NCBI GenBank assembly: GCA_018242725.1
Contig: JAFEBI010000011.1
Span: 124,001-188,000, forward strand
Reading direction: 5' to 3'
DNA: 64,000 bases
Source of the DNA: Nitrospira sp.
GTDB taxonomy: Bacteria; Nitrospirota; Nitrospiria; Nitrospirales; Nitrospiraceae
Shown here: one piece after another, positions 1 through 64,000 of the stretch
Numbering within the stretch: the stretch's first letter is position 1
Layout of the letters: every line of letters starts with the position of its first letter
The notes under the pieces: generated by a model
Told to the model about the DNA's origin: nothing
Database searches by the model: none
Seen by the model: the letters and a program-made list of their open reading frames with translations, nothing else
Program-made: the position numbers and the translations under genes

Positions 1-1315
1 CAGCTGTATCTGTCGCCTTACGGGGGAGGAGAATCGATCCTTCCATTAATGGATGTTGCCAGGTTGATATTGGTGGGTCGCACTCAATAGAGCCATCCGG
101 ACAGACAACTGGATTCAAGACGACCTTTTTAAGGTGGTCATCAATATCACGAACAGTCAGACGCATTCCCAGGCCTTCACTCATATGCTTTTTTAATGCG
201 TAGTACCCTTCAAAGTGAAACCAAGGGTCGTGTTCTGCATCTACAATGGTGATCACCTCACATTTGCGCTTGGCCAACGCGTAAGCACCAAGATTTTCAG
301 AGAACGCCCCATCGGCAAGGTACAATAACTTTGACTCCCCGCCGCTGTTAGTAGGGGCATAGATTTCAAGCCCTAGGCCTAGATCGATGGATGCTCGCAT
401 GAAATGCAATGGCTTGTTCAACGGTACATCGAGCGCAGCTCCAGATGCCATTACATATTCGATCAGTGATTTGTCCAGTGCCTGATTTCTGAATGCACCG
501 AGTTGTGTTGTAACAGCTGCATATCCCGCTGAATCAGAACCCAGCATGAGAGGGGTGACTTCAAGCATCCTTTTTCTCTCGAATATCTTGGCGTCCTCAC
601 TATCGTACGCGGTTGTATTAAGGATTGGCCAAGGTAGGTGGTGTCTTGTGACAAAGGTGTTGAGTTCGCTGAGGGAGGGGATTATGCGAGAAACGTCGCC
701 ATAATTTGCATAAAACTCACTCAGCCTATTGCGGTAAATAGACCTAAGAATTCTATCCTGTTCGAACAGCAACGGGTCACCAACCCTCCTGCTGATATAA
801 TTATTGGGGAAAAAATAGGGTAGGTTCCATGCATTGAAGACCATCCCCGCGGCTGTAGTAGAAGCTATATTGAGCGCATCATGTTTCCTATAATGCAATT
901 GAGTGTGCCCCTCTACAAAGGTTCTGAGGTTTCCATCCGTAAAGAGAGGCTTACTCGACACTCCCGTCTCCGATTTAGATTGTCCATTTTGGCTATAAAG
1001 GCTGGTGTAGTACAACATCATTGCGTACGTGCCACCTGAGACACCGGAAATTATGTCGAGTGAATCGAGCTGATCAAACTCGCTCAGTGCTTTCATGACA
1101 CCAATAGCGTAAGAGGCAGCTCGCATGCCTCCCCCGGAGAGAGCTAGGCAGTGCTTGGGTGGCTTGGATACATGAGTGGGAAGTAACGACTTGTCGGGGT
1201 GAGCTGAATCTGTTTTGGCTTCATTAAGCGTTCCGAATTGTGCGCAGGCAGATGAGGATATGGAAAGGGCGAAGAGGATAATTCCCAAATTAATCATTCG
1301 TGAGGTATCGCGCAT
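1..1315 (-). CDS. Patatin-like phospholipase, exported (3' end outside window)
   Basis: Reading leftward from an ATG, the frame stays open to the edge of the window, giving 438 residues of an incomplete protein. After a hydrophobic N-terminal signal segment (residues about 8-25, ending near SSACA), the patatin hallmarks follow in order: oxyanion loop GGGMR (61-65), nucleophile elbow GVSGG with Ser93, and the catalytic-dyad Asp335 in DGAFSENLG. These residues make a serine acyl hydrolase acting on phospholipids or other acyl esters in the periplasm or outer membrane likely; the substrate is unknown. It is the last gene of a three-gene minus-strand set and a diverged paralogue of the upstream patatin, sharing the DGxxSENLG block and a related C-terminal part. 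Whether the signal is cut by signal peptidase I or II is unclear. Confidence 0.85.
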   Translation of the reverse strand, partial: MRDTSRMINLGIILFALSISSSACAQFGTLNEAKTDSAHPDKSLLPTHVSKPPKHCLALSGGGMRAASYAIGVMKALSEFDQLDSLDIISGVSGGTYAMMLYYTSLYSQNGQSKSETGVSSKPLFTDGNLRTFVEGHTQLHYRKHDALNIASTTAAGMVFNAWNLPYFFPNNYISRRVGDPLLFEQDRILRSIYRNRLSEFYANYGDVSRIIPSLSELNTFVTRHHLPWPILNTTAYDSEDAKIFERKRMLEVTPLMLGSDSAGYAAVTTQLGAFRNQALDKSLIEYVMASGAALDVPLNKPLHFMRASIDLGLGLEIYAPTNSGGESKLLYLADGAFSENLGAYALAKRKCEVITIVDAEHDPWFHFEGYYALKKHMSEGLGMRLTVRDIDDHLKKVVLNPVVCPDGSIECDPPISTWQHPLMEGSILLPRKATDTA

Positions 1316-1413
1316 TTGTCCGCCTAAATAGCAATTGTGAGGCCTTCCGCTTTGAAGGCATGGGAATCTATCACTGATCAGGGAGTTAATTGTTTGGCTT
1401 GAGGGGTTGGCCT

Positions 1414-2079
1414 TTATTTCGTTCGAGTAATTTTCAGTTGAAGGATGCCTTTGTTATTGAAATAGCGACCGTTCATATCATTTGCGTATAAATAGATCTC
1501 CCCAGTTTTTCCCATCACAATTGACAGCCAGTCTGACGATAATGTGACTCTGCTGGTTTCAGGGAGGCTTTCGGAAGAGTTGAGCCTTTCATTGAAGACT
1601 GCAAAGCTACCTTCATCAGCTTTTCCCACGGTGCCCACCAAGGCATACCAATTGGCCTTTGGAGAACGTTTTAACAAGCTGAACGCGTGGCCGATAGATC
1701 TGGAGAGGCCAGTTGTCCAACCATCTTCCGGCGTTGATTTGACATCACCATCAACCCATTCTTCTGTGCGCTCCACGATTTGGAAGGCATATTCCTGTCC
1801 CTTCTCCACTTTAATACCGGTCCTATTCCATGGCCTACAAGCACAGACCTGAACTATTGCATGGCTTATGTTGTCGGTGACACTTCCTGGTGCTGGTAAT
1901 TCGGCTGGACTGACAAGTTCGGTTGGCTCTAGCATGCAACTACTACGTTCGCAAGTATCTGGTTTGGGTAGTAAGGCGCACCCACCCACGAATAGGTAAA
2001 CCAGGGAAAAGCAGAATCGATATAACTGCGAGCGAGTAGCCAATACCTCAGTAATTAAAGTGGCTAATTGCCTTCCCAT
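1414..2079 (-). CDS. Putative lipoprotein with possible PA-IL/LecA-like domain
   Basis: A 221-residue protein. The N-terminus has a hydrophobic stretch ending in the lipobox FVGGC (Cys34), so it should be a lipid-anchored exported protein. The preceding 20 residues are long for a signal peptide, so the true start may be internal. The C-terminal region (about 65-220) has the pattern WNRTGI, then a Gly/Tyr-rich strand, ANWYALVGTVGK, and finally LYANDMNGRYFNNKG followed by a beta strand. This resembles the calcium/galactose-binding beta-sandwich of PA-IL-type lectins, where an acidic ND loop near the C-terminus binds the metal. That resemblance is my inference and no close family is certain. It lies between two patatin genes, 25 bp after the upstream one, and may present them to a surface ligand. 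Confidence 0.6.
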   Translation of the reverse strand: MGRQLATLITEVLATRSQLYRFCFSLVYLFVGGCALLPKPDTCERSSCMLEPTELVSPAELPAPGSVTDNISHAIVQVCACRPWNRTGIKVEKGQEYAFQIVERTEEWVDGDVKSTPEDGWTTGLSRSIGHAFSLLKRSPKANWYALVGTVGKADEGSFAVFNERLNSSESLPETSRVTLSSDWLSIVMGKTGEIYLYANDMNGRYFNNKGILQLKITRTK

Positions 2080-2103
2080 GTAATGCCTTCGACAGGTGCA
2101 TTG

Positions 2104-3804
2104 TCATGAGGTCGTTCCACATTTATTCTTGTACGTAGGGTCGAGATAATTTCTTACATGATGCTCGCCAAGGCTTACATATGCCAAAAATTGCTGTTTT
2201 GTCCATGACTGGTCTTTGGTCAGATAATGTGGGAACTTAGGGTCGTCTCCCTGTTTATACCAATCGTGAACAATGGGTCCGTAGCACGTGTTGGCTAAGA
2301 TTGGGTCGGCCAACACAGCACGGCTAGCACTGAGCTTGATATAGGTTATATCAACTTTCTGTAGTTTGACAGTTCCGTCCTCGGCCAGAATTGGAAAACC
2401 ATCGAGGGAGCCTTCATAGACGGCAGTCTTGCAGTCATAGCTAGATCCTTTGTCCGATCCCTTCCTCACGCAATTGTCATCAGCGGCTTGTTTTATGACA
2501 ATGTCGGATTCAAACTTGGGAAATCCAGGGATTCTTAGTGACGCCCCATACTCTTTGTGTAAATGCTGACTTAATCTTCTAAAGTCTTCAAAAGAGTAGG
2601 CTGGATCTTCGCCAGCATCCACGACCAAAATGTTTTCACAAGAGCGGCGGACCAAAGAAAACACTCCGAGGTTTTCGCTGTGACCTCCATCGGTGAGGAC
2701 AATAGCGTTTCCAATAGCCCTATCACCTTCATCAAGGGCAGGGAGGCGGTACCCTAGGTTTGACTTGGACCAATATTTCAAAAATATTTGTTGCCACCAA
2801 TCTAGACGTTCGTTCTCGCCATCCAAAGCAGCGCCAGCGATCGATACAACGGTAGCAAGGTCACGCGGGAATCGCTCGTCAGTCCGCACTTCTTTGCCAA
2901 GGGCGGTTAGTGGCAGAAAACCAACTCCAGAAGATCCCATCCGCAATTGGGTGAATTCAAACACTCGTCCAGACAACGGAATGCGGTCCTCATACTGACT
3001 GTACTGGACCGTAGCGTTGATGACGAAGTACGGGGATTGGTCACTGATCACCGTGTGTAGCTTCTCTAAGGGGATAGGAGACAATGCTAATGCTTCTTTC
3101 TCGTCTGTTATATCGTTCCGATGGAATGTGTCTGCTATTCTGCGAGCGTAGAAAACACCATCTTCTGATCTATGCTGATAATCTGCTGCAGTGCACATCG
3201 GACCAACCGGAGGGAGGTGCAAAAAGATTTGTGTACCCAACCCTGAACACCCTGAGCGCTCATCAAGTGTTGGCCACTTCACCGGAGAAGTAGTTTTAAA
3301 GCCCCGACCGACTGTGTCTACCGTTCTTACAAACTCCGCTCTCTCAGCCAAGTGGTCAAGCGGTTTATCGCTCAAAATATCCGCGTCGCTTTGCTTGGTT
3401 CCTGCCAAACGAGACTTATATTGTTGGGCTAGGTACCAGCTCAAGGCGTATGAACCTCCGGAAACCGCAGAGACAGCGTCGACCTTGCTCCATAGTCCTG
3501 TGTTTTGAAGGCCCTTCATTACTCCTAAGCTAAATGCAGCTGATCGAATGCCACCACCTGATAATGCCACACACTGCTTAGGCGCTTCGGAGCGATGAGC
3601 CGGATTACGATGAAGAGGCCACTCATGTTCACGAAACCACCGGAGATCTTCCGCATTAGCCTTGGCAACTTGCCGAAGTTGGTCCGTTGATAAGTCGGTC
3701 GAGGGCATTAGGAATGGAACGTGCTCTGTGCCAGTTTTGATCAGAACTGAGGCTGGAGCACATCCAAGGACTAAGGAGATCGTCAAGACAACAAAAAACC
3801 GCAT
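2104..3804 (-). CDS. Patatin-like phospholipase lipoprotein
   Basis: This 566-residue protein begins with a short signal peptide and a good lipobox LVLGC (Cys15), predicting a membrane-anchored lipoprotein. The patatin core is visible: oxyanion loop GGGIR (83-87), Ser115 in the elbow AVSGG, and Asp372 in DGGHSENLG. The elbow has Ala where most patatins and the neighbouring paralogue have Gly. The C-terminal 190 residues, absent from minimal patatins, include several Cys and end in a segment with YLDPTYKN. It is the first gene of the set that continues with the lectin-like lipoprotein and a second patatin. Function is expected to be lipid acyl hydrolysis at the cell envelope; it could be a secreted effector, self-directed remodelling enzyme or predation factor. 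Confidence 0.85.
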   Translation of the reverse strand: MRFFVVLTISLVLGCAPASVLIKTGTEHVPFLMPSTDLSTDQLRQVAKANAEDLRWFREHEWPLHRNPAHRSEAPKQCVALSGGGIRSAAFSLGVMKGLQNTGLWSKVDAVSAVSGGSYALSWYLAQQYKSRLAGTKQSDADILSDKPLDHLAERAEFVRTVDTVGRGFKTTSPVKWPTLDERSGCSGLGTQIFLHLPPVGPMCTAADYQHRSEDGVFYARRIADTFHRNDITDEKEALALSPIPLEKLHTVISDQSPYFVINATVQYSQYEDRIPLSGRVFEFTQLRMGSSGVGFLPLTALGKEVRTDERFPRDLATVVSIAGAALDGENERLDWWQQIFLKYWSKSNLGYRLPALDEGDRAIGNAIVLTDGGHSENLGVFSLVRRSCENILVVDAGEDPAYSFEDFRRLSQHLHKEYGASLRIPGFPKFESDIVIKQAADDNCVRKGSDKGSSYDCKTAVYEGSLDGFPILAEDGTVKLQKVDITYIKLSASRAVLADPILANTCYGPIVHDWYKQGDDPKFPHYLTKDQSWTKQQFLAYVSLGEHHVRNYLDPTYKNKCGTTS

Positions 3805-3964
3805 AATGTTTCTTCTCCGAACTTGAAGTATTCGAAAAAACTTTATCGACTATCACCTTCGAACAACTGTAGGGCGTTGTTTTTGAGTTCGGGGCGGAAC
3901 GGAAGTGCTTCTGAGTGCTTAATGAACATTTCCTTGGGAAAATGGTGGGTAAAAGGTCGCAAGC

Positions 3965-4123
3965 TCAAGGCTTCTTCGCCACCACTTTCCCGTTTTCCCA
4001 CACGTAGACCGGCGTTCCATACATCTTGGCGGTTTTGCGAGCTGTCTTAGCAGCTCGGCGGAGTGCGCGTCCGACAGCTTCAGAAAAGGCTTTCGTCTCT
4101 TTCTTCCTTGTTGCTTTCCTCAT
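3965..4123 (-). CDS. Small basic protein linked to zeta-toxin-like gene
   Basis: A 52-residue ORF that is too short for most gene callers. It starts MRKATRKKETKAFSE and ends in TPVYVWENGKVVAKKP. The first two thirds are Lys/Arg/Ala-rich and probably helical; the tail looks like a short beta hairpin with Tyr-Val-Trp. Its ATG overlaps the TGA of the upstream zeta-toxin-like reading frame (ATGA), a sign of translational coupling. Although the upstream gene carries a frameshift, this one is intact. I do not recognise a family. Position suggests a partner of the kinase, possibly an antitoxin or nucleic-acid-binding protein, but antitoxins usually precede their toxin, so this remains a guess. Confidence 0.65.
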   Translation of the reverse strand: MRKATRKKETKAFSEAVGRALRRAAKTARKTAKMYGTPVYVWENGKVVAKKP

Positions 4124-4663
4124 GGACCTTCCTCCAGCAGTCTTGGAGTATCGCCTGAGTTCTCATAGACCGACCAGGTGTCGGCTAATGGGCGATAGAG
4201 CGTATGGAAATTCTGCCAACTCCGATGGAAGCGCCGTATGACATCGACACGCGGCACATTATGTCCACCTTGTTCAACTCTGGTAGCGATGCGTTGTAGC
4301 GCGAGCTTGGATGATGACAGTGAAAGAAATACAATTCTGATCGTATACCCTGTCGCTTTCCAGCTCTGCAACAGATGCAGGTAGGTTCTTCCACTCAGAG
4401 TACTTTGCAAATGCAAAACTCTTCCGCGCGCCGACTAAACGGCTCAGTTCTTGAACGACTAGACGACCCGCATGCCTTGCTGCCAGTTCCGGACGAAGAG
4501 GTGATAGTCCACCGGCGATGAGATCGGCATTGACAAAGTGAACCACATCAGTTTCACGAGGTAGGTATTCTCTAGCGAACGTGGTCTTACCCGAGCCGTT
4601 TGGTCCGGCGATAACAATGCATCGAGGATGTAAAGCTGTTCGTTCGTTCACTCTATCAATCAA
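4120..4663 (-). pseudogene. Zeta-toxin-like P-loop kinase, frameshifted
   Basis: The N-terminal frame starts at a TTG whose TTGA overlaps the bioB stop. It contains a Walker A motif GPNGSGKTTFA, then FVNADLIAGGLSP, typical of the small zeta-toxin-like ATPases, which phosphorylate nucleotide-sugar or related substrates. The frame breaks after SFAF; the rest of the family sequence (STLSGRTYL, then EQGGHNVP and LYRPLADTW) continues in the next frame down to the stop at 4120. Removing one base near 4407 (minus strand GCAA to GAA) would restore the family motif FESTLSG and give a protein of about 180 residues. It is therefore either a pseudogene by a one-base insertion or a sequencing error. The ATGA overlap with the following 52-residue gene is preserved. 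Confidence 0.8.
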
Positions 4664-5652
4664 CCTGCCACGGGCTGCTGATAATCCACTTCGATCTTGA
4701 AGCCAAGATCTTCGATCATGCCCCAGACTTCAGGAGCCGGAGCGCCAGGTGTCGTCAGGTATCCGTTCACGAAGACGGAGTCAGCAGGATAGAGTGCTAA
4801 TGGCTGGAGAGATCGAAGATTATGTTCCCGGCCCCCGGCGATGCGGATTTCCGTCCGTGGGTGGAGGAACCGGAAGAGGCAGAGTACTTTCAAACAGCGT
4901 TGAGGTGTGAGGTTGTCGGCCTGTTCCAATGGGGTGCCGGAGACGGGGGTGAGCATGTTCAAAGGAATGGAATCCGGCTTGACGTCTTGCAGGGCCGTGG
5001 CTAGTTCAATCAGATCTTCGTCTGACTCACCCATGCCGACGATGCCCCCGGAGCAAATTTCTAAGCCCGCTGCGCGTGCGTTCTTGATCGTGGCGAGCCG
5101 GTCTTGAAATGTGTGGGTGGTGCAGATCGACGCGTGGAAGGCTTCGCTGGTATTCAGGTTGTGATTCACCCGGTCGACGCCTGCTGCTTTTAACCGCTTC
5201 GCTTGGGATTCGCTCATCAAGCCGAGGGAACAGCAAATTTGAATCGGAACCTCCAGCTTGATGGAGCGCACCGCTCCGGCAATTTCGTCGATCTCCCGAT
5301 CCAAAGGACTCCGTCCACTGATGACGATGCAGTACCGCTGGGCTTTTGAGGCAGCGGCTTGTCGGGCGCCTTCCATCATCTGTTTTTGGGGGAGCAGATT
5401 GTACCGCTCAATCGGGGCCGTCGAGATCGATGATTGCGAACAGTAGTGACAGTCCTCCTGGCAAGCCCCGCTCTTGGCGTTTTGAAGCATTTGGAGACGC
5501 ACAGTTCGACCAAAGTATTTGGATCGTACTTGAAACGCTGCGTGCAACAGGGCAAGCAGGTCATCGTTTGGTGCATTCAAAACGGAGTGGCATTCTTCTC
5601 TGGTCAGGGCTTCGTCATGGAGCGCTTTGTCCGCCAACGTCATGTAGGTCAT
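4660..5652 (-). CDS. bioB: Biotin synthase
   Basis: BioB, a radical SAM enzyme that inserts sulfur into dethiobiotin to give biotin, the last step of the pathway. The 330-residue length is normal. The radical SAM cluster motif CxxxCxxC reads CQEDCHYC around residues 63-70, followed by the conserved YNLLP and, further on, the VNHNLNTS block; Arg of IRIAGGRE near the C-terminus corresponds to the conserved [2Fe-2S] cluster arginine. The stop overlaps the TTG start of the zeta-like gene. bioD lies 22 kb away on the same strand, so biotin genes are split in this genome segment. A 117-bp gap separates it from lapA/lapB; I could not see a convincing BirA operator there. Confidence 0.96.
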   Translation of the reverse strand: MTYMTLADKALHDEALTREECHSVLNAPNDDLLALLHAAFQVRSKYFGRTVRLQMLQNAKSGACQEDCHYCSQSSISTAPIERYNLLPQKQMMEGARQAAASKAQRYCIVISGRSPLDREIDEIAGAVRSIKLEVPIQICCSLGLMSESQAKRLKAAGVDRVNHNLNTSEAFHASICTTHTFQDRLATIKNARAAGLEICSGGIVGMGESDEDLIELATALQDVKPDSIPLNMLTPVSGTPLEQADNLTPQRCLKVLCLFRFLHPRTEIRIAGGREHNLRSLQPLALYPADSVFVNGYLTTPGAPAPEVWGMIEDLGFKIEVDYQQPVAG

Positions 5653-5769
5653 AAGGTCCTCAATAAATGATAGGACAGATGATTTGTTGAGATTGAAGTC
5701 TGTTCAATTAAGGGGGCAACGAATTGCAGCCTCGCCCGCTCAAGTATGCAGCAGGTATCGGCGGGAAAG

Positions 5770-7170
5770 CTACACGGTTTCAAACGGAGAAGCAATGCCT
5801 CGGTATGGTACGGATGGGCTGGGAGAGGGCTCTTTCTCCGGGTTAGTCGAAACCTGACTGGTCTCGATCCAGGGGAGGGCCGTGAGTGTATTCCACTTTG
5901 AACAGTGGCGGCACCGACCTGTCCATTCGACGGATTCCTGTTGGCATTGGGTACAGATATACGGCACCACCACGCGCTTCTTGAAGCTCAGGGCTTTCTT
6001 GAGCGAGGTAATCGCCTCTTCGAACTGCTGTTTTCGTAAGTATAGATTAGCCATGATCTTGTGGTAGTCCAGCAGATGATCCTGCGGACCTTCGATCGTT
6101 GAGAGAAGGTCAAACGCTTCATCTACCATTTCGAGCCGGTAATAGAGTTTGCCCAGGTAGAACTGGAGCACGGGATTCTGTGGGTCTTGCTGCAGCGCGT
6201 CCTGATAGACCCGGATGATTTCGCTGGGTTCGCCTTGATCCAGGAATAGCTCCTCCAGTCGATGGAGAATGATGATGCTTCTGGTGCGTGTGTAGACCTT
6301 TTTGAGAATCTCAACCGCGTCTTTTGTTTTTCCCTCATGAATCAGAATTTCCCCGATGCCGATATAGGCGGGGAGGAAGGCGCGGTCTTTCTTAATGGCG
6401 CCACGGAAGTATCGTCTGGCCTTGTCGGGATGGCCGCGTTCAAGCAGTTGGCGACCCACTTCATACATACACCCTAGAAGCAGCGCGGACTCTGCCTGCT
6501 TTTCTTGGGCGGGGAGGTTGGCTTTGAGCAGGCGGTGTTGGATTTCGAGCGCCTCATTCCATCGCTCTAGCCGGATGTTGAGGTCTCGTTTTCGGATCAA
6601 GGCTGTGAGGTTATCAGGTTCGATCTTGAGGATTTGCTGAAGAGCCTGCAGGGCTTCTTCATACCGCTTGGCTCCTTCGAGATCCTTCCCTAACTCCAGT
6701 AATACTTCGATGTTCCGATCGTCCACCCGCTGCGCATGTTGGTGGAGTCGGATGGCTTCTGAAAAGTTCTGTTCCGAACGATAGATGTTTCCCAGCCAGA
6801 GCAGTGAATCGACTCTGGTCGGATCGATCGCAAGGGCTTTTTCCAATAGCGTGATGGCTTCCGACGTGCGTTTCGACATGAACGCATGGGTTCCATCTCG
6901 GTGAAGCGTATCGACCTTTTCTTTGCGGCGTACGAGACGTTGACTGCGCCAATTGAGGATGAGGTGGGCGGTCTGTTGCAAACCGACGACGAATGTCGCG
7001 AGGACGGCTCCGCCGGCCATTGAGATGAGTATCAATGTGACGGGGCTGAGATCGAACGCCACTCCGGGACTGGTATGAATGATGACCGTACCTGGGTTGA
7101 GCTCGCGGAAGTAGCCGTACACAAACACGCCAGCACTGATGAGAAAAATGGTGATCAGCAGTTTAAACAT
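5770..7170 (-). CDS. LapA-LapB (YciM) fusion, TPR membrane protein
   Basis: A 466-residue protein with two N-terminal transmembrane segments (about 1-22 and 44-64) in a LapA/DUF1049-like arrangement, a basic linker (QRLVRRKEK), then about eight tetratricopeptide repeats (roughly 90-400) and a C-terminal zinc ribbon CTQCQ...CRHCSKW (about 403-426). TPRs plus a rubredoxin-type ribbon are the hallmark of LapB (YciM), which in gammaproteobacteria is encoded next to separate LapA and controls LPS synthesis by steering LpxC to FtsH. Here both parts appear in one chain. The 40-residue Pro/Ser-rich tail after the ribbon is extra. By analogy it acts at the inner face of the cytoplasmic membrane in LPS assembly; that role is not proven outside gammaproteobacteria. 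Confidence 0.85.
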   Translation of the reverse strand: MFKLLITIFLISAGVFVYGYFRELNPGTVIIHTSPGVAFDLSPVTLILISMAGGAVLATFVVGLQQTAHLILNWRSQRLVRRKEKVDTLHRDGTHAFMSKRTSEAITLLEKALAIDPTRVDSLLWLGNIYRSEQNFSEAIRLHQHAQRVDDRNIEVLLELGKDLEGAKRYEEALQALQQILKIEPDNLTALIRKRDLNIRLERWNEALEIQHRLLKANLPAQEKQAESALLLGCMYEVGRQLLERGHPDKARRYFRGAIKKDRAFLPAYIGIGEILIHEGKTKDAVEILKKVYTRTRSIIILHRLEELFLDQGEPSEIIRVYQDALQQDPQNPVLQFYLGKLYYRLEMVDEAFDLLSTIEGPQDHLLDYHKIMANLYLRKQQFEEAITSLKKALSFKKRVVVPYICTQCQQESVEWTGRCRHCSKWNTLTALPWIETSQVSTNPEKEPSPSPSVPYRGIASPFETV

Positions 7171-7185
7171 CGCTTAAACCATCTT

Positions 7186-7638
7186 CTACGAACGTGCCTT
7201 CCGGGTCAGCCGCTCCTTTGCCTCTGGAGTCGGTGCCGAGGCCTTGTCTGAAATAGGAATCTGCCGCGCGTCACTCCACAGACGTTCGAGCGCGTAATGC
7301 GATCGGGCATCCTGTCGAAATACATGGGCGACCACATCGCCAAAATCGATCAGGACCCACTGGCCTGAAGTTGTCCCTTCAAGACTCAGTGGCCGTTGAT
7401 TCACTCGAGACAGCGCGTCGACGATCGAATCAGCGACTGCGCGCGTCTGCCGATCGGATTCGGCCGAACCCAGGACCAGGTAGTCAGCGATTGAGGTCAG
7501 CGGGGCGACATGGAGGACTTGAACATCAAGGGCCTTCTTGTCGAGCATCGCGTTGGCGACGGCGAGGGCTGTGGCCTTAGATGTGCGTGCGATTACGGTC
7601 CTCCTGATAAAGGCTATGCTGAAGTATATAAGATTCAA
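7186..7638 (-). CDS. rsfS: Ribosome silencing factor RsfS
   Basis: The RsfS/Iojap core is clear: AVANAMLDKKALDVQVLHV, then TSIADYLVLGSAESDRQT, and SGQWVLIDFGDVVAHVF. The protein binds ribosomal protein L14 and blocks joining of the subunits under starvation. The start is uncertain. The only ATG in frame before the core lies 62 bp inside nadD and gives an unusual hydrophobic leader (NLIYFSIAF). A strong AGGAGG (7600-7605, minus strand) sits inside nadD just where an RBS would be expected, yet no ATG, GTG or TTG follows at a normal distance, so a rare start codon such as ATC near 7594 is possible. The order nadD-rsfS is very common in bacteria. Confidence 0.9.
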   Translation of the reverse strand: MNLIYFSIAFIRRTVIARTSKATALAVANAMLDKKALDVQVLHVAPLTSIADYLVLGSAESDRQTRAVADSIVDALSRVNQRPLSLEGTTSGQWVLIDFGDVVAHVFRQDARSHYALERLWSDARQIPISDKASAPTPEAKERLTRKARS

Positions 7639-8317
7639 CCGGGGGGGGCAACATATTTGCCAGTGGTAGGCCGCATTGTACCCTCCTCCTGATCTCCGAG
7701 GCAGAGATGAGACAGGGGGGAAGCGTTAAACAGGTGAGACCAGATGAATCAGGGACAGCGAGCTCCATCTGGTCTAAGGTACCGAGATCCAGTTGCCGAA
7801 GGGCTTGTGCATCCAGGTTGGATAGTAGGGGCATTTTGCTGAGGGATTGGAATGACTGTCTCGGGCGGGTGACGACCACAAAATGGCAGAGCCGTAGAAG
7901 TTGTTCAGGGGCTCTCCATGTGGAGAACTCGAGAAAGGCATCTAAGCCAATGATAAAGAACAGGTTCCATGATGGACCATATTGGGATTGGACTTCACGA
8001 ACAGTATCGATCGAGTACGACTTCCCTACCCGATGGAGCTCAAGTGCCGAGACTTCGAAACCGGGGGTTTCAGCGATGGCCAGTTCGACCATTTTGAGGC
8101 GAGTCTGTGCGGGGGCCAGTGATCCGCTCTGTTTGTGAGGTGGGTCACCGGTTGGAATAAAGAGAACTCGAGTGAGTTGCAGGCGTTCATACACCTGATG
8201 GGCGATCGTGAGGTGGCCGTTGTGAATAGGGTTGAAGCTGCCACCGAGAAGGCCGAGGCGTTGCGGACTCGAGGACTGAGCGTTGAGGGCTGAATGCTGA
8301 GGATTTGAAACGTTCAT
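7577..8317 (-). CDS. nadD: Nicotinate-nucleotide adenylyltransferase
   Basis: NadD transfers AMP from ATP to nicotinate mononucleotide, giving deamido-NAD. The nucleotidyltransferase motif GGSFNPIHNGHL (residues about 25-36) is intact, followed by FIPTGDPPHK and the C-terminal SASEIRRRV (the SxTxxR type signature). At 246 residues it is slightly longer than usual because of about 18 extra N-terminal residues rich in Ser, Gln and Asn (NPQHSALNAQSSSP). These derive from a degenerate TGAG/CTGA-type repeat in the DNA, so translation might begin later, although no better ATG is present. The 3' end overlaps rsfS. Confidence 0.95.
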   Translation of the reverse strand: MNVSNPQHSALNAQSSSPQRLGLLGGSFNPIHNGHLTIAHQVYERLQLTRVLFIPTGDPPHKQSGSLAPAQTRLKMVELAIAETPGFEVSALELHRVGKSYSIDTVREVQSQYGPSWNLFFIIGLDAFLEFSTWRAPEQLLRLCHFVVVTRPRQSFQSLSKMPLLSNLDAQALRQLDLGTLDQMELAVPDSSGLTCLTLPPCLISASEIRRRVQCGLPLANMLPPPVESYILQHSLYQEDRNRTHI

Positions 8318-8341
8318 AACTCAGGACCGGCGGCCTCAGCG

Positions 8342-9463
8342 CTAAAGAATCACGAGATTGTCGCGGTGAATGACTTCCTCATACTCTTGAGAACCGAACT
8401 GTTCCTGAATGACGGTCGTCTTGAGGCCTTTCATCCGGTCTAAAAGTTCCGACGACACGTTTACTAAACCTTTGGCAAATTCCTTTCCATCCGGATCGAA
8501 GCAACTCACCGGATCACCGACTTCGAATGACCCGATGACCTTACGAATACCGGATGCGAGCAGGCTTTTCCCTCGTTGCGCAAGGGCATCGACGGCCCCT
8601 TGGTCGAGATGAAGCTGGCCACGCGGGCGAAGCGTGAACGCGATCCAATGTTTTCGGCTGTTCAGGCGGCGCTCTTTTGCCAGAAACAGACTTCCGCCGG
8701 TTCCTGTCGTCAACGCTGTAGCGAGGAGCCCCGCTCGTTCTCCATTGAGGATCAAGGTAGAGATTCCGTACTGGCCGACTTTCTTAGCCGCCCGGAGTTT
8801 GGTGGCCATGCCCCCTGTGCCCTCAAAGGTACTGGACATGCCGGCCAATCGCTCGATGTCATCCGTGATAGCCGGGATGAACGGGATCAGGGTCGCAGAA
8901 GGGTTCTTGCGAGGATCTGCTGTGTACAGCCCATCGACGTCCGATAAAATCACCAGGAGGTCTGCATCGGCCAGGTGAGCCACTTCACTGGCCAGGGTAT
9001 CGTTGTCACCCACTCTGATCTCATCGACTGCGACGGTATCATTTTCATTGATGATCGGAACGATACCAAAATCAATCAGTGCCGAAAGGGTATGACGGGC
9101 GTTGAGGAAACGGCGGCGGTCTTCAAGGTCCTGGTGGGTGAGGAGAATCTGCGCCACCTGAGTCGAAAGACGCTCGAAGGCCTTTTCGTAGGCCCACATC
9201 AGGCGACTTTGTCCCACCGCTGCCGCAGCCTGCTTCACAGGAAGGTTTTTCGGATATTCTTTCAGTTGCAGTTTTTTGATGCCGGAGACGATGGCACCTG
9301 AGGAGACGATCAGGATCTCTCGTCCCTGTTTCTTCAGGGTGGCGATTTCGTCGGCCAATCGATCAATTCTGTCGGGGCGTAGCCCTTCAGCACGCGAAGC
9401 GATCAGGCTACTGCCGATTTTGATGACGATTCGCGTGGCCTGCGTTAGGACTGTGTCTCGCAT
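8342..9463 (-). CDS. proB: Glutamate 5-kinase
   Basis: ProB phosphorylates L-glutamate with ATP in the first step of proline synthesis. Starting at the ATG of MRDTVLTQATRIVIKIGSS gives 373 residues, a normal length. The amino-acid kinase domain shows IVIKIGSSL, IVSSGAI, QILLTHQDL, NENDTVAVDEI and GTGGMATKLRAA; a C-terminal PUA domain covers about residues 280-370. A longer frame upstream to 9574 lies fully inside obgE and has no kinase similarity, so I reject it. proB starts 19 bp inside the end of obgE, which suggests translational coupling. PutA at 32790-35732 does the opposite reaction set, proline catabolism. Confidence 0.96.
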   Translation of the reverse strand: MRDTVLTQATRIVIKIGSSLIASRAEGLRPDRIDRLADEIATLKKQGREILIVSSGAIVSGIKKLQLKEYPKNLPVKQAAAAVGQSRLMWAYEKAFERLSTQVAQILLTHQDLEDRRRFLNARHTLSALIDFGIVPIINENDTVAVDEIRVGDNDTLASEVAHLADADLLVILSDVDGLYTADPRKNPSATLIPFIPAITDDIERLAGMSSTFEGTGGMATKLRAAKKVGQYGISTLILNGERAGLLATALTTGTGGSLFLAKERRLNSRKHWIAFTLRPRGQLHLDQGAVDALAQRGKSLLASGIRKVIGSFEVGDPVSCFDPDGKEFAKGLVNVSSELLDRMKGLKTTVIQEQFGSQEYEEVIHRDNLVIL

Positions 9464-10470
9464 GGCAGCATCCGTAACAGATCGACCTGTTTTCCGACGT
9501 AGAGGATCAACTGATCCAGCCTTGTATTTGTGGCGGCTGAGATCGGGAAGCAGGGATAGCCTCGGTCCCGGCAATAGGCTTGAATCTGTTCCAGCCGTTC
9601 GCCGGCTCCAGCGACATCAATCTTGGTTGGAACAACGGCGAAGGGGCGGGTGGTCAGACCTTGGTCATAAGCGGCCAGTTCTTGCCGGAGGGTCTCAAAA
9701 CTATTTTGGGGGTCGTCGGTCGCCCATTCCGAGACGTCGATCAAGTGGAGCAAAAACGCGGTTCGTTCGATATGGCGGAGAAACTGCACTCCCAAGCCTT
9801 TTCCTTCGTGTGCTCCTTCGATCAAACCGGGGATATCGGCGACCACAAAACTGCGGTCGGATCCCCATCGGACGACGCCAAGATTAGGAATCAACGTGGT
9901 GAAGGGATAATCGGCGATTTTCGGACGAGCAGCAGAAATGGCAGAGATCAGGGTCGACTTTCCCGCATTGGGAAATCCAACGAGACCAACATCAGCCAGT
10001 AACTTGAGTTCGAGCCGTAGGGCACGCTCTTCACCGGAACTCCCCGGCGTGCACTTGGTTGGCACGCGATTGACGGATGTGGCGAAGTTGCTGTTGCCCT
10101 TTCCGCCACGCCCTCCTTGGGCGATCACGGCTGTTTGGCCGTCCTCGGTAAAATCCGCGAGGATGTCCTTTGACTGGTCATCGTAGACAATGGTTCCGAC
10201 TGGTACCCCGATCGTGACGTCATCCCCTGAACGTCCGGTACAGTTGGAGCCACCACCGGGTTTTCCGTCTTGTGCCTCGTAGTGGTTTTGATATCGAAGG
10301 TCGAGCAGGGTCGTCAGCCGATGCGATGCAGTCATGATGACGTCACCGCCATGACCGCCATCACCACCATCCGGTCCGCCGCGAGGGACAAACATCTCCC
10401 TGCGAAAGCTACAGATGCCGTTCCCGCCTCGACCAGCCCGTACTGTCACACGTACTTCGTCGACAAACAT
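9445..10470 (-). CDS. obgE: Obg family GTPase
   Basis: ObgE/CgtA, an essential GTPase that binds the 50S subunit and links ribosome assembly to stress signalling. The N-terminal Gly-rich Obg fold (1-158) contains GRGGNGICSFRRE and GGRGGKGNSNF. The G domain follows with G1 GFPNAGKST, switch I TTLIPNLG, G3 DIPGLIEGAH, and G4 PTKID. The 341-residue length means the variable C-terminal extension found in some species is missing. It lies downstream of rplU and rpmA, the usual arrangement, with a 120-bp gap that may hold a weak internal signal. Confidence 0.97.
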   Translation of the reverse strand: MFVDEVRVTVRAGRGGNGICSFRREMFVPRGGPDGGDGGHGGDVIMTASHRLTTLLDLRYQNHYEAQDGKPGGGSNCTGRSGDDVTIGVPVGTIVYDDQSKDILADFTEDGQTAVIAQGGRGGKGNSNFATSVNRVPTKCTPGSSGEERALRLELKLLADVGLVGFPNAGKSTLISAISAARPKIADYPFTTLIPNLGVVRWGSDRSFVVADIPGLIEGAHEGKGLGVQFLRHIERTAFLLHLIDVSEWATDDPQNSFETLRQELAAYDQGLTTRPFAVVPTKIDVAGAGERLEQIQAYCRDRGYPCFPISAATNTRLDQLILYVGKQVDLLRMLPCETQS

Positions 10471-10590
10471 GGGTGCCAGTTTCCTACAGTCGAAAGTGAG
10501 GAGATAGAAAAGTACCCCTAACCATGAGACGAAGAAGCAGGGAGAATCGATGTCTACCCTGCTTGTAAGGGAGGGAGTAGAAAGGGAAGG

Positions 10591-10854
10591 CTAAGACTGA
10601 GCGGAGCTTGGATACACACTGACTCTTCGTCTACCGCGTCCACCTTCAAACTTGACCACACCAGTTGTCTTGGCGAACAACGTGTGGTCTCTTCCCAGAT
10701 CCACATTGAAGCCAGGAAAGAACTTGGTCCCGCGCTGGCGGACGATAATGCTGCCAGCCGTGACTGTCTGACCGCCATAAGCCTTCACTCCCAAGTATTG
10801 GGGGTTACTGTCACGACCGTTGCGTGATGATCCGCCGCCTTTGTTTGTTGCCAT
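10591..10854 (-). CDS. rpmA: 50S ribosomal protein L27
   Basis: An 87-residue L27. The N-terminus reads [17 protein letters not shown], so the tail that reaches the peptidyl-transferase centre is already mature, with no cleavable extension of the Firmicutes kind. [19 protein letters not shown] and GRDHTLFA are diagnostic. The upstream spacing to rplU is 26 bp, with an RBS (GGAAGGA) in the gap. L27 stabilises tRNA in the P site of the 50S subunit. Confidence 0.98.
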
Positions 10855-10880
10855 GGTCGGTCCTTCCTTCCTACACGAAT

Positions 10881-11195
10881 TTATGCCGTTGCAATACCGG
10901 TAATCAGGAGCTTGGTGAATCCTTGCCGGTGCCCACGAGTACGTCGGTAGTTTTTGCGGCGTTTCTTCTTGAATACGGTAATCGATCGAGTCCGTCCATG
11001 ACGCACAATTTCTGCGGTGACCTTGGCTCCGGCAACGAGTGGTTGCCCGATGAGGACCGTGGCGTCACCGTGCACGAGACGGACCTGGTCGAGTTCCACT
11101 TGCGCGCCGACATCGCCAGGCAGGCTTTCAACCTGAATCGTCGCCCCTGTTTCTACCCGATATTGCTTACCACCTGTTTCTACAATCGCGTACAT
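10881..11195 (-). CDS. rplU: 50S ribosomal protein L21
   Basis: A 104-residue L21, starting [15 protein letters not shown], and carrying the C-terminal signature [15 protein letters not shown] that contacts 23S rRNA. It is the first gene of the long minus-strand run through rpmA, obgE, proB, nadD, rsfS, lapA/lapB and bioB. An RBS (GGAGAAGAG) is placed just upstream and a good housekeeping promoter ends about 30 bp before the start codon, so the leader is very short and leaves no room for a large autoregulatory RNA structure. Confidence 0.98.
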
Positions 11196-11224
11196 ATCTC
11201 TTCTCCAGTCTTGAGGAACGGTTC

Positions 11225-11253
11225 ATTTAACATGTGCGTGTGAGAAGTGTCAA
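11225..11253 (-). promoter_or_regulatory. Housekeeping promoter of the rplU operon
   Basis: Reading the minus strand, a perfect -35 TTGACA (11248-11253) is followed by a 17-nt spacer and a -10 TTAAAT (11225-11230). Transcription would begin near 11218, leaving a leader of about 23 nt before the rplU ATG. It is the only strong promoter seen for the downstream run. Confidence 0.65.
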
Positions 11254-11411
11254 GCCATCGGGGGTGTCCCGCTTGATCGGTGATCATTCGCGTCCCCCTC
11301 TTTTGTGGGCTAGGATCATCTCCAAGTCGCCACGTATTCTTGCGCCATAAAACATCACCGCCGTCGATGTGGTGGCGACCGATCATTCCACCACAAGAGA
11401 GTGATGAAAGC

Positions 11412-11756
11412 ATGGCGCATACCAGTAAGTTTGTGATTCGGACCTATCACCGGATTCCCATTCGATGTGAAGCCTATTATATGGGTGGTGACTTCCTCGG
11501 AAAGGGAACCGTCATGAACCTCTGCCGGAACGGGTTTCGTGTACTCGGCGACCATCAAGTCGTCCCAGGAATGGAACTCGTTGTCCGTCTCTCTCTACCG
11601 GATCAGGATGCGCCGGTGGAGATCCAACGCGTCGCTGTTCGGTGGGTTCGTGGGCTGTTGTTTGGGGCAAGAATCGTGACGATGAGCCCGAATGGAGAAG
11701 ATCGAGTTGCCACGTTTCTGAGCGCTCGCCTTCGTGCCTATTGTGCCTCTTCCTAA
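11412..11756 (+). CDS. PilZ domain protein
   Basis: A 114-residue single-domain PilZ protein, expected to bind cyclic di-GMP and pass the signal to a partner. The N-terminal binding motif appears as RTYHRIPIRC (RxxxR region, residues about 11-20), and the second motif, usually D/NxSxxG, reads NLCRNGF, with Cys in place of Ser. The start chosen is the ATG giving MAHTSKFVIRTYHR; the longer open frame upstream has no similarity. It stands alone between the divergent rplU operon and ilvE. A second PilZ protein (51941-52291) follows the GGDEF-EAL gene. The replaced Ser may weaken nucleotide binding. Confidence 0.8.
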   Translation: MAHTSKFVIRTYHRIPIRCEAYYMGGDFLGKGTVMNLCRNGFRVLGDHQVVPGMELVVRLSLPDQDAPVEIQRVAVRWVRGLLFGARIVTMSPNGEDRVATFLSARLRAYCASS

Positions 11757-11765
11757 ATAACCTAC

Positions 11766-11963
11766 TCACTCAAAATGGACGTAGGAAGCCACAGCGCGTA
11801 CGCCGTGGGCAAATGTGTTCCCATGTTCCATGATGGCCGTATCGGTCGAGTTGTTCTTGAAGCTGGCTGAGAGTTCGTTTGCTTGACCCGAGGTCAGCTG
11901 CACGCTATAGTCCCTCACGTAAATCAAGACAGTATCTTTGTGATCCGTCGCTGGAGCGCGCAC
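11766..11963 (-). CDS. Possible small ORF in the PilZ-ilvE gap
   Basis: A 65-codon frame with a GTG start, on the opposite strand to both neighbours. The translation has a protein-like composition (DTVLIYVRDYSVQLTSG, NELSASFKNNSTDTAIMEHG) rather than the Arg/Pro/Ser-rich look of shadow frames. No RBS of good quality was seen and no family is recognised. It could be a remnant of a larger exported protein. Low confidence. Confidence 0.3.
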   Translation of the reverse strand: MRAPATDHKDTVLIYVRDYSVQLTSGQANELSASFKNNSTDTAIMEHGNTFAHGVRAVASYVHFE

Positions 11964-11967
11964 TCAT

Positions 11968-12882
11968 ATGTTGGAGCCGGTTGAAAAAATTTGGATGGAC
12001 GGGAAGTTCGTGCCCTGGGGGGAGGCCAATGTCCATGTCCTCACCCATTCATTACATTACGGTCTGGCAGCTTTCGAAGGTGTGCGCTGTTACAAAGGCA
12101 AGTCAGGATCCGCTATCTTTCGGCTTCAGGAGCATGTCGATCGATTATTCGACTCGGCACACATCAGCATGATGGTCATGCCGTACGATAAGAAGCAGAT
12201 GACCGAGGCTATCGTTGAAACGGTTCGTGTGAATCGACTGGATGCCTGTTACATCCGCCCGTTGGTCTTTATCGGGTATGGGGCGATGGGGGTGCATCCG
12301 GGGGACAACCCGATTCGAGTGGCCATCGCCGCGTGGAAGTGGGGAGCCTATTTAGGAGAGGAGGCTCTTGCTAATGGGATGCGCGCTTGCGTGTCTTCCT
12401 TCACGAGACACCATGTCAATGTATCCATGACCAGAGGGAAGATCTCGGGGTATTATGTGAACTCTATTCTGGCGAAACGACAAGCGAAGGCCGATGGATA
12501 TGACGAGGCGATTCTTCTCGATCCGGAGGGATATGTCGCCGAGGGAACAGGCGAGAACGTATTCATCATCCGCCGGGGTGTGCTCAAGACGACGCCGTTG
12601 ACATCGGTGCTGGAGGGGATTACGAGAAATTCCGTCATTCAATTGGCGCAAGAGCGGAACATCACGGTCGTCGAAGAACGGTTTACGCGTGATGAAATGT
12701 ACATTGCCGATGAAGTATTTGTGACAGGGACGGCTGCTGAACTGACTCCGGTCCGAGAGATCGACAATCGCCGTATCGGGACCGGTACACCCGGGCCGAT
12801 TACGCGCGCGCTCCAAGACACCTTCTTCTCAATCGTACGAGGGGAAGATTCCAAGCATCAATCCTGGTTGACCAGAATCTAG
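11968..12882 (+). CDS. ilvE: Branched-chain amino acid aminotransferase
   Basis: A 304-residue fold-type IV PLP enzyme catalysing the last, reversible step of Val, Leu and Ile synthesis with glutamate as amino donor. Visible signatures: IWMDGKFVPW at the N-terminus, HYGLAAFEGVRCY, the PLP lysine in RGKISGYYVNS (about residue 158), EGTGENVFII, and LTSVLEGITRNSVI. Length and order match the class IV family. It follows the PilZ gene by about 210 bp on the same strand and ends at a strong hairpin. D-amino-acid transaminase and ADC lyase are relatives, but the branched-chain signature fits best. Confidence 0.95.
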   Translation: MLEPVEKIWMDGKFVPWGEANVHVLTHSLHYGLAAFEGVRCYKGKSGSAIFRLQEHVDRLFDSAHISMMVMPYDKKQMTEAIVETVRVNRLDACYIRPLVFIGYGAMGVHPGDNPIRVAIAAWKWGAYLGEEALANGMRACVSSFTRHHVNVSMTRGKISGYYVNSILAKRQAKADGYDEAILLDPEGYVAEGTGENVFIIRRGVLKTTPLTSVLEGITRNSVIQLAQERNITVVEERFTRDEMYIADEVFVTGTAAELTPVREIDNRRIGTGTPGPITRALQDTFFSIVRGEDSKHQSWLTRI

Positions 12883-12907
12883 CTATCACAACACTTCTTA
12901 GCCATGT

Positions 12908-12939
12908 TATTGAGAGGAGCCAGGGGGCTCCTCTCAATA
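12908..12939. terminator. Bidirectional hairpin between ilvE and secG
   Basis: A 14-bp perfect stem (12908-12921 with 12926-12939; core TTGAGAGGAGCC) and a 4-nt loop AGGG, lying between two genes that converge. There is no long T run on either side, so it may act as a transcript 3'-end stabiliser or factor-assisted terminator for both directions. Confidence 0.75.
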
Positions 12940-12983
12940 GCTACATGTCTGTGAACAACGAACAGGTCGTTTCTTGCAATCGA

Positions 12984-13343
12984 TTAATGGCCAGCTGAGG
13001 GAGATTCCCCTGAGGAGGAGTGAGACTCTCCAGACGGTTGAGCAGGTGGCGCAGCCGGAGCAGGTGTCGTCTCGCTCTTGTGGTCGAGGTCGATGATTGT
13101 CGAGGAGACATTTCGCTGTTTGGCCAAGATGGCCAGGCTGAGTGACGTCACCATAAAAATGGCCGCAACGAACACGGTCAACTTACTGAGAAAGTTAGCA
13201 GGGCCACGGCTTCCGAACACCGTTTGGCTGGACCCGCCAAAGGCGGCTCCGATCTCCGCCCCTTTCCCAGACTGGAGCAGAATCGCTCCAATCATCAGAA
13301 AACAGATGAATACGTGGACAACCACGATTAGCGTGTATAACAT
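12984..13343 (-). CDS. secG: Preprotein translocase subunit SecG
   Basis: A 119-residue membrane protein of the SecYEG channel. Two transmembrane segments (about 3-22 and 52-71) flank the conserved cytoplasmic loop LLQSGKGAEIGAAFGGSS, the SecG signature. The C-terminal 40 residues are rich in Pro, Ala, Ser and Gly and are probably disordered. It sits 6 bp downstream of tpiA, a very common bacterial pairing, and is the last gene of the gap-pgk-tpiA-secG set. Confidence 0.95.
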   Translation of the reverse strand: MLYTLIVVVHVFICFLMIGAILLQSGKGAEIGAAFGGSSQTVFGSRGPANFLSKLTVFVAAIFMVTSLSLAILAKQRNVSSTIIDLDHKSETTPAPAAPPAQPSGESHSSSGESPSAGH

Positions 13344-13349
13344 GAACGT

Positions 13350-14153
13350 TCAGACTCCGATGGATCGTGTAGTGCTAGTAAGCCTCGCGATTGTAGCAAA
13401 AGAATCAACTTGGAGACAAGCGCCTCCGATGAGTGCACCATCGATCTGGTCCGAGGCCAATAAGGATTCGATATTCTGCGGCGTGACACTTCCTCCATAC
13501 AGAATCCTCGTGGTGTCGGCGACAGTTGATGACCAGGCGGAGGTGAGAAACTGTCGAATGGTGCGATGAGCCGCGACAGCTTGGTCGATTGTCGCTGCTT
13601 TCCCCGTACCGATCGCCCATATCGGCTCATAGGCAATGGCGATAGTCGCCACGAAGTCAGGGGACAGGCCAGATAAGGTTTCTTGTAGCTGTTGAGTCAG
13701 TACGGTATCGGTTGCCCCGCTTTCGCGCTGGGCGAGTGATTCACCGATACAGAGAATAGGGCGTATCCCTTGCGTGAGTGCGGCTAAGATTTTCTTGCGA
13801 ATCCCATCGTTCTGTTCGCCAAAAATCGTACGTCGTTCCGAATGGCCGAGAATCACATAACGGCATCCGAGGTCCTTCAGCATCGAGGCAGATACTTCTC
13901 CCGTGTAGGCACCATGCTCCTCCCAGAAGAGGTTTTGCGCGCCAAGTTGGATCAGAGATTCTGAGCCTAGGACCCTGCCGACCGACTCCAATGCTGTAAA
14001 TGGGGGAGCAACAACCAGTTCCACGCCTGTGAGAGGAGCTTTCGGGAGATGCTGGCTCAGTTCGCCGATAAACGTGGCCGCTTCAGACGCGGTCTTGTTC
14101 ATCTTCCAGTTGCCGACAATGAGCAGTGTACGCACAGGATTTCCTGGTGGCAT
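13350..14153 (-). CDS. tpiA: Triose-phosphate isomerase
   Basis: TpiA interconverts dihydroxyacetone phosphate and glyceraldehyde 3-phosphate. The catalytic residues are in place: Asn and Lys in GNWKMNK, His in LGHSERR, and Glu in AYEPIWAIGTGK, with the phosphate loop YGGSV near the C-terminus. The 267-residue length is slightly above the usual 250, mostly from an N-terminal MPPGNPVRT. The C-terminal tail TSTTRSIGV is short. It lies between pgk (24 bp upstream) and secG. Confidence 0.97.
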   Translation of the reverse strand: MPPGNPVRTLLIVGNWKMNKTASEAATFIGELSQHLPKAPLTGVELVVAPPFTALESVGRVLGSESLIQLGAQNLFWEEHGAYTGEVSASMLKDLGCRYVILGHSERRTIFGEQNDGIRKKILAALTQGIRPILCIGESLAQRESGATDTVLTQQLQETLSGLSPDFVATIAIAYEPIWAIGTGKAATIDQAVAAHRTIRQFLTSAWSSTVADTTRILYGGSVTPQNIESLLASDQIDGALIGGACLQVDSFATIARLTSTTRSIGV

Positions 14154-14177
14154 TGAGATGATACTGAGAAACCGTCG

Positions 14178-15377
14178 TCAGTTCTGGCGATCAGGCAATG
14201 CTGCAAGGCCAGGCAGCGTTTTACCTTCGAGTAGTTCCAGGGCGGCGCCACCACCAGTTGAAATAAATGACATGTTCTCTGATACACCGGCTCGATGAAC
14301 GGCGAGAGCTGTTTCACCGCCACCGACGATCGTGAGGGCATATGCATCGGCAATGGCATGGGCCATGGCCAAGGTCCCCCTTGCGTAGGCGTCGATTTCA
14401 AAGACACCCATCGGTCCGTTCCATAGGATTGTCTTGGCGTTTTGGACCGCTTCATTGAAGAGCTTGACGGAGGCCGGGCCAATGTCGAGGGCGTACCACC
14501 CTTTCGGAATCTCCTGCACGGGGACAATCTTGGTTTCTGCACCGACCTCTCGGCTGGCTGCGACCACACAGTCGACGGGGAGGTAAAACTTGACCCCGCG
14601 CGAAAGAGCATGGTCTTCGATGCCTCGGGCAAAATCCAGCATGTCCATTTCGCAGAGTGAGTTGCCGATCTCCATGCCCTTTGCCTTCAAGAAGGTGAAC
14701 GCCATGCCGCCACCGATGATGACCTTGTCGACTTTCTTGCCGAGATTTTCAATGACCCCGATTTTCCCGGACACCTTGGCGCCGCCCAGGACGGCGGCAA
14801 ACGGTCGTACGGGATTGGCAACGGCCCCCTCGAGGTACTCGATCTCTTTTTTGAGCAAGGCTCCTGCTGCGGCATCTTTTATGTATTTGGTAATGCCAAC
14901 TGTCGAGGCGTGGGCGCGGTGCGCGGCTCCAAAGGCGTCGTTGATGAACACATCTCCCAGCGAGGCCAGAGCTTTCGCGAAGCCATCGTCGTTTTTTTCT
15001 TCGCCGGTATGAAACCGGAGGTTTTCGAGCAAGAGCACATCTCCGTCCTTCATCTTGGCGACCAGTTTTTCGACGGCTGGTCCCATGCAATCCGAAGCAA
15101 AAAAGACTTCTTTCCCAAGGAGTCGCCCTAAACGCTTGGCCACAGGAGCAAGGCTGTATTTGGGTTCGAACGTTCCCTTTGGCCTACCGAGATGTGAACA
15201 GAGAATGACCTTGGCGCCTTCATCCACGACGCGATTGATGGTGGGCAAGGTCGAACGAATACGGGTGTCGTCGGTAATCTGCAACGACTCGTCTAGGGGG
15301 ACATTGAAATCCGCCCGAATAATGACCCGTTTACCACGAAGTTGCACATCCTCAATCGTTTTTTTGTGCAAGTTCAC
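14178..15377 (-). CDS. pgk: Phosphoglycerate kinase
   Basis: A 399-residue PGK, converting 1,3-bisphosphoglycerate and ADP to 3-phosphoglycerate and ATP, or the reverse for sugar synthesis. Substrate-binding RADFNVPLD (about 21-29), SHLGRPKG, LLENLRFHTGEE, KVSGKIGVIENL and the nucleotide site WNGPMGVFE with C-terminal GGGETALAV and STGGGAALELLEG are all seen. It follows gap by about 90 bp in the same direction. In a CO2-fixing nitrifier using the reverse TCA cycle this enzyme would run mainly towards gluconeogenesis; that use is inferred. Confidence 0.98.
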   Translation of the reverse strand: MNLHKKTIEDVQLRGKRVIIRADFNVPLDESLQITDDTRIRSTLPTINRVVDEGAKVILCSHLGRPKGTFEPKYSLAPVAKRLGRLLGKEVFFASDCMGPAVEKLVAKMKDGDVLLLENLRFHTGEEKNDDGFAKALASLGDVFINDAFGAAHRAHASTVGITKYIKDAAAGALLKKEIEYLEGAVANPVRPFAAVLGGAKVSGKIGVIENLGKKVDKVIIGGGMAFTFLKAKGMEIGNSLCEMDMLDFARGIEDHALSRGVKFYLPVDCVVAASREVGAETKIVPVQEIPKGWYALDIGPASVKLFNEAVQNAKTILWNGPMGVFEIDAYARGTLAMAHAIADAYALTIVGGGETALAVHRAGVSENMSFISTGGGAALELLEGKTLPGLAALPDRQN

Positions 15378-15468
15378 GGAAAGCTCCTTGGTGTAGGTTC
15401 AATCAGCAGTCAATACTTCGGGATGAGATGAGCGATGGAGCTTGCCCGACCATCCCCGGCGCACTCAG

Positions 15469-16576
<1,108 letters not shown>

Positions 16577-16719
16577 GATAGAAGGATGGGGTGTGTCGCG
16601 TAAAAATAATGATGTGCCAATATGCGGGATTCGGAGTCTGTCGAGGCTCCGGGAGTTGCTTCCGGTTCTGCTGGAAGGCTAGAGTTTCAAGCTATGTTGA
16701 ACGATGGGGCGTCGGACCG

Positions 16720-19137
16720 ATGAGCCAAACATTATTCGATCAAGCCATGCACGCGTTGGAGTGGCCGCGTATGCTCAAGTTCCTCGCCCTCCAAGCGCAG
16801 TCATCGATTGGACGTTCTCGATGTCAAGCACTGTCGCTGGCAAGCGAGCTGACGGATGCTCGTCACCGTCAACAAGAAACAAGTGAAATGGTCGCTTGGC
16901 TCGAAGAAAGTGATCCGATTCCGTCGTTAGGCTTTCCCGATATTCGTGAGCCATTGAGTCGGGCATCCAAGGGTGGTGTGCTTGAGGCCGGCGAACTGCG
17001 GGATTGTGCCATCGTGCTGGCCATGATGGCTGAGCTGGAACGCTATGCAGAATTTCACAAGGGCGAGACTCAACGGCTCGCGCAGGTCTTGGAGCCGCTT
17101 CGTGCCACGAAGGCGCTGCAAGGAGTGGTGTGGGCGATCGAGGCGGCTATCCATCCGGATGGGGGGATGAAAGAGACGGCCTCGCCGGAGTTGCGCCGTC
17201 TGACGCATCATGCTCAGAGCTTGAAGCAAGACATGCGGGATCATCTCGAACGGATTCTCCATTCGCGGCGATATGAAGAGGTGCTGCAGGAGTCGTATTT
17301 TGCTCAGCGAGAAGGGCGCTATGTTGTGCCGGTCAAGGCGGACATGAGAGGGAGAATTCCCGGGATCGTTCACGATGTGTCTGCGAGCGGAGCGACCGTC
17401 TTTCTTGAGCCACGGGAGTTGGTCGAATTGAACAATTCCATCAAGGTGGCGGATGTGGAGATTGAACGGGAGATACAGCGTATCTTGCGGGAGTTGAGTG
17501 CCGTCGTCGCCTCCAAGGGAGAGGTGATCAACCAGGGGTTGGAGGTGTTAGTGCAGTGCGATGTCATCAAGGCTAGGGCCGAGATGAGTCGTCGGCTGAA
17601 ATGTCACCCTGTAATCTTGAATGAGTCCGGTCGCGTCATCCTCAAACAGGCTCGGCATCCGCTCTTGCTGCTTGCAAAGGATCAGGTCGTCGCCAACGAT
17701 ATCGACATGGACGAAACGGTTCGTGTACTGGTGATCTCTGGACCGAACACGGGTGGGAAGACCGTCACGCTCAAGATCGTCGGGCTCTTTGCCCTCATGG
17801 TTCGCGCCGGGCTGCATCTTCCCTGTGCGCCGGAGTCGGAGATGGCCATTTTTACCGATCTCTATGCCGATATTGGTGATGCCCAAGACCTGAGTCGCGA
17901 TCTCTCCAGCTTCTCGGCGCATATGACGCAGATGATCCGGCTCCTCTCTGAACGTGCCGCCTGTTCGACGACCGAAGTTGCCGCTCCACCACGTTCGTTG
18001 GTGCTGCTTGATGAGCCGGTGACCTCGACAGATCCTCAAGAAGGGGCTGCACTCGCGGAAGCGCTGCTCTGTCGTTTGGCGGAACTCAATATGAAAGTCG
18101 TGGCGACAACGCATTATGGGGCGCTCAAAGAGCTTGCACAAACGACTCCTGGTTTTGGGAACGCCAGTGTTGAATTTGATGTTGAACAGTTGGCGCCGAC
18201 CTATCGATTGTTCATGGGCATTCCAGGTGGCTCGTCGGCGCTTGAGATCGCCGGGCGCCTCGGCATGGATGAGCGTCTGGTGAATGAGGCGAGGAAACGC
18301 TTGCATCGCCAGAACCAACGGCTCGATGAATTGATGGCGGATTTGCAACGCAAACAGCGCCAGCTTGCCGATGATCGGGAACAGACCCAGCGAGCCAGGC
18401 AAGAAGCTGAACAAGCGGCTCGCGAGGCTCAGGCGTTGAGAGTCCAACTAGAAGCTGCGGAGCAGGAAGCTCGACGGGGGCTCAAGAAAAAACTCGGCGA
18501 GCAGTTTCAACGAGCCCGAGCCGAAGTTCAAGCGACGGTCGACTCCCTGAAACGTGAACAGAAGCTCATCAAGGTGAAGGAGACGAAAGAGCGACTGCAT
18601 GAATTAGAGACGAAGACCAGGCGGGAGCTTGCACCGCCGAGTGAGCCGATTCCGATCGAACGGCTTGCCGTCGGCGATACCGTGGAAATCGGAGGTCTGG
18701 GCATGACAGGAACTTTGCTGGAGATCCCACAAGGAAAGAAACGTGTCCGTGTCAAAGTCGGAGAAGGAGAGATCTTAGCCACCGTCTCGAACCTCGTTGG
18801 GATCGCCAGTGAGCCTCACTTGGGGCCGCCTCAACCAACTGCCGCAGCATCCTCCCTTCATCGGCGTCCGACAGATACCGGACTAGGGTTGGATGAGCAG
18901 ACCGTCGTGGATGTACGAGGTCAGGCGGCGGATGAGGCGCTGGATCAGGTCGTGGCGGCGTTGGATCGGGCGACGCTGGATGGCGCGCCGTTTCTTCGTG
19001 TCATTCATGGCCATGGCACCGGCCGACTGAAATCCGCCTTGCGCGAATATTTAAAGGTCTCACCTTATGTTGCAGAGTTCCGTCCGGGTGATCGAGCCGA
19101 AGGCGGCGATGGGGTGACGGTGGCGAAACTGCGATAG
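16720..19137 (+). CDS. mutS2: Endonuclease MutS2
   Basis: An 805-residue MutS2. It has the MutS clamp/lever region without the mismatch-recognition domain, a Walker A SGPNTGGKTVTLK (about 342-354), coiled coil (530-650), and a C-terminal Smr nuclease domain (about 725-805) with VVDVRGQAADEAL and VIHGHGTGRLK. MutS2 proteins suppress recombination or rescue collided ribosomes, depending on species. The Walker B stretch reads LVLLDEPVTSTDPQEG, whereas the usual form is LLDELGAGTDPxEG; the catalytic Asp-Glu pair remains but the following four residues differ, and about ten extra residues precede it. The ATG giving MSQTLF is chosen because the upstream frame extension has no similarity and is Cys-rich. 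Confidence 0.93.
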   Translation: MSQTLFDQAMHALEWPRMLKFLALQAQSSIGRSRCQALSLASELTDARHRQQETSEMVAWLEESDPIPSLGFPDIREPLSRASKGGVLEAGELRDCAIVLAMMAELERYAEFHKGETQRLAQVLEPLRATKALQGVVWAIEAAIHPDGGMKETASPELRRLTHHAQSLKQDMRDHLERILHSRRYEEVLQESYFAQREGRYVVPVKADMRGRIPGIVHDVSASGATVFLEPRELVELNNSIKVADVEIEREIQRILRELSAVVASKGEVINQGLEVLVQCDVIKARAEMSRRLKCHPVILNESGRVILKQARHPLLLLAKDQVVANDIDMDETVRVLVISGPNTGGKTVTLKIVGLFALMVRAGLHLPCAPESEMAIFTDLYADIGDAQDLSRDLSSFSAHMTQMIRLLSERAACSTTEVAAPPRSLVLLDEPVTSTDPQEGAALAEALLCRLAELNMKVVATTHYGALKELAQTTPGFGNASVEFDVEQLAPTYRLFMGIPGGSSALEIAGRLGMDERLVNEARKRLHRQNQRLDELMADLQRKQRQLADDREQTQRARQEAEQAAREAQALRVQLEAAEQEARRGLKKKLGEQFQRARAEVQATVDSLKREQKLIKVKETKERLHELETKTRRELAPPSEPIPIERLAVGDTVEIGGLGMTGTLLEIPQGKKRVRVKVGEGEILATVSNLVGIASEPHLGPPQPTAAASSLHRRPTDTGLGLDEQTVVDVRGQAADEALDQVVAALDRATLDGAPFLRVIHGHGTGRLKSALREYLKVSPYVAEFRPGDRAEGGDGVTVAKLR

Positions 19138-19288
19138 GCGATAACATGGTCTGAGTTGGTAATATGCCCCTTCTCTCTGTACGGATCAGTTCTACTCTTC
19201 ATTGCCGTAACGGTAACATTGAAGGATGGACTCATGTGTAATGCGGGGGTCTGTTAGACGAGGAAGTATCAAGCTATTGTGGCGATGG

Positions 19289-20626
19289 CTATTGCAGATG
19301 ATGTTTCGCCATCCGGTAGCGCAGGGTGTTCCTGGTTATTTTAAGGAGGCGACTGGCTTCTGAGACATTGCCCGATGTCTTTTGGAGTGCCTCTTCGAGC
19401 AACTTCTTTTCCATCTCCTGAAATGATAGTCCGAAGGCTAACAGCGATGGCCTGAGTTCAGGACCATGGGCGCCGGCTGTCTGATGACTGTTCACGGATG
19501 TTGGAAGGTGCTGTGGTTGGATCACCTCTTCTTTACAGGTAATCGTGAGCCACTCGACAACATTGTGTAGTTCTCGGACATTGCCGGGCCATGTATGGCC
19601 TCTGAGGACCGAGAGTGCGGATGGAGCAATGGCTTTTACACGGGAACCGCGTTCCTTTCTGGCTCGCTCTAAGAAAATCAAGAGAATGGGCTCGATATCC
19701 TCAGGGCGCTCTCGGAGCGGTGCAATGCGGAGCTGATAGACGTTCAATCGATAATACAGGTCAAGGCGGAAACGGCCGGCTTTGATGTGGGCGAGCAGGT
19801 CTTCGTTGGTTGCGGCGAGAATTCGGATATTGACTTTGTGGCTCTGGGTATCGCCGAGAGGATCAACGGTGCGATTCTCCAAGACACGGAGTAGCTTGGC
19901 CTGAGCGATCGGGCTCATTTCTCCGATTTCGTCGAGAAAGAGCGTGCCGCCCTCCGCCATTTGAAATCGTCCAGGTTTGGCCCGCTTCGCGTCGGTAAAC
20001 GCGCCCGGTTCATAGCCGAACAGCTCCGCTTCTAAGAGATGCTCCGGGATCCCGGCGCAATTCAGAGCGACCAGCGGGCCATGGGCCCTGAGGCTGGAGT
20101 GGTGGATGGCCTCTGCGAACAATTCTTTTCCGGTTCCGCTTTCTCCCGTGATGAGGACGGTCGCATCGGTTACGGCGACTTCTTTGGCCAGGTGCTTCAT
20201 CAAGTTCATCTGAGGGGAGATGCTGACAATGGACGCAAATGGATCTCGCAGGGCAGTGGACGTCACGAGAGGAGATTGTTTGAGGATACGTCTGATCGTA
20301 GCCTGTAGGTCAGTCTGGGAAAAGGGCTTTGTCAGGTAATCCGCTGCACCAGCTCGCATAATGTCGACGGCGTCTTTCACGGAATGACGGTCTCCAATGA
20401 CCAGTACAGGGGGAGCCGAGGCGAGCTGACCGGCATATTCGAAGAGCGGCGCAAGAGTCAGGAAAGTTCCTTCGCTGATCACCAGCAGGGGAGAACTCTC
20501 GGACCAATGTGCAAGTCCCTCCGCGACAGTTGTGACTGATTGAATGCTGAGCTGTGGTACGGCAGCTTCGACGAGCTGCCTGAGTTGGGGATCCTTCGAG
20601 ATGAGAAGAACTATCTGAAGGTTCAT
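19289..20626 (-). CDS. Sigma54-dependent regulator with atypical receiver
   Basis: A 445-residue NtrC-type protein. The N-terminal receiver-like domain (1-115) keeps the C-terminal Lys block (YLTKPFS) but the strand that should end in the phosphorylated Asp reads LLVISEGTF, with Glu, and the acidic pocket is reduced (ISKDPQ). The AAA+ domain (about 125-365) has Walker A GESGTGKE, Walker B GGTLFLDEIGEM and a GAFTDA loop instead of the common GAFTGA. The C-terminal Fis-type HTH ends TRNTLRYRMAKH. The start at MNLQIVLL has an AAGGA site; a start 39 bp earlier is possible. No histidine kinase is adjacent, so it may work without phosphorylation, activating sigma54 promoters. Confidence 0.88.
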   Translation of the reverse strand: MNLQIVLLISKDPQLRQLVEAAVPQLSIQSVTTVAEGLAHWSESSPLLVISEGTFLTLAPLFEYAGQLASAPPVLVIGDRHSVKDAVDIMRAGAADYLTKPFSQTDLQATIRRILKQSPLVTSTALRDPFASIVSISPQMNLMKHLAKEVAVTDATVLITGESGTGKELFAEAIHHSSLRAHGPLVALNCAGIPEHLLEAELFGYEPGAFTDAKRAKPGRFQMAEGGTLFLDEIGEMSPIAQAKLLRVLENRTVDPLGDTQSHKVNIRILAATNEDLLAHIKAGRFRLDLYYRLNVYQLRIAPLRERPEDIEPILLIFLERARKERGSRVKAIAPSALSVLRGHTWPGNVRELHNVVEWLTITCKEEVIQPQHLPTSVNSHQTAGAHGPELRPSLLAFGLSFQEMEKKLLEEALQKTSGNVSEASRLLKITRNTLRYRMAKHHLQ

Positions 20627-20835
20627 CGGAGCGGTCCTTGGTCTCGCTTCCTCTGGAACCATCAAAACCTAGTGTATAGCGTACACCTCTTTCGATGAAG
20701 AAAAAAAGGGGAAAGCGAGATGGGCATTTAGCCGGACAGCAACGAGGAGTTTGTTATCTGGGAGACTGTCTGGTGTGGAGAACAGCTTCAATGTGAGGAA
20801 ATAACGGAGGGGTTCATCGAGGCGAGGAAACAGCA

Positions 20836-20868
20836 CGAGCTGTAGGTCGAACAGGTCGACCTACAGCT
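20836..20868 (-). terminator. Terminator hairpin after cytochrome c gene
   Basis: A 14-bp perfect inverted repeat (GAGCTGTAGGTCGA with its complement, 20836-20849 and 20855-20868) around a 5-nt loop, 16 bp downstream of the cytochrome c stop. A short GTTT follows on the minus strand instead of a strong T run. Confidence 0.65.
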
Positions 20869-20884
20869 CCATGCCAAACAGCCG

Positions 20885-21343
20885 TTATTCCTTGTCCTTG
20901 CAGAAGCTCCGCTCATAGGCAATGATCGTCCAGGCTTCTTCCTCGGTGATGACATTACCCTTGAGTAGGGCAGGCATGCCGGTACCAGGGCTTCCGTTCT
21001 TTATGACCCAGAACAGTTCCCCATCGTTTCGTTTTTTGTGAAATTTGCAATTCGTAAGGTTTCTCGGGCCAGGTGTGAGCAACATTCCCCCCGCGCCATC
21101 ACCTTCGCCGCTTTGACCATGACAATTTGCGCAGGTGCCCTTGCCTTCATAGAGATCCTTGCCCTTGGCGAGAACGTCAGGAGTCACGGTGATCGGGCTC
21201 TTCAGTTTTCGTGCTTCCCCACGTTCAGCATCCGGAACGCGCGGCTTCAGAGGGTCGGACTCGGGGCCGGACCATCCTGCCGTACTCCACATGGCAACGG
21301 CGATGAAACTACACAACGTCACAATCAAACGCTTCCCTCTCAT
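20885..21343 (-). CDS. Exported single-haem c-type cytochrome
   Basis: A 152-residue protein with a signal peptide (hydrophobic 5-22, cleaved near WSG) and one haem-binding motif CANCH (about residue 92). The likely axial Met lies in GTGMPAL, followed by the typical C-terminal helix EEEAWTIIAYERSFC. This is a class I cytochrome c working in the periplasm as an electron carrier. The partner is unknown; the nearest redox enzyme on the same strand is NirK, 1 kb upstream, but terminators separate them. A second cytochrome of similar size is at 61942-62403. A Cys six residues from the C-terminus is unusual. Confidence 0.9.
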   Translation of the reverse strand: MRGKRLIVTLCSFIAVAMWSTAGWSGPESDPLKPRVPDAERGEARKLKSPITVTPDVLAKGKDLYEGKGTCANCHGQSGEGDGAGGMLLTPGPRNLTNCKFHKKRNDGELFWVIKNGSPGTGMPALLKGNVITEEEAWTIIAYERSFCKDKE

Positions 21344-21527
21344 GGTTCCTCCTTGGTGATACCACTGAATGTTACAGCTACATGACTGCTCGCGCCGCCT
21401 GGTAAGGGACGCACGAAAATCGGTACATCATAACACGACCATACCCTCAGTGGCAGTGCCCATATCTCGGAGAAATTTGTTGGGGCGGAGATCGGAAAGG
21501 TGTGGATCTACCAACCTGAGAGACCGC

Positions 21528-21557
21528 GTCAGCCAGAACCAGAAGGTCCTGGCTGAC
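21528..21557 (-). terminator. Hairpin downstream of the nirK-globin pair
   Basis: GTCAGCCAG (21528-21536) pairs perfectly with CTGGCTGAC (21549-21557), and ACC/GGT inside the loop can extend the stem across one mismatch. It lies about 50 bp after the globin stop, as expected for a 3'-end structure. No T run follows. Confidence 0.55.
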
Positions 21558-21604
21558 GGGAAACATTACCGTAGACCAGCGCTAATGGTGAGCACTGTCA
21601 GTCG

Positions 21605-22048
21605 TTACTTGGCTTCGACAATGTCACTCTTCATCGGTCCAAGGATGGCCAAAAGCTCGCCCTTTTCCTTGGCTGGCACGTTGAAGGTATCCAATGCGCT
21701 GACCAAGTCCTCCACGAGCGCGCCAAATGCCGCGTCGGTGACCTTCATGCCCTTGTGCGTGGTTTTCATATCCCGACCGGAGTAGCTGCAGGGGCCACCG
21801 GTCGCCATGCAGACCTGTTCGACTAAGAGCTTATTCAGCTTCTTGAGGTCGGTAGTTGCAAAATAACCATTGATCCGCTTGTCACCGCCCACGTTGCCGA
21901 TAAACTTGGTGACGACGGCTTGAATCGCGCCCTGTCCGCCGAGCCGCTCATAGAGCGACGCATCTGCGGCGAAGGACGTGGCGCTGCTCATCGTCCAAGC
22001 AGCCGCGACGGCAACGACCATACCCATAATCTTCTTGCTCAACGACAT
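21605..22048 (-). CDS. Exported group 1 truncated haemoglobin
   Basis: A 147-residue protein with a clear Sec signal peptide (1-27, cleaved after SFA) followed by a 120-residue truncated globin: SLYERLGGQGAIQAVVTKF at the N-terminus, the proximal haem His in TTHKGMKVTD, and ALVEDLVSALD. Group 1 truncated globins bind O2 or NO and often detoxify NO. A secreted form is uncommon. It lies about 60 bp downstream of nirK, whose product makes NO in the same compartment, so NO handling is the natural guess. The CysxxxxxxxxCys pair (VCMATGGPC) in the E-F region is unusual and could form a disulfide. Confidence 0.9.
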   Translation of the reverse strand: MSLSKKIMGMVVAVAAAWTMSSATSFAADASLYERLGGQGAIQAVVTKFIGNVGGDKRINGYFATTDLKKLNKLLVEQVCMATGGPCSYSGRDMKTTHKGMKVTDAAFGALVEDLVSALDTFNVPAKEKGELLAILGPMKSDIVEAK

Positions 22049-22109
22049 ATTATCTACTCCTTTGTATAAGAATGAATTGACTGTGAAATCTCCGTATCCC
22101 GCTCATTCA

Positions 22110-23063
22110 TTACGGGTTCCAGGGAGTGTTGGGCATCAACTGACCCTTGTAGTCCTTGGGATTCTGGTTGGCGATCACCACTGCGATCGCGCCGCGCAGC
22201 GCGCCCGTCAATGAGTGGGTCACCACCGGATAGGCTCCTGGGTTATCCGCGATCATGTCAAACGTGGCAGCGCTGCCTGGACCGACCACATAGGTCTGGA
22301 CCCCCGTGAACTTGTTCGCCGGGTTGCCGCTCTCATAGACATTGTCCCAGATTTCGGCGATCGGATGGAGCGCAGAAAACTCGTTCGGGCCGGCATTCAC
22401 GAAATAGATGCGTACCCGTTCACCAACCTTGACTTCCAGTGGCTCTCCACCCGGGAAGAATGGGTGGTATTTGAAGATCCCGCCATTGAAAATCGTATTG
22501 TCCCACTTCCGATCAAACATCGCCTGCACGTTGTCCGGGTTCTTCCAGAACTCGGATTGGACCAGGACGAATTCACGATCGGCTTTTGGCCACGCACTGG
22601 CATCCTTCGGATCTACGATGATGGCACCGAACATGCCACGGGCCACGTGTTGGATCATGGGGCTGGCGCCGCAGTGATAGAAAAACACACCGGGCTTCTT
22701 CGCCACGAAGGAGTACTTGTGTGTTTCGCCCGCCGAGACGGTCTTGTGGTAGTTCTTTAAGAAATCGAGTTCCGCCGCATGAAAGTCCATCGAGTGCGGG
22801 AAGGAGTTATTCTTGTCGCCGATCAGGGTGAAGTTCACCGTGTCGCCTTCGGTGACTCGCACGACCGGGCCGGGCATCTGGCCGTTGAACGTCCAAGCCT
22901 TGTATTTCGTCCCGTTGCCGTCAACGACGATTTCCGTTTCCATCGCGGTGAATGTGACCTCATGGACCTTGGCCCCTGCGGACCCTGGCATCGTGATACA
23001 CCCGCTGGCTCCCAGTAGGACGGCAAGTCCTAGAGTGGATGCGAGCAAACGAAACCTCTGCAT
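22110..23063 (-). CDS. nirK: Copper-containing nitrite reductase, lipoprotein
   Basis: A 317-residue two-domain cupredoxin that reduces nitrite to NO. A lipobox GASGC (Cys22) predicts a lipid anchor. All copper ligands are visible: type 1 copper His90, Cys131, His139, Met144; type 2 copper His95, His130 and His282. The catalytic Asp93 (in HSMDFH) and second-sphere His232 (ALHPIAEIW) are present. This makes an active enzyme likely. A strong RBS (GGGAGG) precedes the ATG. Nitrospira genomes commonly carry NirK, but its physiological role in nitrite oxidisers is debated. The exported globin gene follows in the same direction. Multicopper oxidases of two-domain type are the alternative, but the Asp/His catalytic pair favours nitrite reductase. 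Confidence 0.93.
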   Translation of the reverse strand: MQRFRLLASTLGLAVLLGASGCITMPGSAGAKVHEVTFTAMETEIVVDGNGTKYKAWTFNGQMPGPVVRVTEGDTVNFTLIGDKNNSFPHSMDFHAAELDFLKNYHKTVSAGETHKYSFVAKKPGVFFYHCGASPMIQHVARGMFGAIIVDPKDASAWPKADREFVLVQSEFWKNPDNVQAMFDRKWDNTIFNGGIFKYHPFFPGGEPLEVKVGERVRIYFVNAGPNEFSALHPIAEIWDNVYESGNPANKFTGVQTYVVGPGSAATFDMIADNPGAYPVVTHSLTGALRGAIAVVIANQNPKDYKGQLMPNTPWNP

Positions 23064-23589
23064 AATAGCCTCCCTTTAGTTTGGTTTTATGGCACAGAAA
23101 GCGATGCAGCGAGCGAGCACGGTCAATTGAGTCCCCTCCCACCCCCTCGTCGAGCAGTCGCCGGATCAACTATCTATCAAATTCTGAGGGAAAAGTACAA
23201 CACATATAGTGCCTTCTGGCTTCCCATGAAGTCTCTCTGCTCATTGATTATGGCGCACCTGACTTGTCGAGAGCCTGACCTTCCAAGCGACATCCTTCTT
23301 TAAACCACGTAAAATAATTAGTGGGACAGCATGGCTCTGTGACATTCGTTCTATCCATCACATGGAAAAACAACGATCTTTCAAATCATTTACTGAGCTG
23401 CCGCTTGGACGTATCGATGTTGATCGTTGAAGAGAGAAAAGGGGGGGGGAATCTAAAGAGATACACCCTGTATCTAATTCGATTCATGTCCTAACTTTTT
23501 TCTGGAGCATCGATTAGACTGGCCGACTGGACCAAGATTTTGTGAAAGTTTGAGTGGTAATTGAACCTGCATATAGCAATCTGAGTTTA
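23064..23589 (-). promoter_or_regulatory. Long upstream region of nirK
   Basis: About 525 bp without a convincing gene lie between queG and nirK. On the minus strand TTGAT occurs twice, 11 bp apart (23165-23169 and 23176-23180 as ATCAA on the plus strand), one helical turn. A weak -35/-10 pair TTGTAC and TAGATA overlaps the first copy. A run of nine G (23441-23449, plus strand) is further up. No full FNR-type TTGAT-N4-ATCAA palindrome was found. Likely the nirK control region; the exact promoter is not settled. Confidence 0.35.
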
Positions 23590-24594
23590 TCAACGGGTCT
23601 TATTTTTCTGTACGATGGCGATATTTCGTTGCAACCCATGGATCTTGGCCCTACGAATCGGACTCTGTCGAAACAAGGTGACGAAGCTCTGTTCATCGAG
23701 TTGAGACAGTCCATCTAGACTCGGCGCGAGGCTGACCGGAGAAGGTTGGAACGTGGCCTCGTGGGTCGGTTCAGCGCGCAAATTAAACGGACAGACATCA
23801 AGGCAGTCGTCACACCCAAAAATTTTGTTTCCCATACCATGCTGGAGATCCGGGGAAATCCTATCTTGCTCGCCGCGCAGCTCGATCGTGAGATAGGAAA
23901 TACAGCGAGTGGCATCGACGATGTATGGTTCGGTGATGGCACCAGTCGGGCAGGCTTGGATACAGAGGGTGCAGCTCCCGCACAGATCCGTGGCAGGTTC
24001 GTCCGGCGTGAGTGCCAACGTGGTCAGAATTTCTCCCAACAGGAGCCACGAGCCATGGTCCGCTGATACGAGATTCGAATGTTTCCCGATCCATCCCAGA
24101 CCGGCCCGTTCCGCCCAGGCCTTTTCCATAATCGGCCCGGTATCCACGTACGACCGCAGGCCCGCCTCGGGCACCAGAGTGGAAATTCGTTGCTCCAGCT
24201 GTTTGAGTTTCTTGCTGACAACCTTGTGGTAGTCCTGCCCCCAGGCATACCGCGCGATGCGGCCATAGCCGGGCTGTTCGTTCGCACGGTGTTCGGTGAG
24301 GTATGTCATGCCGACGGAGATGACCGATCGGCAACCAGGAAGGACCCGGCGGGGATCGGCACGCTTCTCCGGTGTCCGTGCCAACCAGTCCATGGTCCCG
24401 TGATGGTTTCGGTGAAGCCATTCGGTCAGGCGGTCGAAGAGGCGCTGGATGAACGGAGTACGAGTCTGATGTTGATCGAGGGGCTGTCCATCGTGAGAAA
24501 CGGGTAACTCGTAATCTTCAGCTACAGGCGCGATCCCAACCGCATCGAATCCCAAGGCACGTGCTTCTTGTTTAATGACCTCTGCGAGAGACAT
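23590..24594 (-). CDS. queG: Epoxyqueuosine reductase
   Basis: QueG performs the last step of queuosine synthesis, reducing epoxyqueuosine in tRNA with a cobalamin cofactor and two [4Fe-4S] clusters. The 334-residue chain has the N-terminal DUF1730-like part (YGRIARYAWGQDYHKV), YVDTGPIMEKAWAERAGLGWIGKH, and the two cluster motifs CGSCTLCIQACP and CDDCLDVCPF. The start fits MSLAEVIKQEARALGFD. It lies 14 bp after a small exported Cys-rich protein. The C-terminus is short, without the HEAT extension of some homologues. Confidence 0.95.
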   Translation of the reverse strand: MSLAEVIKQEARALGFDAVGIAPVAEDYELPVSHDGQPLDQHQTRTPFIQRLFDRLTEWLHRNHHGTMDWLARTPEKRADPRRVLPGCRSVISVGMTYLTEHRANEQPGYGRIARYAWGQDYHKVVSKKLKQLEQRISTLVPEAGLRSYVDTGPIMEKAWAERAGLGWIGKHSNLVSADHGSWLLLGEILTTLALTPDEPATDLCGSCTLCIQACPTGAITEPYIVDATRCISYLTIELRGEQDRISPDLQHGMGNKIFGCDDCLDVCPFNLRAEPTHEATFQPSPVSLAPSLDGLSQLDEQSFVTLFRQSPIRRAKIHGLQRNIAIVQKNKTR

Positions 24595-24608
24595 GAGAGA
24601 CTCATCAC

Positions 24609-24980
24609 TTACGGTCGAGCGGAACAGTCAAATCGCACACTGAAGTGGGCTGAGCAGCGGATTGATCGACAGGGAGTGCAGGAACCGGTAATCTTGGTTT
24701 TCCAATCTGTTTCCTTCTCATCAAAACGACATTGCACACGCCCGCCTTTTGAGACCGTGGTCCAGGGTTGTTTGGTACCTGGGATCGAGGCAACCACGCA
24801 GCCTTGGGGAAAAGGAACACGGCAGGGGGTTCCTGTCTCTCCTTGTTCCATGGCAAAGCTGCACGACAACTCGGTCGTTGCTCCGGTGTCCTCTACTTCT
24901 TGAGCAGGAGCGTCAGAAGCAGCCGGCAGCATCAGCAGAAAAACAGAACATAACAAGAATGAGCCGTGTCTTACTCGCAT
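24609..24980 (-). CDS. Small exported Cys-containing protein, unknown
   Basis: A 123-residue protein whose ATG at MRVRHGSF opens a good signal peptide (LLCSVFLLMLPAASDAPAQ). The mature part has at least seven Cys, including CTPCRSIRC, CSF and PFPQGCVV, suggesting disulfides. A longer frame upstream adds 13 residues without reason. No family is recognised. The gene is 14 bp upstream of queG and may be co-transcribed, though a functional tie is not evident. It is divergent from the DGQHR gene, about 95 bp away. Confidence 0.7.
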   Translation of the reverse strand: MRVRHGSFLLCSVFLLMLPAASDAPAQEVEDTGATTELSCSFAMEQGETGTPCRVPFPQGCVVASIPGTKQPWTTVSKGGRVQCRFDEKETDWKTKITGSCTPCRSIRCSAHFSVRFDCSARP

Positions 24981-25075
24981 GGCCCACGATGCTAGCACAG
25001 TCCTTTGTCTTGCGGCCATGTGGGGCTGCGCGTAGAATCGCTCCGTACGCTTCTATTCTAACCAATGGAGGCATC

Positions 25076-26188
25076 ATGCTTGCGACGAGGATTACACAAA
25101 AAGAAGGAACGTTTTATTTCATTGCCTACAAGGCCGGCGATCTGTTGGAAAAGGTTCGCTTCACGAGCCGGTACTATTTTGAAGGCGAGGAGATTGCGCA
25201 GACGAAAATCGCCGAACACGATGAGGTCGCGCAATTCATTACGGGGATCGAGCGAAGCGAAAAGGGTTTCCAGCGGGTCTTAAACCGACAGAAGATCAAA
25301 CAGATCGTCAATTTCTATGAAACCGTCGTGGCGCAACCGATGATTCCCGGTACGGTATTGCTTTTTACCGATGAAACGCTCCGCTTCCAAAAAACAGAGG
25401 GCTCGGAATCGATCGGACATCTCAGCGAACCCAAGGGAAAGTATCTGGTCATCGACGGACAGCATCGTCTTGCCGGGCTACACTTCTTCCATGAGAAACA
25501 TCCGGACCAGAGCCTGCAAGTGGAAGTTCCTTGCCTTCTGTTCGATGGGCGGAGCGCCGACTTTGCGACGGAGATGTTCGTCATCATCAACTCGACCCAC
25601 ACGCGCATCAATCGGTCTCATTTGGTCGATCTCTATGAGAAGGTGTCCTGGGAAAGTCCTGAAAAGAAGTTCACGGCCAAAGTCGTCAACCTGCTCTACA
25701 GCGAGTCTGACTCGCCGCTTCAGTACAAGATCAATCGTCTTGGAGGACGGAGCAAACAGGAGAAATGGATTTTGCAGTCCGAGGTGTTCAACGAGCTATT
25801 AAAACTTGTGACGGTCCACAAACGATGGATCGAATCGCACCTGGACATGAAGGCCGATCGTTGCTATGCATTGGTGCGGGACTATCTCAAAGGCGTCAAG
25901 GATGTGATGGGTGAGATCTGGGGACAGAATGATCGCTATATGTTCACGCGCGATGTTTCTCTCAAGGCGTTGATCCGAGTGTTGGACGATCTGGTTGTGG
26001 ATCGTCAACTCATCAGCGCCTGGGAGGAGCAGCGCTCACATCACCCGTTCGCTGAGCTCGTGAAGCCGTGGGCGACGCTCACCAAGGAGTTCCGGGCCGA
26101 CGGCTTTTATGAGCGGTTCCCTGCGAAAGGCCAGCTTGAACGGGTTCGCAAGATTCATCAGCGGCTGCTGGATGCAATTGTGGGGTAA
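25076..26188 (+). CDS. DGQHR domain protein (DndB-like fold)
   Basis: A 370-residue protein with the signature YLVIDGQHRLAGL (about 125-137) and FVIINSTHTRINRSHLVDLY, matching the ParB-like DGQHR/DndB superfamily. In Dnd systems DndB regulates or limits DNA phosphorothioation; the biochemical role of stand-alone members is unknown. No dndCDE or other modification or restriction genes are nearby. The start is the ATG giving MLATRITQKEG, preceded by GGAGG at a correct distance; the frame extends far upstream without similarity. It is followed 16 bp later by a START-like gene and then thiE, all read in the same direction. Confidence 0.85.
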   Translation: MLATRITQKEGTFYFIAYKAGDLLEKVRFTSRYYFEGEEIAQTKIAEHDEVAQFITGIERSEKGFQRVLNRQKIKQIVNFYETVVAQPMIPGTVLLFTDETLRFQKTEGSESIGHLSEPKGKYLVIDGQHRLAGLHFFHEKHPDQSLQVEVPCLLFDGRSADFATEMFVIINSTHTRINRSHLVDLYEKVSWESPEKKFTAKVVNLLYSESDSPLQYKINRLGGRSKQEKWILQSEVFNELLKLVTVHKRWIESHLDMKADRCYALVRDYLKGVKDVMGEIWGQNDRYMFTRDVSLKALIRVLDDLVVDRQLISAWEEQRSHHPFAELVKPWATLTKEFRADGFYERFPAKGQLERVRKIHQRLLDAIVG

Positions 26189-26204
26189 GCATACAGGGAC
26201 AGCC

Positions 26205-26764
26205 ATGGCTCTTTTCGCGCTGATCGTGTTCGAGCTGCTTCTGTCCGTTGATGTCACGGGGGCAGCGGTTTTCGAAGAAGCTGAAGCGGATCGGCTAGAA
26301 GTGGCAGTTGAGCCACAGGGAGGTGTCCGTGCAACGGCGCAGGTCCTGTTCCCGGCAACGCCGGCCGTGATCCAGTCTCTCTTGACCGATTACCAGCATT
26401 GGCCGGATTTGTTTGAAGTGCGAATGAAAGTGGTGACAGTGCTCGTGCGGGATGGCGTGGCGACGGTCGATCTTCGCATCGAACATCCGTTGATGCCCGG
26501 CGAACGGAAGTTGGTGACAGAGTCCACGATTTTGCCGAACGGCGGTCTCGTCACTGCTCTCACAGGTGGAGACTTTAAGCGGTATCACCGGGTCTGGAAA
26601 CTCAAGTCGGTCGAAGAGGGGAAGCAGACGCGGGCCGATTTCGAGCTCGTTGTAGAACCTGAGACGATGGTTCCGGATCGGGTGATTGCAATGGTGATGC
26701 GTCAAGAACTGGAAACCCATTTTCGGATCGTGAAACAAAAGGCGCAAGCGCAGGCCGGACGATA

Positions 26765-26765
<1 letters not shown>
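26205..26765 (+). CDS. Exported SRPBCC (START-like) protein
   Basis: A 186-residue protein. A signal peptide (MALFALIVFELLLSVDVTGA) is followed by a domain of about 140 residues resembling the polyketide-cyclase/START fold: VRATAQVLFPATPAVIQSLLTDYQHWPDLF, then VDLRIEHPLMPGERK and a C-terminal helix with RQELETHFR. Such folds bind a hydrophobic ligand in a deep pocket; the ligand here is unknown. The chosen ATG has a GGGAC site. Its TAA stop overlaps the thiE start (TAATG). Confidence 0.75.
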
Positions 26766-28109
<1,344 letters not shown>

Positions 28110-28134
28110 TTATCACCCAGATGCTTCTGTTTAT

Positions 28135-28256
28135 CAGGATGCTCAAAAAGGCTGTCCAGCAAGGTCGCAGCGAGCAAAGAGGCGAGGCGTACACTTCGGT
28201 ACGTTGAGCCTCTGAGCAATGCGAGAACGCCGCCGGCGGACCTTCTCAGCATCCTG
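28135..28256. repeat. 122-bp hairpin element with terminal inverted repeats
   Basis: The element starts CAGGATGCTCAAAAAGG and ends CCTTCTCAGCATCCTG, so its ends are imperfect inverted repeats. The centre folds into a second hairpin (GAGGC...CGTAC then GTACG...GCCTC, about 28180-28215). It fills the gap between bioD and the short-chain dehydrogenase and abuts the latter's TAG stop. The structure is like a REPIN or small MITE without coding capacity. I recall similar sequences as multicopy in Nitrospira genomes, but only one copy is in this window. Confidence 0.75.
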
Positions 28257-29000
28257 CTACAGATGTCGGCTGTCGCAATTCCAGACTTGTCCTGACACAT
28301 CTTTAAGCTGAGCCAGTCGGACTATGGTTCCAGTCACTTCCTCGATAGCTGGGGATCGACGTAGGGCATGGTCCGGCCATTCGCTTCCTTCCGGGAAGAT
28401 GCCTTCGGTCAAGTCAGTCTTCTGCCACCCAGGCAGGAGGAGATTCACTCGGATGTTCTGTGGTCCCCATTCAAGGGCAGCCGTCTTGACCAGCCCAATC
28501 AGTCCCGCTTTCGAGGTGGCATACGCGCTCTGTCCCTTCGCCCCGTGGAATCCGGTGTGGGACCCGATCACGATGATGGAGCCTCCGCCGCGAGTAAGCA
28601 AGTGAGGTGTCATCGCGCGTAGGCAGTGAAAGGTTCCAGTCAGATTGGTGGCGATGACGTTGTCCCAGATTTCATCTGAATGGCGGACCAGTAAGTCACT
28701 CTGTCCGATCCCCGCATTGCAGATCATCACCAATGGACCGGATGTGCAGCTGGAAAATCGATCGACCATGCGTCGAACTGGTGTTGCTTCGCGAACATCC
28801 GCCTGGTAGAGATCGCCGGTTCCTCCGGCGTTGATCACCTGTTCTAACGTTGCCGTTGCTGCCGATTCGTTCTGAGCATAATGGACCCCCACGTACCATC
28901 CAATCGCTCCAAAGGCCAAGCTGATCGCACGACCAATTCCGCCGGATGCGCCGGTGATCAGCACGGCTGGTCTCGGACCAATTGAGGATTGCATGGACAC
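28257..29000 (-). CDS. Short-chain dehydrogenase, FabG-like
   Basis: A 247-residue SDR. The cofactor motif TGASGGIGRAI (about 16-26), NAG in ICNAGIG, and the catalytic Ser-Tyr-Lys set in SHTGFHGAKGQSAYATSK are present, with the C-terminal GQVWNCDSRHL matching the substrate-loop end of 3-oxoacyl-ACP reductases. It is probably an NADP-linked ketoreductase; the precise substrate is unknown. It lies upstream of bioD, with the hairpin element between. In some bacteria a FabG paralogue is encoded with biotin genes, so a role in pimelate or acyl-ACP supply is possible. Confidence 0.85.
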   Translation of the reverse strand: MSMQSSIGPRPAVLITGASGGIGRAISLAFGAIGWYVGVHYAQNESAATATLEQVINAGGTGDLYQADVREATPVRRMVDRFSSCTSGPLVMICNAGIGQSDLLVRHSDEIWDNVIATNLTGTFHCLRAMTPHLLTRGGGSIIVIGSHTGFHGAKGQSAYATSKAGLIGLVKTAALEWGPQNIRVNLLLPGWQKTDLTEGIFPEGSEWPDHALRRSPAIEEVTGTIVRLAQLKDVSGQVWNCDSRHL

Positions 29001-29216
29001 AAATTATGCGAGGAGTGCTGTGCGAAGGCAAGCGAGAGGAGCAAATTGCAAAGAGAAAGATTAGATGCCCCCATCCAAATGGTGACGTCCCAGCTGGAGT
29101 TTATTGAAGCGCCGTCTCGGTCTTCAAAACCTGCTAGACAGGCATACGTACAGGCGCTACACTTGGGCCCTTCTTATTCCTAGGCAGCATGAAACGGCAG
29201 CGTTTTGGATTCAGCT

Positions 29217-30527
29217 ATGAGTGACATCTTCATCAGTTACGCCAGCGAAGACAGGAGCTGCGCAAAGTCCCTGGCTCATGCCTTGGAGCGAAAGGGCTGG
29301 TCCATCTGGTGGGATCGGCGGATTCCAATCGGGCGCTCATACGACGAGGTGATTGAAGAGGCCTTGGACGGTTCGAAAGCGGTGGTGGTCGTCTGGACTC
29401 AGACCTCGGTGAAATCGCAATGGGTGAAGAATGAAGCGCGGAAGGGGATGCGACGAGGTGTGTTGTTCCCCGTGATGCCGCTGGAAGAGGTGAAGATCCC
29501 GCTGGAGTTCGAGCATTTGCAGGCCGCGCATCTGATGGATTGGCAGCCGGAGCAGGATCACGCCGGTTTCGACCAATTTATCGATGATTTGGCCCACAAG
29601 ATCGGTGCCCCCGTTTCTGCTGAGGCTCAGCCAAAACAAATCATCGGCAAAGACGGCGCGTCGATGGTGCTGATTCCTGCGGGAAGTTTTTTGATGGGCA
29701 GCACGAAAGACGAGGTGGATCGGGCAATCCAGGACGGTGTTAAGGAGATGGGACTGGATCAACAGAGGTCCGAGGTCCGGATTAAACCAGAATTCCCGCA
29801 GCACAAAGCCCACATCGATGCGTTCTATCTGGACAAGTACGAGGTGACCAACCAGCTTTTCCATGAGTTTGTTCAGCAAACCGGATATCGAACGACGGCT
29901 GAGCGGGAAGGCAGTGCATGGTGCTTTGTTGAGGGAAAGCGCTGGAAGGAAGTGAAAGGGGCGAGTTGGCTGAAGCCTGAGGCTGGTGCGACGGTCTTTG
30001 ACTCTAACCGCGCGAAGCATCCTGTGGTGTGTGTCTCCTGGGACGATGCGCAGGCCTATTGTCAGTGGGCGGGGAAGCGGCTTCCCACGGAGGCGGAGTT
30101 CGAATATGCCTTGCGAGCTGGGAGCACGACGAAATACTGGTGGGGGGACAGGAATCCCGGGTTGCGCCGCGTTGAGAATATCGCCGATGAATCTGGGAAG
30201 CATCTTTTCAATACGATCATGAAGGACTATAACGACGGTGCAGTACGAACAGCGCCTGTTGGGAGCTATGAGGCCAATCCCTGGGGCCTGCATGATATGG
30301 GCGGGAACGTAAGCGAGTGGACGTCGGATTGGTATGACAAGACCTATTATGGCAAGAGCCCTGAGCGAAATCCCAAGGGGCCTTCGAGCGGTGAGTATAG
30401 GATGATTCGCGGTGGGTCCTGGAGCCGTGGACCGATCGACGTGCGGTCCGCATTCCGGATCTGGGTCACTCCCTCCACTCGGAGCGGCAGGGTTGGGTTC
30501 CGTTGCGCCCAGGACATTCCGAAATAA
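29217..30527 (+). CDS. TIR domain fused to SUMF1/FGE-like domain
   Basis: A 436-residue protein with two parts. The N-terminal TIR domain (1-135) starts SDIFISYASEDRSCA and includes WSIWWDRRIPIGRSY and SQWVKNEARKG, where the Glu corresponds to the NADase residue of active TIR enzymes. The C-terminal part (about 150-436) is a SUMF1/formylglycine-generating-enzyme-like domain with FLMGST, DKYEVTNQLF, AGKRLPTEAEFEYALR, DMGGNVSEWTSDWY and RGGSWSRG. The copper-binding Cys pair needed by true FGE is not there (GGSWSRGPIDVRSAFR), so it is likely a binding module of C-type-lectin-like fold. Role unknown; defence or signalling is an inference. It is upstream of VapBC in an accessory stretch. The ATG chosen is 12 bp inside a TTG-started frame. 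Confidence 0.85.
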   Translation: MSDIFISYASEDRSCAKSLAHALERKGWSIWWDRRIPIGRSYDEVIEEALDGSKAVVVVWTQTSVKSQWVKNEARKGMRRGVLFPVMPLEEVKIPLEFEHLQAAHLMDWQPEQDHAGFDQFIDDLAHKIGAPVSAEAQPKQIIGKDGASMVLIPAGSFLMGSTKDEVDRAIQDGVKEMGLDQQRSEVRIKPEFPQHKAHIDAFYLDKYEVTNQLFHEFVQQTGYRTTAEREGSAWCFVEGKRWKEVKGASWLKPEAGATVFDSNRAKHPVVCVSWDDAQAYCQWAGKRLPTEAEFEYALRAGSTTKYWWGDRNPGLRRVENIADESGKHLFNTIMKDYNDGAVRTAPVGSYEANPWGLHDMGGNVSEWTSDWYDKTYYGKSPERNPKGPSSGEYRMIRGGSWSRGPIDVRSAFRIWVTPSTRSGRVGFRCAQDIPK

Positions 30528-30600
30528 CCTTTACCCTTTGACCCTATTTCCTTTTCTCCGGGCGTTTCGTCCGCCCTGAGCTCGTCGAAGGGTGTGAGGT

Positions 30601-30635
30601 CCCGTTCGTGGTTCGACTAACTCACCACGAACGGG
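30601..30635 (+). terminator. Rho-independent terminator after the TIR-SUMF1 gene
   Basis: A 12-bp perfect stem (CCCGTTCGTGGT, 30601-30612, with 30624-30635) and an 11-nt loop are followed by TTTCTTT. It lies about 75 bp after the stop. The preceding CCTGAGCTCGTCGAAGG resembles half of a dispersed REP-type motif. Confidence 0.75.
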
Positions 30636-30928
30636 TTTCTTTGGTACAGTAAGTGCCGGATAACGTCATGCCATAGGCGTGTTCCATGAGCTTCCGGGTC
30701 TACATCCTTTGCTGTTCGTAAGGGGTCGGATACCTTTCTAAATATTCCTGTGAGGTCAGATTTCGAACTGTGCATGACAGTGGGTGTCCTTCCTGAATCT
30801 CAGATTGGTTTTGGTCTATCATCGTTCGCCAGAGCATCCTGATAGATGCGGCCAGCGCCAGCGTCTTTTCAATACGTTGCCCCTTTATCAAGCGAGCCTT
30901 ACAGTCGGTGTCTGCGGCTGGTAATCCA
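30636..30928. other. Non-coding stretch between TIR-SUMF1 and vapBC
   Basis: About 290 bp without a supported gene. A short plus-strand frame at 30686 encodes MSFRVYILCCS and then stops; this matches the start of GIY-YIG proteins and may be a decayed stub. The minus-strand 79-codon frame here has no family resemblance. The region seems to be a junction of an accessory island. Confidence 0.4.
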
Positions 30929-30957
30929 TTGTAAATCAATTAATTTCGATTTATAGT
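30929..30957 (+). promoter_or_regulatory. Promoter of vapBC with overlapping inverted repeat
   Basis: TTGTAA (-35, 30929-30934), a 17-nt spacer and TATAGT (-10, 30952-30957) form a good promoter ending about 37 bp before vapB. The spacer holds an AT-rich inverted repeat, AAATC...GATTT, which is a candidate operator for VapB autorepression. Confidence 0.6.
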
Positions 30958-30994
30958 GTAGCTGTATGGTCAACTGTGTAGTAGTGGTGAGCGT

Positions 30995-31249
30995 ATGGCT
31001 CTGAATATTAGAAATTCGGAAACAGAACGGCTGGCGCAGGCCATCGTGGCGCTGACCGGAGAAACAAAGACCGAGGCCGTGACGACGGCGTTGAAGGAAC
31101 GTCTTGAACATCTGAAACGACGGCGCAGGCGGAAGCGGCTGGCTGATGAGCTGGATGAGATCGCGCGGCATTGCGCCTCTCTGCCTTTGCGCGATAGGCG
31201 TACCGACGACGAAATTATCGGTTACGATGAGAACGGGATGCCCGCGTGA
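30995..31249 (+). CDS. VapB-type antitoxin
   Basis: An 84-residue protein in the Rv0623-like VapB family: ALNIRNSETERLAQAIVALTGETKTEAV is the DNA-binding N-terminus, a Lys/Arg-rich helix (KRRRRRKRLADEL) follows, and the acidic C-terminus (DDEIIGYDENGMP) would wrap the toxin. The stop overlaps the vapC GTG (GTGA), which couples the two genes. Together with its toxin it should repress its own promoter. Confidence 0.9.
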   Translation: MALNIRNSETERLAQAIVALTGETKTEAVTTALKERLEHLKRRRRRKRLADELDEIARHCASLPLRDRRTDDEIIGYDENGMPA

Positions 31250-31647
31250 TTGTGATTGATACGTCCGCAGTGGTGGCGATTTTGCGTGATGAGGCGGAGC
31301 GGCGGACGTTCAATGAGGCTATTGAAGAAGCCAAACGGTGTCTGGTGTCGGCCGTCAGTTTCGTCGAAGCTTCCATGGTGATGGAAGGCAGAATGGGATA
31401 TGACGGATTGAGGGATTTCGATTTGTTTATCCTGAAAGCGGGAATAGAGATCGTGCCGGTGGATGTCGAGCAGGCGAGCATTGCGCGGGGAGCGTTTAGA
31501 AAATTCGGTAAAGGTCGGCATGCGGCGAATTTGAACTTCGGGGACTGCTTCTCCTACGCATTGGCAAAGGTCATGGATGCGGCCCTGTTATTCAAAGGCC
31601 ATGATTTCTCACGGACAGATATTGAGTCAGCGGTGAAAGGACAATAA
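31246..31647 (+). CDS. VapC-type PIN ribonuclease toxin
   Basis: A 133-residue PIN domain with the four acidic residues expected for Mg-dependent RNA cleavage: Asp5 in VIDTSAVVAIL, Glu in SFVEASMVME (about residue 42), Asp in NFGDCFSYALA (about 101) and Asp in FKGHDFSRTDIE (about 119). The GTG start overlaps the vapB stop. VapC toxins typically cleave tRNA or rRNA loops; this target cannot be told. No truncation is seen, so the module looks functional. Confidence 0.9.
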   Translation: MIVIDTSAVVAILRDEAERRTFNEAIEEAKRCLVSAVSFVEASMVMEGRMGYDGLRDFDLFILKAGIEIVPVDVEQASIARGAFRKFGKGRHAANLNFGDCFSYALAKVMDAALLFKGHDFSRTDIESAVKGQ

Positions 31648-32022
31648 ACATCCTGAGTCCGGTGAAAGTAGGAGAATGGTTACCGAGAGCCATGGTTTCC
31701 TTGCCGCCAGTGCGTAGCCGGTCTTCGAGTCTGGGGAAGAACCTGCTCCTCTCCGATGCCCACTGCATCTGGTGTTTGTTCTCGAAACGTTTGTTTGGTT
31801 ACTGGATTGATCGTCGACTCCACGAACGCCATAATGACCCACCGGGTTTCTGCTGCTTTTCATCTGTCACAGATCTGTTCAAGTAGGGTGGAAGGTTATG
31901 TGGCGAGCTGTCGCATTGTCCGTTCCATTGCCCCTGATCGGCTTGCCGCTGTTGTGATGCCTATGGTACCGTGAAAAATCACGCGTCTGCAGTGAAGTGA
32001 AATGGTTAAACCTGGAGTGACT
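31648..32022. other. Gap after vapC, no supported gene
   Basis: About 370 bp. I see no RNA gene, terminator with a T run, or protein-like frame here; the frames present are short and without RBS. The last 20 bp hold the RBS of the next gene (GGAG). Confidence 0.4.
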
Positions 32023-32796
32023 ATGCGATCGGTCTTGAGTGTGGGGATTTGTTTACTGCTGAGCCTCTCGTTCTGGTCTGGGCTGTGTGGGGCGGACGAG
32101 TCCTTCACGATTACCAAGTCTGAGGAGTATTTCCCTGATACGCTGGGCAGTCGGTGGACCTATCGTGGTCAGATCAACGAGGGGCCGCTTCAAACTATTG
32201 AACTGAAGTTTTTTGAGAATGTCTCGACGGTTTCGGGAACCAAGACCCTCAATGGGGTGGCCGTGACCGTGTTTCACGACACGAATCCCGGCAATCATGG
32301 AGAGTCGGATAGTTTTTATCGTCGGGATATGGTCGGCATCGTCTATTATGGATCTGAGCCTGGCACGCCGCTGGAAAAACAGATCACGCCTTATCAGATT
32401 TTCCGGTTTCCCCTCAAAGTCCCGTCGTCGTTTCAACAATTCGATCGAAAGGGGCTCGATTTTGGGAGCGACATGGATCGCGACGGAACGGACGAAACGG
32501 TGGATGCGCAGGGGTGGAGCAAGGTGATCGGTCGAGAAACCATCACGGTGCTGGCCGGAACGTTCCAGGATGCGGTTAAAGTTGAAGCGCGCATGAACAT
32601 GCATATTCACCTGTCCGGCAGTAAATACACCGTCTCAGGTATCGATGTGATGACGGCGTGGTTTGCCAAAGGGGTCGGCCTCGTGAAATATACGGAGCGT
32701 CAAGAATTGTCCGCCATAAAAGAAGACCGTGGTGTTGTGACGGAGATCACGGAAGAGCTGGAAGAGTACGAGATAAAATCTGCCAAGGCTCACTGA
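32023..32796 (+). CDS. Exported protein of unknown function
   Basis: A 257-residue protein. The ATG giving MRSVLSVGICLLLSLSF is preceded by GGAG and opens a signal peptide cleaved near CGA-DES. The mature part starts with EEYFPDTLGSRWTYRG, a motif seen in many small secreted beta-rich proteins of unknown role, and has FGSDMDRDGTDETVD, which resembles a calcium-binding DxDxDG loop. The middle (VIGRETITVLAGTFQDAVKVEARM) recalls DUF3108-like beta sandwiches. It ends seven bases inside the stop of putA, read convergently. No close function can be assigned. Confidence 0.75.
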   Translation: MRSVLSVGICLLLSLSFWSGLCGADESFTITKSEEYFPDTLGSRWTYRGQINEGPLQTIELKFFENVSTVSGTKTLNGVAVTVFHDTNPGNHGESDSFYRRDMVGIVYYGSEPGTPLEKQITPYQIFRFPLKVPSSFQQFDRKGLDFGSDMDRDGTDETVDAQGWSKVIGRETITVLAGTFQDAVKVEARMNMHIHLSGSKYTVSGIDVMTAWFAKGVGLVKYTERQELSAIKEDRGVVTEITEELEEYEIKSAKAH

Positions 32797-35732
32797 GGCG
32801 ACTCGAATCCTCGACGGAGAGTATTTTCACTCGTGATGCGGGTGATCATGAATTGGGCCAGGTAGTCTTCCCCGCCGGCCTTCGCTCCTACGCCTGAGAA
32901 ACGGTGCCCGCCGAAGGGTTGCCGAGAGACGAGCGCCCCGGTAATCGGACGGTTCACATAGAGGTTCCCTACATCATACTGTTCACGGGCCATCGCGAGA
33001 TTGGCGGGGCTGCGTGAGTAGATCCCGCCGGTCAGGGCGTATCGTGTCCCATTGGCCATCTCCAGCGCCTCCACCATGGTCGTCGCGTTCATGACCACCA
33101 GCACTGGACCGAAGATTTCCTCCTGCGCCAACCGATCGTTCGGCCTGACGTCGGCAAAGACGGTCGGGCCCACGAACAACCCTGATCCCTCCGTAGTGCG
33201 GCGAACGATCACCCGGTGAGTCGCCATGCCGATGGTGATGAATTTCTCGATACGCCGCTTTGCCCGGTCATCGATCACGGGACCGACTTGCGTGCCGGGA
33301 TCGCACGGGTCGCCCAGCGTGAGACTCATCACGGCATCACGTAGTCGCGCAAGGAACTGGTCGTAGATGCCGTCCAACACGATGGCGCGGGAACAAGCGG
33401 AACACTTCTGGCCTGTGTAGCTCGTGAAGGAGGCAACCACGCCGGCGATGGCTTCGTCGAGGTCTGCCGTGTCGTCGACGATGATGGCGTTTTTCCCGCC
33501 CATCTCCGCGATCACCCGACGCACCATGGTTTGATCCGGCTGGACCATCGCGGCATCAGCCCATAAATTCAGTCCCACATCTTTCGATCCTGTAAAGGCG
33601 ATGGTGGCGATCTCCGGCCGTTCGGACAAGGCCCGTCCGATCTCAGGGCCTCCGGGGAGGCCATACAGGACATCGTCCGGCACGCCAGCTTCATGGAACA
33701 GGTCCGTCAACAGAGTTCCCAACAGGGAGGCGCGCTCGGAGGGTTTGAACAGGACCGCGTTGCCGGTCACCAGGGCCGCACTGATCATACCGGCTGGAAT
33801 CGCCAACGGAAAGTTCCAGGGTGCGATCACCGCGGCTACGCCACGGGGACGATACCACCGCTGATTCAATTCTCCCGGATAATGCCCGAGTCGCAGTGGC
33901 TCACCGAGACGCGCCATTTGCTGCGCGTAGAACTCCAAGAAGTCGATGGCCTCCGCCATGTCGGCGTCGGCTTCTCGCCAGGGCTTTCCGACTTCGAAGA
34001 TTTCCCAAGCAGCCAGGTCATATCGACGCTCGCGCATAAGCGCAGCGGTGCGTCGCATTACCGCAATTCGTTCCGCTGCGGGCCGTCGCGCCCAAGCCGC
34101 GCCAGCCGCCGCCGCAGGACCAATCGCGGCAGCCACGTCGGCCGGCGAAGCCGACTGAACAGTTGCGATGAGTTCGTTCGGCCGCGTGGGATTGCGCGAC
34201 ATGATCAGGGAACCGGTCAGCCGCTTCCGGCGAACTCTGATAGGCCAGGTTCGCCCCAGATTGGTTCGCACCCGGTCGATCGCAGTCTGCATCGCCGTAC
34301 GGACTTCCTGTCGGGAAAAGTCGCTGTGTGGCTCATTGAAAAACGAATCGAGCTCTCCGGATGGCGGCAAGGTGGAAACGGGGACAACCGGCGGAGCGAG
34401 GAGGGTTGCCAACGACTGCGACTCTACATATTCTTTCCGCAGAAACGATTCGTTCGACGTATTTTCCAACAGGCGCCGGACCAAATAGGCCATCCCCGGC
34501 AACAGCCGGCCGACCGGTGCATAGAGTCGCACCCGTCGGCCATGCGTCACCATCGCATGCTGAAACGGTTCAGCCATCCCGTAAATCATCTGATACTCGA
34601 CCGTCTCCGGACTGCATCGACGTGCGTCCGACACCGCTTCGATGACAGCCAACGTCCGCAGATTATGTGTGCCGAACGCCGGACGGATGACCTGACGGTG
34701 ATCCAGGAGCAAAGGCACGAGCGCTTCATAGTTCGCGTCGGTTTCTGCCTTGTGCTCGAACAGCGGGACCGGCCACCCAGCTTGGCGATAGCGCACCGTG
34801 TCCGAATCCCAATAGGCCCCCTTCACCAGTCGAATTGTGATCGGACAATTCCGTCGTTCCGTCCAGGTGATGAGGGATCGAATGTCCTGATCGGTTTCCC
34901 GATGATAGGCTTGCAGCGCCATGCCGGCGTGAGGAAATGTCCGAAACGCCGGTTCGGTGAAGAGCTTTCGGAATATCTGGATCAGCAAGGTTTTCGTCTC
35001 TGCCTGTTCCATGTCGAAGATCAATCCACATTCGAGGGCAGCCGCCCGTTCCACGATCGGATGTAATCGGTCTGCCACGGCCCGATAGGTACCGAGGGGA
35101 TCGATTGGGTCCAACCGTGATGTCAACGCGGAGATCTTCAGAGAGAGTTGTGCTCGTGGCAGCGAGCCAAGATGATCCCGCTCCAACATGGTCGACGACG
35201 GCCATGTGCGAACGCTCTGCCCGAGCTGCGTCAAGGCGTCGAGGCATCGATCCCGATACCGATCTGCTTCGACGTCGCTGATCGTGGCCTCACCGAGCAG
35301 ATCCACCGACCATGCACGACCGTTTTTCCAGAGATTCGCCAGGACGGGGAGCGCTTCTTCCACCGAGCCTCCGGCGATGAAGGTTCGCGCCATCTGCTCG
35401 ACTTGATGGCGAATGGATTTCCCTGTGATGGCGGCTCCAACAGTGGTCGCCGCCAACGCCTTGAACCCCCATTGCAGCCCAAATATCTGACCATGGAGCG
35501 CTCCAAAGTATTCTTCCGCCAAGCGTACCACCGCCTGATCCGAGGCCACGGCAGGCAGCACATCGATAAATCGGAACAGCTGAACTTTGAACGCAGGATC
35601 TTTCATCGCCAAGTTGATCACGCTTTGTGACCACCAGTGACTGTCAAACACGGTCGGGGTGCGGCCGGCCGACAATTGGGCCAGACGCTGTCCGATTTGG
35701 AACACCGCTGTTTCGAGCACCGACGGATTCAT
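32790..35732 (-). CDS. putA: Bifunctional proline dehydrogenase / P5C dehydrogenase
   Basis: A 980-residue PutA that oxidises proline to glutamate. The N-terminal FAD-linked proline dehydrogenase barrel (about 60-440) shows LKISALTSRLDP, IRLVKGAYWD and FGTHNLRTLAVIEA. The C-terminal aldehyde dehydrogenase (about 490-975) has WNFPLAIPAGM, TGSKDVG, Glu in EMGGKNAIIVDD, and catalytic Cys in TGQKCSACSRA. The DNA-binding ribbon-helix-helix domain of enteric PutA and the C-terminal extension of long types are absent, so this is the short, purely catalytic form. The ATG giving MNPSVLETAVF is preferred over one 153 bp earlier. Electrons go to the membrane quinone pool through FAD. Confidence 0.95.
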   Translation of the reverse strand: MNPSVLETAVFQIGQRLAQLSAGRTPTVFDSHWWSQSVINLAMKDPAFKVQLFRFIDVLPAVASDQAVVRLAEEYFGALHGQIFGLQWGFKALAATTVGAAITGKSIRHQVEQMARTFIAGGSVEEALPVLANLWKNGRAWSVDLLGEATISDVEADRYRDRCLDALTQLGQSVRTWPSSTMLERDHLGSLPRAQLSLKISALTSRLDPIDPLGTYRAVADRLHPIVERAAALECGLIFDMEQAETKTLLIQIFRKLFTEPAFRTFPHAGMALQAYHRETDQDIRSLITWTERRNCPITIRLVKGAYWDSDTVRYRQAGWPVPLFEHKAETDANYEALVPLLLDHRQVIRPAFGTHNLRTLAVIEAVSDARRCSPETVEYQMIYGMAEPFQHAMVTHGRRVRLYAPVGRLLPGMAYLVRRLLENTSNESFLRKEYVESQSLATLLAPPVVPVSTLPPSGELDSFFNEPHSDFSRQEVRTAMQTAIDRVRTNLGRTWPIRVRRKRLTGSLIMSRNPTRPNELIATVQSASPADVAAAIGPAAAAGAAWARRPAAERIAVMRRTAALMRERRYDLAAWEIFEVGKPWREADADMAEAIDFLEFYAQQMARLGEPLRLGHYPGELNQRWYRPRGVAAVIAPWNFPLAIPAGMISAALVTGNAVLFKPSERASLLGTLLTDLFHEAGVPDDVLYGLPGGPEIGRALSERPEIATIAFTGSKDVGLNLWADAAMVQPDQTMVRRVIAEMGGKNAIIVDDTADLDEAIAGVVASFTSYTGQKCSACSRAIVLDGIYDQFLARLRDAVMSLTLGDPCDPGTQVGPVIDDRAKRRIEKFITIGMATHRVIVRRTTEGSGLFVGPTVFADVRPNDRLAQEEIFGPVLVVMNATTMVEALEMANGTRYALTGGIYSRSPANLAMAREQYDVGNLYVNRPITGALVSRQPFGGHRFSGVGAKAGGEDYLAQFMITRITSENTLRRGFESPQ

Positions 35733-35938
35733 CGTCACATCTCTTTCCGGAAGGTCATCCTGGCTTCCATGGTCAGTATACTCCCAGCCACCGCCGAGCC
35801 AAGCATCCGGGAGTCGATCATGCGCACCTACCGGTTGAAAACGGGAACCGGTTTCGCTAGAGTGCAATTCCTGCAACACGTTCACCGGAGCCGGTTTGCC
35901 ATGGTGGACCTCAGCTTGTGTTATCAGCGAGAGGACGC

Positions 35939-36802
35939 ATGGTCAAGACGGGTCAGATCGCCCAGCCCCTGACATCCGGATTTTCCTACGGTACCTGTGT
36001 TCTCTTCTGTGCTCTCGCCGCGACCACAATTGTCGGCGTTCCGTTCTATGGGTACTATATCGGTTATACGCTGTTTGACTGGATGCACTTTTTCGTCATG
36101 TACATCGTGACGGGGATGGGGATCACGGTCGGCTATCATCGGCTGGTGGCGCACCAAAGTTTTGACTGTCCCAATTGGGTGAAGCGCCTGGCCTTGATCG
36201 CCGGCGGATGGGCGTTACAAAACTCGGCGCTGGTCTGGGGCGCGGATCATATCCGCCATCACGCCCGCACGGACACGGACGAAGACCCCTATAATGCCAC
36301 CAGAGGATTCTGGCACAGCCACTGCGGCTGGCTCTTCTATCATACGCCGCATCGCCTCGGTAAATATGAAGTTCGGCTTCGCCGCGATCCGGTGATTCTC
36401 TGGCAACATCAGCATTACTGGCTGATTGTCGTCTCCGGTCTTGTCCTCCCGTTCTGTGTCGGGTTTTGGTGGCACGGCACCCTCCTGGGTGGCATCAGTG
36501 GCCTTCTCATGGGCGGGCTGTTCCGGATGTTTATGGTCCTCAATTCGACTTTCACCATCAACTCCCTCTGCCACATGGTCGGCAGCCAATCCCACGGGAC
36601 ACAGGACAGCAGCCGAGACAGCTGGTTGGTCTCCTTCCTCAGTTTCGGCGAGGGCTATCACAACTACCACCACACTTACGCCCGGGATTATCGGAACGGA
36701 CCACAGTGGTACAATTTCGACCCCTCTAAGTGGACCATCTACGCGCTGTCGCTGGCCGGTTTGGCCACCAATCTCCGCCGCCTTGACCCCTCGGTCTTTT
36801 GA
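35939..36802 (+). CDS. Membrane acyl-CoA (delta-9) desaturase
   Basis: A 287-residue membrane di-iron desaturase. The three histidine boxes of the SCD/OLE1-type family are in order: HRLVAHQSF (HxxxxH), HIRHHARTDTDEDP (HxxHH) and HNYHHTYARDY (HxxHH). Four transmembrane segments are visible, in two pairs before box 1 and between boxes 2 and 3. It introduces a cis double bond in fatty acyl chains using O2. The ATG with GAGGA upstream (MVKTGQIAQPL) is chosen; a GTG 21 bp earlier is possible. The electron donor is not nearby, although the Rieske protein 1 kb downstream is worth noting. It is divergent from putA. Confidence 0.92.
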   Translation: MVKTGQIAQPLTSGFSYGTCVLFCALAATTIVGVPFYGYYIGYTLFDWMHFFVMYIVTGMGITVGYHRLVAHQSFDCPNWVKRLALIAGGWALQNSALVWGADHIRHHARTDTDEDPYNATRGFWHSHCGWLFYHTPHRLGKYEVRLRRDPVILWQHQHYWLIVVSGLVLPFCVGFWWHGTLLGGISGLLMGGLFRMFMVLNSTFTINSLCHMVGSQSHGTQDSSRDSWLVSFLSFGEGYHNYHHTYARDYRNGPQWYNFDPSKWTIYALSLAGLATNLRRLDPSVF

Positions 36803-36819
36803 CTCTCACGGCAGGTTCC

Positions 36820-36850
36820 CCGGTCGGTACAATACTGATAGCCCGACCGG
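36820..36850 (+). terminator. Hairpin after desaturase gene
   Basis: CCGGTCGG (36820-36827) pairs with CCGACCGG (36843-36850) around a 15-nt loop, 17 bp after the stop. No T run follows; it is a weak terminator or mRNA 3' structure. Confidence 0.45.
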
Positions 36851-36965
36851 CCCATATCATTTCATGCATAGCCTCGCTATGATTATGAGTATCGGTCATC
36901 CTAACGGCTCGCCGGTGTCGTCTTAGATGTGATGCCGTTGAACACAATCGAATGGGAGAACTACT

Positions 36966-37841
36966 ATGGCTGACGAACACGGTCATGGGGCACAACAGCC
37001 TCAGGAAAAAGATAATCTGATCCCTGGTGTCAAACATGTTATCGCGGTCAGCAGTGGGAAGGGCGGTGTCGGCAAATCTACCGTTGCCGCGAATCTTGCC
37101 TGCGCCTTGGCGGTCGCCGGTGCAAAGGTTGGTCTATTGGATGCTGATCTGTATGGTCCCAATATCCCGATGATGATGGGGAGCACGGCCGGACCAGAGC
37201 AAAAAGACGGTAAGATCATTCCCGTCGAGAACCACGGGGTGAAGTTGATTTCCATGGCATTTCTAGTGCCTGAGGAAGCCCCGTTGGTGTGGCGCGGACC
37301 AATGGTGCATCAATACCTGCAGGCATTCTTCCGCGATGTGCTCTGGGGTGAATTGGATTACTTGCTTATCGACTTACCCCCAGGAACCGGTGACGTGCAG
37401 CTCTCTTTGTCTCAGATGGTTCCATTGGCCGGGGCAGTCACCGTGACGACGCCTCAAGAAGTCGCGCTCTATGATGTCCGTAAGGGGATGGCGATGTTCC
37501 AGAAGGTGAATGTTCCACTCCTGGGCATCATCGAGAACATGAGTTACTTTGTGTGCGGTCACTGCGGCGAACGGACGGAGATCTTTTCGCACGGAGGTGG
37601 GGAACGGGCTGCGGCCAAAGTCGGTGTCCTATTCCTTGGACGGATTCCCATTGATCCGGCTATCCGCGATGGTGGAGATACCGGTCATCCGATCGTTGTC
37701 GCCGATCCGGACTCTCCGCAAGCCGTTGCGTTTCGAGATATTGCGAAGAAACTCATGGATGAGCTCAAGGGAGCTGGAAAGAGCGGTTCCACGATCGACA
37801 GTTTGCTCAAGAAAATCAAACAGCCGTTTAGCACGAATTGA
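36966..37841 (+). CDS. mrp: Mrp/ApbC-type Fe-S cluster carrier ATPase
   Basis: A 291-residue P-loop ATPase of the MinD/Mrp family that carries and delivers [4Fe-4S] clusters. The deviant Walker A SSGKGGVGKST (about 28-38), LLDADLYGPNIPMM, LIDLPPGTGDVQL and the cluster-binding CxxC (VCGHCGERTEIF, about 196-207) are visible. The N-terminal MIP18-like domain of longer Mrp proteins is missing. It heads a row of plus-strand genes (Rieske protein, two small proteins, lipA) whose last product needs two Fe-S clusters, consistent with a delivery role. Confidence 0.95.
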   Translation: MADEHGHGAQQPQEKDNLIPGVKHVIAVSSGKGGVGKSTVAANLACALAVAGAKVGLLDADLYGPNIPMMMGSTAGPEQKDGKIIPVENHGVKLISMAFLVPEEAPLVWRGPMVHQYLQAFFRDVLWGELDYLLIDLPPGTGDVQLSLSQMVPLAGAVTVTTPQEVALYDVRKGMAMFQKVNVPLLGIIENMSYFVCGHCGERTEIFSHGGGERAAAKVGVLFLGRIPIDPAIRDGGDTGHPIVVADPDSPQAVAFRDIAKKLMDELKGAGKSGSTIDSLLKKIKQPFSTN

Positions 37842-37867
37842 TCGCCCTGACGCTGGAGGAAAGAGCT

Positions 37868-38179
37868 ATGGCAGAGTTCGTACGGGTCGCTGGGCTGGCA
37901 GAGATCAAGCCTGGACACGGGATTGTCGCAGAAGCACGCGGGAAGACACTGGCCGTCTTTAATGTGGATGGAACGATTCACGCGATCAATAATACCTGTT
38001 GTCATCGAGAAGGTCCGTTGGGAGAAGGGGAACTGGACGGTCAGGTTGTGACCTGCCCCTGGCACGGTTGGCGATTCAATGTCACCACGGGTGCCTGTGT
38101 GAACAATCCATCCGCCAAGGTGGAAGCCTATCAGGTGAAGGTCGAAGGGAATGATGTGACGGTATTACTTGAACCCTGA
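37868..38179 (+). CDS. Small Rieske [2Fe-2S] ferredoxin-like protein
   Basis: A 103-residue soluble Rieske protein. The cluster ligands are Cys and His in TCCHREGPL and Cys and His in CPWHGWRF, the standard CxH...CxxH pattern. It resembles NirD-type or dioxygenase ferredoxin components, acting as a cytoplasmic electron carrier; no oxygenase or nitrite reductase large subunit is adjacent. The ATG of MAEFVRVAG has GGAGG upstream. It lies 26 bp after mrp, so co-transcription is likely. Confidence 0.9.
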   Translation: MAEFVRVAGLAEIKPGHGIVAEARGKTLAVFNVDGTIHAINNTCCHREGPLGEGELDGQVVTCPWHGWRFNVTTGACVNNPSAKVEAYQVKVEGNDVTVLLEP

Positions 38180-38227
38180 CGCGCCGCTTGCGGGATGTCT
38201 TCATTAGCCCAAGGAAAGGAGTCACCT

Positions 38228-38593
38228 ATGGCTGTCTCGGCCAACGATCAAACTGATATCGCTGCGGCACTCGTTCGTCTCTATGTGTTTCTGGCTCAGT
38301 ATCTCGATCGCTGCTTCGATGAAGCGGCTCGGCAAAGCTATCCCGATTCAGAACTCCAAGCCCATCTCGATACCACACGCCGACAGCTCATGGAGATCCT
38401 GTCGGTCAATCCGGTCGTGAAGCGGAAACTCACCGAGGAGTGCGACCGAATCTTGCATTTAGGCGCGGCTTGTTTGAAGCTAGGTGTGGCCGATCCTAAG
38501 ACCCTGGAGGCCATTCAGGCCGAACGGACCGTCCTCAAGAGCAAGACCATTGCAATCAGCGATCTGGTGGCTGTCTACCGAGCCTTAGCATGA
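38228..38593 (+). CDS. Small helical protein, unknown
   Basis: A 121-residue cytosolic protein, mainly helical, with no signal peptide or cysteine cluster beyond three single Cys residues. A good RBS (AAGGAG) precedes the ATG of MAVSANDQTD. Segments such as LVRLYVFLAQYLDRCFDEAA and VKRKLTEECDRILHLG suggest a four-helix bundle. Not recognised. It stands between the Rieske protein and another unknown upstream of lipA, only 3 bp from its neighbour, pointing to one transcript. Confidence 0.7.
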   Translation: MAVSANDQTDIAAALVRLYVFLAQYLDRCFDEAARQSYPDSELQAHLDTTRRQLMEILSVNPVVKRKLTEECDRILHLGAACLKLGVADPKTLEAIQAERTVLKSKTIAISDLVAVYRALA

Positions 38594-38596
38594 GCC

Positions 38597-38962
38597 ATGG
38601 GGCAGGTTGGTTTTGACAAACATCAACTCGCCGGGCTGGATAATCGGGAACGGGGATTTAGCAGACCGGTCGAGTTTCACGGGGAAGGAGATGGCTACCG
38701 AGCCGTCTTACGGTATGAAGCTGTTCGCATGACGAGCGATGTCCAGCCTACTCAAGATGAAGCACTGACCCTGTTGATCCAGACGTTACATGCCCAAGGC
38801 TACAGGCAACTCAAGACTCAACTGAGTTTTCGCCATGGGGTGTACTTGGGATCTCAAGAACTGTGGGTGGAATATCCCGATCCACAGCAGGGTGAGTCGG
38901 AACAGTCCGGGTTCTTTGCTCGAATCAAGAACTGGTTTAGGCCAGCTTCTCCCAATGAGTAG
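38597..38962 (+). CDS. Small protein upstream of lipA, unknown
   Basis: A 121-residue protein beginning MGQVGFDKHQLAGLDNRE. The middle (DEALTLLIQTLHAQGYRQLKTQLSFR) looks like one helix followed by beta strands, and the end (FFARIKNWFRP) is an amphipathic helix that might touch the membrane. No family recognised. It starts 3 bp after the previous gene and ends 6 bp before lipA, so a role linked to lipoate or Fe-S metabolism is possible but unproven. Confidence 0.7.
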   Translation: MGQVGFDKHQLAGLDNRERGFSRPVEFHGEGDGYRAVLRYEAVRMTSDVQPTQDEALTLLIQTLHAQGYRQLKTQLSFRHGVYLGSQELWVEYPDPQQGESEQSGFFARIKNWFRPASPNE

Positions 38963-38968
38963 CGAGCG

Positions 38969-39904
38969 ATGAGCTTTGTTCCTCTTGAGCAGCTCCGGTC
39001 CTCTTTGGCTGTCAGCCGGCAGCCGGCAGTCAGCAGCCTTCAGCCATCGGCTGGTGACAGACCTCGCCTCCCTTCCTGGTTTAAAGTCAATACGAAGACC
39101 AGTCCCGATTATCTCGATATTAAGCAGACGATGGAGCGACTTGGGCTTCACACGATTTGTGAAGAAGCCCGTTGTCCCAATCGATGGGAATGTTGGAACG
39201 CTCGCACGGCGACGTTCCTGATCCTCGGTGACATCTGTACGAGACGCTGTCATTACTGCTCTGTTGAGACAGGGAGGCCGCATGCAGTAGATGAGAAGGA
39301 ACCAGACCGTGTCGCAGAAGCGGTCAAAGCACTCGACCTTCGTCATGCTGTCATCACCTCGGTCAATCGTGACGAACTGGGTGATGGCGGGGCCTCAGTC
39401 TTTGCCGAGACGATTCGACGGACGAGGCGGCTGAACCCCACCTGTACGATCGAAGTGTTGATTCCGGACTTTGAAGGGAAGGAGGAAGCCTTAGCCATGG
39501 TTTGTGAACAGAAGCCGGAGATTCTCAATCACAACATCGAGACAGTTCGACGTCTCTTCCAATCGATCCGCCCACAGGGCAAATATCAACGGTCTATCGA
39601 CTTACTTGCGAGGGCGAAGCAGCATGGAATGAAAACGAAGTCAGGTTTGATCCTGGGTATGGGAGAGACACTCGATGAGGCGCGCGAGGTCATGCGCGAC
39701 CTTCGAACCGTCGATTGCGACATCATCACCATTGGGCAGTATCTTCAACCGACCAGAGAGCATCTGCCTGTGGCAAGGTTCTATGATCCTTCCGAATTTG
39801 CACTGCTCAAAGAGGAAGGCCTTGCGATGGGCTTCAGTCACGTGGAATCAGGACCGCTGGTCAGAAGTTCCTATCACGCGGAGCAGCAAGTCCTTCCTGA
39901 GTGA
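38969..39904 (+). CDS. lipA: Lipoyl synthase
   Basis: LipA is a radical SAM enzyme that inserts two sulfurs into octanoyl groups on lipoyl-dependent enzymes. The auxiliary cluster motif CEEARCPNRWEC (about residues 54-65) and the radical SAM motif CTRRCHYC (about 80-87) are intact, with GLILGMGE and the C-terminal RSSYHAE, where Arg-Ser-Ser-Tyr is the conserved serine cluster ligand. The 311-residue length is normal. Residues 13-30 (VSRQPAVSSLQPSAG) come from a short CAGCCGGCAG-type DNA repeat and look like a captured low-complexity stretch. Octanoyltransferase (lipB) is not in the window. Confidence 0.96.
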   Translation: MSFVPLEQLRSSLAVSRQPAVSSLQPSAGDRPRLPSWFKVNTKTSPDYLDIKQTMERLGLHTICEEARCPNRWECWNARTATFLILGDICTRRCHYCSVETGRPHAVDEKEPDRVAEAVKALDLRHAVITSVNRDELGDGGASVFAETIRRTRRLNPTCTIEVLIPDFEGKEEALAMVCEQKPEILNHNIETVRRLFQSIRPQGKYQRSIDLLARAKQHGMKTKSGLILGMGETLDEAREVMRDLRTVDCDIITIGQYLQPTREHLPVARFYDPSEFALLKEEGLAMGFSHVESGPLVRSSYHAEQQVLPE

Positions 39905-39907
39905 GTC

Positions 39908-40699
39908 TCAACTCTTTCTCCATCCGGACAAGACGCATCGTTGTGCGATGAGCGGGGTGAAGCGTTGTATGTCATCCGATATCGCGGTCATAAACTCTTC
40001 AGCCTGGTCCTGATCCTCAAAGCACTCGTACACGTCATCGAGAAACCCACCTCGGAGAAGAGGATGATACAGGAATTCCCTTCCTGGACCTGTTGCGACT
40101 TCCAATGGATATTCGGTGACGTCAGTTCGTTCAAGGTCTAACCGTTCAAGCCAACTCTTTGCTTCTTTCGCCGATGGTCGTTCGTTCAGATAGGTCTGGA
40201 ATCGTTCTCGCTCATGAATATGCCCTCGTTGGATCATCATCTGATCCACGTGCTGCCACAGTGAATCAAAAGTGCCGTGGGATGGAAAGGTTAGGACCAG
40301 CTGGCCTTCCGGTACGAGGTGCTTCACCAAGCCTTGAACGGCCTGGAATCGATCGGGTCGAAAGAACATCACAGAAAGGTTTCCGGTGATACGATCGAAG
40401 GTCGGCAGATCAGGCGGCAGGAAGCGCATGTCCATGCACTCAAACCGCAGACAGGGTAGGTGAGGGCCTTGAATGGCTCTCGCGCGAGCGATCTGTCGCG
40501 CGCTTACATCCACCGCTAACACTTGTCCTGTAGGACCAACCTGCTCGGCGAGATAGAAGGCGGGGATGCCATGGCCAGAGGCCACATCGAGGATCCGCAA
40601 GCCTGGGCTGATATCAAGGTGTTGCAGTAACGATTCGGCGAACGGTGTGGACCAATAGTCGCGCTGAGGGAGGGGCCAGCGCGGAGTCTGCGCGTTCAT
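39908..40699 (-). CDS. Class I SAM-dependent methyltransferase
   Basis: A 263-residue methyltransferase. Motif [19 protein letters not shown] (about 34-51), acidic motif [13 protein letters not shown], and a UbiE-like [13 protein letters not shown] segment are visible. No substrate-specific signature was recognised; ubiquinone/menaquinone-type or small-molecule methylation are both possible. The start ATG overlaps the stop of pgm (ATGA) and the stop faces lipA with only a 3-bp gap, so the two operons converge very tightly. Confidence 0.85.
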
Positions 40700-42342
40700 T
40701 TCTGAGAGGTGAGTGCATGAGCGACGAGGGCTTGAGCCTCATCCTGAATCTGCTTTAGATGCTCTTTTCCTTTGAAGCTCTCGGCGTAGAGTTTGTACAC
40801 ATCTTCGGTTCCAGATGGTCTCGCGGCGAACCAGCCGTTTTCGGTGACGACCTTCAATCCACCAATCGCTGCGTGATTGCCTGGGGCCTTGGTGAGCATC
40901 GCCAAGATCTTGTCTCCGGCCAGTTCCGTTGCCTTCACTTGATCGGGAGAAAGTTTGGATAGAATGGACTTCTGTTCCGGTGTGGCGGGGGCGTCGATCC
41001 GTTCGTAGACTGGCTCGCCTAACTCGTTTGTGAGTTCTCTGTAGAGCTGGGCTGGGTCTTTTCCGGTTTTGGCCATCATCTCTGCTGCGAGCAGATCCAT
41101 GATGATTCCGTCTTTGTCCGTCGACCAGACGGTGCCGTTGCGGCGAAGGAACGATGCTCCGGCGCTTTCCTCGCCTCCAAATCCGAGAGAACCATCCAAT
41201 AGACCAGTCACAAACCACTTGAAGCCCACCGGGACTTCAACGAGTGTCCGTTTCAGTTTGGCCGCCGCTCGGTCGATGAGACTGCTGCTCACCAAGGTCT
41301 TGCCGATTCCGGCGTCAGATGTCCAGTTGGGGCGATTGGCAAAGAGATAGGCAATCGAGACAGCCAGGTAATGGTTTGGATTCATCAAGCCTGAGCGGGT
41401 GACGATACCGTGTCGATCATTGTCGGCATCGTTGCCGAATGCCACATCGAAGCGATCTTTCAATGCGATGAGATTAGCCATGGCATAGGGCGAGGAACAG
41501 TCCATCCGAATCTTGCCGTCCCAATCCAGTGGCATGAAGCGAAAGGTTGGATCAACCGAAGGGTTCACAATCTCCACATCAAGTCCATAGTGCTCGATAA
41601 TCGGGTGCCAATACGCCACGCCTGATCCACCGAGTGGGTCGATCCCAAGCTTGAGTCCGGCGGATTTGATGGCAGCGATGTCGATGATATTCTTCAGGTC
41701 GCCGACATAGGCTCCGATATAGTTGTGGCGATGTGTGGTGGCTGCTTGTCCCGCCTGTTCAATCGGCAGCCGTTTACATTCCAGTAGGTTTTTCGTCAAA
41801 AGGGTATTGGCTCTGTTCTCGATCCACTTGGTAACTTGCGTATCGGCCGGACCGCCATTCGGAGGGTTGTACTTGATTCCGCCGTCTTCCGGAGGATTAT
41901 GGGATGGTGTGATGACGATTCCATCCGCGAGACCGGAGGTTCGGTCCCGATTGTAGTTCAGGATGGCATGCGAGATGACCGGCGTCGGGGTGAAGCCCTT
42001 GTCCTGGTCGATCATCACTTCCACGTCGTTGGCCGCGAGGACTTCAAGGACGGTCACGAAGGCCGGATCAGAGAGTGCGTGGGTGTCTTTGCCCAAGTAA
42101 AGGGGGCCAGTCGTGCGCTGCGTCGCGCGGTATTCGCACACAGCCTGAGCGATCGCCACAATATGGCGCTCATTGAAGCTTTGCTTGAAAGAAGAACCGC
42201 GATGTCCCGATGTCCCGAATGACACGCGCTGCTCGCGGACCGAGGGATCGGGTTCTTCAGCCCAGTAGGCAGCGAGGAGTTTACTGATATCCACCAGGGC
42301 TGAGGGAGGTGCTGGCTGGCCTGCAAGTCGATGAACTGCCAT
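40696..42342 (-). CDS. pgm: Phosphoglucomutase (alpha-D-glucose specific)
   Basis: A 548-residue phosphohexomutase converting glucose 1-phosphate and glucose 6-phosphate. Signatures: [17 protein letters not shown] near the N-terminus, the phosphoserine loop [15 protein letters not shown], the Mg-binding [12 protein letters not shown], the sugar-binding [13 protein letters not shown], and C-terminal [11 protein letters not shown]. These fit the GlmM/Pgm superfamily, with the SHNPPEDGG form matching E. coli Pgm. Its role is sugar storage or nucleotide-sugar supply for the cell envelope. It is followed by the methyltransferase with overlapping ATGA. Confidence 0.95.
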
Positions 42343-42621
42343 AGGTAGAGATGTAGTTCCAATGCCAGGTGGCTGTCAACTCTTAAGATTCGACAGAGAC
42401 ATCATGAGTACCTGGTTGATCAGCGCAATGCGGTCTTTAAGTCGTGATGATGTAGGTTTGTATGTGTCAGGGATGAGGTGTGACGGAAGGGTGATGGAGT
42501 CAGTTTCATTATGGATTTATTAGCATAGCGTCTCTTTGTGAAATGTTGCGTCGATGGATTTCATATAGGTGATTCGGTAAGATGCCTGCGAAACCCTGTC
42601 CAGCGTCTCTAAGGGGGTGGT

Positions 42622-45600
42622 GTGTTCCGTTTTCGGATTGCCTTCCTGAGCATCTTTGCTCTCATCGTGCTCGCCGGAACGTTCCTCGCGTTTTCTCGAG
42701 AGTTGACCGGTCAAGACTATCTCAAGGACTTTGTCCTGGAACAATTGGAAGAGAGTCTTGGTCGGAAAATTGATGTCCACCGAGTCAAGTTTGTGGTGTT
42801 CCCTCGCATTCGCGTGGAACTGTCAGAAGTCGTCATCCATGACCCGCAATCGGCGCAAGTGGTGCTCACGGCGAAGCGCGTCGATCTGGTCCTTCGGCTC
42901 CTTCCGCTCCTGAAGAAGCAAATTGTCGGAAAACGACTGTTGATTGAGGAGCCCAGGCTGACCCTTCGTCGGAATGAACGTGGTCGATGGAATATCTTGG
43001 ATGGGGTGAGCGAGCAAGCGGAGATCGACCAACAGACAATGGGTTTGATGGCCAGGACCTTCATGGTCAGACAGGCGAGATTAGTCAATGGAACGATCAC
43101 GGTGATGGATGCGGCCCGACCGGATGGCGTTCGGTCCATCACCTTAGAGCATGTTGAGTTCGACATCACAATTCGTCCAGAGCAGGGTGTTGCCGACGTG
43201 CATGTGGCGATGTCCCATCAGGGCCAGCATGGAGTCTCCAAGGTGTCCTTGGATGGGGGGATCAAGCAGGCGGAACGGCCGGTCGCCTTGTCGGGTGATG
43301 ATGTGGGGGAACCGGTTCCTGGATTGCAGTTTGACGGTCATATTGATGCCGTCGATATCAAGGTGCGCGACGCTGCCGATTTTCTCGGTCCAAGGCCGGT
43401 TTCCGCTCATCTCCAAGGCGCGTTGAATCTCAGGAGTGCCGTGCGTGTCATGCCGGGCGTAGCCGGCTATGACATGGTGTTGTCCGATATGAACGCACAC
43501 TTAAACGATATCACCCTGACGGGCCATGGCAGTCTTGCCGGCGTCCTGACTCCGCAACCCACCTTCTCTGTGACCTTCGCCAGTTCTCTTGTGACACTGC
43601 CGCAATTGCTGAAAACCATTTCCCCGGAGTGGATCCATCCACAGTTACCGGCGGTGCTGGAAGAACGTCGGATCGACGGCAAGGTACAGGTTGTGAAGGC
43701 CACCCTGACCGGCTCAACCGCAGCGGGCCCTCAGTTGTCGGCGACCGGGGAATTCCATGTGCAAGAAGGTCATGCGCTCATCGGTCATGATCACGTTGCA
43801 GCAACAGACTTGGCGGCGGTGATTCTGGTCGAAACCGGGCGGGTGCGTATCTCCAAGATTTCGGGGAACTATGGAACGATGCAGCTGACCGATGGGAAAG
43901 CGGAGGTGTCGTTTCTTGAGGCAGGCCCGTGGTTGGATCTGGAGATGACGAGTGAGATGGGGGCTACGTCTTTGGTGGAGTTTCTCTCGAGGACGGTGAA
44001 AACAGAGCGAATGGCACAGGTGTTTGCCGCGGTTCGGGATGCAGAGGGAACGGCGGCTGCGACCTTTCGCCTCCGTGGTCCATTGAATCAACCTGGAGGC
44101 ATCACGTTTGCCGGAGGGGAGATTACCGCTCGTCACATCAGCCTCAATCATCCGGCCTTGCCGGAGCGGATGACAGGGGTGCAGGGGCGGTTTGTATTGG
44201 CTGACGGCGCGACTCAACTGGATCAGGTGACAGGGAATATTGGGGGGATGACCGTGCAGGTCCACGGGACGATTACCGGCGGACCGACCAGTCAGTTTCA
44301 AGACGTGTCCATTCGTACACGTGGCGATGCAGCTCAGATGGTCCGGCTTTTCCGATCGTCGGCAATTGATCGGGGTGTGCTGGAGGGGACTCTGAGCTCG
44401 ACGGCGACGCTCTCGGGCGTGACGACGAGACCTCATGTCCGAGGAGCCATCGTATTGGATGAGGCGAAGATCGTGCTTGGGGTGATCGATAAACCCATTG
44501 GCTCGCGCGCGGCGATCGAGTTTGAGGGGGTGTTGCCCCAAACTACGAGTGTCAAGTTGGATCGAGTCGCGTTGGTCCTGCCATCTCTGACGATTCCCGC
44601 GAAGGGCACGATGCAGTTTGGGAATGGTTTTCTGGTTGATATGGCGGTTGCGACCGGGATCGTTCCGGTCGCCAGTCTTCCGCGATGGATCTCTAAGAGC
44701 GGACTTGAGGTGGGAAATCTCGAACTCTCGTTGGATATCAAAGGTCGAGAGCCGGACTGGCATGCGTGGCGAATAACCGGATGGATGGGATTGACGGATG
44801 GGGCGCTGCAGGCCAAGGGAGTCGATGGGCAGATTCAGGATCTTTATGCCCGTGTCAGATTTCTCCGCAACGAGGCTGAGCTCAAACGACTGTCGTTCAA
44901 AGTCCAGGGTAGCGATGTCGCGCTGGAGGCCACGGTTCGAAATTGGCCGGCGAAGCCATCCATCATCGGAAAGATTGAGTCGAATCAGCTTGACCTGAGT
45001 TTGCTGATCCCTAAGGGTGGGCGCTCGCCTGTCCGAGAGTTCCTGGAGACGCTGGCAGCAACCAGTCAAGTGACGATGACCGCGGCAGTGGCGCGTGGAC
45101 ATTACCAACATCTGAAGTTCAGCTCGCTGTCCGCGCGCATCACTATTCAGGACGGGGTGCTTGACGTAGATCGCTTGTCCGGGGAATCCGGTCATGGGCA
45201 TGTGGCGGGACGGTTGGTCGTACAACTTCCACCAAACGCGCCGGCTGACCTTGATCTCTCGTTTCGGGCTATGGGTGTGGAATTTGATGATGTCTTGAAG
45301 CTGGCGAAAGCGCAAGCGCATGGGGTGTCGGGAGAGCTTCGGATCAGTGGTGCCATTCGTGGCCATGGACGAAATCCCCATGGGGTCTACCCCTCATTAA
45401 ACGGCAAGGTTGACGTCTTGTTGGAAAACGGACGAATTCTGAAAACGAATGAGCGCGCAATCTGGAAAATCATCAGTCTGCTGAATCTTCCCGCCGTCTT
45501 GCAAGGGAAGGTCGAGTTGGAAAAAGAAGGGCTCCCCTACAACAGAATTTCCTCAACGATTGCCGTCCAAAACGGGCTGTTTCAGACGGAAAATTTGATC

Positions 45601-45981
45601 ATCGACAGCCCCATCCTCAAGATCACTGCGGCGGGGAATTATGATTTGCCGACGGATCAACTGGATCTCGCGGTAGCAGTGAGCCCGTTTGGATCCTATT
45701 CTCAATTTCTCAAGACGATTCCACTCTTCGGACGAATCATCGCGGGAGATCGCAAAGGATTAGCCACGGCAATGTTTACAATGAAAGGAGGGCTCGAAGA
45801 TCCTGAAGTTACCTACCTGCCGGTGAAGTCCTTTGCGTCCGGTCTCTCAGGATTGGCGCAGCTTGCGGTCGATGTGCTCACGAATACCTTGACGCTGCCG
45901 ATGGATTTGGTGACGCCGGATGAAGAATCCGGCGTACGGCCCAAAGAACCGACGCCGTCACCGGCTCCCGCCAGGCCATAG
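42622..45981 (+). CDS. AsmA family protein
   Basis: A 1119-residue protein with one N-terminal transmembrane anchor (FLSIFALIVLAGTFLAF) and a long beta-rich periplasmic part. The N-terminal region with VLEQLEESLGRKIDVHRV matches AsmA-like domains, and the C-terminal 250 residues (LSGESGHGHVAGRL, GVSGELRISGAIRG, LPAVLQGKVE) the AsmA_2 part. AsmA proteins are thought to form hydrophobic grooves that carry phospholipids from inner to outer membrane. The start is a GTG with AAGGGGG before it. The region upstream (about 280 bp) has no gene. Confidence 0.9.
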   Translation: MFRFRIAFLSIFALIVLAGTFLAFSRELTGQDYLKDFVLEQLEESLGRKIDVHRVKFVVFPRIRVELSEVVIHDPQSAQVVLTAKRVDLVLRLLPLLKKQIVGKRLLIEEPRLTLRRNERGRWNILDGVSEQAEIDQQTMGLMARTFMVRQARLVNGTITVMDAARPDGVRSITLEHVEFDITIRPEQGVADVHVAMSHQGQHGVSKVSLDGGIKQAERPVALSGDDVGEPVPGLQFDGHIDAVDIKVRDAADFLGPRPVSAHLQGALNLRSAVRVMPGVAGYDMVLSDMNAHLNDITLTGHGSLAGVLTPQPTFSVTFASSLVTLPQLLKTISPEWIHPQLPAVLEERRIDGKVQVVKATLTGSTAAGPQLSATGEFHVQEGHALIGHDHVAATDLAAVILVETGRVRISKISGNYGTMQLTDGKAEVSFLEAGPWLDLEMTSEMGATSLVEFLSRTVKTERMAQVFAAVRDAEGTAAATFRLRGPLNQPGGITFAGGEITARHISLNHPALPERMTGVQGRFVLADGATQLDQVTGNIGGMTVQVHGTITGGPTSQFQDVSIRTRGDAAQMVRLFRSSAIDRGVLEGTLSSTATLSGVTTRPHVRGAIVLDEAKIVLGVIDKPIGSRAAIEFEGVLPQTTSVKLDRVALVLPSLTIPAKGTMQFGNGFLVDMAVATGIVPVASLPRWISKSGLEVGNLELSLDIKGREPDWHAWRITGWMGLTDGALQAKGVDGQIQDLYARVRFLRNEAELKRLSFKVQGSDVALEATVRNWPAKPSIIGKIESNQLDLSLLIPKGGRSPVREFLETLAATSQVTMTAAVARGHYQHLKFSSLSARITIQDGVLDVDRLSGESGHGHVAGRLVVQLPPNAPADLDLSFRAMGVEFDDVLKLAKAQAHGVSGELRISGAIRGHGRNPHGVYPSLNGKVDVLLENGRILKTNERAIWKIISLLNLPAVLQGKVELEKEGLPYNRISSTIAVQNGLFQTENLIIDSPILKITAAGNYDLPTDQLDLAVAVSPFGSYSQFLKTIPLFGRIIAGDRKGLATAMFTMKGGLEDPEVTYLPVKSFASGLSGLAQLAVDVLTNTLTLPMDLVTPDEESGVRPKEPTPSPAPARP

Positions 45982-46137
45982 CCGGTCGCAGCTTTCGGCC
46001 GACCGAATTCTTGACCGACCTCTGTTCTCATGCTAGCATCCGACTCAAGATGCTGAAAATGCTTACCGGTTTCGTTCTCACGTCGTTGAGCGCATTTCTC
46101 CCGCCTTGCTGGGTGTCTATCTGTAGATAGTTGATCC

Positions 46138-47286
46138 ATGAAACGCAGTACCATGTCTCAACCAGAAATTGCCACGCTGTTCATTGCCGCCAGTGAACAG
46201 GATTCAAATTTGTATTATGCCACGCGATTCATGGCTCCTGATCCCTTCATCTATCTCGAAATCCGAGGTGAACGGGTGATGGTCATGAGTGATCTGGAAA
46301 TGGATCGTGCCAGGTCTGAGGCATCAGTGGATCGAGTGCTGTCGTATTCTGAAGTCGAGCAGAAGGCGAAGAAACAGGGCATCAAATCCCCGACAGCCGT
46401 CGATATCGTCCATGTGGTCTTGAAAGAGTTCAAAATCAGACGTCTCTCGGTGCCGGCGAGTTTTCCGGTTATTCATGCCGCCCGATTGCAGGAGCGAGGC
46501 TATAGCCTCAAACCGAAAGCGGATCCGTTCTATGAACAGCGTGTTGTGAAGACGCCGGAAGAGGTGTGTGCGATCGAAGAAGCGCAGCGGGCCACGGAGG
46601 AAGCCGTCACTGCCGCCCATGCGATGTTACGCCGGACCGAGATCAAGGGGGCGCAGCTGTGGCTGGATGGTCAGACGGTGACCTCTGAGCGGATCAAGAA
46701 GTTCATCAATGTGAAGCTGATGGAACGGGACTGTATCGCCCAGCATACGATTGTGGCGGGTGGGGAGCAGGCCTGTGATCCCCACAACGAAGGGAGCGGG
46801 CCGTTGCCTGCTCATCGCAGTATTATTTTTGATGTATTCCCTCGCTCCGCCACGAGTCGCTATTTTGCGGACATGTCGCGTACGGTGATACGAGGGACGA
46901 CGAGTCCTGAGCTCAAGCGGCTGTATAGCACGGTGAAAGACGCGCAGGAAGAAGCCATCACGAAAATCAAGGATGGCGCTGACGGGATGAAAATCCATCA
47001 AGGCATCTGTACACGGTTTGAAAAGGCCGGCTACAAAACAGGTTTGGTGAACGGACGCATGCAAGGGTATTTTCATGGGACCGGGCATGGGGTGGGGCTG
47101 GATATTCATGAAGCGCCTCGCATCAGCCGAACGGGTTCACTCCTTCAGGAAGGGCATGTGGTCACGGTTGAACCAGGACTGTACTATCCTGGATTAGGCG
47201 CGGTTCGCATCGAAGACATGGTGTTGGTGACGAAGGACGGCTGCCGCAATCTGACGAAATTCCCCAAGCAATTTATGCTCGACTAG
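46138..47286 (+). CDS. M24 family aminopeptidase (Xaa-Pro type)
   Basis: A 382-residue metallopeptidase of the creatinase-like N-domain plus pita-bread C-domain class. Metal ligands are visible: Asp in IIFDVFPR and ADMSRTVI, His in FHGTGHGVGLDIHE, Glu in VVTVEPGLYYPG and in VRIEDMVLV. Removal of an N-terminal residue before proline is expected. The first ATG (MKRSTMSQPE) or the one five codons later are equally plausible; neither has a strong RBS. It is flanked by the AsmA gene and archease, with gaps of 156 and 228 bp, so it is probably a separate unit. Confidence 0.9.
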   Translation: MKRSTMSQPEIATLFIAASEQDSNLYYATRFMAPDPFIYLEIRGERVMVMSDLEMDRARSEASVDRVLSYSEVEQKAKKQGIKSPTAVDIVHVVLKEFKIRRLSVPASFPVIHAARLQERGYSLKPKADPFYEQRVVKTPEEVCAIEEAQRATEEAVTAAHAMLRRTEIKGAQLWLDGQTVTSERIKKFINVKLMERDCIAQHTIVAGGEQACDPHNEGSGPLPAHRSIIFDVFPRSATSRYFADMSRTVIRGTTSPELKRLYSTVKDAQEEAITKIKDGADGMKIHQGICTRFEKAGYKTGLVNGRMQGYFHGTGHGVGLDIHEAPRISRTGSLLQEGHVVTVEPGLYYPGLGAVRIEDMVLVTKDGCRNLTKFPKQFMLD

Positions 47287-47514
47287 CCTGCTGTTGGAAA
47301 ACGCTTCCAGCGCGACCCTCGCCTCGCTCAACCCTTCACGCTATCGGGAGTCGTACGGCTCAGGTTTTGTGCTCGTTGCCGCTGCTTGCGGAAGGCCGCG
47401 TAGCTGGCTTCTGCCGGCTCACGCGGGCTGTGCGAGATGGTGGAAGGGTAAGCTCGGCGGCGATTTTGAATGATCAAACCGGTTGCTTCATACTGTCGGT
47501 AGGCTCAAAGCGAT

Positions 47515-47949
47515 ATGGCGCATTCGTTTCGGTTTCTCGACGATATTGCGGTGGCGGATCTTGCCTTCAAAGCGGAGGGCGACTCCGTCGCGGAGTTGTT
47601 TCGCGCAGCGACTGAAGCGCTACTGGAAACGTTGGCCGAGACTTCGACGGTGGCGGTGACATGGGAGCGTACGATTGAACATGCGTCTGGAGAGCTGGAC
47701 GAGCTGCTCTTTGAATGGCTGTCGGATCTGGTGTATTGGAAAGATGCTGCGGGAGTGGTGTTCCATGACGCGGACCTCTCTGTGATTCATGACGGCGCCA
47801 CCTGGATGCTCGCGGCGGTGCTGCGGGGTGCTCCCGTGGATCAGGCGACACAGACACTCCATCATGATGTCAAAGGTGTGACGAAGCATCTGTACGAAGT
47901 GAAACAGCAGGGAATGCACTGGTATGCTCAGGTGGTGGTCGACGTATGA
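47515..47949 (+). CDS. Archease
   Basis: A 144-residue archease, the activator that helps RtcB accept GTP and restore the enzyme after each ligation. Present are the central ELDELLFEWLSDLVYW and the C-terminal VKGVTKHLYEV and VVVDV, with the conserved terminal Asp. The N-terminal HGADxxx-type motif is altered: FRFLDDIAVADLAFKAEG. The ATG overlaps no upstream gene; its TGA overlaps the rtcB ATG (ATGA), showing the expected pairing. Confidence 0.88.
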   Translation: MAHSFRFLDDIAVADLAFKAEGDSVAELFRAATEALLETLAETSTVAVTWERTIEHASGELDELLFEWLSDLVYWKDAAGVVFHDADLSVIHDGATWMLAAVLRGAPVDQATQTLHHDVKGVTKHLYEVKQQGMHWYAQVVVDV

Positions 47950-49397
47950 AATTGAATACCGATATGCGGGTCAATCGGGTAACCGATGAAGTGTGGGAGA
48001 TTCCCGTCACTGAGAAAGCGGGCATGCTGGTACCGGCGCGGATCTATGCCACGCCAAGTATTTTAAAGACAATGGACCGTGGCGTCTTCGATCAAGTGAC
48101 GAATGTGGCTTGCCTCCCTGGTATTGCGCGCTATGCGCTGTGCATGCCGGATGGGCATTGGGGCTATGGGTTTCCCATTGGGGGTGTTGCCGCGTTTGAT
48201 ACCGAGTCGGGAATTATTTCTCCCGGAGGTGTCGGGTATGACGTCAATTGCGGGATGCGCCTGATCCGCACGGATTTGACACGGGACGATGTGCATCCGA
48301 AACTGGATCGTCTTATGACCGAATTGTTCCGGCGCGTACCGGCAGGCGTCGGGGCTGCAGGATTCATCCGATTGAATCGAGATTCGTTCGCAGGGGTGAT
48401 GACACGAGGTGCTCGATGGTGCATTGAGGAAGGGTATGGTTGGCATCGGGATCTTGCGCACATTGAGGAAGGCGGCTGTATCGCAGGCGCCGATCCGTCC
48501 ACCGTCAGTGATCATGCGGTGGGGCGAGGGATCAATCAGCTGGGGACACTGGGCTCCGGGAATCATTATTTGGAAGTGCAGGTTGTCTCAAGCGACCGTG
48601 TGTTCGATCCTGAGACGGCTACGGCGCTAGGCATTACCGGCCAGGATCAGATTGTGGTGATGGTCCATTGCGGGTCCCGTGGATTCGGCCACCAGGTTGC
48701 CGGCGACTATCTCAAAGTATTCGAGAAGGCGATGCGGCGGTATGGGATCTCCGTGAAGGATCAGCAACTCGCCTGTGCTCCGTTTCGTTCACCAGAAGGG
48801 CAGGACTACTTCTCCGCCATGAACTGCGCAGCCAACACGGCCTTCGCCAACCGACAAGTCATCACCCATCAGATCCGTGAAGCATTCGCGACGGTGTTTG
48901 GGCCGTCGGCTGAGGAGTTGGGCATGGAGGTGGTCTATGATGTCGCCCACAATATCGCCAAGGTCGAACGCTACCCCGAAGGAGAACTGTTGGTCCACCG
49001 CAAGGGATCAACCAGGGCGTTCGGCCCGGGGAGTCCGGACTTGCCTTGGGATTTTCAGAAAACCGGTCAGCCTGTAATCTGCGGAGGATCGATGGAGACT
49101 GGTTCCTATCTTCTGGTTGGTACAGACCGGGCCGTCAATGAGACATTCGGTTCGACGATGCATGGGGCTGGGCGGACGATGTCGCGGGCACAGGCCAAGA
49201 AATCGATTCGGGGCGAACAGCTTCAGCAGGAGATGAAACGGCGCGGCATCCTTGTCAAAGCCGTCTCACTGTCGGGTTTGGCGGAAGAGGCAGGGGTCGC
49301 ATACAAGGATATTTCGGACGTCGTCGAGACGGTCGATCGGGCAGGTATTACCAAAAAAGTGGCGGAACTGCATCCAATCGGGAACATAAAAGGGTAA
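47946..49397 (+). CDS. rtcB: RNA-splicing ligase RtcB
   Basis: A 483-residue ligase joining 2',3'-cyclic phosphate or 3'-phosphate RNA ends to 5'-OH ends, with GTP and Mn. The metal-binding CMPDGHWGYGFPIGGVAA, GYDVNCGMRL, and the nucleotidyl His in TMHGAGRTMSRAQA are intact. Additional hallmarks: GSGNHYLEVQ and VVMVHCGSRGFGHQ. It overlaps archease. The natural RNA substrate in bacteria is uncertain; RNA repair after damage or toxin cleavage (for example by VapC-type RNases) is a reasonable guess. The C-terminal VETVDRAGITKKVAELHPIG is normal. Confidence 0.97.
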   Translation: MKLNTDMRVNRVTDEVWEIPVTEKAGMLVPARIYATPSILKTMDRGVFDQVTNVACLPGIARYALCMPDGHWGYGFPIGGVAAFDTESGIISPGGVGYDVNCGMRLIRTDLTRDDVHPKLDRLMTELFRRVPAGVGAAGFIRLNRDSFAGVMTRGARWCIEEGYGWHRDLAHIEEGGCIAGADPSTVSDHAVGRGINQLGTLGSGNHYLEVQVVSSDRVFDPETATALGITGQDQIVVMVHCGSRGFGHQVAGDYLKVFEKAMRRYGISVKDQQLACAPFRSPEGQDYFSAMNCAANTAFANRQVITHQIREAFATVFGPSAEELGMEVVYDVAHNIAKVERYPEGELLVHRKGSTRAFGPGSPDLPWDFQKTGQPVICGGSMETGSYLLVGTDRAVNETFGSTMHGAGRTMSRAQAKKSIRGEQLQQEMKRRGILVKAVSLSGLAEEAGVAYKDISDVVETVDRAGITKKVAELHPIGNIKG

Positions 49398-49764
49398 CCT
49401 TCTTGTCTTACGAAAAAAGACATGCAATCAGTTCATGCATACCGAACCGTGTTTCAAACCCTCCTTCGTGCTTTCGTCTGAATCTCTATAGCGTCTTTCA
49501 GCGCGAGAAATGCCATCACTATATGGCGTGATGTTGCATTGAACGTCGCGTGATACAAAAGTCAGCTCTCTTCCTGGGCAGAGGGAATCTCCGGCCAACT
49601 TGCGCAGCATCGCGAAGCGAATTTTCTCCAAATTCTTTACGCATCACAAATTGCTGGTATCGTCAGGTATCAGGGCAGAGAGCCGAATGGCCGGACTGCA
49701 GGCGCATGGGACTATTGGAGAAGCCATCGGCATGAGTCGTCCAGAGGGTAGGAGCGAGGGTGAC
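49398..49764. other. Upstream region of the GGDEF-EAL gene
   Basis: About 365 bp between rtcB and the diguanylate cyclase/phosphodiesterase gene. A frame in phase with the GGDEF-EAL protein starts at 49600 but its first 55 codons have no domain resemblance. No terminator or promoter of quality was recognised here. Confidence 0.4.
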
Positions 49765-51912
49765 ATGGCAGGAGTAGGTGAGGCAAGTGCGGCCGTCATC
49801 CTCGTCGTGGATGATGATGAGCTGATCAGATTGTTCGTGCGTGAAGCCTTGGAACAGGCCGGGTTTGAAGTGTGCGAAGCATCCAATGGAGTGCATGCCT
49901 TGGAGCAGTTTGCAGCGCGGCGCCCCGACCTGATCATCATGGATGTCGTCATGCCTGTGATGGATGGATTTGCCGCCTGTATGAAATTGCGTGAGTCAGT
50001 GGAAGGGAAACGTGTGCCGATCCTGGTGATGACGGCGCTGGATGATGAAGACTCGATCGGTCGCGCCTATGCGTACGGCGCCACTGATTTTATTGCTAAA
50101 CCGACGAATGCAACGATCCTGGGCCATCGAGTCCGGTACATGCTGCGGGGGAGTCTCACGCTCAACGCACTCCTTCGGAGCGAGGCGCGGCTGGGCTTGG
50201 CTCAGCGGATCGCCAAAATCGGGAATTGGGAATGGCATCCCGCTACCGGGCGATTTCTGGTGTCCTCTGAACTCTGTCGGCTGATGGGAATTCGATCACA
50301 AGATTTTCGAGGGACGAAAGAGGCATTTCTCGATATGGTGCATGCGGATGATCGTGACCTTGTCGACCACGCCTTGCAATCGATTCTTGCGGAACGGAAA
50401 CCTTGCGATATCGATCACCGGATCGTGTTTCAACACGGGGGTGAGTTTACGGTGAACCTGCAGGCCGAGGCGGTCTTCGATGATCAGTTGAAAATCATGA
50501 CGATCGTGGGGACAGCGAAGGACATCAGTGAACGAAAGCGCTCGGAGCGAGAAATTCACCGGCTGGCCTATTACGACAGTCTCACCGGGTTACCGAATCG
50601 TGTGTTATTTAAAGATCGTGTCACGCAGGCGATTGCCCATGCGCGTCGCTATCAATCGACGCTCGCGATCTTGTTTCTTGATCTGGACCGATTCAAGGTC
50701 ATCAATGACACGTTAGGTCATAACATCGGGGATCTGTTGTTGAAGCAGGTTGCGGATCGTTTGGCGGAATCGGTCAGACACAGTGATTCCGTCGGCCGAT
50801 CGGTCGAGAAGGGGGAAACCCACGAATTGGCCCGTCTGGGAGGAGATGAATTTACGGTCTTGTTGACGAACATCCGGCAGGTTCAGGATGCCGGGCTGGT
50901 TGCCAGGCGTATTTTGGAATCGCTAGCACGATCGTTCTTGATCGATGGACATGAGGTCTCAGTGACCACCAGTGTGGGGATTGCGATCTTTCCAACCGAT
51001 GGAGACTCCGTGGATCAACTCCTGAAAAGTTCGGATGTCGCGATGTATCAGGCTAAGGAACGAGGTCGGAACAACGCACAGTTTTACTCGGCGACCATGA
51101 ACTCAATGGCTGCGGAACGACTCGAGATGGAAAATGATCTGCGAAAGGCGCTGGAACATGACGAACTTATCGTCTATTACCAGCCGCAAGTCGATATCCG
51201 AAGCAAGAACATTGTGGGCGCCGAAGCCTTAGTGCGATGGCATCATCCTCGACGTGGTTTGCTGATGCCTGCCGTGTTTCTTCCTGTTGCGAACGAGACA
51301 GGCATGATTCGAAAGCTGGATGAAGCCGTGTTGGGTATGGCATGCCGACAGGGCAAGGCTTGGCAAGATGCCGGTTATGTTCCCATTCGAATGTCGGTCA
51401 ATGTCTCCAATTCTTTCTTTCATGGGGCTTCGTTGGTGAGCGCCGTGTCACGAGCATTGGAAGAGACCAAGCTTAGTCCGGAATTTCTTGAGTTGGAGTT
51501 GACCGAGTCAATCGCCATGCGGCATGTGGAAACGTCCATTGAAATGTTGCAACAGTTGAGGGCGATGGGTGTTCGACTCTCGATCGATGATTTTGGAACC
51601 GGCTATTCTTCCTTGAGCCATTTACAACGGTTCCCCTTGAACATGCTGAAAATTGATCAATCCTTCGTGTGCGATGTGCCGCACAATGCCGCCAATGTTT
51701 CGATCTCGCGCGCGATTATCTCTCTTGCGCACAGCATGAATCTCACGGTGTTGGTTGAAGGGGTTGAAAACGAAGAGCAGTTGAAGATGTTTCGTGGACA
51801 GGGATGTGATCAGGCGCAAGGACATTACTTCGGGCACCCAATGCCGGCAGAAAAATTTGTGCAACGGCTTACTCGGGCTGATGCAGAGAGACAAGGAAGG
51901 CAGGCGGCCTAG
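49765..51912 (+). CDS. REC-PAS-GGDEF-EAL cyclic di-GMP enzyme
   Basis: A 715-residue response regulator. The receiver (about 10-130) has DDDELIR, phospho-Asp in LIIMDVVMP and the Lys of FIAKPTN. A PAS domain with PAC-like end (130-255) follows. The GGDEF domain (about 265-430) has an intact active site (RLGGDEF, about 358) but lacks the RxxD inhibitory site. The EAL domain (about 450-705) has EALVRWHHP, the metal-binding NVSNSFF, LELTESIA and DDFGTGYSSL. Both enzymatic activities seem possible. The start at MAGVGEAS has a GAGGG site; ATGs 33 and 165 bp earlier cannot be excluded. A PilZ gene follows 28 bp later; the facing operon encodes a hybrid kinase. Confidence 0.93.
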   Translation: MAGVGEASAAVILVVDDDELIRLFVREALEQAGFEVCEASNGVHALEQFAARRPDLIIMDVVMPVMDGFAACMKLRESVEGKRVPILVMTALDDEDSIGRAYAYGATDFIAKPTNATILGHRVRYMLRGSLTLNALLRSEARLGLAQRIAKIGNWEWHPATGRFLVSSELCRLMGIRSQDFRGTKEAFLDMVHADDRDLVDHALQSILAERKPCDIDHRIVFQHGGEFTVNLQAEAVFDDQLKIMTIVGTAKDISERKRSEREIHRLAYYDSLTGLPNRVLFKDRVTQAIAHARRYQSTLAILFLDLDRFKVINDTLGHNIGDLLLKQVADRLAESVRHSDSVGRSVEKGETHELARLGGDEFTVLLTNIRQVQDAGLVARRILESLARSFLIDGHEVSVTTSVGIAIFPTDGDSVDQLLKSSDVAMYQAKERGRNNAQFYSATMNSMAAERLEMENDLRKALEHDELIVYYQPQVDIRSKNIVGAEALVRWHHPRRGLLMPAVFLPVANETGMIRKLDEAVLGMACRQGKAWQDAGYVPIRMSVNVSNSFFHGASLVSAVSRALEETKLSPEFLELELTESIAMRHVETSIEMLQQLRAMGVRLSIDDFGTGYSSLSHLQRFPLNMLKIDQSFVCDVPHNAANVSISRAIISLAHSMNLTVLVEGVENEEQLKMFRGQGCDQAQGHYFGHPMPAEKFVQRLTRADAERQGRQAA

Positions 51913-51940
51913 GGGTATATCTTCGAAGAGAGGGATGCAG

Positions 51941-52291
51941 ATGGAACAACGAAGAGATAGCCGATTTCCTGTTGGATTTCGGAGCTCGTTCAGCTCAGCG
52001 AACAGCATTTCCGGCGATGGGACGTTGAGTGATCTGTCGCTTCGAGGGTGTTGCGTCCGAAGCTTGATCGAGGTGAATCCTGGGACGGTGCTTCAGATTC
52101 GGGTTCACGTTTCTGATCGTGAATCCCCTATCGTGATCTCTCACGCGATCGTCCGATGGTATCGAGATGGCAACTTTGGCTGTGAGTTTGTGAACCTCGG
52201 GGCAGAGGAATGGGCTCGGCTCCGTGCGGTGACGACGGAATTGGAGAAAGAGCCCTACCAAAAGACGAAAGACGACAGCGAGGCTGCATAA
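51941..52291 (+). CDS. PilZ domain protein (c-di-GMP receptor)
   Basis: A 116-residue PilZ protein. The binding motifs are QRRDSRFPV (RxxxR) and DLSLRGCC (DxSxxG), both close to the consensus, so it should bind cyclic di-GMP. The rest is the usual beta barrel, ending in an acidic tail. The ATG of MEQRRDSR is preceded by GAGGG at a correct distance; the earlier in-frame ATG two codons upstream is too near. It lies right after the GGDEF-EAL gene and 19 bp from the stop of the hybrid kinase on the other strand. Confidence 0.85.
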   Translation: MEQRRDSRFPVGFRSSFSSANSISGDGTLSDLSLRGCCVRSLIEVNPGTVLQIRVHVSDRESPIVISHAIVRWYRDGNFGCEFVNLGAEEWARLRAVTTELEKEPYQKTKDDSEAA

Positions 52292-52310
52292 CTCTACCTC
52301 TGCGAAGACG

Positions 52311-55175
52311 TCATGCCGCTCGCGCCTGGATTTTAGTCCTGAAAATCTTGCAGGCCAACTCCACGCTTTCTTTGAGCGGATCCAGCAGATTGGCGGCGGC
52401 ATCCAGCTGCTGTTGTCGCGCGAGGCGCTCGATTTCTCCCGCTTGAAAACTGGCGGCTAGCGCTCCAACTTGGGCGCTTGTGGATTTCAATTGATGTGCA
52501 CCATCTATGAGCATGGCTCCATTTCCTGCCAGAATTGCATCACGAATGACTCCAATGAGTCGCCTGGAATCAGAGAGGTAGAGTGAGAGAATCTTGTGCA
52601 GAGCGTCTGACCGGCCTGCTCGTTCCATGGCCAGAAGATTTTCCCAAACGGCGTCGTCGATGACGGGAATTCCTAAGGGAGTTGTCGAGGCGATCTGCTC
52701 ATTGAATGTCTGAGGGGTGGGCAGGGTCTTGGTTGGAGTTGTGTTCACCCATCGTCGAATGGTGGCCTGCAAGCGCTCTTGTGAAAACGGCTTGGAGAGA
52801 TAGTCATCCATCCCGGCCGCTAGACACTGATCCCGATCACCTTCCATGGCATTCGCGGTGAGAGCGATGATGGGAACATGACGGCCGGCATCGGTTGATT
52901 GTTCATGCCGTCGAATGGCAGCGGTGGCGGCGAACCCATCCATCTCAGGCATCTGGCAATCTATCAGTACGAGATCATAGTGATGATGAGAGACAGCCTC
53001 AACGGCTTGGCGACCATTCTCGGCCATGTCGACGCGGCAACCGAAGAGTTCCAACATTCCCAAGGCTACTTCGCGATTGACCGGATTGTCTTCAGCGAGA
53101 AGGATATGACCTCCAATGACAGCTAGTTGCGTCTCCCGCTGTTGTGTGACTGGTCTCGTATCCGGTAAGGCATATCGTTGTCGTAGTAAACACTCTCGAA
53201 GAAGAGATGGTCGAGCTGGTTTACGAAGCCATGCGAAAAAGTTGGACTCACGGGTCTCTCCGATTGGTGACTGTTGGTCGACCGAACTGAGCGCCAACAG
53301 AGGAATATGCTTGAGAAGAGGATTGGCCTTGATCATCCGTGACAGCATAATCCCGTCGATGTCAGGCATGTGAATGTCAAGGATAGCCATATCAATGGGC
53401 GTGCCTTCTGTCGTGGCCTGATTCAGTTGTTCTAAAGCAGCGGTTGCGCTGGTGGCGCTGACAGGTTCGGCCTCCCAGATCTTCAACTGGGATTCCAAAA
53501 TAAACCGATTGGTTGCGTTGTCGTCGACGATGAGCACCCTTGTGCCGGCAAGTGATCGAGTCAGTGTGGCCTTCAGTAACTGGAATGTGGTGTCATATCT
53601 CAGTTGCATCGTGAACCAAAAAGTGGACCCTCGGCCGGACATGCTCTTGACCCCGACCTCGCCGCCCATCAGCTGTACCAACTGACGGACGATGGCCAAA
53701 CCGAGCCCAGTACCGCCAAACCTCCGGGTGGTTGAACCGTCGGCTTGGGAAAATGCTGAAAACATTCGTTTTTGGGCTTCATCAGAGATCCCGATGCCGG
53801 TGTCTTGTACCTCGCATTTCAGTATCATCTGTCCAGCTTCTGTGGGGAGACTGTGTACCCACAGCGAGATCTCTCCTTGTTCAGTGAACTTCATGGCATT
53901 TCCTAAGAGATTCAACAGCACCTGTCTGAGTCGGACCGGATCGCCGATCACGGCATCGGGTATTATTTCTGGAACGAAATAGGTCAACTCCAATCCTTTT
54001 TTACCAGCCGGTTCGGAAAAGAGCTCTATGGCCTCCTCGATGGTCTGCCGGAGGCTGAATGGAACCTGTTCGATCTCGAGCTTACCTGCCTCGATCTTGG
54101 AAAAGTCCAGAATGTCGTTGATGATGTCCAGGAGGGCCGTGCCCGATCGATGAACTGTGTCCACCATATGCCGTTGCCGTTCGCTCAGTTGGGTCGTGAG
54201 GAGGAGTTCCGTCATACCGAGTACCCCGTTCATCGGCGTGCGGATTTCATGACTCATATTGGCGAGGAACTGGGATTTGGCTTTGTTGGCGGCTTGCGCC
54301 TCTTCGGCTAATCGGCGAGCCTCTTCGGTCGTCGTTTCGAGCTGCTGGGTTCGTTCAGCCACTTTGGTTTCCAAGCCCAGTTGGTAGTCGAGGACTTGCT
54401 GCTGGTAGGCTCGGAGTTGAGTCGTCATTCGGAGGAAGGAAGAGGCCAGTTGATCCACTTCGTGGGCTCCACCTGGGAGAATATCGACGGCAAACCGGCC
54501 TTCTGAAATGTGTCCGGTTGCTTCTGTTAAGGCCAGCAATGGCCGTGTAATTGCTTGTGTCAGCACCCAGGCGAGCACCAGACCGACCAGCAGCACCATC
54601 GCGACGGTTACTCCGGTCCCAACCACGAATTGGAAGAGGTATTCTTGAAGCGGCTGCTGGCTCAAGACAATGTGGATGTATCCAATGACGGATGACGAGG
54701 AAACGGCATTGGCTGATTCGAGAAAGAGCTGGTCCGTGGTCGACGTGGTTCGACTGAGGATCGGCGCCATAATACTGACGAAATCGACTCCGTCAACGGT
54801 GATGAGGTCGGTGTGCAGCGTCTCGGTCGGCGCCGACGTACGGTGTAGCTGTGATGTCGGGATGGATACCGATGGGGCAAAGGATTGTTCCAAGAGGGTC
54901 TGATTCGTTTTGTCCGAAATGGCGACATACGCCACCTCTGGCATCGCCGTGAGCCCGGTCATCGTTCGCCTGAGTGCGCCTTGGTTCTCGGTGTAGACCG
55001 CGTATTCACTGCTCTGGGCCATCAGAGTGGCCATGTTGATCCCTCGATCGATCAGATCTTGATGGCGCACGGTAGTCTCTCGTTGGATGACGGACGAGGC
55101 AATGCCGATGGTCATCACCACAAGACCGATGGTGAGTAAATTCACGATACCCCGAAGCCCGAGACGTATGCTCAT
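52311..55175 (-). CDS. Hybrid histidine kinase with two receivers and HPt
   Basis: A 954-residue BarA-like kinase. Two transmembrane segments (about 12-30 and 180-205) enclose a periplasmic sensor of about 150 residues. A HAMP domain and coiled coil lead to the HisKA domain (His309 in [12 protein letters not shown]) and the ATPase domain ([21 protein letters not shown]). Receiver 1 has Asp near 593 ([10 protein letters not shown]), receiver 2 Asp near 737 ([11 protein letters not shown]), and the C-terminal HPt His near 893 ([12 protein letters not shown]). This allows an internal phosphorelay to an outside regulator. It is the third gene of an operon with a periplasmic binding protein and TonB receptor, spaced by 10 bp, so its ligand is probably delivered by them. 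Confidence 0.94.
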
Positions 55176-55185
55176 AAACAGTCCC

Positions 55186-56145
55186 TCATTGAAAGACTTG
55201 CAATGCGCCCTTGATCAGATCCGGTGGGAGTTCCAGCTTGATCACATTGGCTGTCTTAAGATTCAACACATAGGTTACTTTACGCGGGTACATGGGGGGC
55301 AGCGAGCTCCCAGTGGTTCCGCTGAGAAGTTTGCCGGCCAGTTCCCCTGTTTGAACGCCAATGTCCAGATAATCGCGGTCGAGCGCATAGAGAGCCCCGG
55401 CCTTCACCCATGACGTAGAAAGCCCGACAAAAGGCACTTTGCTTTTCAAAGTGCTGAGCAGAATGGGTTCTGCTGTGTGAGGTGTCATCACCACCGAATC
55501 CGGAATGCCCCATAGCACATCGGCTGTTCGAGTGACCTCATCCAACGCATCGGGAAGCGCGCGGGGCGTCTCAACGGATCTGGGGGCGAGCCTCAGCTCC
55601 ATTTTCTTCGCAGCCGTTGATGCCATATCCACTTTGAGTTGGTTTTCTTTGGGATTGAAGAGAACTCCCACTGTACCGGCATTGGGAATGATTCGTTTCA
55701 GCCACTGGAGTTGTGCCTCAATGGGGAAATCGAGCAGGACAGCGGTGGCATTTGGAGCAGACCGGATGTCATCCGCGGATACGATCATCGTGGCCAGGAT
55801 CGGCAGGTTATTAATCTCTCGCACGACTGCCTGAGTCGCTTGGTTTCCCAAGGTTATGACCAATTTGGCACCGTTGCGTTTCACATCCACGAGGACGCTC
55901 TGAGCTTTTGCCTGGTTGCCTTGCAGCGCATGAATCTCAACGGTGACGGTGATGCCCTGCTTCGCCAGGGACTGTTGAAGTCCAGCCAGCACCTCTTGAT
56001 ATGGTTTCAGGTCTTGGCCGCTCAACACGACGATGCGATTGGATTCAGCGCTTGCGAGGCATACAAGCAATGCGAGGATCAAAAGCACGAGCGAGATCAC
56101 TCGTGCCAGGAGGGTTGGAAGGTCTGTGAGGCCGTGCGTCATCAT
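55186..56145 (-). CDS. Periplasmic binding protein, TrpX-like (PF04392 type)
   Basis: A 319-residue protein with an N-terminal signal ([17 protein letters not shown]) and a two-lobed periplasmic binding fold: [13 protein letters not shown] at the start, VVTLGN-like [22 protein letters not shown], and the ending [22 protein letters not shown]. This last stretch is typical of the ABC substrate-binding family with tryptophan or unknown ligands. No permease or ATPase gene is present; instead it lies 6 bp after a TonB receptor and 10 bp before a hybrid histidine kinase. That context suggests a sensing rather than transport role. Confidence 0.9.
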
Positions 56146-56151
56146 CAGTTC

Positions 56152-58275
56152 TTAAAAGCGATACTTCAGCTTGACCCAAAAGGTTCGGCCGTCTTGATCA
56201 ATGATGTCTTGCCGATGTTCTCCGGAACCGGGGTAGCCATACTTTTGGTTCATCAAGTTGTTGATATGGGCGGAGAGCTCCCATCCCTTGATGAGTTGTT
56301 GGCTGAAGAGCGATAGGTTGAGGATGTAGAACGGGCTGGCGTTGTTCCCTGCGAGCGTGAGGCGCGAACTCGTGTAGCGGCCTTCGAATCCGGCGAAGAG
56401 TTTGTCGCCAATGACCGGAACAATCAGATTGGTCTTGACCAAGTGCTGAGGGGAGTTGGTGAGCATCTGGTCCATCTGATCATTCCGCGTGGTTTGAATG
56501 GCATAGCTGATTCGGCCCTCAAGACCGGACGGCCATTTTCCTTCAACCATGAACTCCGCACCACGCGCGGTGATGTCCTCCACGTTGTCATAGAAGAGCT
56601 TGCTATCTACGGGATCGATCGTCTGACTGATCAAGCCAGAAATATTGTATTGATAGAGACTGCCGAGGGCGCGGAGGTGATGGCCGATGTACTGCTCGAC
56701 GACGAGTTCGTAGGTCTTGATCTTCTCAGGTTTGATGTTCGCGTTGGCCTTGAAGGTGTTCCCCGTCACGTAGAACTGTTCGTAAGGATTCGGCGCCCGA
56801 AATGCCTGCCCGTACAACAGTTTTACCGTGGTCTTGTTCCAAGTTGAAATCAGTCCCACCCGAGGATTCGTCGTCCCTCCGAAGGTACTATATTGGTCAT
56901 GTCGGACTCCCGCGACAAGCACCAGATGGTCCGTGATGGCCCAGTCGTCTTGCAGATAGGCCGCGACGAAGCTGGAACGCCGCTTATCATCGAGGTACGT
57001 GGTCGGAGGATTAATGTCCCGGTTACTCTGGTCGAGGCGAAATTGGTCACGATATTCTGTTCCGAGGGTGAGTCTGTGACGGTCGAATAATCGTTTGGTG
57101 GCGGTAAGTTCAGCCCCCCACCAGTCTGCCTCGGTTACATCTTTATTGAGGGTAAAGGGAGGAGTTCCAATCCCGCCGTAGTCATAGGGCAGATTCGCGT
57201 AATAGTAATACCGATCAAAATAGAGCCGTGCCTTCACATTGAGCTGATTGATGAATTCATGTTGATACACGAGGTCTAGATAGGTCCGTTCATCGACCGT
57301 CAGCTGCTGGTTATCGTTGAAGACCGTGCCAAACGCTGCGGTCGGGACGTTCTTTTTTCGCCACTGGTGTCCGCCCGTGAACGTGAAATCGCCATAGGAG
57401 AGTTTGCCGGTGTAGTAATACAGATTGTCTCGGTCGGCATGTCTGGCGATACCGTTGTTGATCGACGAAAACGCCGGGTAGAACAACTCTCGATGGCCTT
57501 CGCTGTCGGAGTACGAGCCGGAAAGTAGGACTTCTAGACCGTTCGAGAATTTATTGCCGTAGCTGAGACGACCGCGATAGGTATTGAAGCTTGACGCTTC
57601 CCCGGATATCTCCGTACCCTTGAGGTCACGCCCTCGTTTGGTAATCACATTCACAACACCGAAGAGTGCGTTGGTGCCATACAGGGAGGAGCCTGGGCCT
57701 TTGATGATCTCGACACGGTCAATCAAGTCGACATCGATCGGCATTTCCGTGCCAGCTCCACCTTGATCATAAACGGCATCGTTCAGCCGATGGTTGTCGA
57801 TCAGCAGCAGGACGCGTGAGGTGTAGTCGCCGGGACGGTTGAACCCTCGGATGCCCAGGTAGCCATAATTGCGATCGCTGCTTGTAAACAAGCCCGGCAC
57901 ACTATCGAGAATCTGCGCAAAGTTTCGATACCCGTACTTTCTGATTTGTTCCCCGGTAATGATCGTGATAGCCGCAGGAGCTTCATGGACTTTCTGGTCG
58001 TATTTGGCTGCTCCGTAGACCGATGGGATCTCGTCGAACAAGGTCCTTTCGCTCACGGAAGCGTTCGTGGCGGATTGGTTGGGTTCGAGGCTCGCAGGTG
58101 TCGGAAGTTCAAGTGGCAGATCCAGAGATGAGTCGGCTGAGGCATCAGTAGGCTGGTCGCTTACGGAGGTTCCATATGAGGGCCGTTCAGATGCCAGAAC
58201 TAGAGCAGCGGCGAATACCATGCGGCCTATTTGCGAGAAAAACCAGAGGATAGACCCTAAGCGTGATGTTCTCAA
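56152..58275 (-). CDS. TonB-dependent outer-membrane receptor
   Basis: A 707-residue protein with signal peptide (hydrophobic 9-28), an N-terminal extension, and the plug domain (about 95-215: EAPAAITIITGEQIRKYGYR, GVRGFN-type IRGFNRPGDY, RVEIIKGPGSSLYGTNALFGVVNVITK) followed by a beta-barrel ending in FWVKLKYRF, where the terminal Phe is the BAM signal. The ligand is unknown; the absence of TonB, ExbB and metal-uptake genes gives no hint. It is the first gene of a three-gene operon. A perfect 14-bp palindrome 56 bp upstream is a possible operator. A secretin-like or colicin role was not seen. Confidence 0.92.
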   Translation of the reverse strand: MRTSRLGSILWFFSQIGRMVFAAALVLASERPSYGTSVSDQPTDASADSSLDLPLELPTPASLEPNQSATNASVSERTLFDEIPSVYGAAKYDQKVHEAPAAITIITGEQIRKYGYRNFAQILDSVPGLFTSSDRNYGYLGIRGFNRPGDYTSRVLLLIDNHRLNDAVYDQGGAGTEMPIDVDLIDRVEIIKGPGSSLYGTNALFGVVNVITKRGRDLKGTEISGEASSFNTYRGRLSYGNKFSNGLEVLLSGSYSDSEGHRELFYPAFSSINNGIARHADRDNLYYYTGKLSYGDFTFTGGHQWRKKNVPTAAFGTVFNDNQQLTVDERTYLDLVYQHEFINQLNVKARLYFDRYYYYANLPYDYGGIGTPPFTLNKDVTEADWWGAELTATKRLFDRHRLTLGTEYRDQFRLDQSNRDINPPTTYLDDKRRSSFVAAYLQDDWAITDHLVLVAGVRHDQYSTFGGTTNPRVGLISTWNKTTVKLLYGQAFRAPNPYEQFYVTGNTFKANANIKPEKIKTYELVVEQYIGHHLRALGSLYQYNISGLISQTIDPVDSKLFYDNVEDITARGAEFMVEGKWPSGLEGRISYAIQTTRNDQMDQMLTNSPQHLVKTNLIVPVIGDKLFAGFEGRYTSSRLTLAGNNASPFYILNLSLFSQQLIKGWELSAHINNLMNQKYGYPGSGEHRQDIIDQDGRTFWVKLKYRF

Positions 58276-58616
58276 TAGATGTCCCTGTAAAGAAGACCCT
58301 TCACAACGATATCGGCAGTTGAGATCGGTACCTTGACGTCAAGGCTCGTTGGGGACCGTCTTGTCAACGAATATGGAGTGTGGATAGCTATGACGGTGAA
58401 GCAGGTTGTCGGTAGCCGTTCTACCGTCGGCGTTCGACGATGAGAATGGTGTCCCCGCAAGATTGAGATTCGAGAAAGTGTGAGCACCGGAGGAGCAGGA
58501 GGCGTAGTACTCCGTGAAACTTTCTCCATGGTGCGTCATCAGCGCGTGTCATGGTTATACTGGCTCTTAGTTGCTAAGTTTATTCGATCGTTGGCTTTGT
58601 TGGTTTCAAACCGGCA
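58276..58616 (-). other. Intergenic region upstream of TonB operon
   Basis: About 340 bp between sthA and the TonB receptor gene. No cobalamin or other known riboswitch core was seen. It holds the palindrome listed separately, a TTGACA without a matching -10 (plus-strand complement near 58370), and frames without RBS. Confidence 0.4.
58331..58344. promoter_or_regulatory. Perfect 14-bp palindrome upstream of TonB receptor
   Basis: CCTTGACGTCAAGG is its own complement over 14 bp and lies 56 bp before the receptor start codon. The position and symmetry fit an operator for a dimeric regulator; the regulator is not known. Confidence 0.45.
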
Positions 58617-60032
58617 CTACGCGGCTTTGGCTGCTTGGCGTTTTGCCACTTGGCCCAGGATATCCAGCGCGGCAATGCGGTAGGCCTCGGCATAGGTGGG
58701 GAAGTTGAAGACGTTGTCGATGAACGATTCGATCGTTGTGCCGCTTTGCAGTGCGAGTTGTCCGATGTGGACCAACTCCGTTGCAGAATCGCCGACCACT
58801 TGGACGCCGAGTAGTCGCTCGCCGGATGGATCGGCGATCATCTTGAGCAGACCTTGCCCGCCACCCGAGATCTGTGCGCGGGCAATTTCCTCGAACTTTG
58901 CCCGTCCAATAAGCGGATCCTTATACCGTTCTCTTGCACCCATTTCATCTAGTCCAATGCTGGCCATTTCGGGAATCGTGTAGATCCCCAGTGGGATGGT
59001 GGAGGCGGCATCGCCGATTGGGAGATTGAGGGCATGCCGGACGGCGCGTCGCCCTTGCTCCATCGCCTTTGACGCGAGCGCCGGTCCACTGACCATGTCG
59101 CCGATGGCGTAGATGTGTCCCATCGTGGTCTGACAATATTGATTGACCGGGATGAGTCCCTTGTCCGAGAGGGCAATGCCGGCTGCTTCTAGATCCAGAT
59201 CCTCGATGTTTGCTTGCCGCCCAAGGGCGACCAACATTTTTTCGCTCTTGATGATCGTCCCATTCTTGAGGGTGGTGACGACATGGGTCACTCCGTTCCA
59301 TCGCACCTCAGAGATTTGGCTTTCACCGAAATAATGACTGCCGTGGCTTTCCAACCCTTTGACAAACTGGTCAACCAGTTCCTTATCCATGAATTGGAGC
59401 GGGTAGGGTGCGCGGTCGACCAGTGTGACTTCCACTCCTAATAACGCAAAGATTGAGGCATACTCACAGCCGATGACCCCTCCTCCGACGACGGTCAATG
59501 ATTGAGGGAGATACAGCATCGACAGAAGCGAGTCGCTGTCCAGAATATGTTCATGGTCGACCGGAATGTCTTTTGGATTTCTTGGGCGCGATCCCGTTGC
59601 GACGACGATCGTACCCGCTGTGAATTGTTGAGACGCTCCATCGACTGTTTGCATCTCAACCGTGTGAGTGTTGACGAACCGCGCTTTCCCGTGAAGCAGG
59701 GAGATGCCGTTTCGGCGAAGCTGCTTGCTCATGAATGCATCGTGCGCCTGTACGACTTGCTCAAGCCGGCTTAAGAGGGTCGCGATTTGTGTGTCCGGCT
59801 TCAAGTTGAACTGCAAGGCTTCCCCCGCTCGCTTGAGCCGATCGAGGTGGAGTGCGCTTTCTCTCAACGTTTTGCTGGGAATAGTCCCACGATAGACGCA
59901 GCTGCCGCCGATTCCTCGTTCCCGTTCAATGAGAGCGACTCGTTTGCCGGCCTTGGCGCCTTGAACCGCGGCTTTTTGACCGGCGGGGCCGGCGCCGATC
60001 ACAATGATGTCGTAGGTGCTTGGTGTGCTCAT
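58617..60032 (-). CDS. sthA: Soluble pyridine nucleotide transhydrogenase
   Basis: A 471-residue flavoprotein disulfide-reductase relative that exchanges hydride between NADPH and NAD. FAD-binding IGAGPAGQKAAVQ, and the motif GGSCVYRGTIPSKTLRE, where the second redox Cys is Thr, as in SthA and unlike dihydrolipoamide dehydrogenase. NAD site VVGGGVIGCEYASI, FAD site YAIGDMVSGPALAS, and the C-terminal interface LNFPTYAEAYRIAALD are visible. The start ATG overlaps the HDOD stop (ATGA). In organisms with limited NADPH sources it would balance NADH/NADPH pools. Confidence 0.94.
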   Translation of the reverse strand: MSTPSTYDIIVIGAGPAGQKAAVQGAKAGKRVALIERERGIGGSCVYRGTIPSKTLRESALHLDRLKRAGEALQFNLKPDTQIATLLSRLEQVVQAHDAFMSKQLRRNGISLLHGKARFVNTHTVEMQTVDGASQQFTAGTIVVATGSRPRNPKDIPVDHEHILDSDSLLSMLYLPQSLTVVGGGVIGCEYASIFALLGVEVTLVDRAPYPLQFMDKELVDQFVKGLESHGSHYFGESQISEVRWNGVTHVVTTLKNGTIIKSEKMLVALGRQANIEDLDLEAAGIALSDKGLIPVNQYCQTTMGHIYAIGDMVSGPALASKAMEQGRRAVRHALNLPIGDAASTIPLGIYTIPEMASIGLDEMGARERYKDPLIGRAKFEEIARAQISGGGQGLLKMIADPSGERLLGVQVVGDSATELVHIGQLALQSGTTIESFIDNVFNFPTYAEAYRIAALDILGQVAKRQAAKAA

Positions 60033-60919
60033 ATGTTTATCGCATTCACAATGGTTAAGACCTGTTCTTTGGTTGTCAGCAGTTTATCGACGTCTTGAGG
60101 ATACAGGTTCAACTCCGCGAATGCCGGATGATCGCGGAGACTGTCTTCGGGCATTTCTTCGGGCGTGAGGAGGTGGCTCGCCAATCGATCCGCAACAAAG
60201 GTCAGCATGCATTCCTGGCGAAAGGCAGCGGCATGCTCGTAATCCCCATAATATTGGATCGCCTCGGCTACTTGTTTGGGTAGACTCCATTTTTCGGCGA
60301 TCAGAACACCTACACCAGTATGGTAGCCCTCGATCAATGTTTTAATATGAGACTTGTTATCCAGTATCGGGGCCAGTGCTTTGACCCATTTGTTGCTTTG
60401 TTCTCGATCAATCGTCGTGGTGATTCGCAGGACAACGGGTTTCCCGATTTCATGCAATAGGCCGCAGAGATAGGCGCTTTCAACATTCATACGTTTCGTC
60501 CGGGCGACTTCTTTTGCAAAGGCTCCGGTGGCCAGTGAATGCCGCCAGAGCTGTTTGACTTCATCTTCATATCCCGGCACCTGGAAGGCCCCGACCTTCA
60601 AAGAGGCGGTAAAGGCGATTTCTGATAGCAGGGTGATCCCCAACATGGCGACAGCGTGCTGGAGCGAGACGACCGGACTTCTGGGCATGTAGGCTGGCGA
60701 ATTGGCAATCTTCAAAACATGAGCGGCGAGGGCTTGGTCTTGATGGATCAATGCTGAGAGTTTCGCCGCATCGGCATTTGGATCTGACGCGAGTGCCATC
60801 ACTCTGCTGGCGGCTTGCGGCAAGAGTGGGAGCTCAATATCCCCTGTCTTGATTTTCTGTATGAGAGTCTGCTCAAGCTGTTCGAGTGGAGTTCCAGCTG
60901 GCTGTGTTTCAGAGGGCAT
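60029..60919 (-). CDS. HDOD domain protein
   Basis: A 296-residue protein with an HDOD domain (about 20-240): LPLLPQAASRVMALASDPN, ALIHQDQALAAHVLKIANSPAY, VSLQHAVAMLGITLLSEIAF and CGLLHEIGKPV. The His-Asp pair typical of active HD phosphohydrolases is degenerate (LLHEIGKP has His-Glu), as is the rule for HDOD proteins, which act as signalling scaffolds. An RBS (GGGAG) precedes the ATG. It overlaps sthA downstream. A role in c-di-GMP or stress signalling is only inferred. Confidence 0.9.
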   Translation of the reverse strand: MPSETQPAGTPLEQLEQTLIQKIKTGDIELPLLPQAASRVMALASDPNADAAKLSALIHQDQALAAHVLKIANSPAYMPRSPVVSLQHAVAMLGITLLSEIAFTASLKVGAFQVPGYEDEVKQLWRHSLATGAFAKEVARTKRMNVESAYLCGLLHEIGKPVVLRITTTIDREQSNKWVKALAPILDNKSHIKTLIEGYHTGVGVLIAEKWSLPKQVAEAIQYYGDYEHAAAFRQECMLTFVADRLASHLLTPEEMPEDSLRDHPAFAELNLYPQDVDKLLTTKEQVLTIVNAINI

Positions 60920-61049
60920 GGAAAGGCTCCCAGGTGATGACCCTGCTGTTTAGGACAGTGCTTTGTCGGTTGCTTTTTCCGAAAGTTTAGCGCGCGTGAC
61001 TTTACTCCGGGGCCTGACTATACTGACTCATTCCTGGGAGGGAGAGACA

Positions 61050-61484
61050 ATGCGATGTCGATGGCTGAGCGGAGTATTCTGGGTTCCGATAGCCGGTTTG
61101 ATCGTGTGTCAGAACGCTGGCGCTGAGTCGACGGCCGGGACGGGCAAGATTGTCAAAGAAGCCCGTGAAACACTCGAAGCAACGAAGGAGTATACCGCGC
61201 AGCAAAAGGAGGCAATTGAGCGGAAAGCGCAAGAGGAACTTGCGGCACTCCAGCAGCAGATCGCCGCATTGCGTGGAAAAGTGGCAGACACATCGGCATC
61301 CACCCGAGCGGAGTTGCAGAAGTCGCTCAGCGAGTTAGAGAAAAAGAAAGACCGTGTAAGAGAACAGCTCGATGCGCTGAAACAGACCACCGATAAAAAA
61401 TGGCAGGATGTGCAGGACGGGATGAACAGCGCGTTGCACGAGCTCAAACAGTCCTATCAGAAACTATTATCCCGTATGCCGTAA
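61050..61484 (+). CDS. Exported coiled-coil protein
   Basis: A 144-residue protein with a signal peptide (MRCRWLSGVFWVPIAGLIVCQNAGA) and a long charged coiled coil (about 35-140) of Glu, Lys, Gln and Ala heptads, such as EALEATKEY-type and LSELEKKKDRVREQLDALK. It would reside in the periplasm as a rod or tether. No known family; it resembles the apolipoprotein-like periplasmic helices. The RBS GGGAG precedes the ATG, which I prefer over a longer frame. The cupin gene starts 42 bp later. Confidence 0.7.
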   Translation: MRCRWLSGVFWVPIAGLIVCQNAGAESTAGTGKIVKEARETLEATKEYTAQQKEAIERKAQEELAALQQQIAALRGKVADTSASTRAELQKSLSELEKKKDRVREQLDALKQTTDKKWQDVQDGMNSALHELKQSYQKLLSRMP

Positions 61485-61525
61485 CGTTCGATTTCATCGG
61501 TCCACGTGACGTCAATGGAGTCCGC

Positions 61526-61849
61526 ATGATGAAGGTCATCACCCTAGCAGACTGTCAACAGTTTGCCAGCGATAAAATGAAGAAGAACAACCTATTCCAA
61601 ACAGAACGGTTGTTCTGCGATATCTATTGCTTCGAGCCTGGCCAGGAACAAAAGGGCCATGTCCATGGCCATCAGGACAAGATCTATATTGTTCTGGAAG
61701 GGCAGGGAACATTTCACGTTGGCTCAGAGCGCCGTGTGCTCGAGTCTGGGCAAGGTACGCTTGCTCCTGCGGGAGAAGAGCATGGCGTGAAGAATCACAC
61801 GACCCAGCGGTTAAAAGTGCTGGTGTTTGTTGCTCCCAATTCGGTTTGA
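61526..61849 (+). CDS. Cupin domain protein
   Basis: A 107-residue single-domain cupin. The metal-binding motif 1 is GHVHGHQDKIYIVLEGQG and motif 2 APAGEEHGVKN, with three His and one Glu typical of Mn/Fe sites. The function of small cupins ranges from dioxygenase to sugar isomerase or metal storage, so no substrate can be given. The start at the ATGATG with GGAG upstream gives MMKVITLADCQQF. It ends before a strong terminator. Confidence 0.8.
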   Translation: MMKVITLADCQQFASDKMKKNNLFQTERLFCDIYCFEPGQEQKGHVHGHQDKIYIVLEGQGTFHVGSERRVLESGQGTLAPAGEEHGVKNHTTQRLKVLVFVAPNSV

Positions 61850-61884
61850 CTGGTCGGTGGAGAGCTTGCCCTACAAATACGGAA

Positions 61885-61920
61885 GGGGGAGAAGCGGTAT
61901 TCCGCATTCTCCCCCTTTTT
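61885..61920 (+). terminator. Rho-independent terminator after cupin gene
   Basis: GGGGGAGAA and GCGG pair with CCGC and TTCTCCCCC across a 4-nt loop, with one bulged A, followed by five T. The hairpin stands about 35 bp after the stop and also faces the convergent cytochrome gene. Confidence 0.85.
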
Positions 61921-61941
61921 GCTGAATCAGTACCTGGCTAA

Positions 61942-62403
61942 TTACGGCTTATAATCCGAATGCTCGGATGGCTTTCCGTCATGCGAGTACATGTGTTGAT
62001 AGGCGATGACTTGCCAAATTTGCTGTTCCGACAACAGCCCCTTCCAAGCCTTCATTTTTGTCTTCGGTACCCCTTCCGAGACACGCCAGAACCAATAGCT
62101 GTCCGAGTACCGCGTCGTATTCTTCGGGTCTCGGAGGTCCCGTGCGCCCTTCTTGACCGGTTTGCCGTCCTTGCCGTGGCAGCTGGCGCAGTTGATGTCG
62201 GTATTAAACTCGCCTCGATAAATCTTTCCACCCTCTTCGATGGCTTTCGGATCTGTCCAGCCACCGGCCGGCATGTGTTTGCCCGTATAGTCCGCTGGAA
62301 CCGGGGCCAACGGTGCGAGATCTTCGGCGGCGGCTAGGCCTCCTGATAGAATCAGGGCGCACCCAATTGCGAACACTGAGACACTGATAATCCTTCTCGA
62401 CAT
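61942..62403 (-). CDS. Exported single-haem c-type cytochrome
   Basis: A 153-residue protein with a signal peptide (SVSVFAIGCALILSGGLAAA) and one haem motif CASCHG (about residue 73). The likely distal Met is in KTKMKAWKG and the C-terminal helix reads SEQQIWQVIAYQHMY. It resembles the 20885-21343 cytochrome in length and design but not closely in sequence. A good RBS (GAGGAGG) stands before the ATG. It is an electron carrier of the periplasm, partner unknown. The intergenic region of 290 bp before it holds an AT-rich TATAGTTTATG stretch that may be its promoter. Confidence 0.9.
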   Translation of the reverse strand: MSRRIISVSVFAIGCALILSGGLAAAEDLAPLAPVPADYTGKHMPAGGWTDPKAIEEGGKIYRGEFNTDINCASCHGKDGKPVKKGARDLRDPKNTTRYSDSYWFWRVSEGVPKTKMKAWKGLLSEQQIWQVIAYQHMYSHDGKPSEHSDYKP

Positions 62404-62693
62404 TCGTACCTCCTCTTGAGTTATAAGATGACCTGCCTGTCTTCTGTGTCGACCTCAATCGATGTAATCAAGGTATTGATTCGTTCGGCATAAACTATAC
62501 CACAGTTTTTTCTGAAAATTGTGAAAACGACTTACGCTGAGGGCGGCTCTGTGGTCGAATAATTGGGTATCACCCAATCGCAAGGAACAGCGTGTCGTAC
62601 GCCTCACGGACTTCCGAACAATCTAAGAAACCATGATGTTATCACCTCGATGAGATGAGGAGAATCTGGCGCATGCTCTGAAGCCACAGCGTA

Positions 62694-64000
62694 TCATTTG
62701 ACGATGGCTTTCGCCGCTTCCACGATGGACCGTACGCCGATTCCGTAGTGGTCAATGAGCTCATCGGGTTTTCCACTGTGTGGGATGTCGCGAACGGCCA
62801 GTTTATGCACGGACATCCCTTCGGTGCTCACGGCATCGAGAACGGCATCGCCCAAGCCTCCATGGGAATAGTGATCCTCTACCGTGAGAATCCGGCGCTG
62901 GGTCGCTCGTCCGCACTCCAGCAAGGTTGTTCGGTCGATCGGAGCGATGCTATAGAGATCAATCACGCGAACGACAATACCAGCTGCCTTCAATTGGTCA
63001 TAGGCCTTCAAGGCTTCAAACAGCGTCACACCGGCAGCCACGATGGTTAGGACATCCGAGGCGCTCTGTCGGAGGACCTTGCTGCCACCGATCTGAAATT
63101 GCTCTTCTGGTCCATAAATGACTGGGTTCTTCGGGCGTCCGGCACGGACATAGACCATGCCATTATGGTGCGCAGCAGCTTCAATCAACCGATAGGCCGA
63201 GTTGCCGTCGGAAGGGTAGAGGACCGTCACGTTCGGTTGCGCCGCCATCATCGCGATGTCTTCCAATCCCATCTGAGATGGGCCGTCTTCGCCGATGCTG
63301 ACGCCGACGTGCGTGCCGACGAGCTTAATATTGGAGCCACTGACGGCTGCCATGCGGATGAAATCATAGGCGCGACTCAAGAAACAGGCAAAGGTCGCCG
63401 CAAAGGGAATCTTGCCGCAGGCTGCCAGACCCGCGGCGGCACCGACCATGTTTTGTTCCGCGATGAAATTCTCGAAGAACCGCCCAGGGAATTTCTTGCC
63501 GAATTTATCTGTATAGGTCGAGTTTTTGACGTCTGCGTCGAGTGCGACGACCGAGGAATTGATAGACCCTAAGGCTTCCAGTGCGACGCCGAAGGCTTCG
63601 CGTGTTGCGATGGAGTCGCCGATTTTGTACGGAGGCGCCGGCATCGTGCCGATTGCCGCCGAGGCGACCATGTGAGTGGGAGGCTTGGAGATCTGGAGGG
63701 CAGCGCCGTTTGGGCGCAATTGCTTCGTGAGCTCGTCGATCGCTTTCTGAGTCTCCTCACCTTTCTTCAACGGTTTCCCGTGCCAGTCTGCTTTATTCTC
63801 GATGAAGGAAATGCCCTTGCCTTTATATGTTTTGGCTAACAATACTGTCGGCTGGCCTTTCGTCTGAGCGGCCTCGGTGAAGGCCTTGAGAATGGCCGTA
63901 AGATCGTGGCCGTCGACAACGATGGCATGCCAGCCAAATCCGGCCCAGCGAGAACGATAGCCCTCCATGTCATGCTGCAGCATCGTGGGGTCGCTTTGCC
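62694..64000 (-). CDS. tkt: Transketolase (5' end outside window)
   Basis: The frame is open to the right edge, giving about 434 C-terminal residues of a transketolase. At the edge the sequence reads QSDPTMLQHDMEGYRSRWAG, the end of the N-terminal TPP domain. The pyrimidine-binding domain follows with GDSIATREAFGVALE, catalytic Glu-type FIAEQNMVGAAAGLA, and SQMGLEDIAMMAAQPNVTVLYPSD, then the C-terminal domain with VYVRAGRPKNP and EDHYSHGGLGDAV. It moves two-carbon units between sugars. In carbon metabolism it links triose and pentose phosphates, fitting the gap-pgk-tpiA group. The start lies outside. Confidence 0.95.
   Translation of the reverse strand, partial: QSDPTMLQHDMEGYRSRWAGFGWHAIVVDGHDLTAILKAFTEAAQTKGQPTVLLAKTYKGKGISFIENKADWHGKPLKKGEETQKAIDELTKQLRPNGAALQISKPPTHMVASAAIGTMPAPPYKIGDSIATREAFGVALEALGSINSSVVALDADVKNSTYTDKFGKKFPGRFFENFIAEQNMVGAAAGLAACGKIPFAATFACFLSRAYDFIRMAAVSGSNIKLVGTHVGVSIGEDGPSQMGLEDIAMMAAQPNVTVLYPSDGNSAYRLIEAAAHHNGMVYVRAGRPKNPVIYGPEEQFQIGGSKVLRQSASDVLTIVAAGVTLFEALKAYDQLKAAGIVVRVIDLYSIAPIDRTTLLECGRATQRRILTVEDHYSHGGLGDAVLDAVSTEGMSVHKLAVRDIPHSGKPDELIDHYGIGVRSIVEAAKAIVK

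What the first reader, a model, noticed from the sequence alone, without database searches (positions are those of the whole stretch)
29217..30527. TIR domain joined to a SUMF1-type domain lacking catalytic Cys
A likely TIR NADase (Glu in WVKNEARKG) is fused to a formylglycine-enzyme-like domain that has lost the copper-binding Cys, so the second half may bind a ligand and trigger TIR activity. It sits next to VapBC in a region that looks accessory. This could be a stand-alone immune or stress sensor.
Basis: partly seen in the sequence, partly recalled or inferred. Interest (0 to 1): 0.6.

Follow-up and report, generated by a model that had tools for sequence, protein, structure and literature searches.

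The report
Orphaned variable immune-type receptor in Nitrospira
A Nitrospira gene joins a cell-killing-type TIR enzyme to a lectin-like domain whose binding face carries the fingerprint of a bacterial hypermutation machine that has since been lost from this locus, so it is probably a frozen member of a swap-and-mutate receptor family.

Summary
The fusion is real: a 436-aa protein with TIR_2 (residues 4-120, putative catalytic Glu73) and an FGE-sulfatase/C-type-lectin-fold domain (148-431) lacking both copper Cys. That stretch (residues ~398-433) is a diversity-generating-retroelement (DGR) variable region (VR). Sister Nitrospira carry the whole machine: TIR-TM-FGE, caspase-FGE or trypsin-FGE target, Avd, reverse transcriptase (RT), template repeat (TR). 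In one, VR and TR differ at 12/33 adenines and 0/75 other bases. The window's VR differs from that TR at 22/33 adenines versus 7/75 other bases; the rest of the domain shows no adenine bias. The window gene sits in a site empty in 14 of 22 genomes examined; four others hold TIR-FGE, TIR-fragment or caspase-FGE modules. In one, Avd-RT-TR lies where the window has VapBC; in another, a truncated avd precedes nearly the same VapBC. No cognate RT, Avd or TR was found in the window's genome. Best reading: an orphan, frozen-specificity sensor-effector, soluble because it lacks the transmembrane helix of most relatives. NADase activity and phage defence are inferred. New variant of a known kind (DGR-diversified FGS conflict receptors), but NTPase-free and effector-swapping.

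The parts
29217..30527 (+). TIR-FGE fusion gene, 436 aa, no TM helix or signal peptide
   Evidence: full-length 75% relative in G050; dN/dS 0.139
29226..29576 (+). TIR_2 domain (residues 4-120); putative catalytic Glu73 at 29433-29435
29658..30509 (+). FGE-sulfatase / C-type-lectin-fold domain (residues 148-431) without the copper Cys pair
30408..30515 (+). DGR-type variable region (RGGSWSRGPIDVRSAFRIWVTPSTRSGRVGFRCAQD) in place of the FGE active-site loop
   Evidence: adenine-specific divergence from template repeats of sister genomes; no such bias in domain core; dN/dS 0.37 vs 0.135 in the core
30495..30561 (+). Conserved VR end and 3' flank (retrohoming-site-like), running into non-coding DNA
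   Evidence: 91% identity over 67 nt to the complete DGR of G114; similar flank after VRs in G018, G019, G050, G105
30599..30670 (+). Remnant of the spacer that precedes avd in G018 (78% over 72 nt up to the avd ATG); no Avd/RT/TR follows
30995..31249 (+). VapB-like antitoxin (PSK_trans_fac), in the position of the DGR cassette of G018
31246..31647 (+). VapC-like PIN toxin; same pair at 93-94% identity at this site in G019
28257..29000 (-). Left flank of the insertion hotspot (SDR family gene)
32002..35885 (.). Right flank of the insertion hotspot (DUF3108-like gene and PutA)

Best explanation
The gene encodes a one-component sensor-effector. The C-terminal FGE/C-type-lectin-fold domain is a binding domain whose loop was written by a DGR; binding of a foreign molecule is proposed to cluster the protein so that the N-terminal TIR consumes NAD+ and stops or kills the cell. 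It belongs to a Nitrospira receptor family in which a retroelement-diversified FGE domain is coupled, without an NTPase, to TIR, caspase or trypsin effectors, usually across or outside the membrane. At this locus the Avd-RT-TR cassette is gone and VapBC sits in its place, so the specificity is now fixed (orphan variable protein); the TM spacer is also missing, so sensing would be cytosolic. Shown: domains, VR fingerprint, intact DGRs in relatives, cassette remnants, hotspot, effector swapping, purifying selection. Inferred: NADase activity, ligand class, defence role, membrane topology of relatives, order of losses.
For: Domains and fold: (FGE 2q17 TMt 0.77; DGR variable protein TvpA 2y3c TMt 0.64). 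Intact DGRs with TIR-TM-FGE (G114) and trypsin-FGE (G105) targets, and a G018 cassette whose TR matches caspase-FGE and trypsin-FGE VRs: (bAvd PF22296, RVT_1 with IGNQTSQ motif). Same-genome VR/TR: G105 12/33 A vs 0/75 non-A; G018 trypsin-FGE on another contig 16/32 vs 1/76; G018 caspase-FGE 20/32 vs 3/76. Window vs G105 TR 22/33 vs 7/75 (p=2e-9), vs G037 TR-like repeat 21/31 vs 6/77 (p=5e-10). Control: core A and non-A sites diverge equally. Cassette loss; truncated avd in G019 next to 93-94% identical VapBC. Hotspot. Effector swapping. Selection. Literature: FGS lectin-fold sensors in conflict systems (PMC7159879, PMC8195603, PMC10907252).
Against: No RT, Avd or TR in this genome, so window VR-TR pairing is only against other species' TRs. 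Host assembly is draft (34 contigs, 96% complete); a DGR could be missed. No experiment shows any Nitrospira TIR-FGE acts on NAD+ or phage. Neighbours other than VapBC are not defence genes. The amino-acid excess in the VR against G050 alone is modest (hypergeometric p=0.013).
Confidence: 0.62

Rival explanations
1. Fixed sensor of an endogenous or stress ligand: after losing the retroelement the FGE loop was co-opted for one self or environmental signal and TIR activity serves stress control rather than phage defence.
For: No cassette now; whole protein under purifying selection; soluble form shared with G050, which has no DGR RT either.
Against: VR is still the fastest-changing part; patchy, hotspot-bound distribution is typical of defence genes.
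Confidence: 0.2
2. Still a live DGR target, diversified in trans by a cassette missing from the draft assembly.
For: VR end and 3' flank are intact; trans targets exist in G018; contigs tend to break at repeats.
Against: Own-genome searches find only a group II intron RT and no TR-like copy; avd truncated in the sister locus; window VR has 6-11 non-A differences from the four TRs tested.
Confidence: 0.08
3. Decaying leftover without function, like the frameshifted copy in G003.
For: Cassette lost; TM absent; G003 copy broken.
Against: Open frame; TIR dN/dS 0.10 and FGE core 0.135 against G050; TIR catalytic Glu kept.
Confidence: 0.08
4. FGE domain is a working oxidase that modifies a partner and regulates the TIR.
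For: Strong overall match to FGE.
Against: Copper Cys pair absent in the window protein and 13 aligned relatives; the site is the VR.
Confidence: 0.02

Closest known systems
FGS (FGE-fold) lectin sensors in NTP-dependent conflict systems (Kaur 2020 PMC7159879; Kaur 2021 PMC8195603)
   Same: C-terminal FGE domain, often DGR-written, joined to N-terminal effectors such as TIR, caspase, trypsin
   Different: Those are tied to STAND NTPases, vWA-MoxR ternary systems or EADs; the window protein has none
DGR-diversified putative antigen sensors of Thiohalocapsa PB-PSB1 and others (Dore 2024 PMC10907252)
   Same: DGR-written C-type-lectin-fold domain in a putative defence receptor; remote (trans) targets
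   Different: Mostly NTPase or MoxR linked; here the effector joins the sensor directly and the cassette is lost
Cyanobacterial DGR variable proteins with kinase, orthocaspase or TIR-like N-termini (Vallota-Eastman 2020 PMC7517822)
   Same: Effector/signalling domain grafted to a CLec domain; remote variable proteins
   Different: Other phylum; no Nitrospira hotspot, effector swapping or orphaning described in the text read
Treponema denticola TvpA (2y3c)
   Same: FGE/CLec fold variable protein; structural match
   Different: Surface lipoprotein without TIR
SpbK, a TIR NADase abortive-infection protein (PMC12847820)
   Same: Stand-alone TIR effector triggered by a phage protein (proposed here for the window protein)
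   Different: No FGE domain and no DGR
Metacaspase-FGE fusions (PMC3501461)
   Same: FGE joined to a caspase effector, reported in prokaryotes
   Different: Read there as possible enzyme fusions rather than variable sensors

Membership tests
DGR variable protein (target) | C-terminal VR on an FGE/CLec-fold domain | tested here: met
   VR motif at residues 398-433; fold match to TvpA and FGE
DGR variable protein (target) | VR differs from a TR mainly at TR adenines | tested here: met
   22/33 A vs 7/75 non-A against G105 TR; 21/31 vs 6/77 against the G037 repeat; core shows no bias. TRs are from other species
DGR variable protein (target) | Cognate RT, Avd and TR in the same genome | tested here: not met
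   Only a group II intron RT in G000; no TR copy; nothing in the window. Called an orphan target, not an active DGR
Bacterial TIR NADase | TIR fold with conserved catalytic Glu | tested here: met
Bacterial TIR NADase | NAD+ cleavage | not testable with these tools
   needs an assay
Formylglycine-generating enzyme | Copper-binding Cys pair | tested here: not met
STAND/ternary FGS conflict system | NTPase, vWA, MoxR or VMAP component in the protein or next to it | tested here: not met
   No such domain in the protein or the eight neighbouring genes scanned (only marginal sub-cut-off P-loop hits in BioD); nSTAND1 is present in the second Nitrospira DGR type, TIR-nSTAND1-FGE
Thoeris ThsB | ThsB_TIR above curated cut-off and a ThsA partner | tested here: not met
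   19 bits vs cut-off 21.2; no ThsA-like gene among the neighbours scanned
Defence island gene | Neighbouring defence genes | tested here: inconclusive
   Only VapBC; other neighbours are conserved housekeeping genes, but the site is a variable hotspot
VapBC toxin-antitoxin | Rv0623-like antitoxin overlapping a PIN toxin | tested here: met

The most novel reading that the evidence does not exclude
Nitrospira carry an NTPase-free family of hypermutable receptors, many with Toll-like-receptor-like layout (cytoplasmic TIR, one TM helix, outside lectin-fold domain), in which one retroelement feeds several targets in trans and the effector (TIR, caspase, trypsin) is swapped freely. The window gene is a member that lost both retroelement and membrane anchor and was kept as a germline-like fixed receptor.
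Probability: 0.45. Interest if true: 0.8.

Novelty: new variant of a known kind. Interest (0 to 1): 0.62.

Why it matters
If true it shows a bacterial receptor family passing from hypermutating to fixed specificity, akin to keeping one good antibody and discarding the mutator, and gives a compact two-domain protein in which the open question of what DGR lectin domains sense, and how sensing triggers a TIR, can be tested without NTPase partners. It also explains a misleading annotation: FGE-like domains lacking catalytic Cys at this loop may be binding faces, not dead enzymes.

Tried and rejected
FGE catalysis (Cys pair absent). Active DGR in cis in the window (no Avd/RT/TR relic beyond the spacer; the only own RT is a group II intron). 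Thoeris membership (below cut-off). Phage-borne origin: no match in viral contigs in one scan, which used narrow patterns. Plasmid hits are generic FGE genes. DndB/DpdB-like gene at 24998-26188 as a defence partner: a gene of the same size and start holds the same place beside QueG in G003 and G012, so probably core. Contigs C7 and C10 of G018 share no sequence overlap, so their adjacency rests on synteny and on the window's own spacer matching both ends.

Full report
Observation. The ORF at 29217-30527 is real and intact. Pfam finds TIR_2 at residues 4-120 and FGE-sulfatase at 148-431. Glu73 of WVKNE aligns with the Glu of the W..xE motif in solved bacterial TIR chains such as AbTIR and is invariant in ten aligned proteins. 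The copper Cys pair of FGE is missing. AlphaFold2 gives two mostly confident domains (mean pLDDT 83, pTM 0.66; weak at about 311-342 and in part of the VR), and Foldseek matches FGE (2q17, TMt 0.77) and the DGR variable protein TvpA (2y3c, TMt 0.64).

Relatives. The host is a Nitrospira (named relatives). FGE domains are ubiquitous in the order (99 of 99 genomes), but this TIR subfamily is patchy (E below 1e-70 in 12 of 79 Nitrospira genomes, 14 copies). The nearest FGE domains (66-74% identity) are joined to TIR (G050, G019), a caspase (G018), trypsin (G031, G105) or an unknown long N-terminus (G057). On a tree of 41 FGE domains TIR needs 7 changes for 8 tips, trypsin 8 for 8 and caspase 3 for 3, i.e. 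no clustering by effector. One supported clade (98/92) holds one TIR, one caspase and one trypsin protein.

Topology. By hydropathy most TIR-FGE relatives have one TM helix between TIR and FGE, and caspase- and trypsin-FGE proteins mostly begin with a signal-peptide-like segment. The window protein and its G050 relative have neither, so both domains should be cytosolic. TM prediction was a simple hydropathy scan; orientation is inferred.

The variable region. G114 carries a complete DGR on one contig: TIR-TM-FGE, Avd (bAvd PF22296), RT with the IGNQTSQ motif, and a template repeat coding RGGSWNNEPDNVRSANRNRNTPTKRNDNIGFRCAQD. G105 has the same with a trypsin-FGE target. Within G105, VR and TR differ at 12 of 33 adenines and 0 of 75 other bases; in G018 a trypsin-FGE VR on a different contig differs at 16/32 and 1/76, and the caspase-FGE at 20/32 and 3/76. 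The window's VR differs from the G105 TR at 22/33 adenines and 7/75 other bases (p=2e-9), and from a TR-like repeat in G037 at 21/31 and 6/77 (p=5e-10). As control, in the rest of the domain adenines and other bases diverge equally (0.23-0.32 each), whereas in the VR adenines of G019 and G105 diverge 0.78-0.84 and other bases 0.19-0.21. The dN/dS against G050 is 0.135 in the FGE core and 0.37 in the VR. The VR lies exactly where FGE has its catalytic Cys, which explains their absence.

The locus. Of 22 genomes examined at the SDR / DUF3108-PutA junction, 14 are empty, 5 occupied (window, G003, G012, G018, G019), one has an unexplained gap (G032) and two are cut by contig ends. In G018 the site holds caspase-FGE, and the contig carrying the right flank begins with Avd-RT-TR. 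In G019 a TIR-TM-FGE is followed by the first ~44 codons of avd, then VapBC 93-94% identical to the window's. In the window the VR end and 3' flank (30495-30561) are 91% identical to the complete DGR of G114, and the spacer aligns with G018 up to the avd start (30599-30670), after which no Avd, RT or TR is found. Genome-wide, only a group II intron RT and no second TR-like copy were found. I conclude the cassette was lost and VapBC took its place; the order of events is inferred, and a missing contig cannot be excluded.

Mechanism. Proposed: the VR face binds a foreign molecule, the protein clusters, the TIR consumes NAD+ and the cell arrests or dies. FGE-fold sensors in conflict systems were proposed before (PMC7159879, PMC8195603, PMC10907252), and stand-alone TIR NADases such as SpbK act in abortive infection (PMC12847820). 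No step of this was tested for the window protein.

Novelty. DGR-written CLec domains with TIR or caspase are known (PMC7517822, PMC10907252), and Nitrospira also has the known TIR-nSTAND1-FGE type with its own DGR. What I did not find described in the library searched is the NTPase-free Nitrospira family with effector swapping at a hotspot, transmembrane TIR-lectin layout, and cassette-less orphans. Direct TIR-FGE proteins also occur in other phyla.

Noticed in passing
L032 413-3519; L035 4854-7990; L042 8760-12106; also L137, L140, L141: Recurrent two-gene operon: TIR-TM-(~330 aa region without Pfam match)-TM protein followed by a secreted trypsin-FGE, often with further trypsin-FGE genes and a radical SAM gene nearby.
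   Followed up: partly
L208 4788-7550; L210 8681-11317; L213 90-2732: Second Nitrospira DGR lineage (RT 50-58% identical): TIR-containing FGE targets of 878-920 aa beside Avd and RT; the L208 one is TIR-nSTAND1-TM-FGE by Pfam.
   Followed up: partly
L029 7431-9899 (G000 contig C11): Second receptor in the same genome: TIR, two cadherin-like domains, TM, FGE with a diverged VR; its locus beside a radical SAM gene holds the TIR-FGE gene in G050, i.e. a second hotspot.
   Followed up: partly
L211 6818-9190 (G019): Single 790-aa frame joining an FGE piece to a DGR-type RT, possibly a deletion fusion.
   Followed up: no
L216 5366-6157 (G037): FGE coding frame ending in a template-repeat-like sequence with TR-type 3' flank but no RT nearby.
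   Followed up: no
L039 6348-8100 (G003): TIR-TM-FGE at the same hotspot as the window gene is frameshifted inside the FGE domain, with another PIN-like gene nearby.
   Followed up: no
window 24998-26188: DndB/DpdB-like (DGQHR) gene with no dnd/dpd partners in the stretch read; syntenic in relatives, so probably core.
   Followed up: partly
L036 5911-7248; L037 1241-2575; L038 102-1463: FGE domains of the same clade behind a conserved 133-aa N-terminus with TM helices and no Pfam match.
   Followed up: no
L277, L285, L288, L290: Tandem arrays of about 600-aa TIR proteins, without FGE, in Gammaproteobacteria.
   Followed up: no
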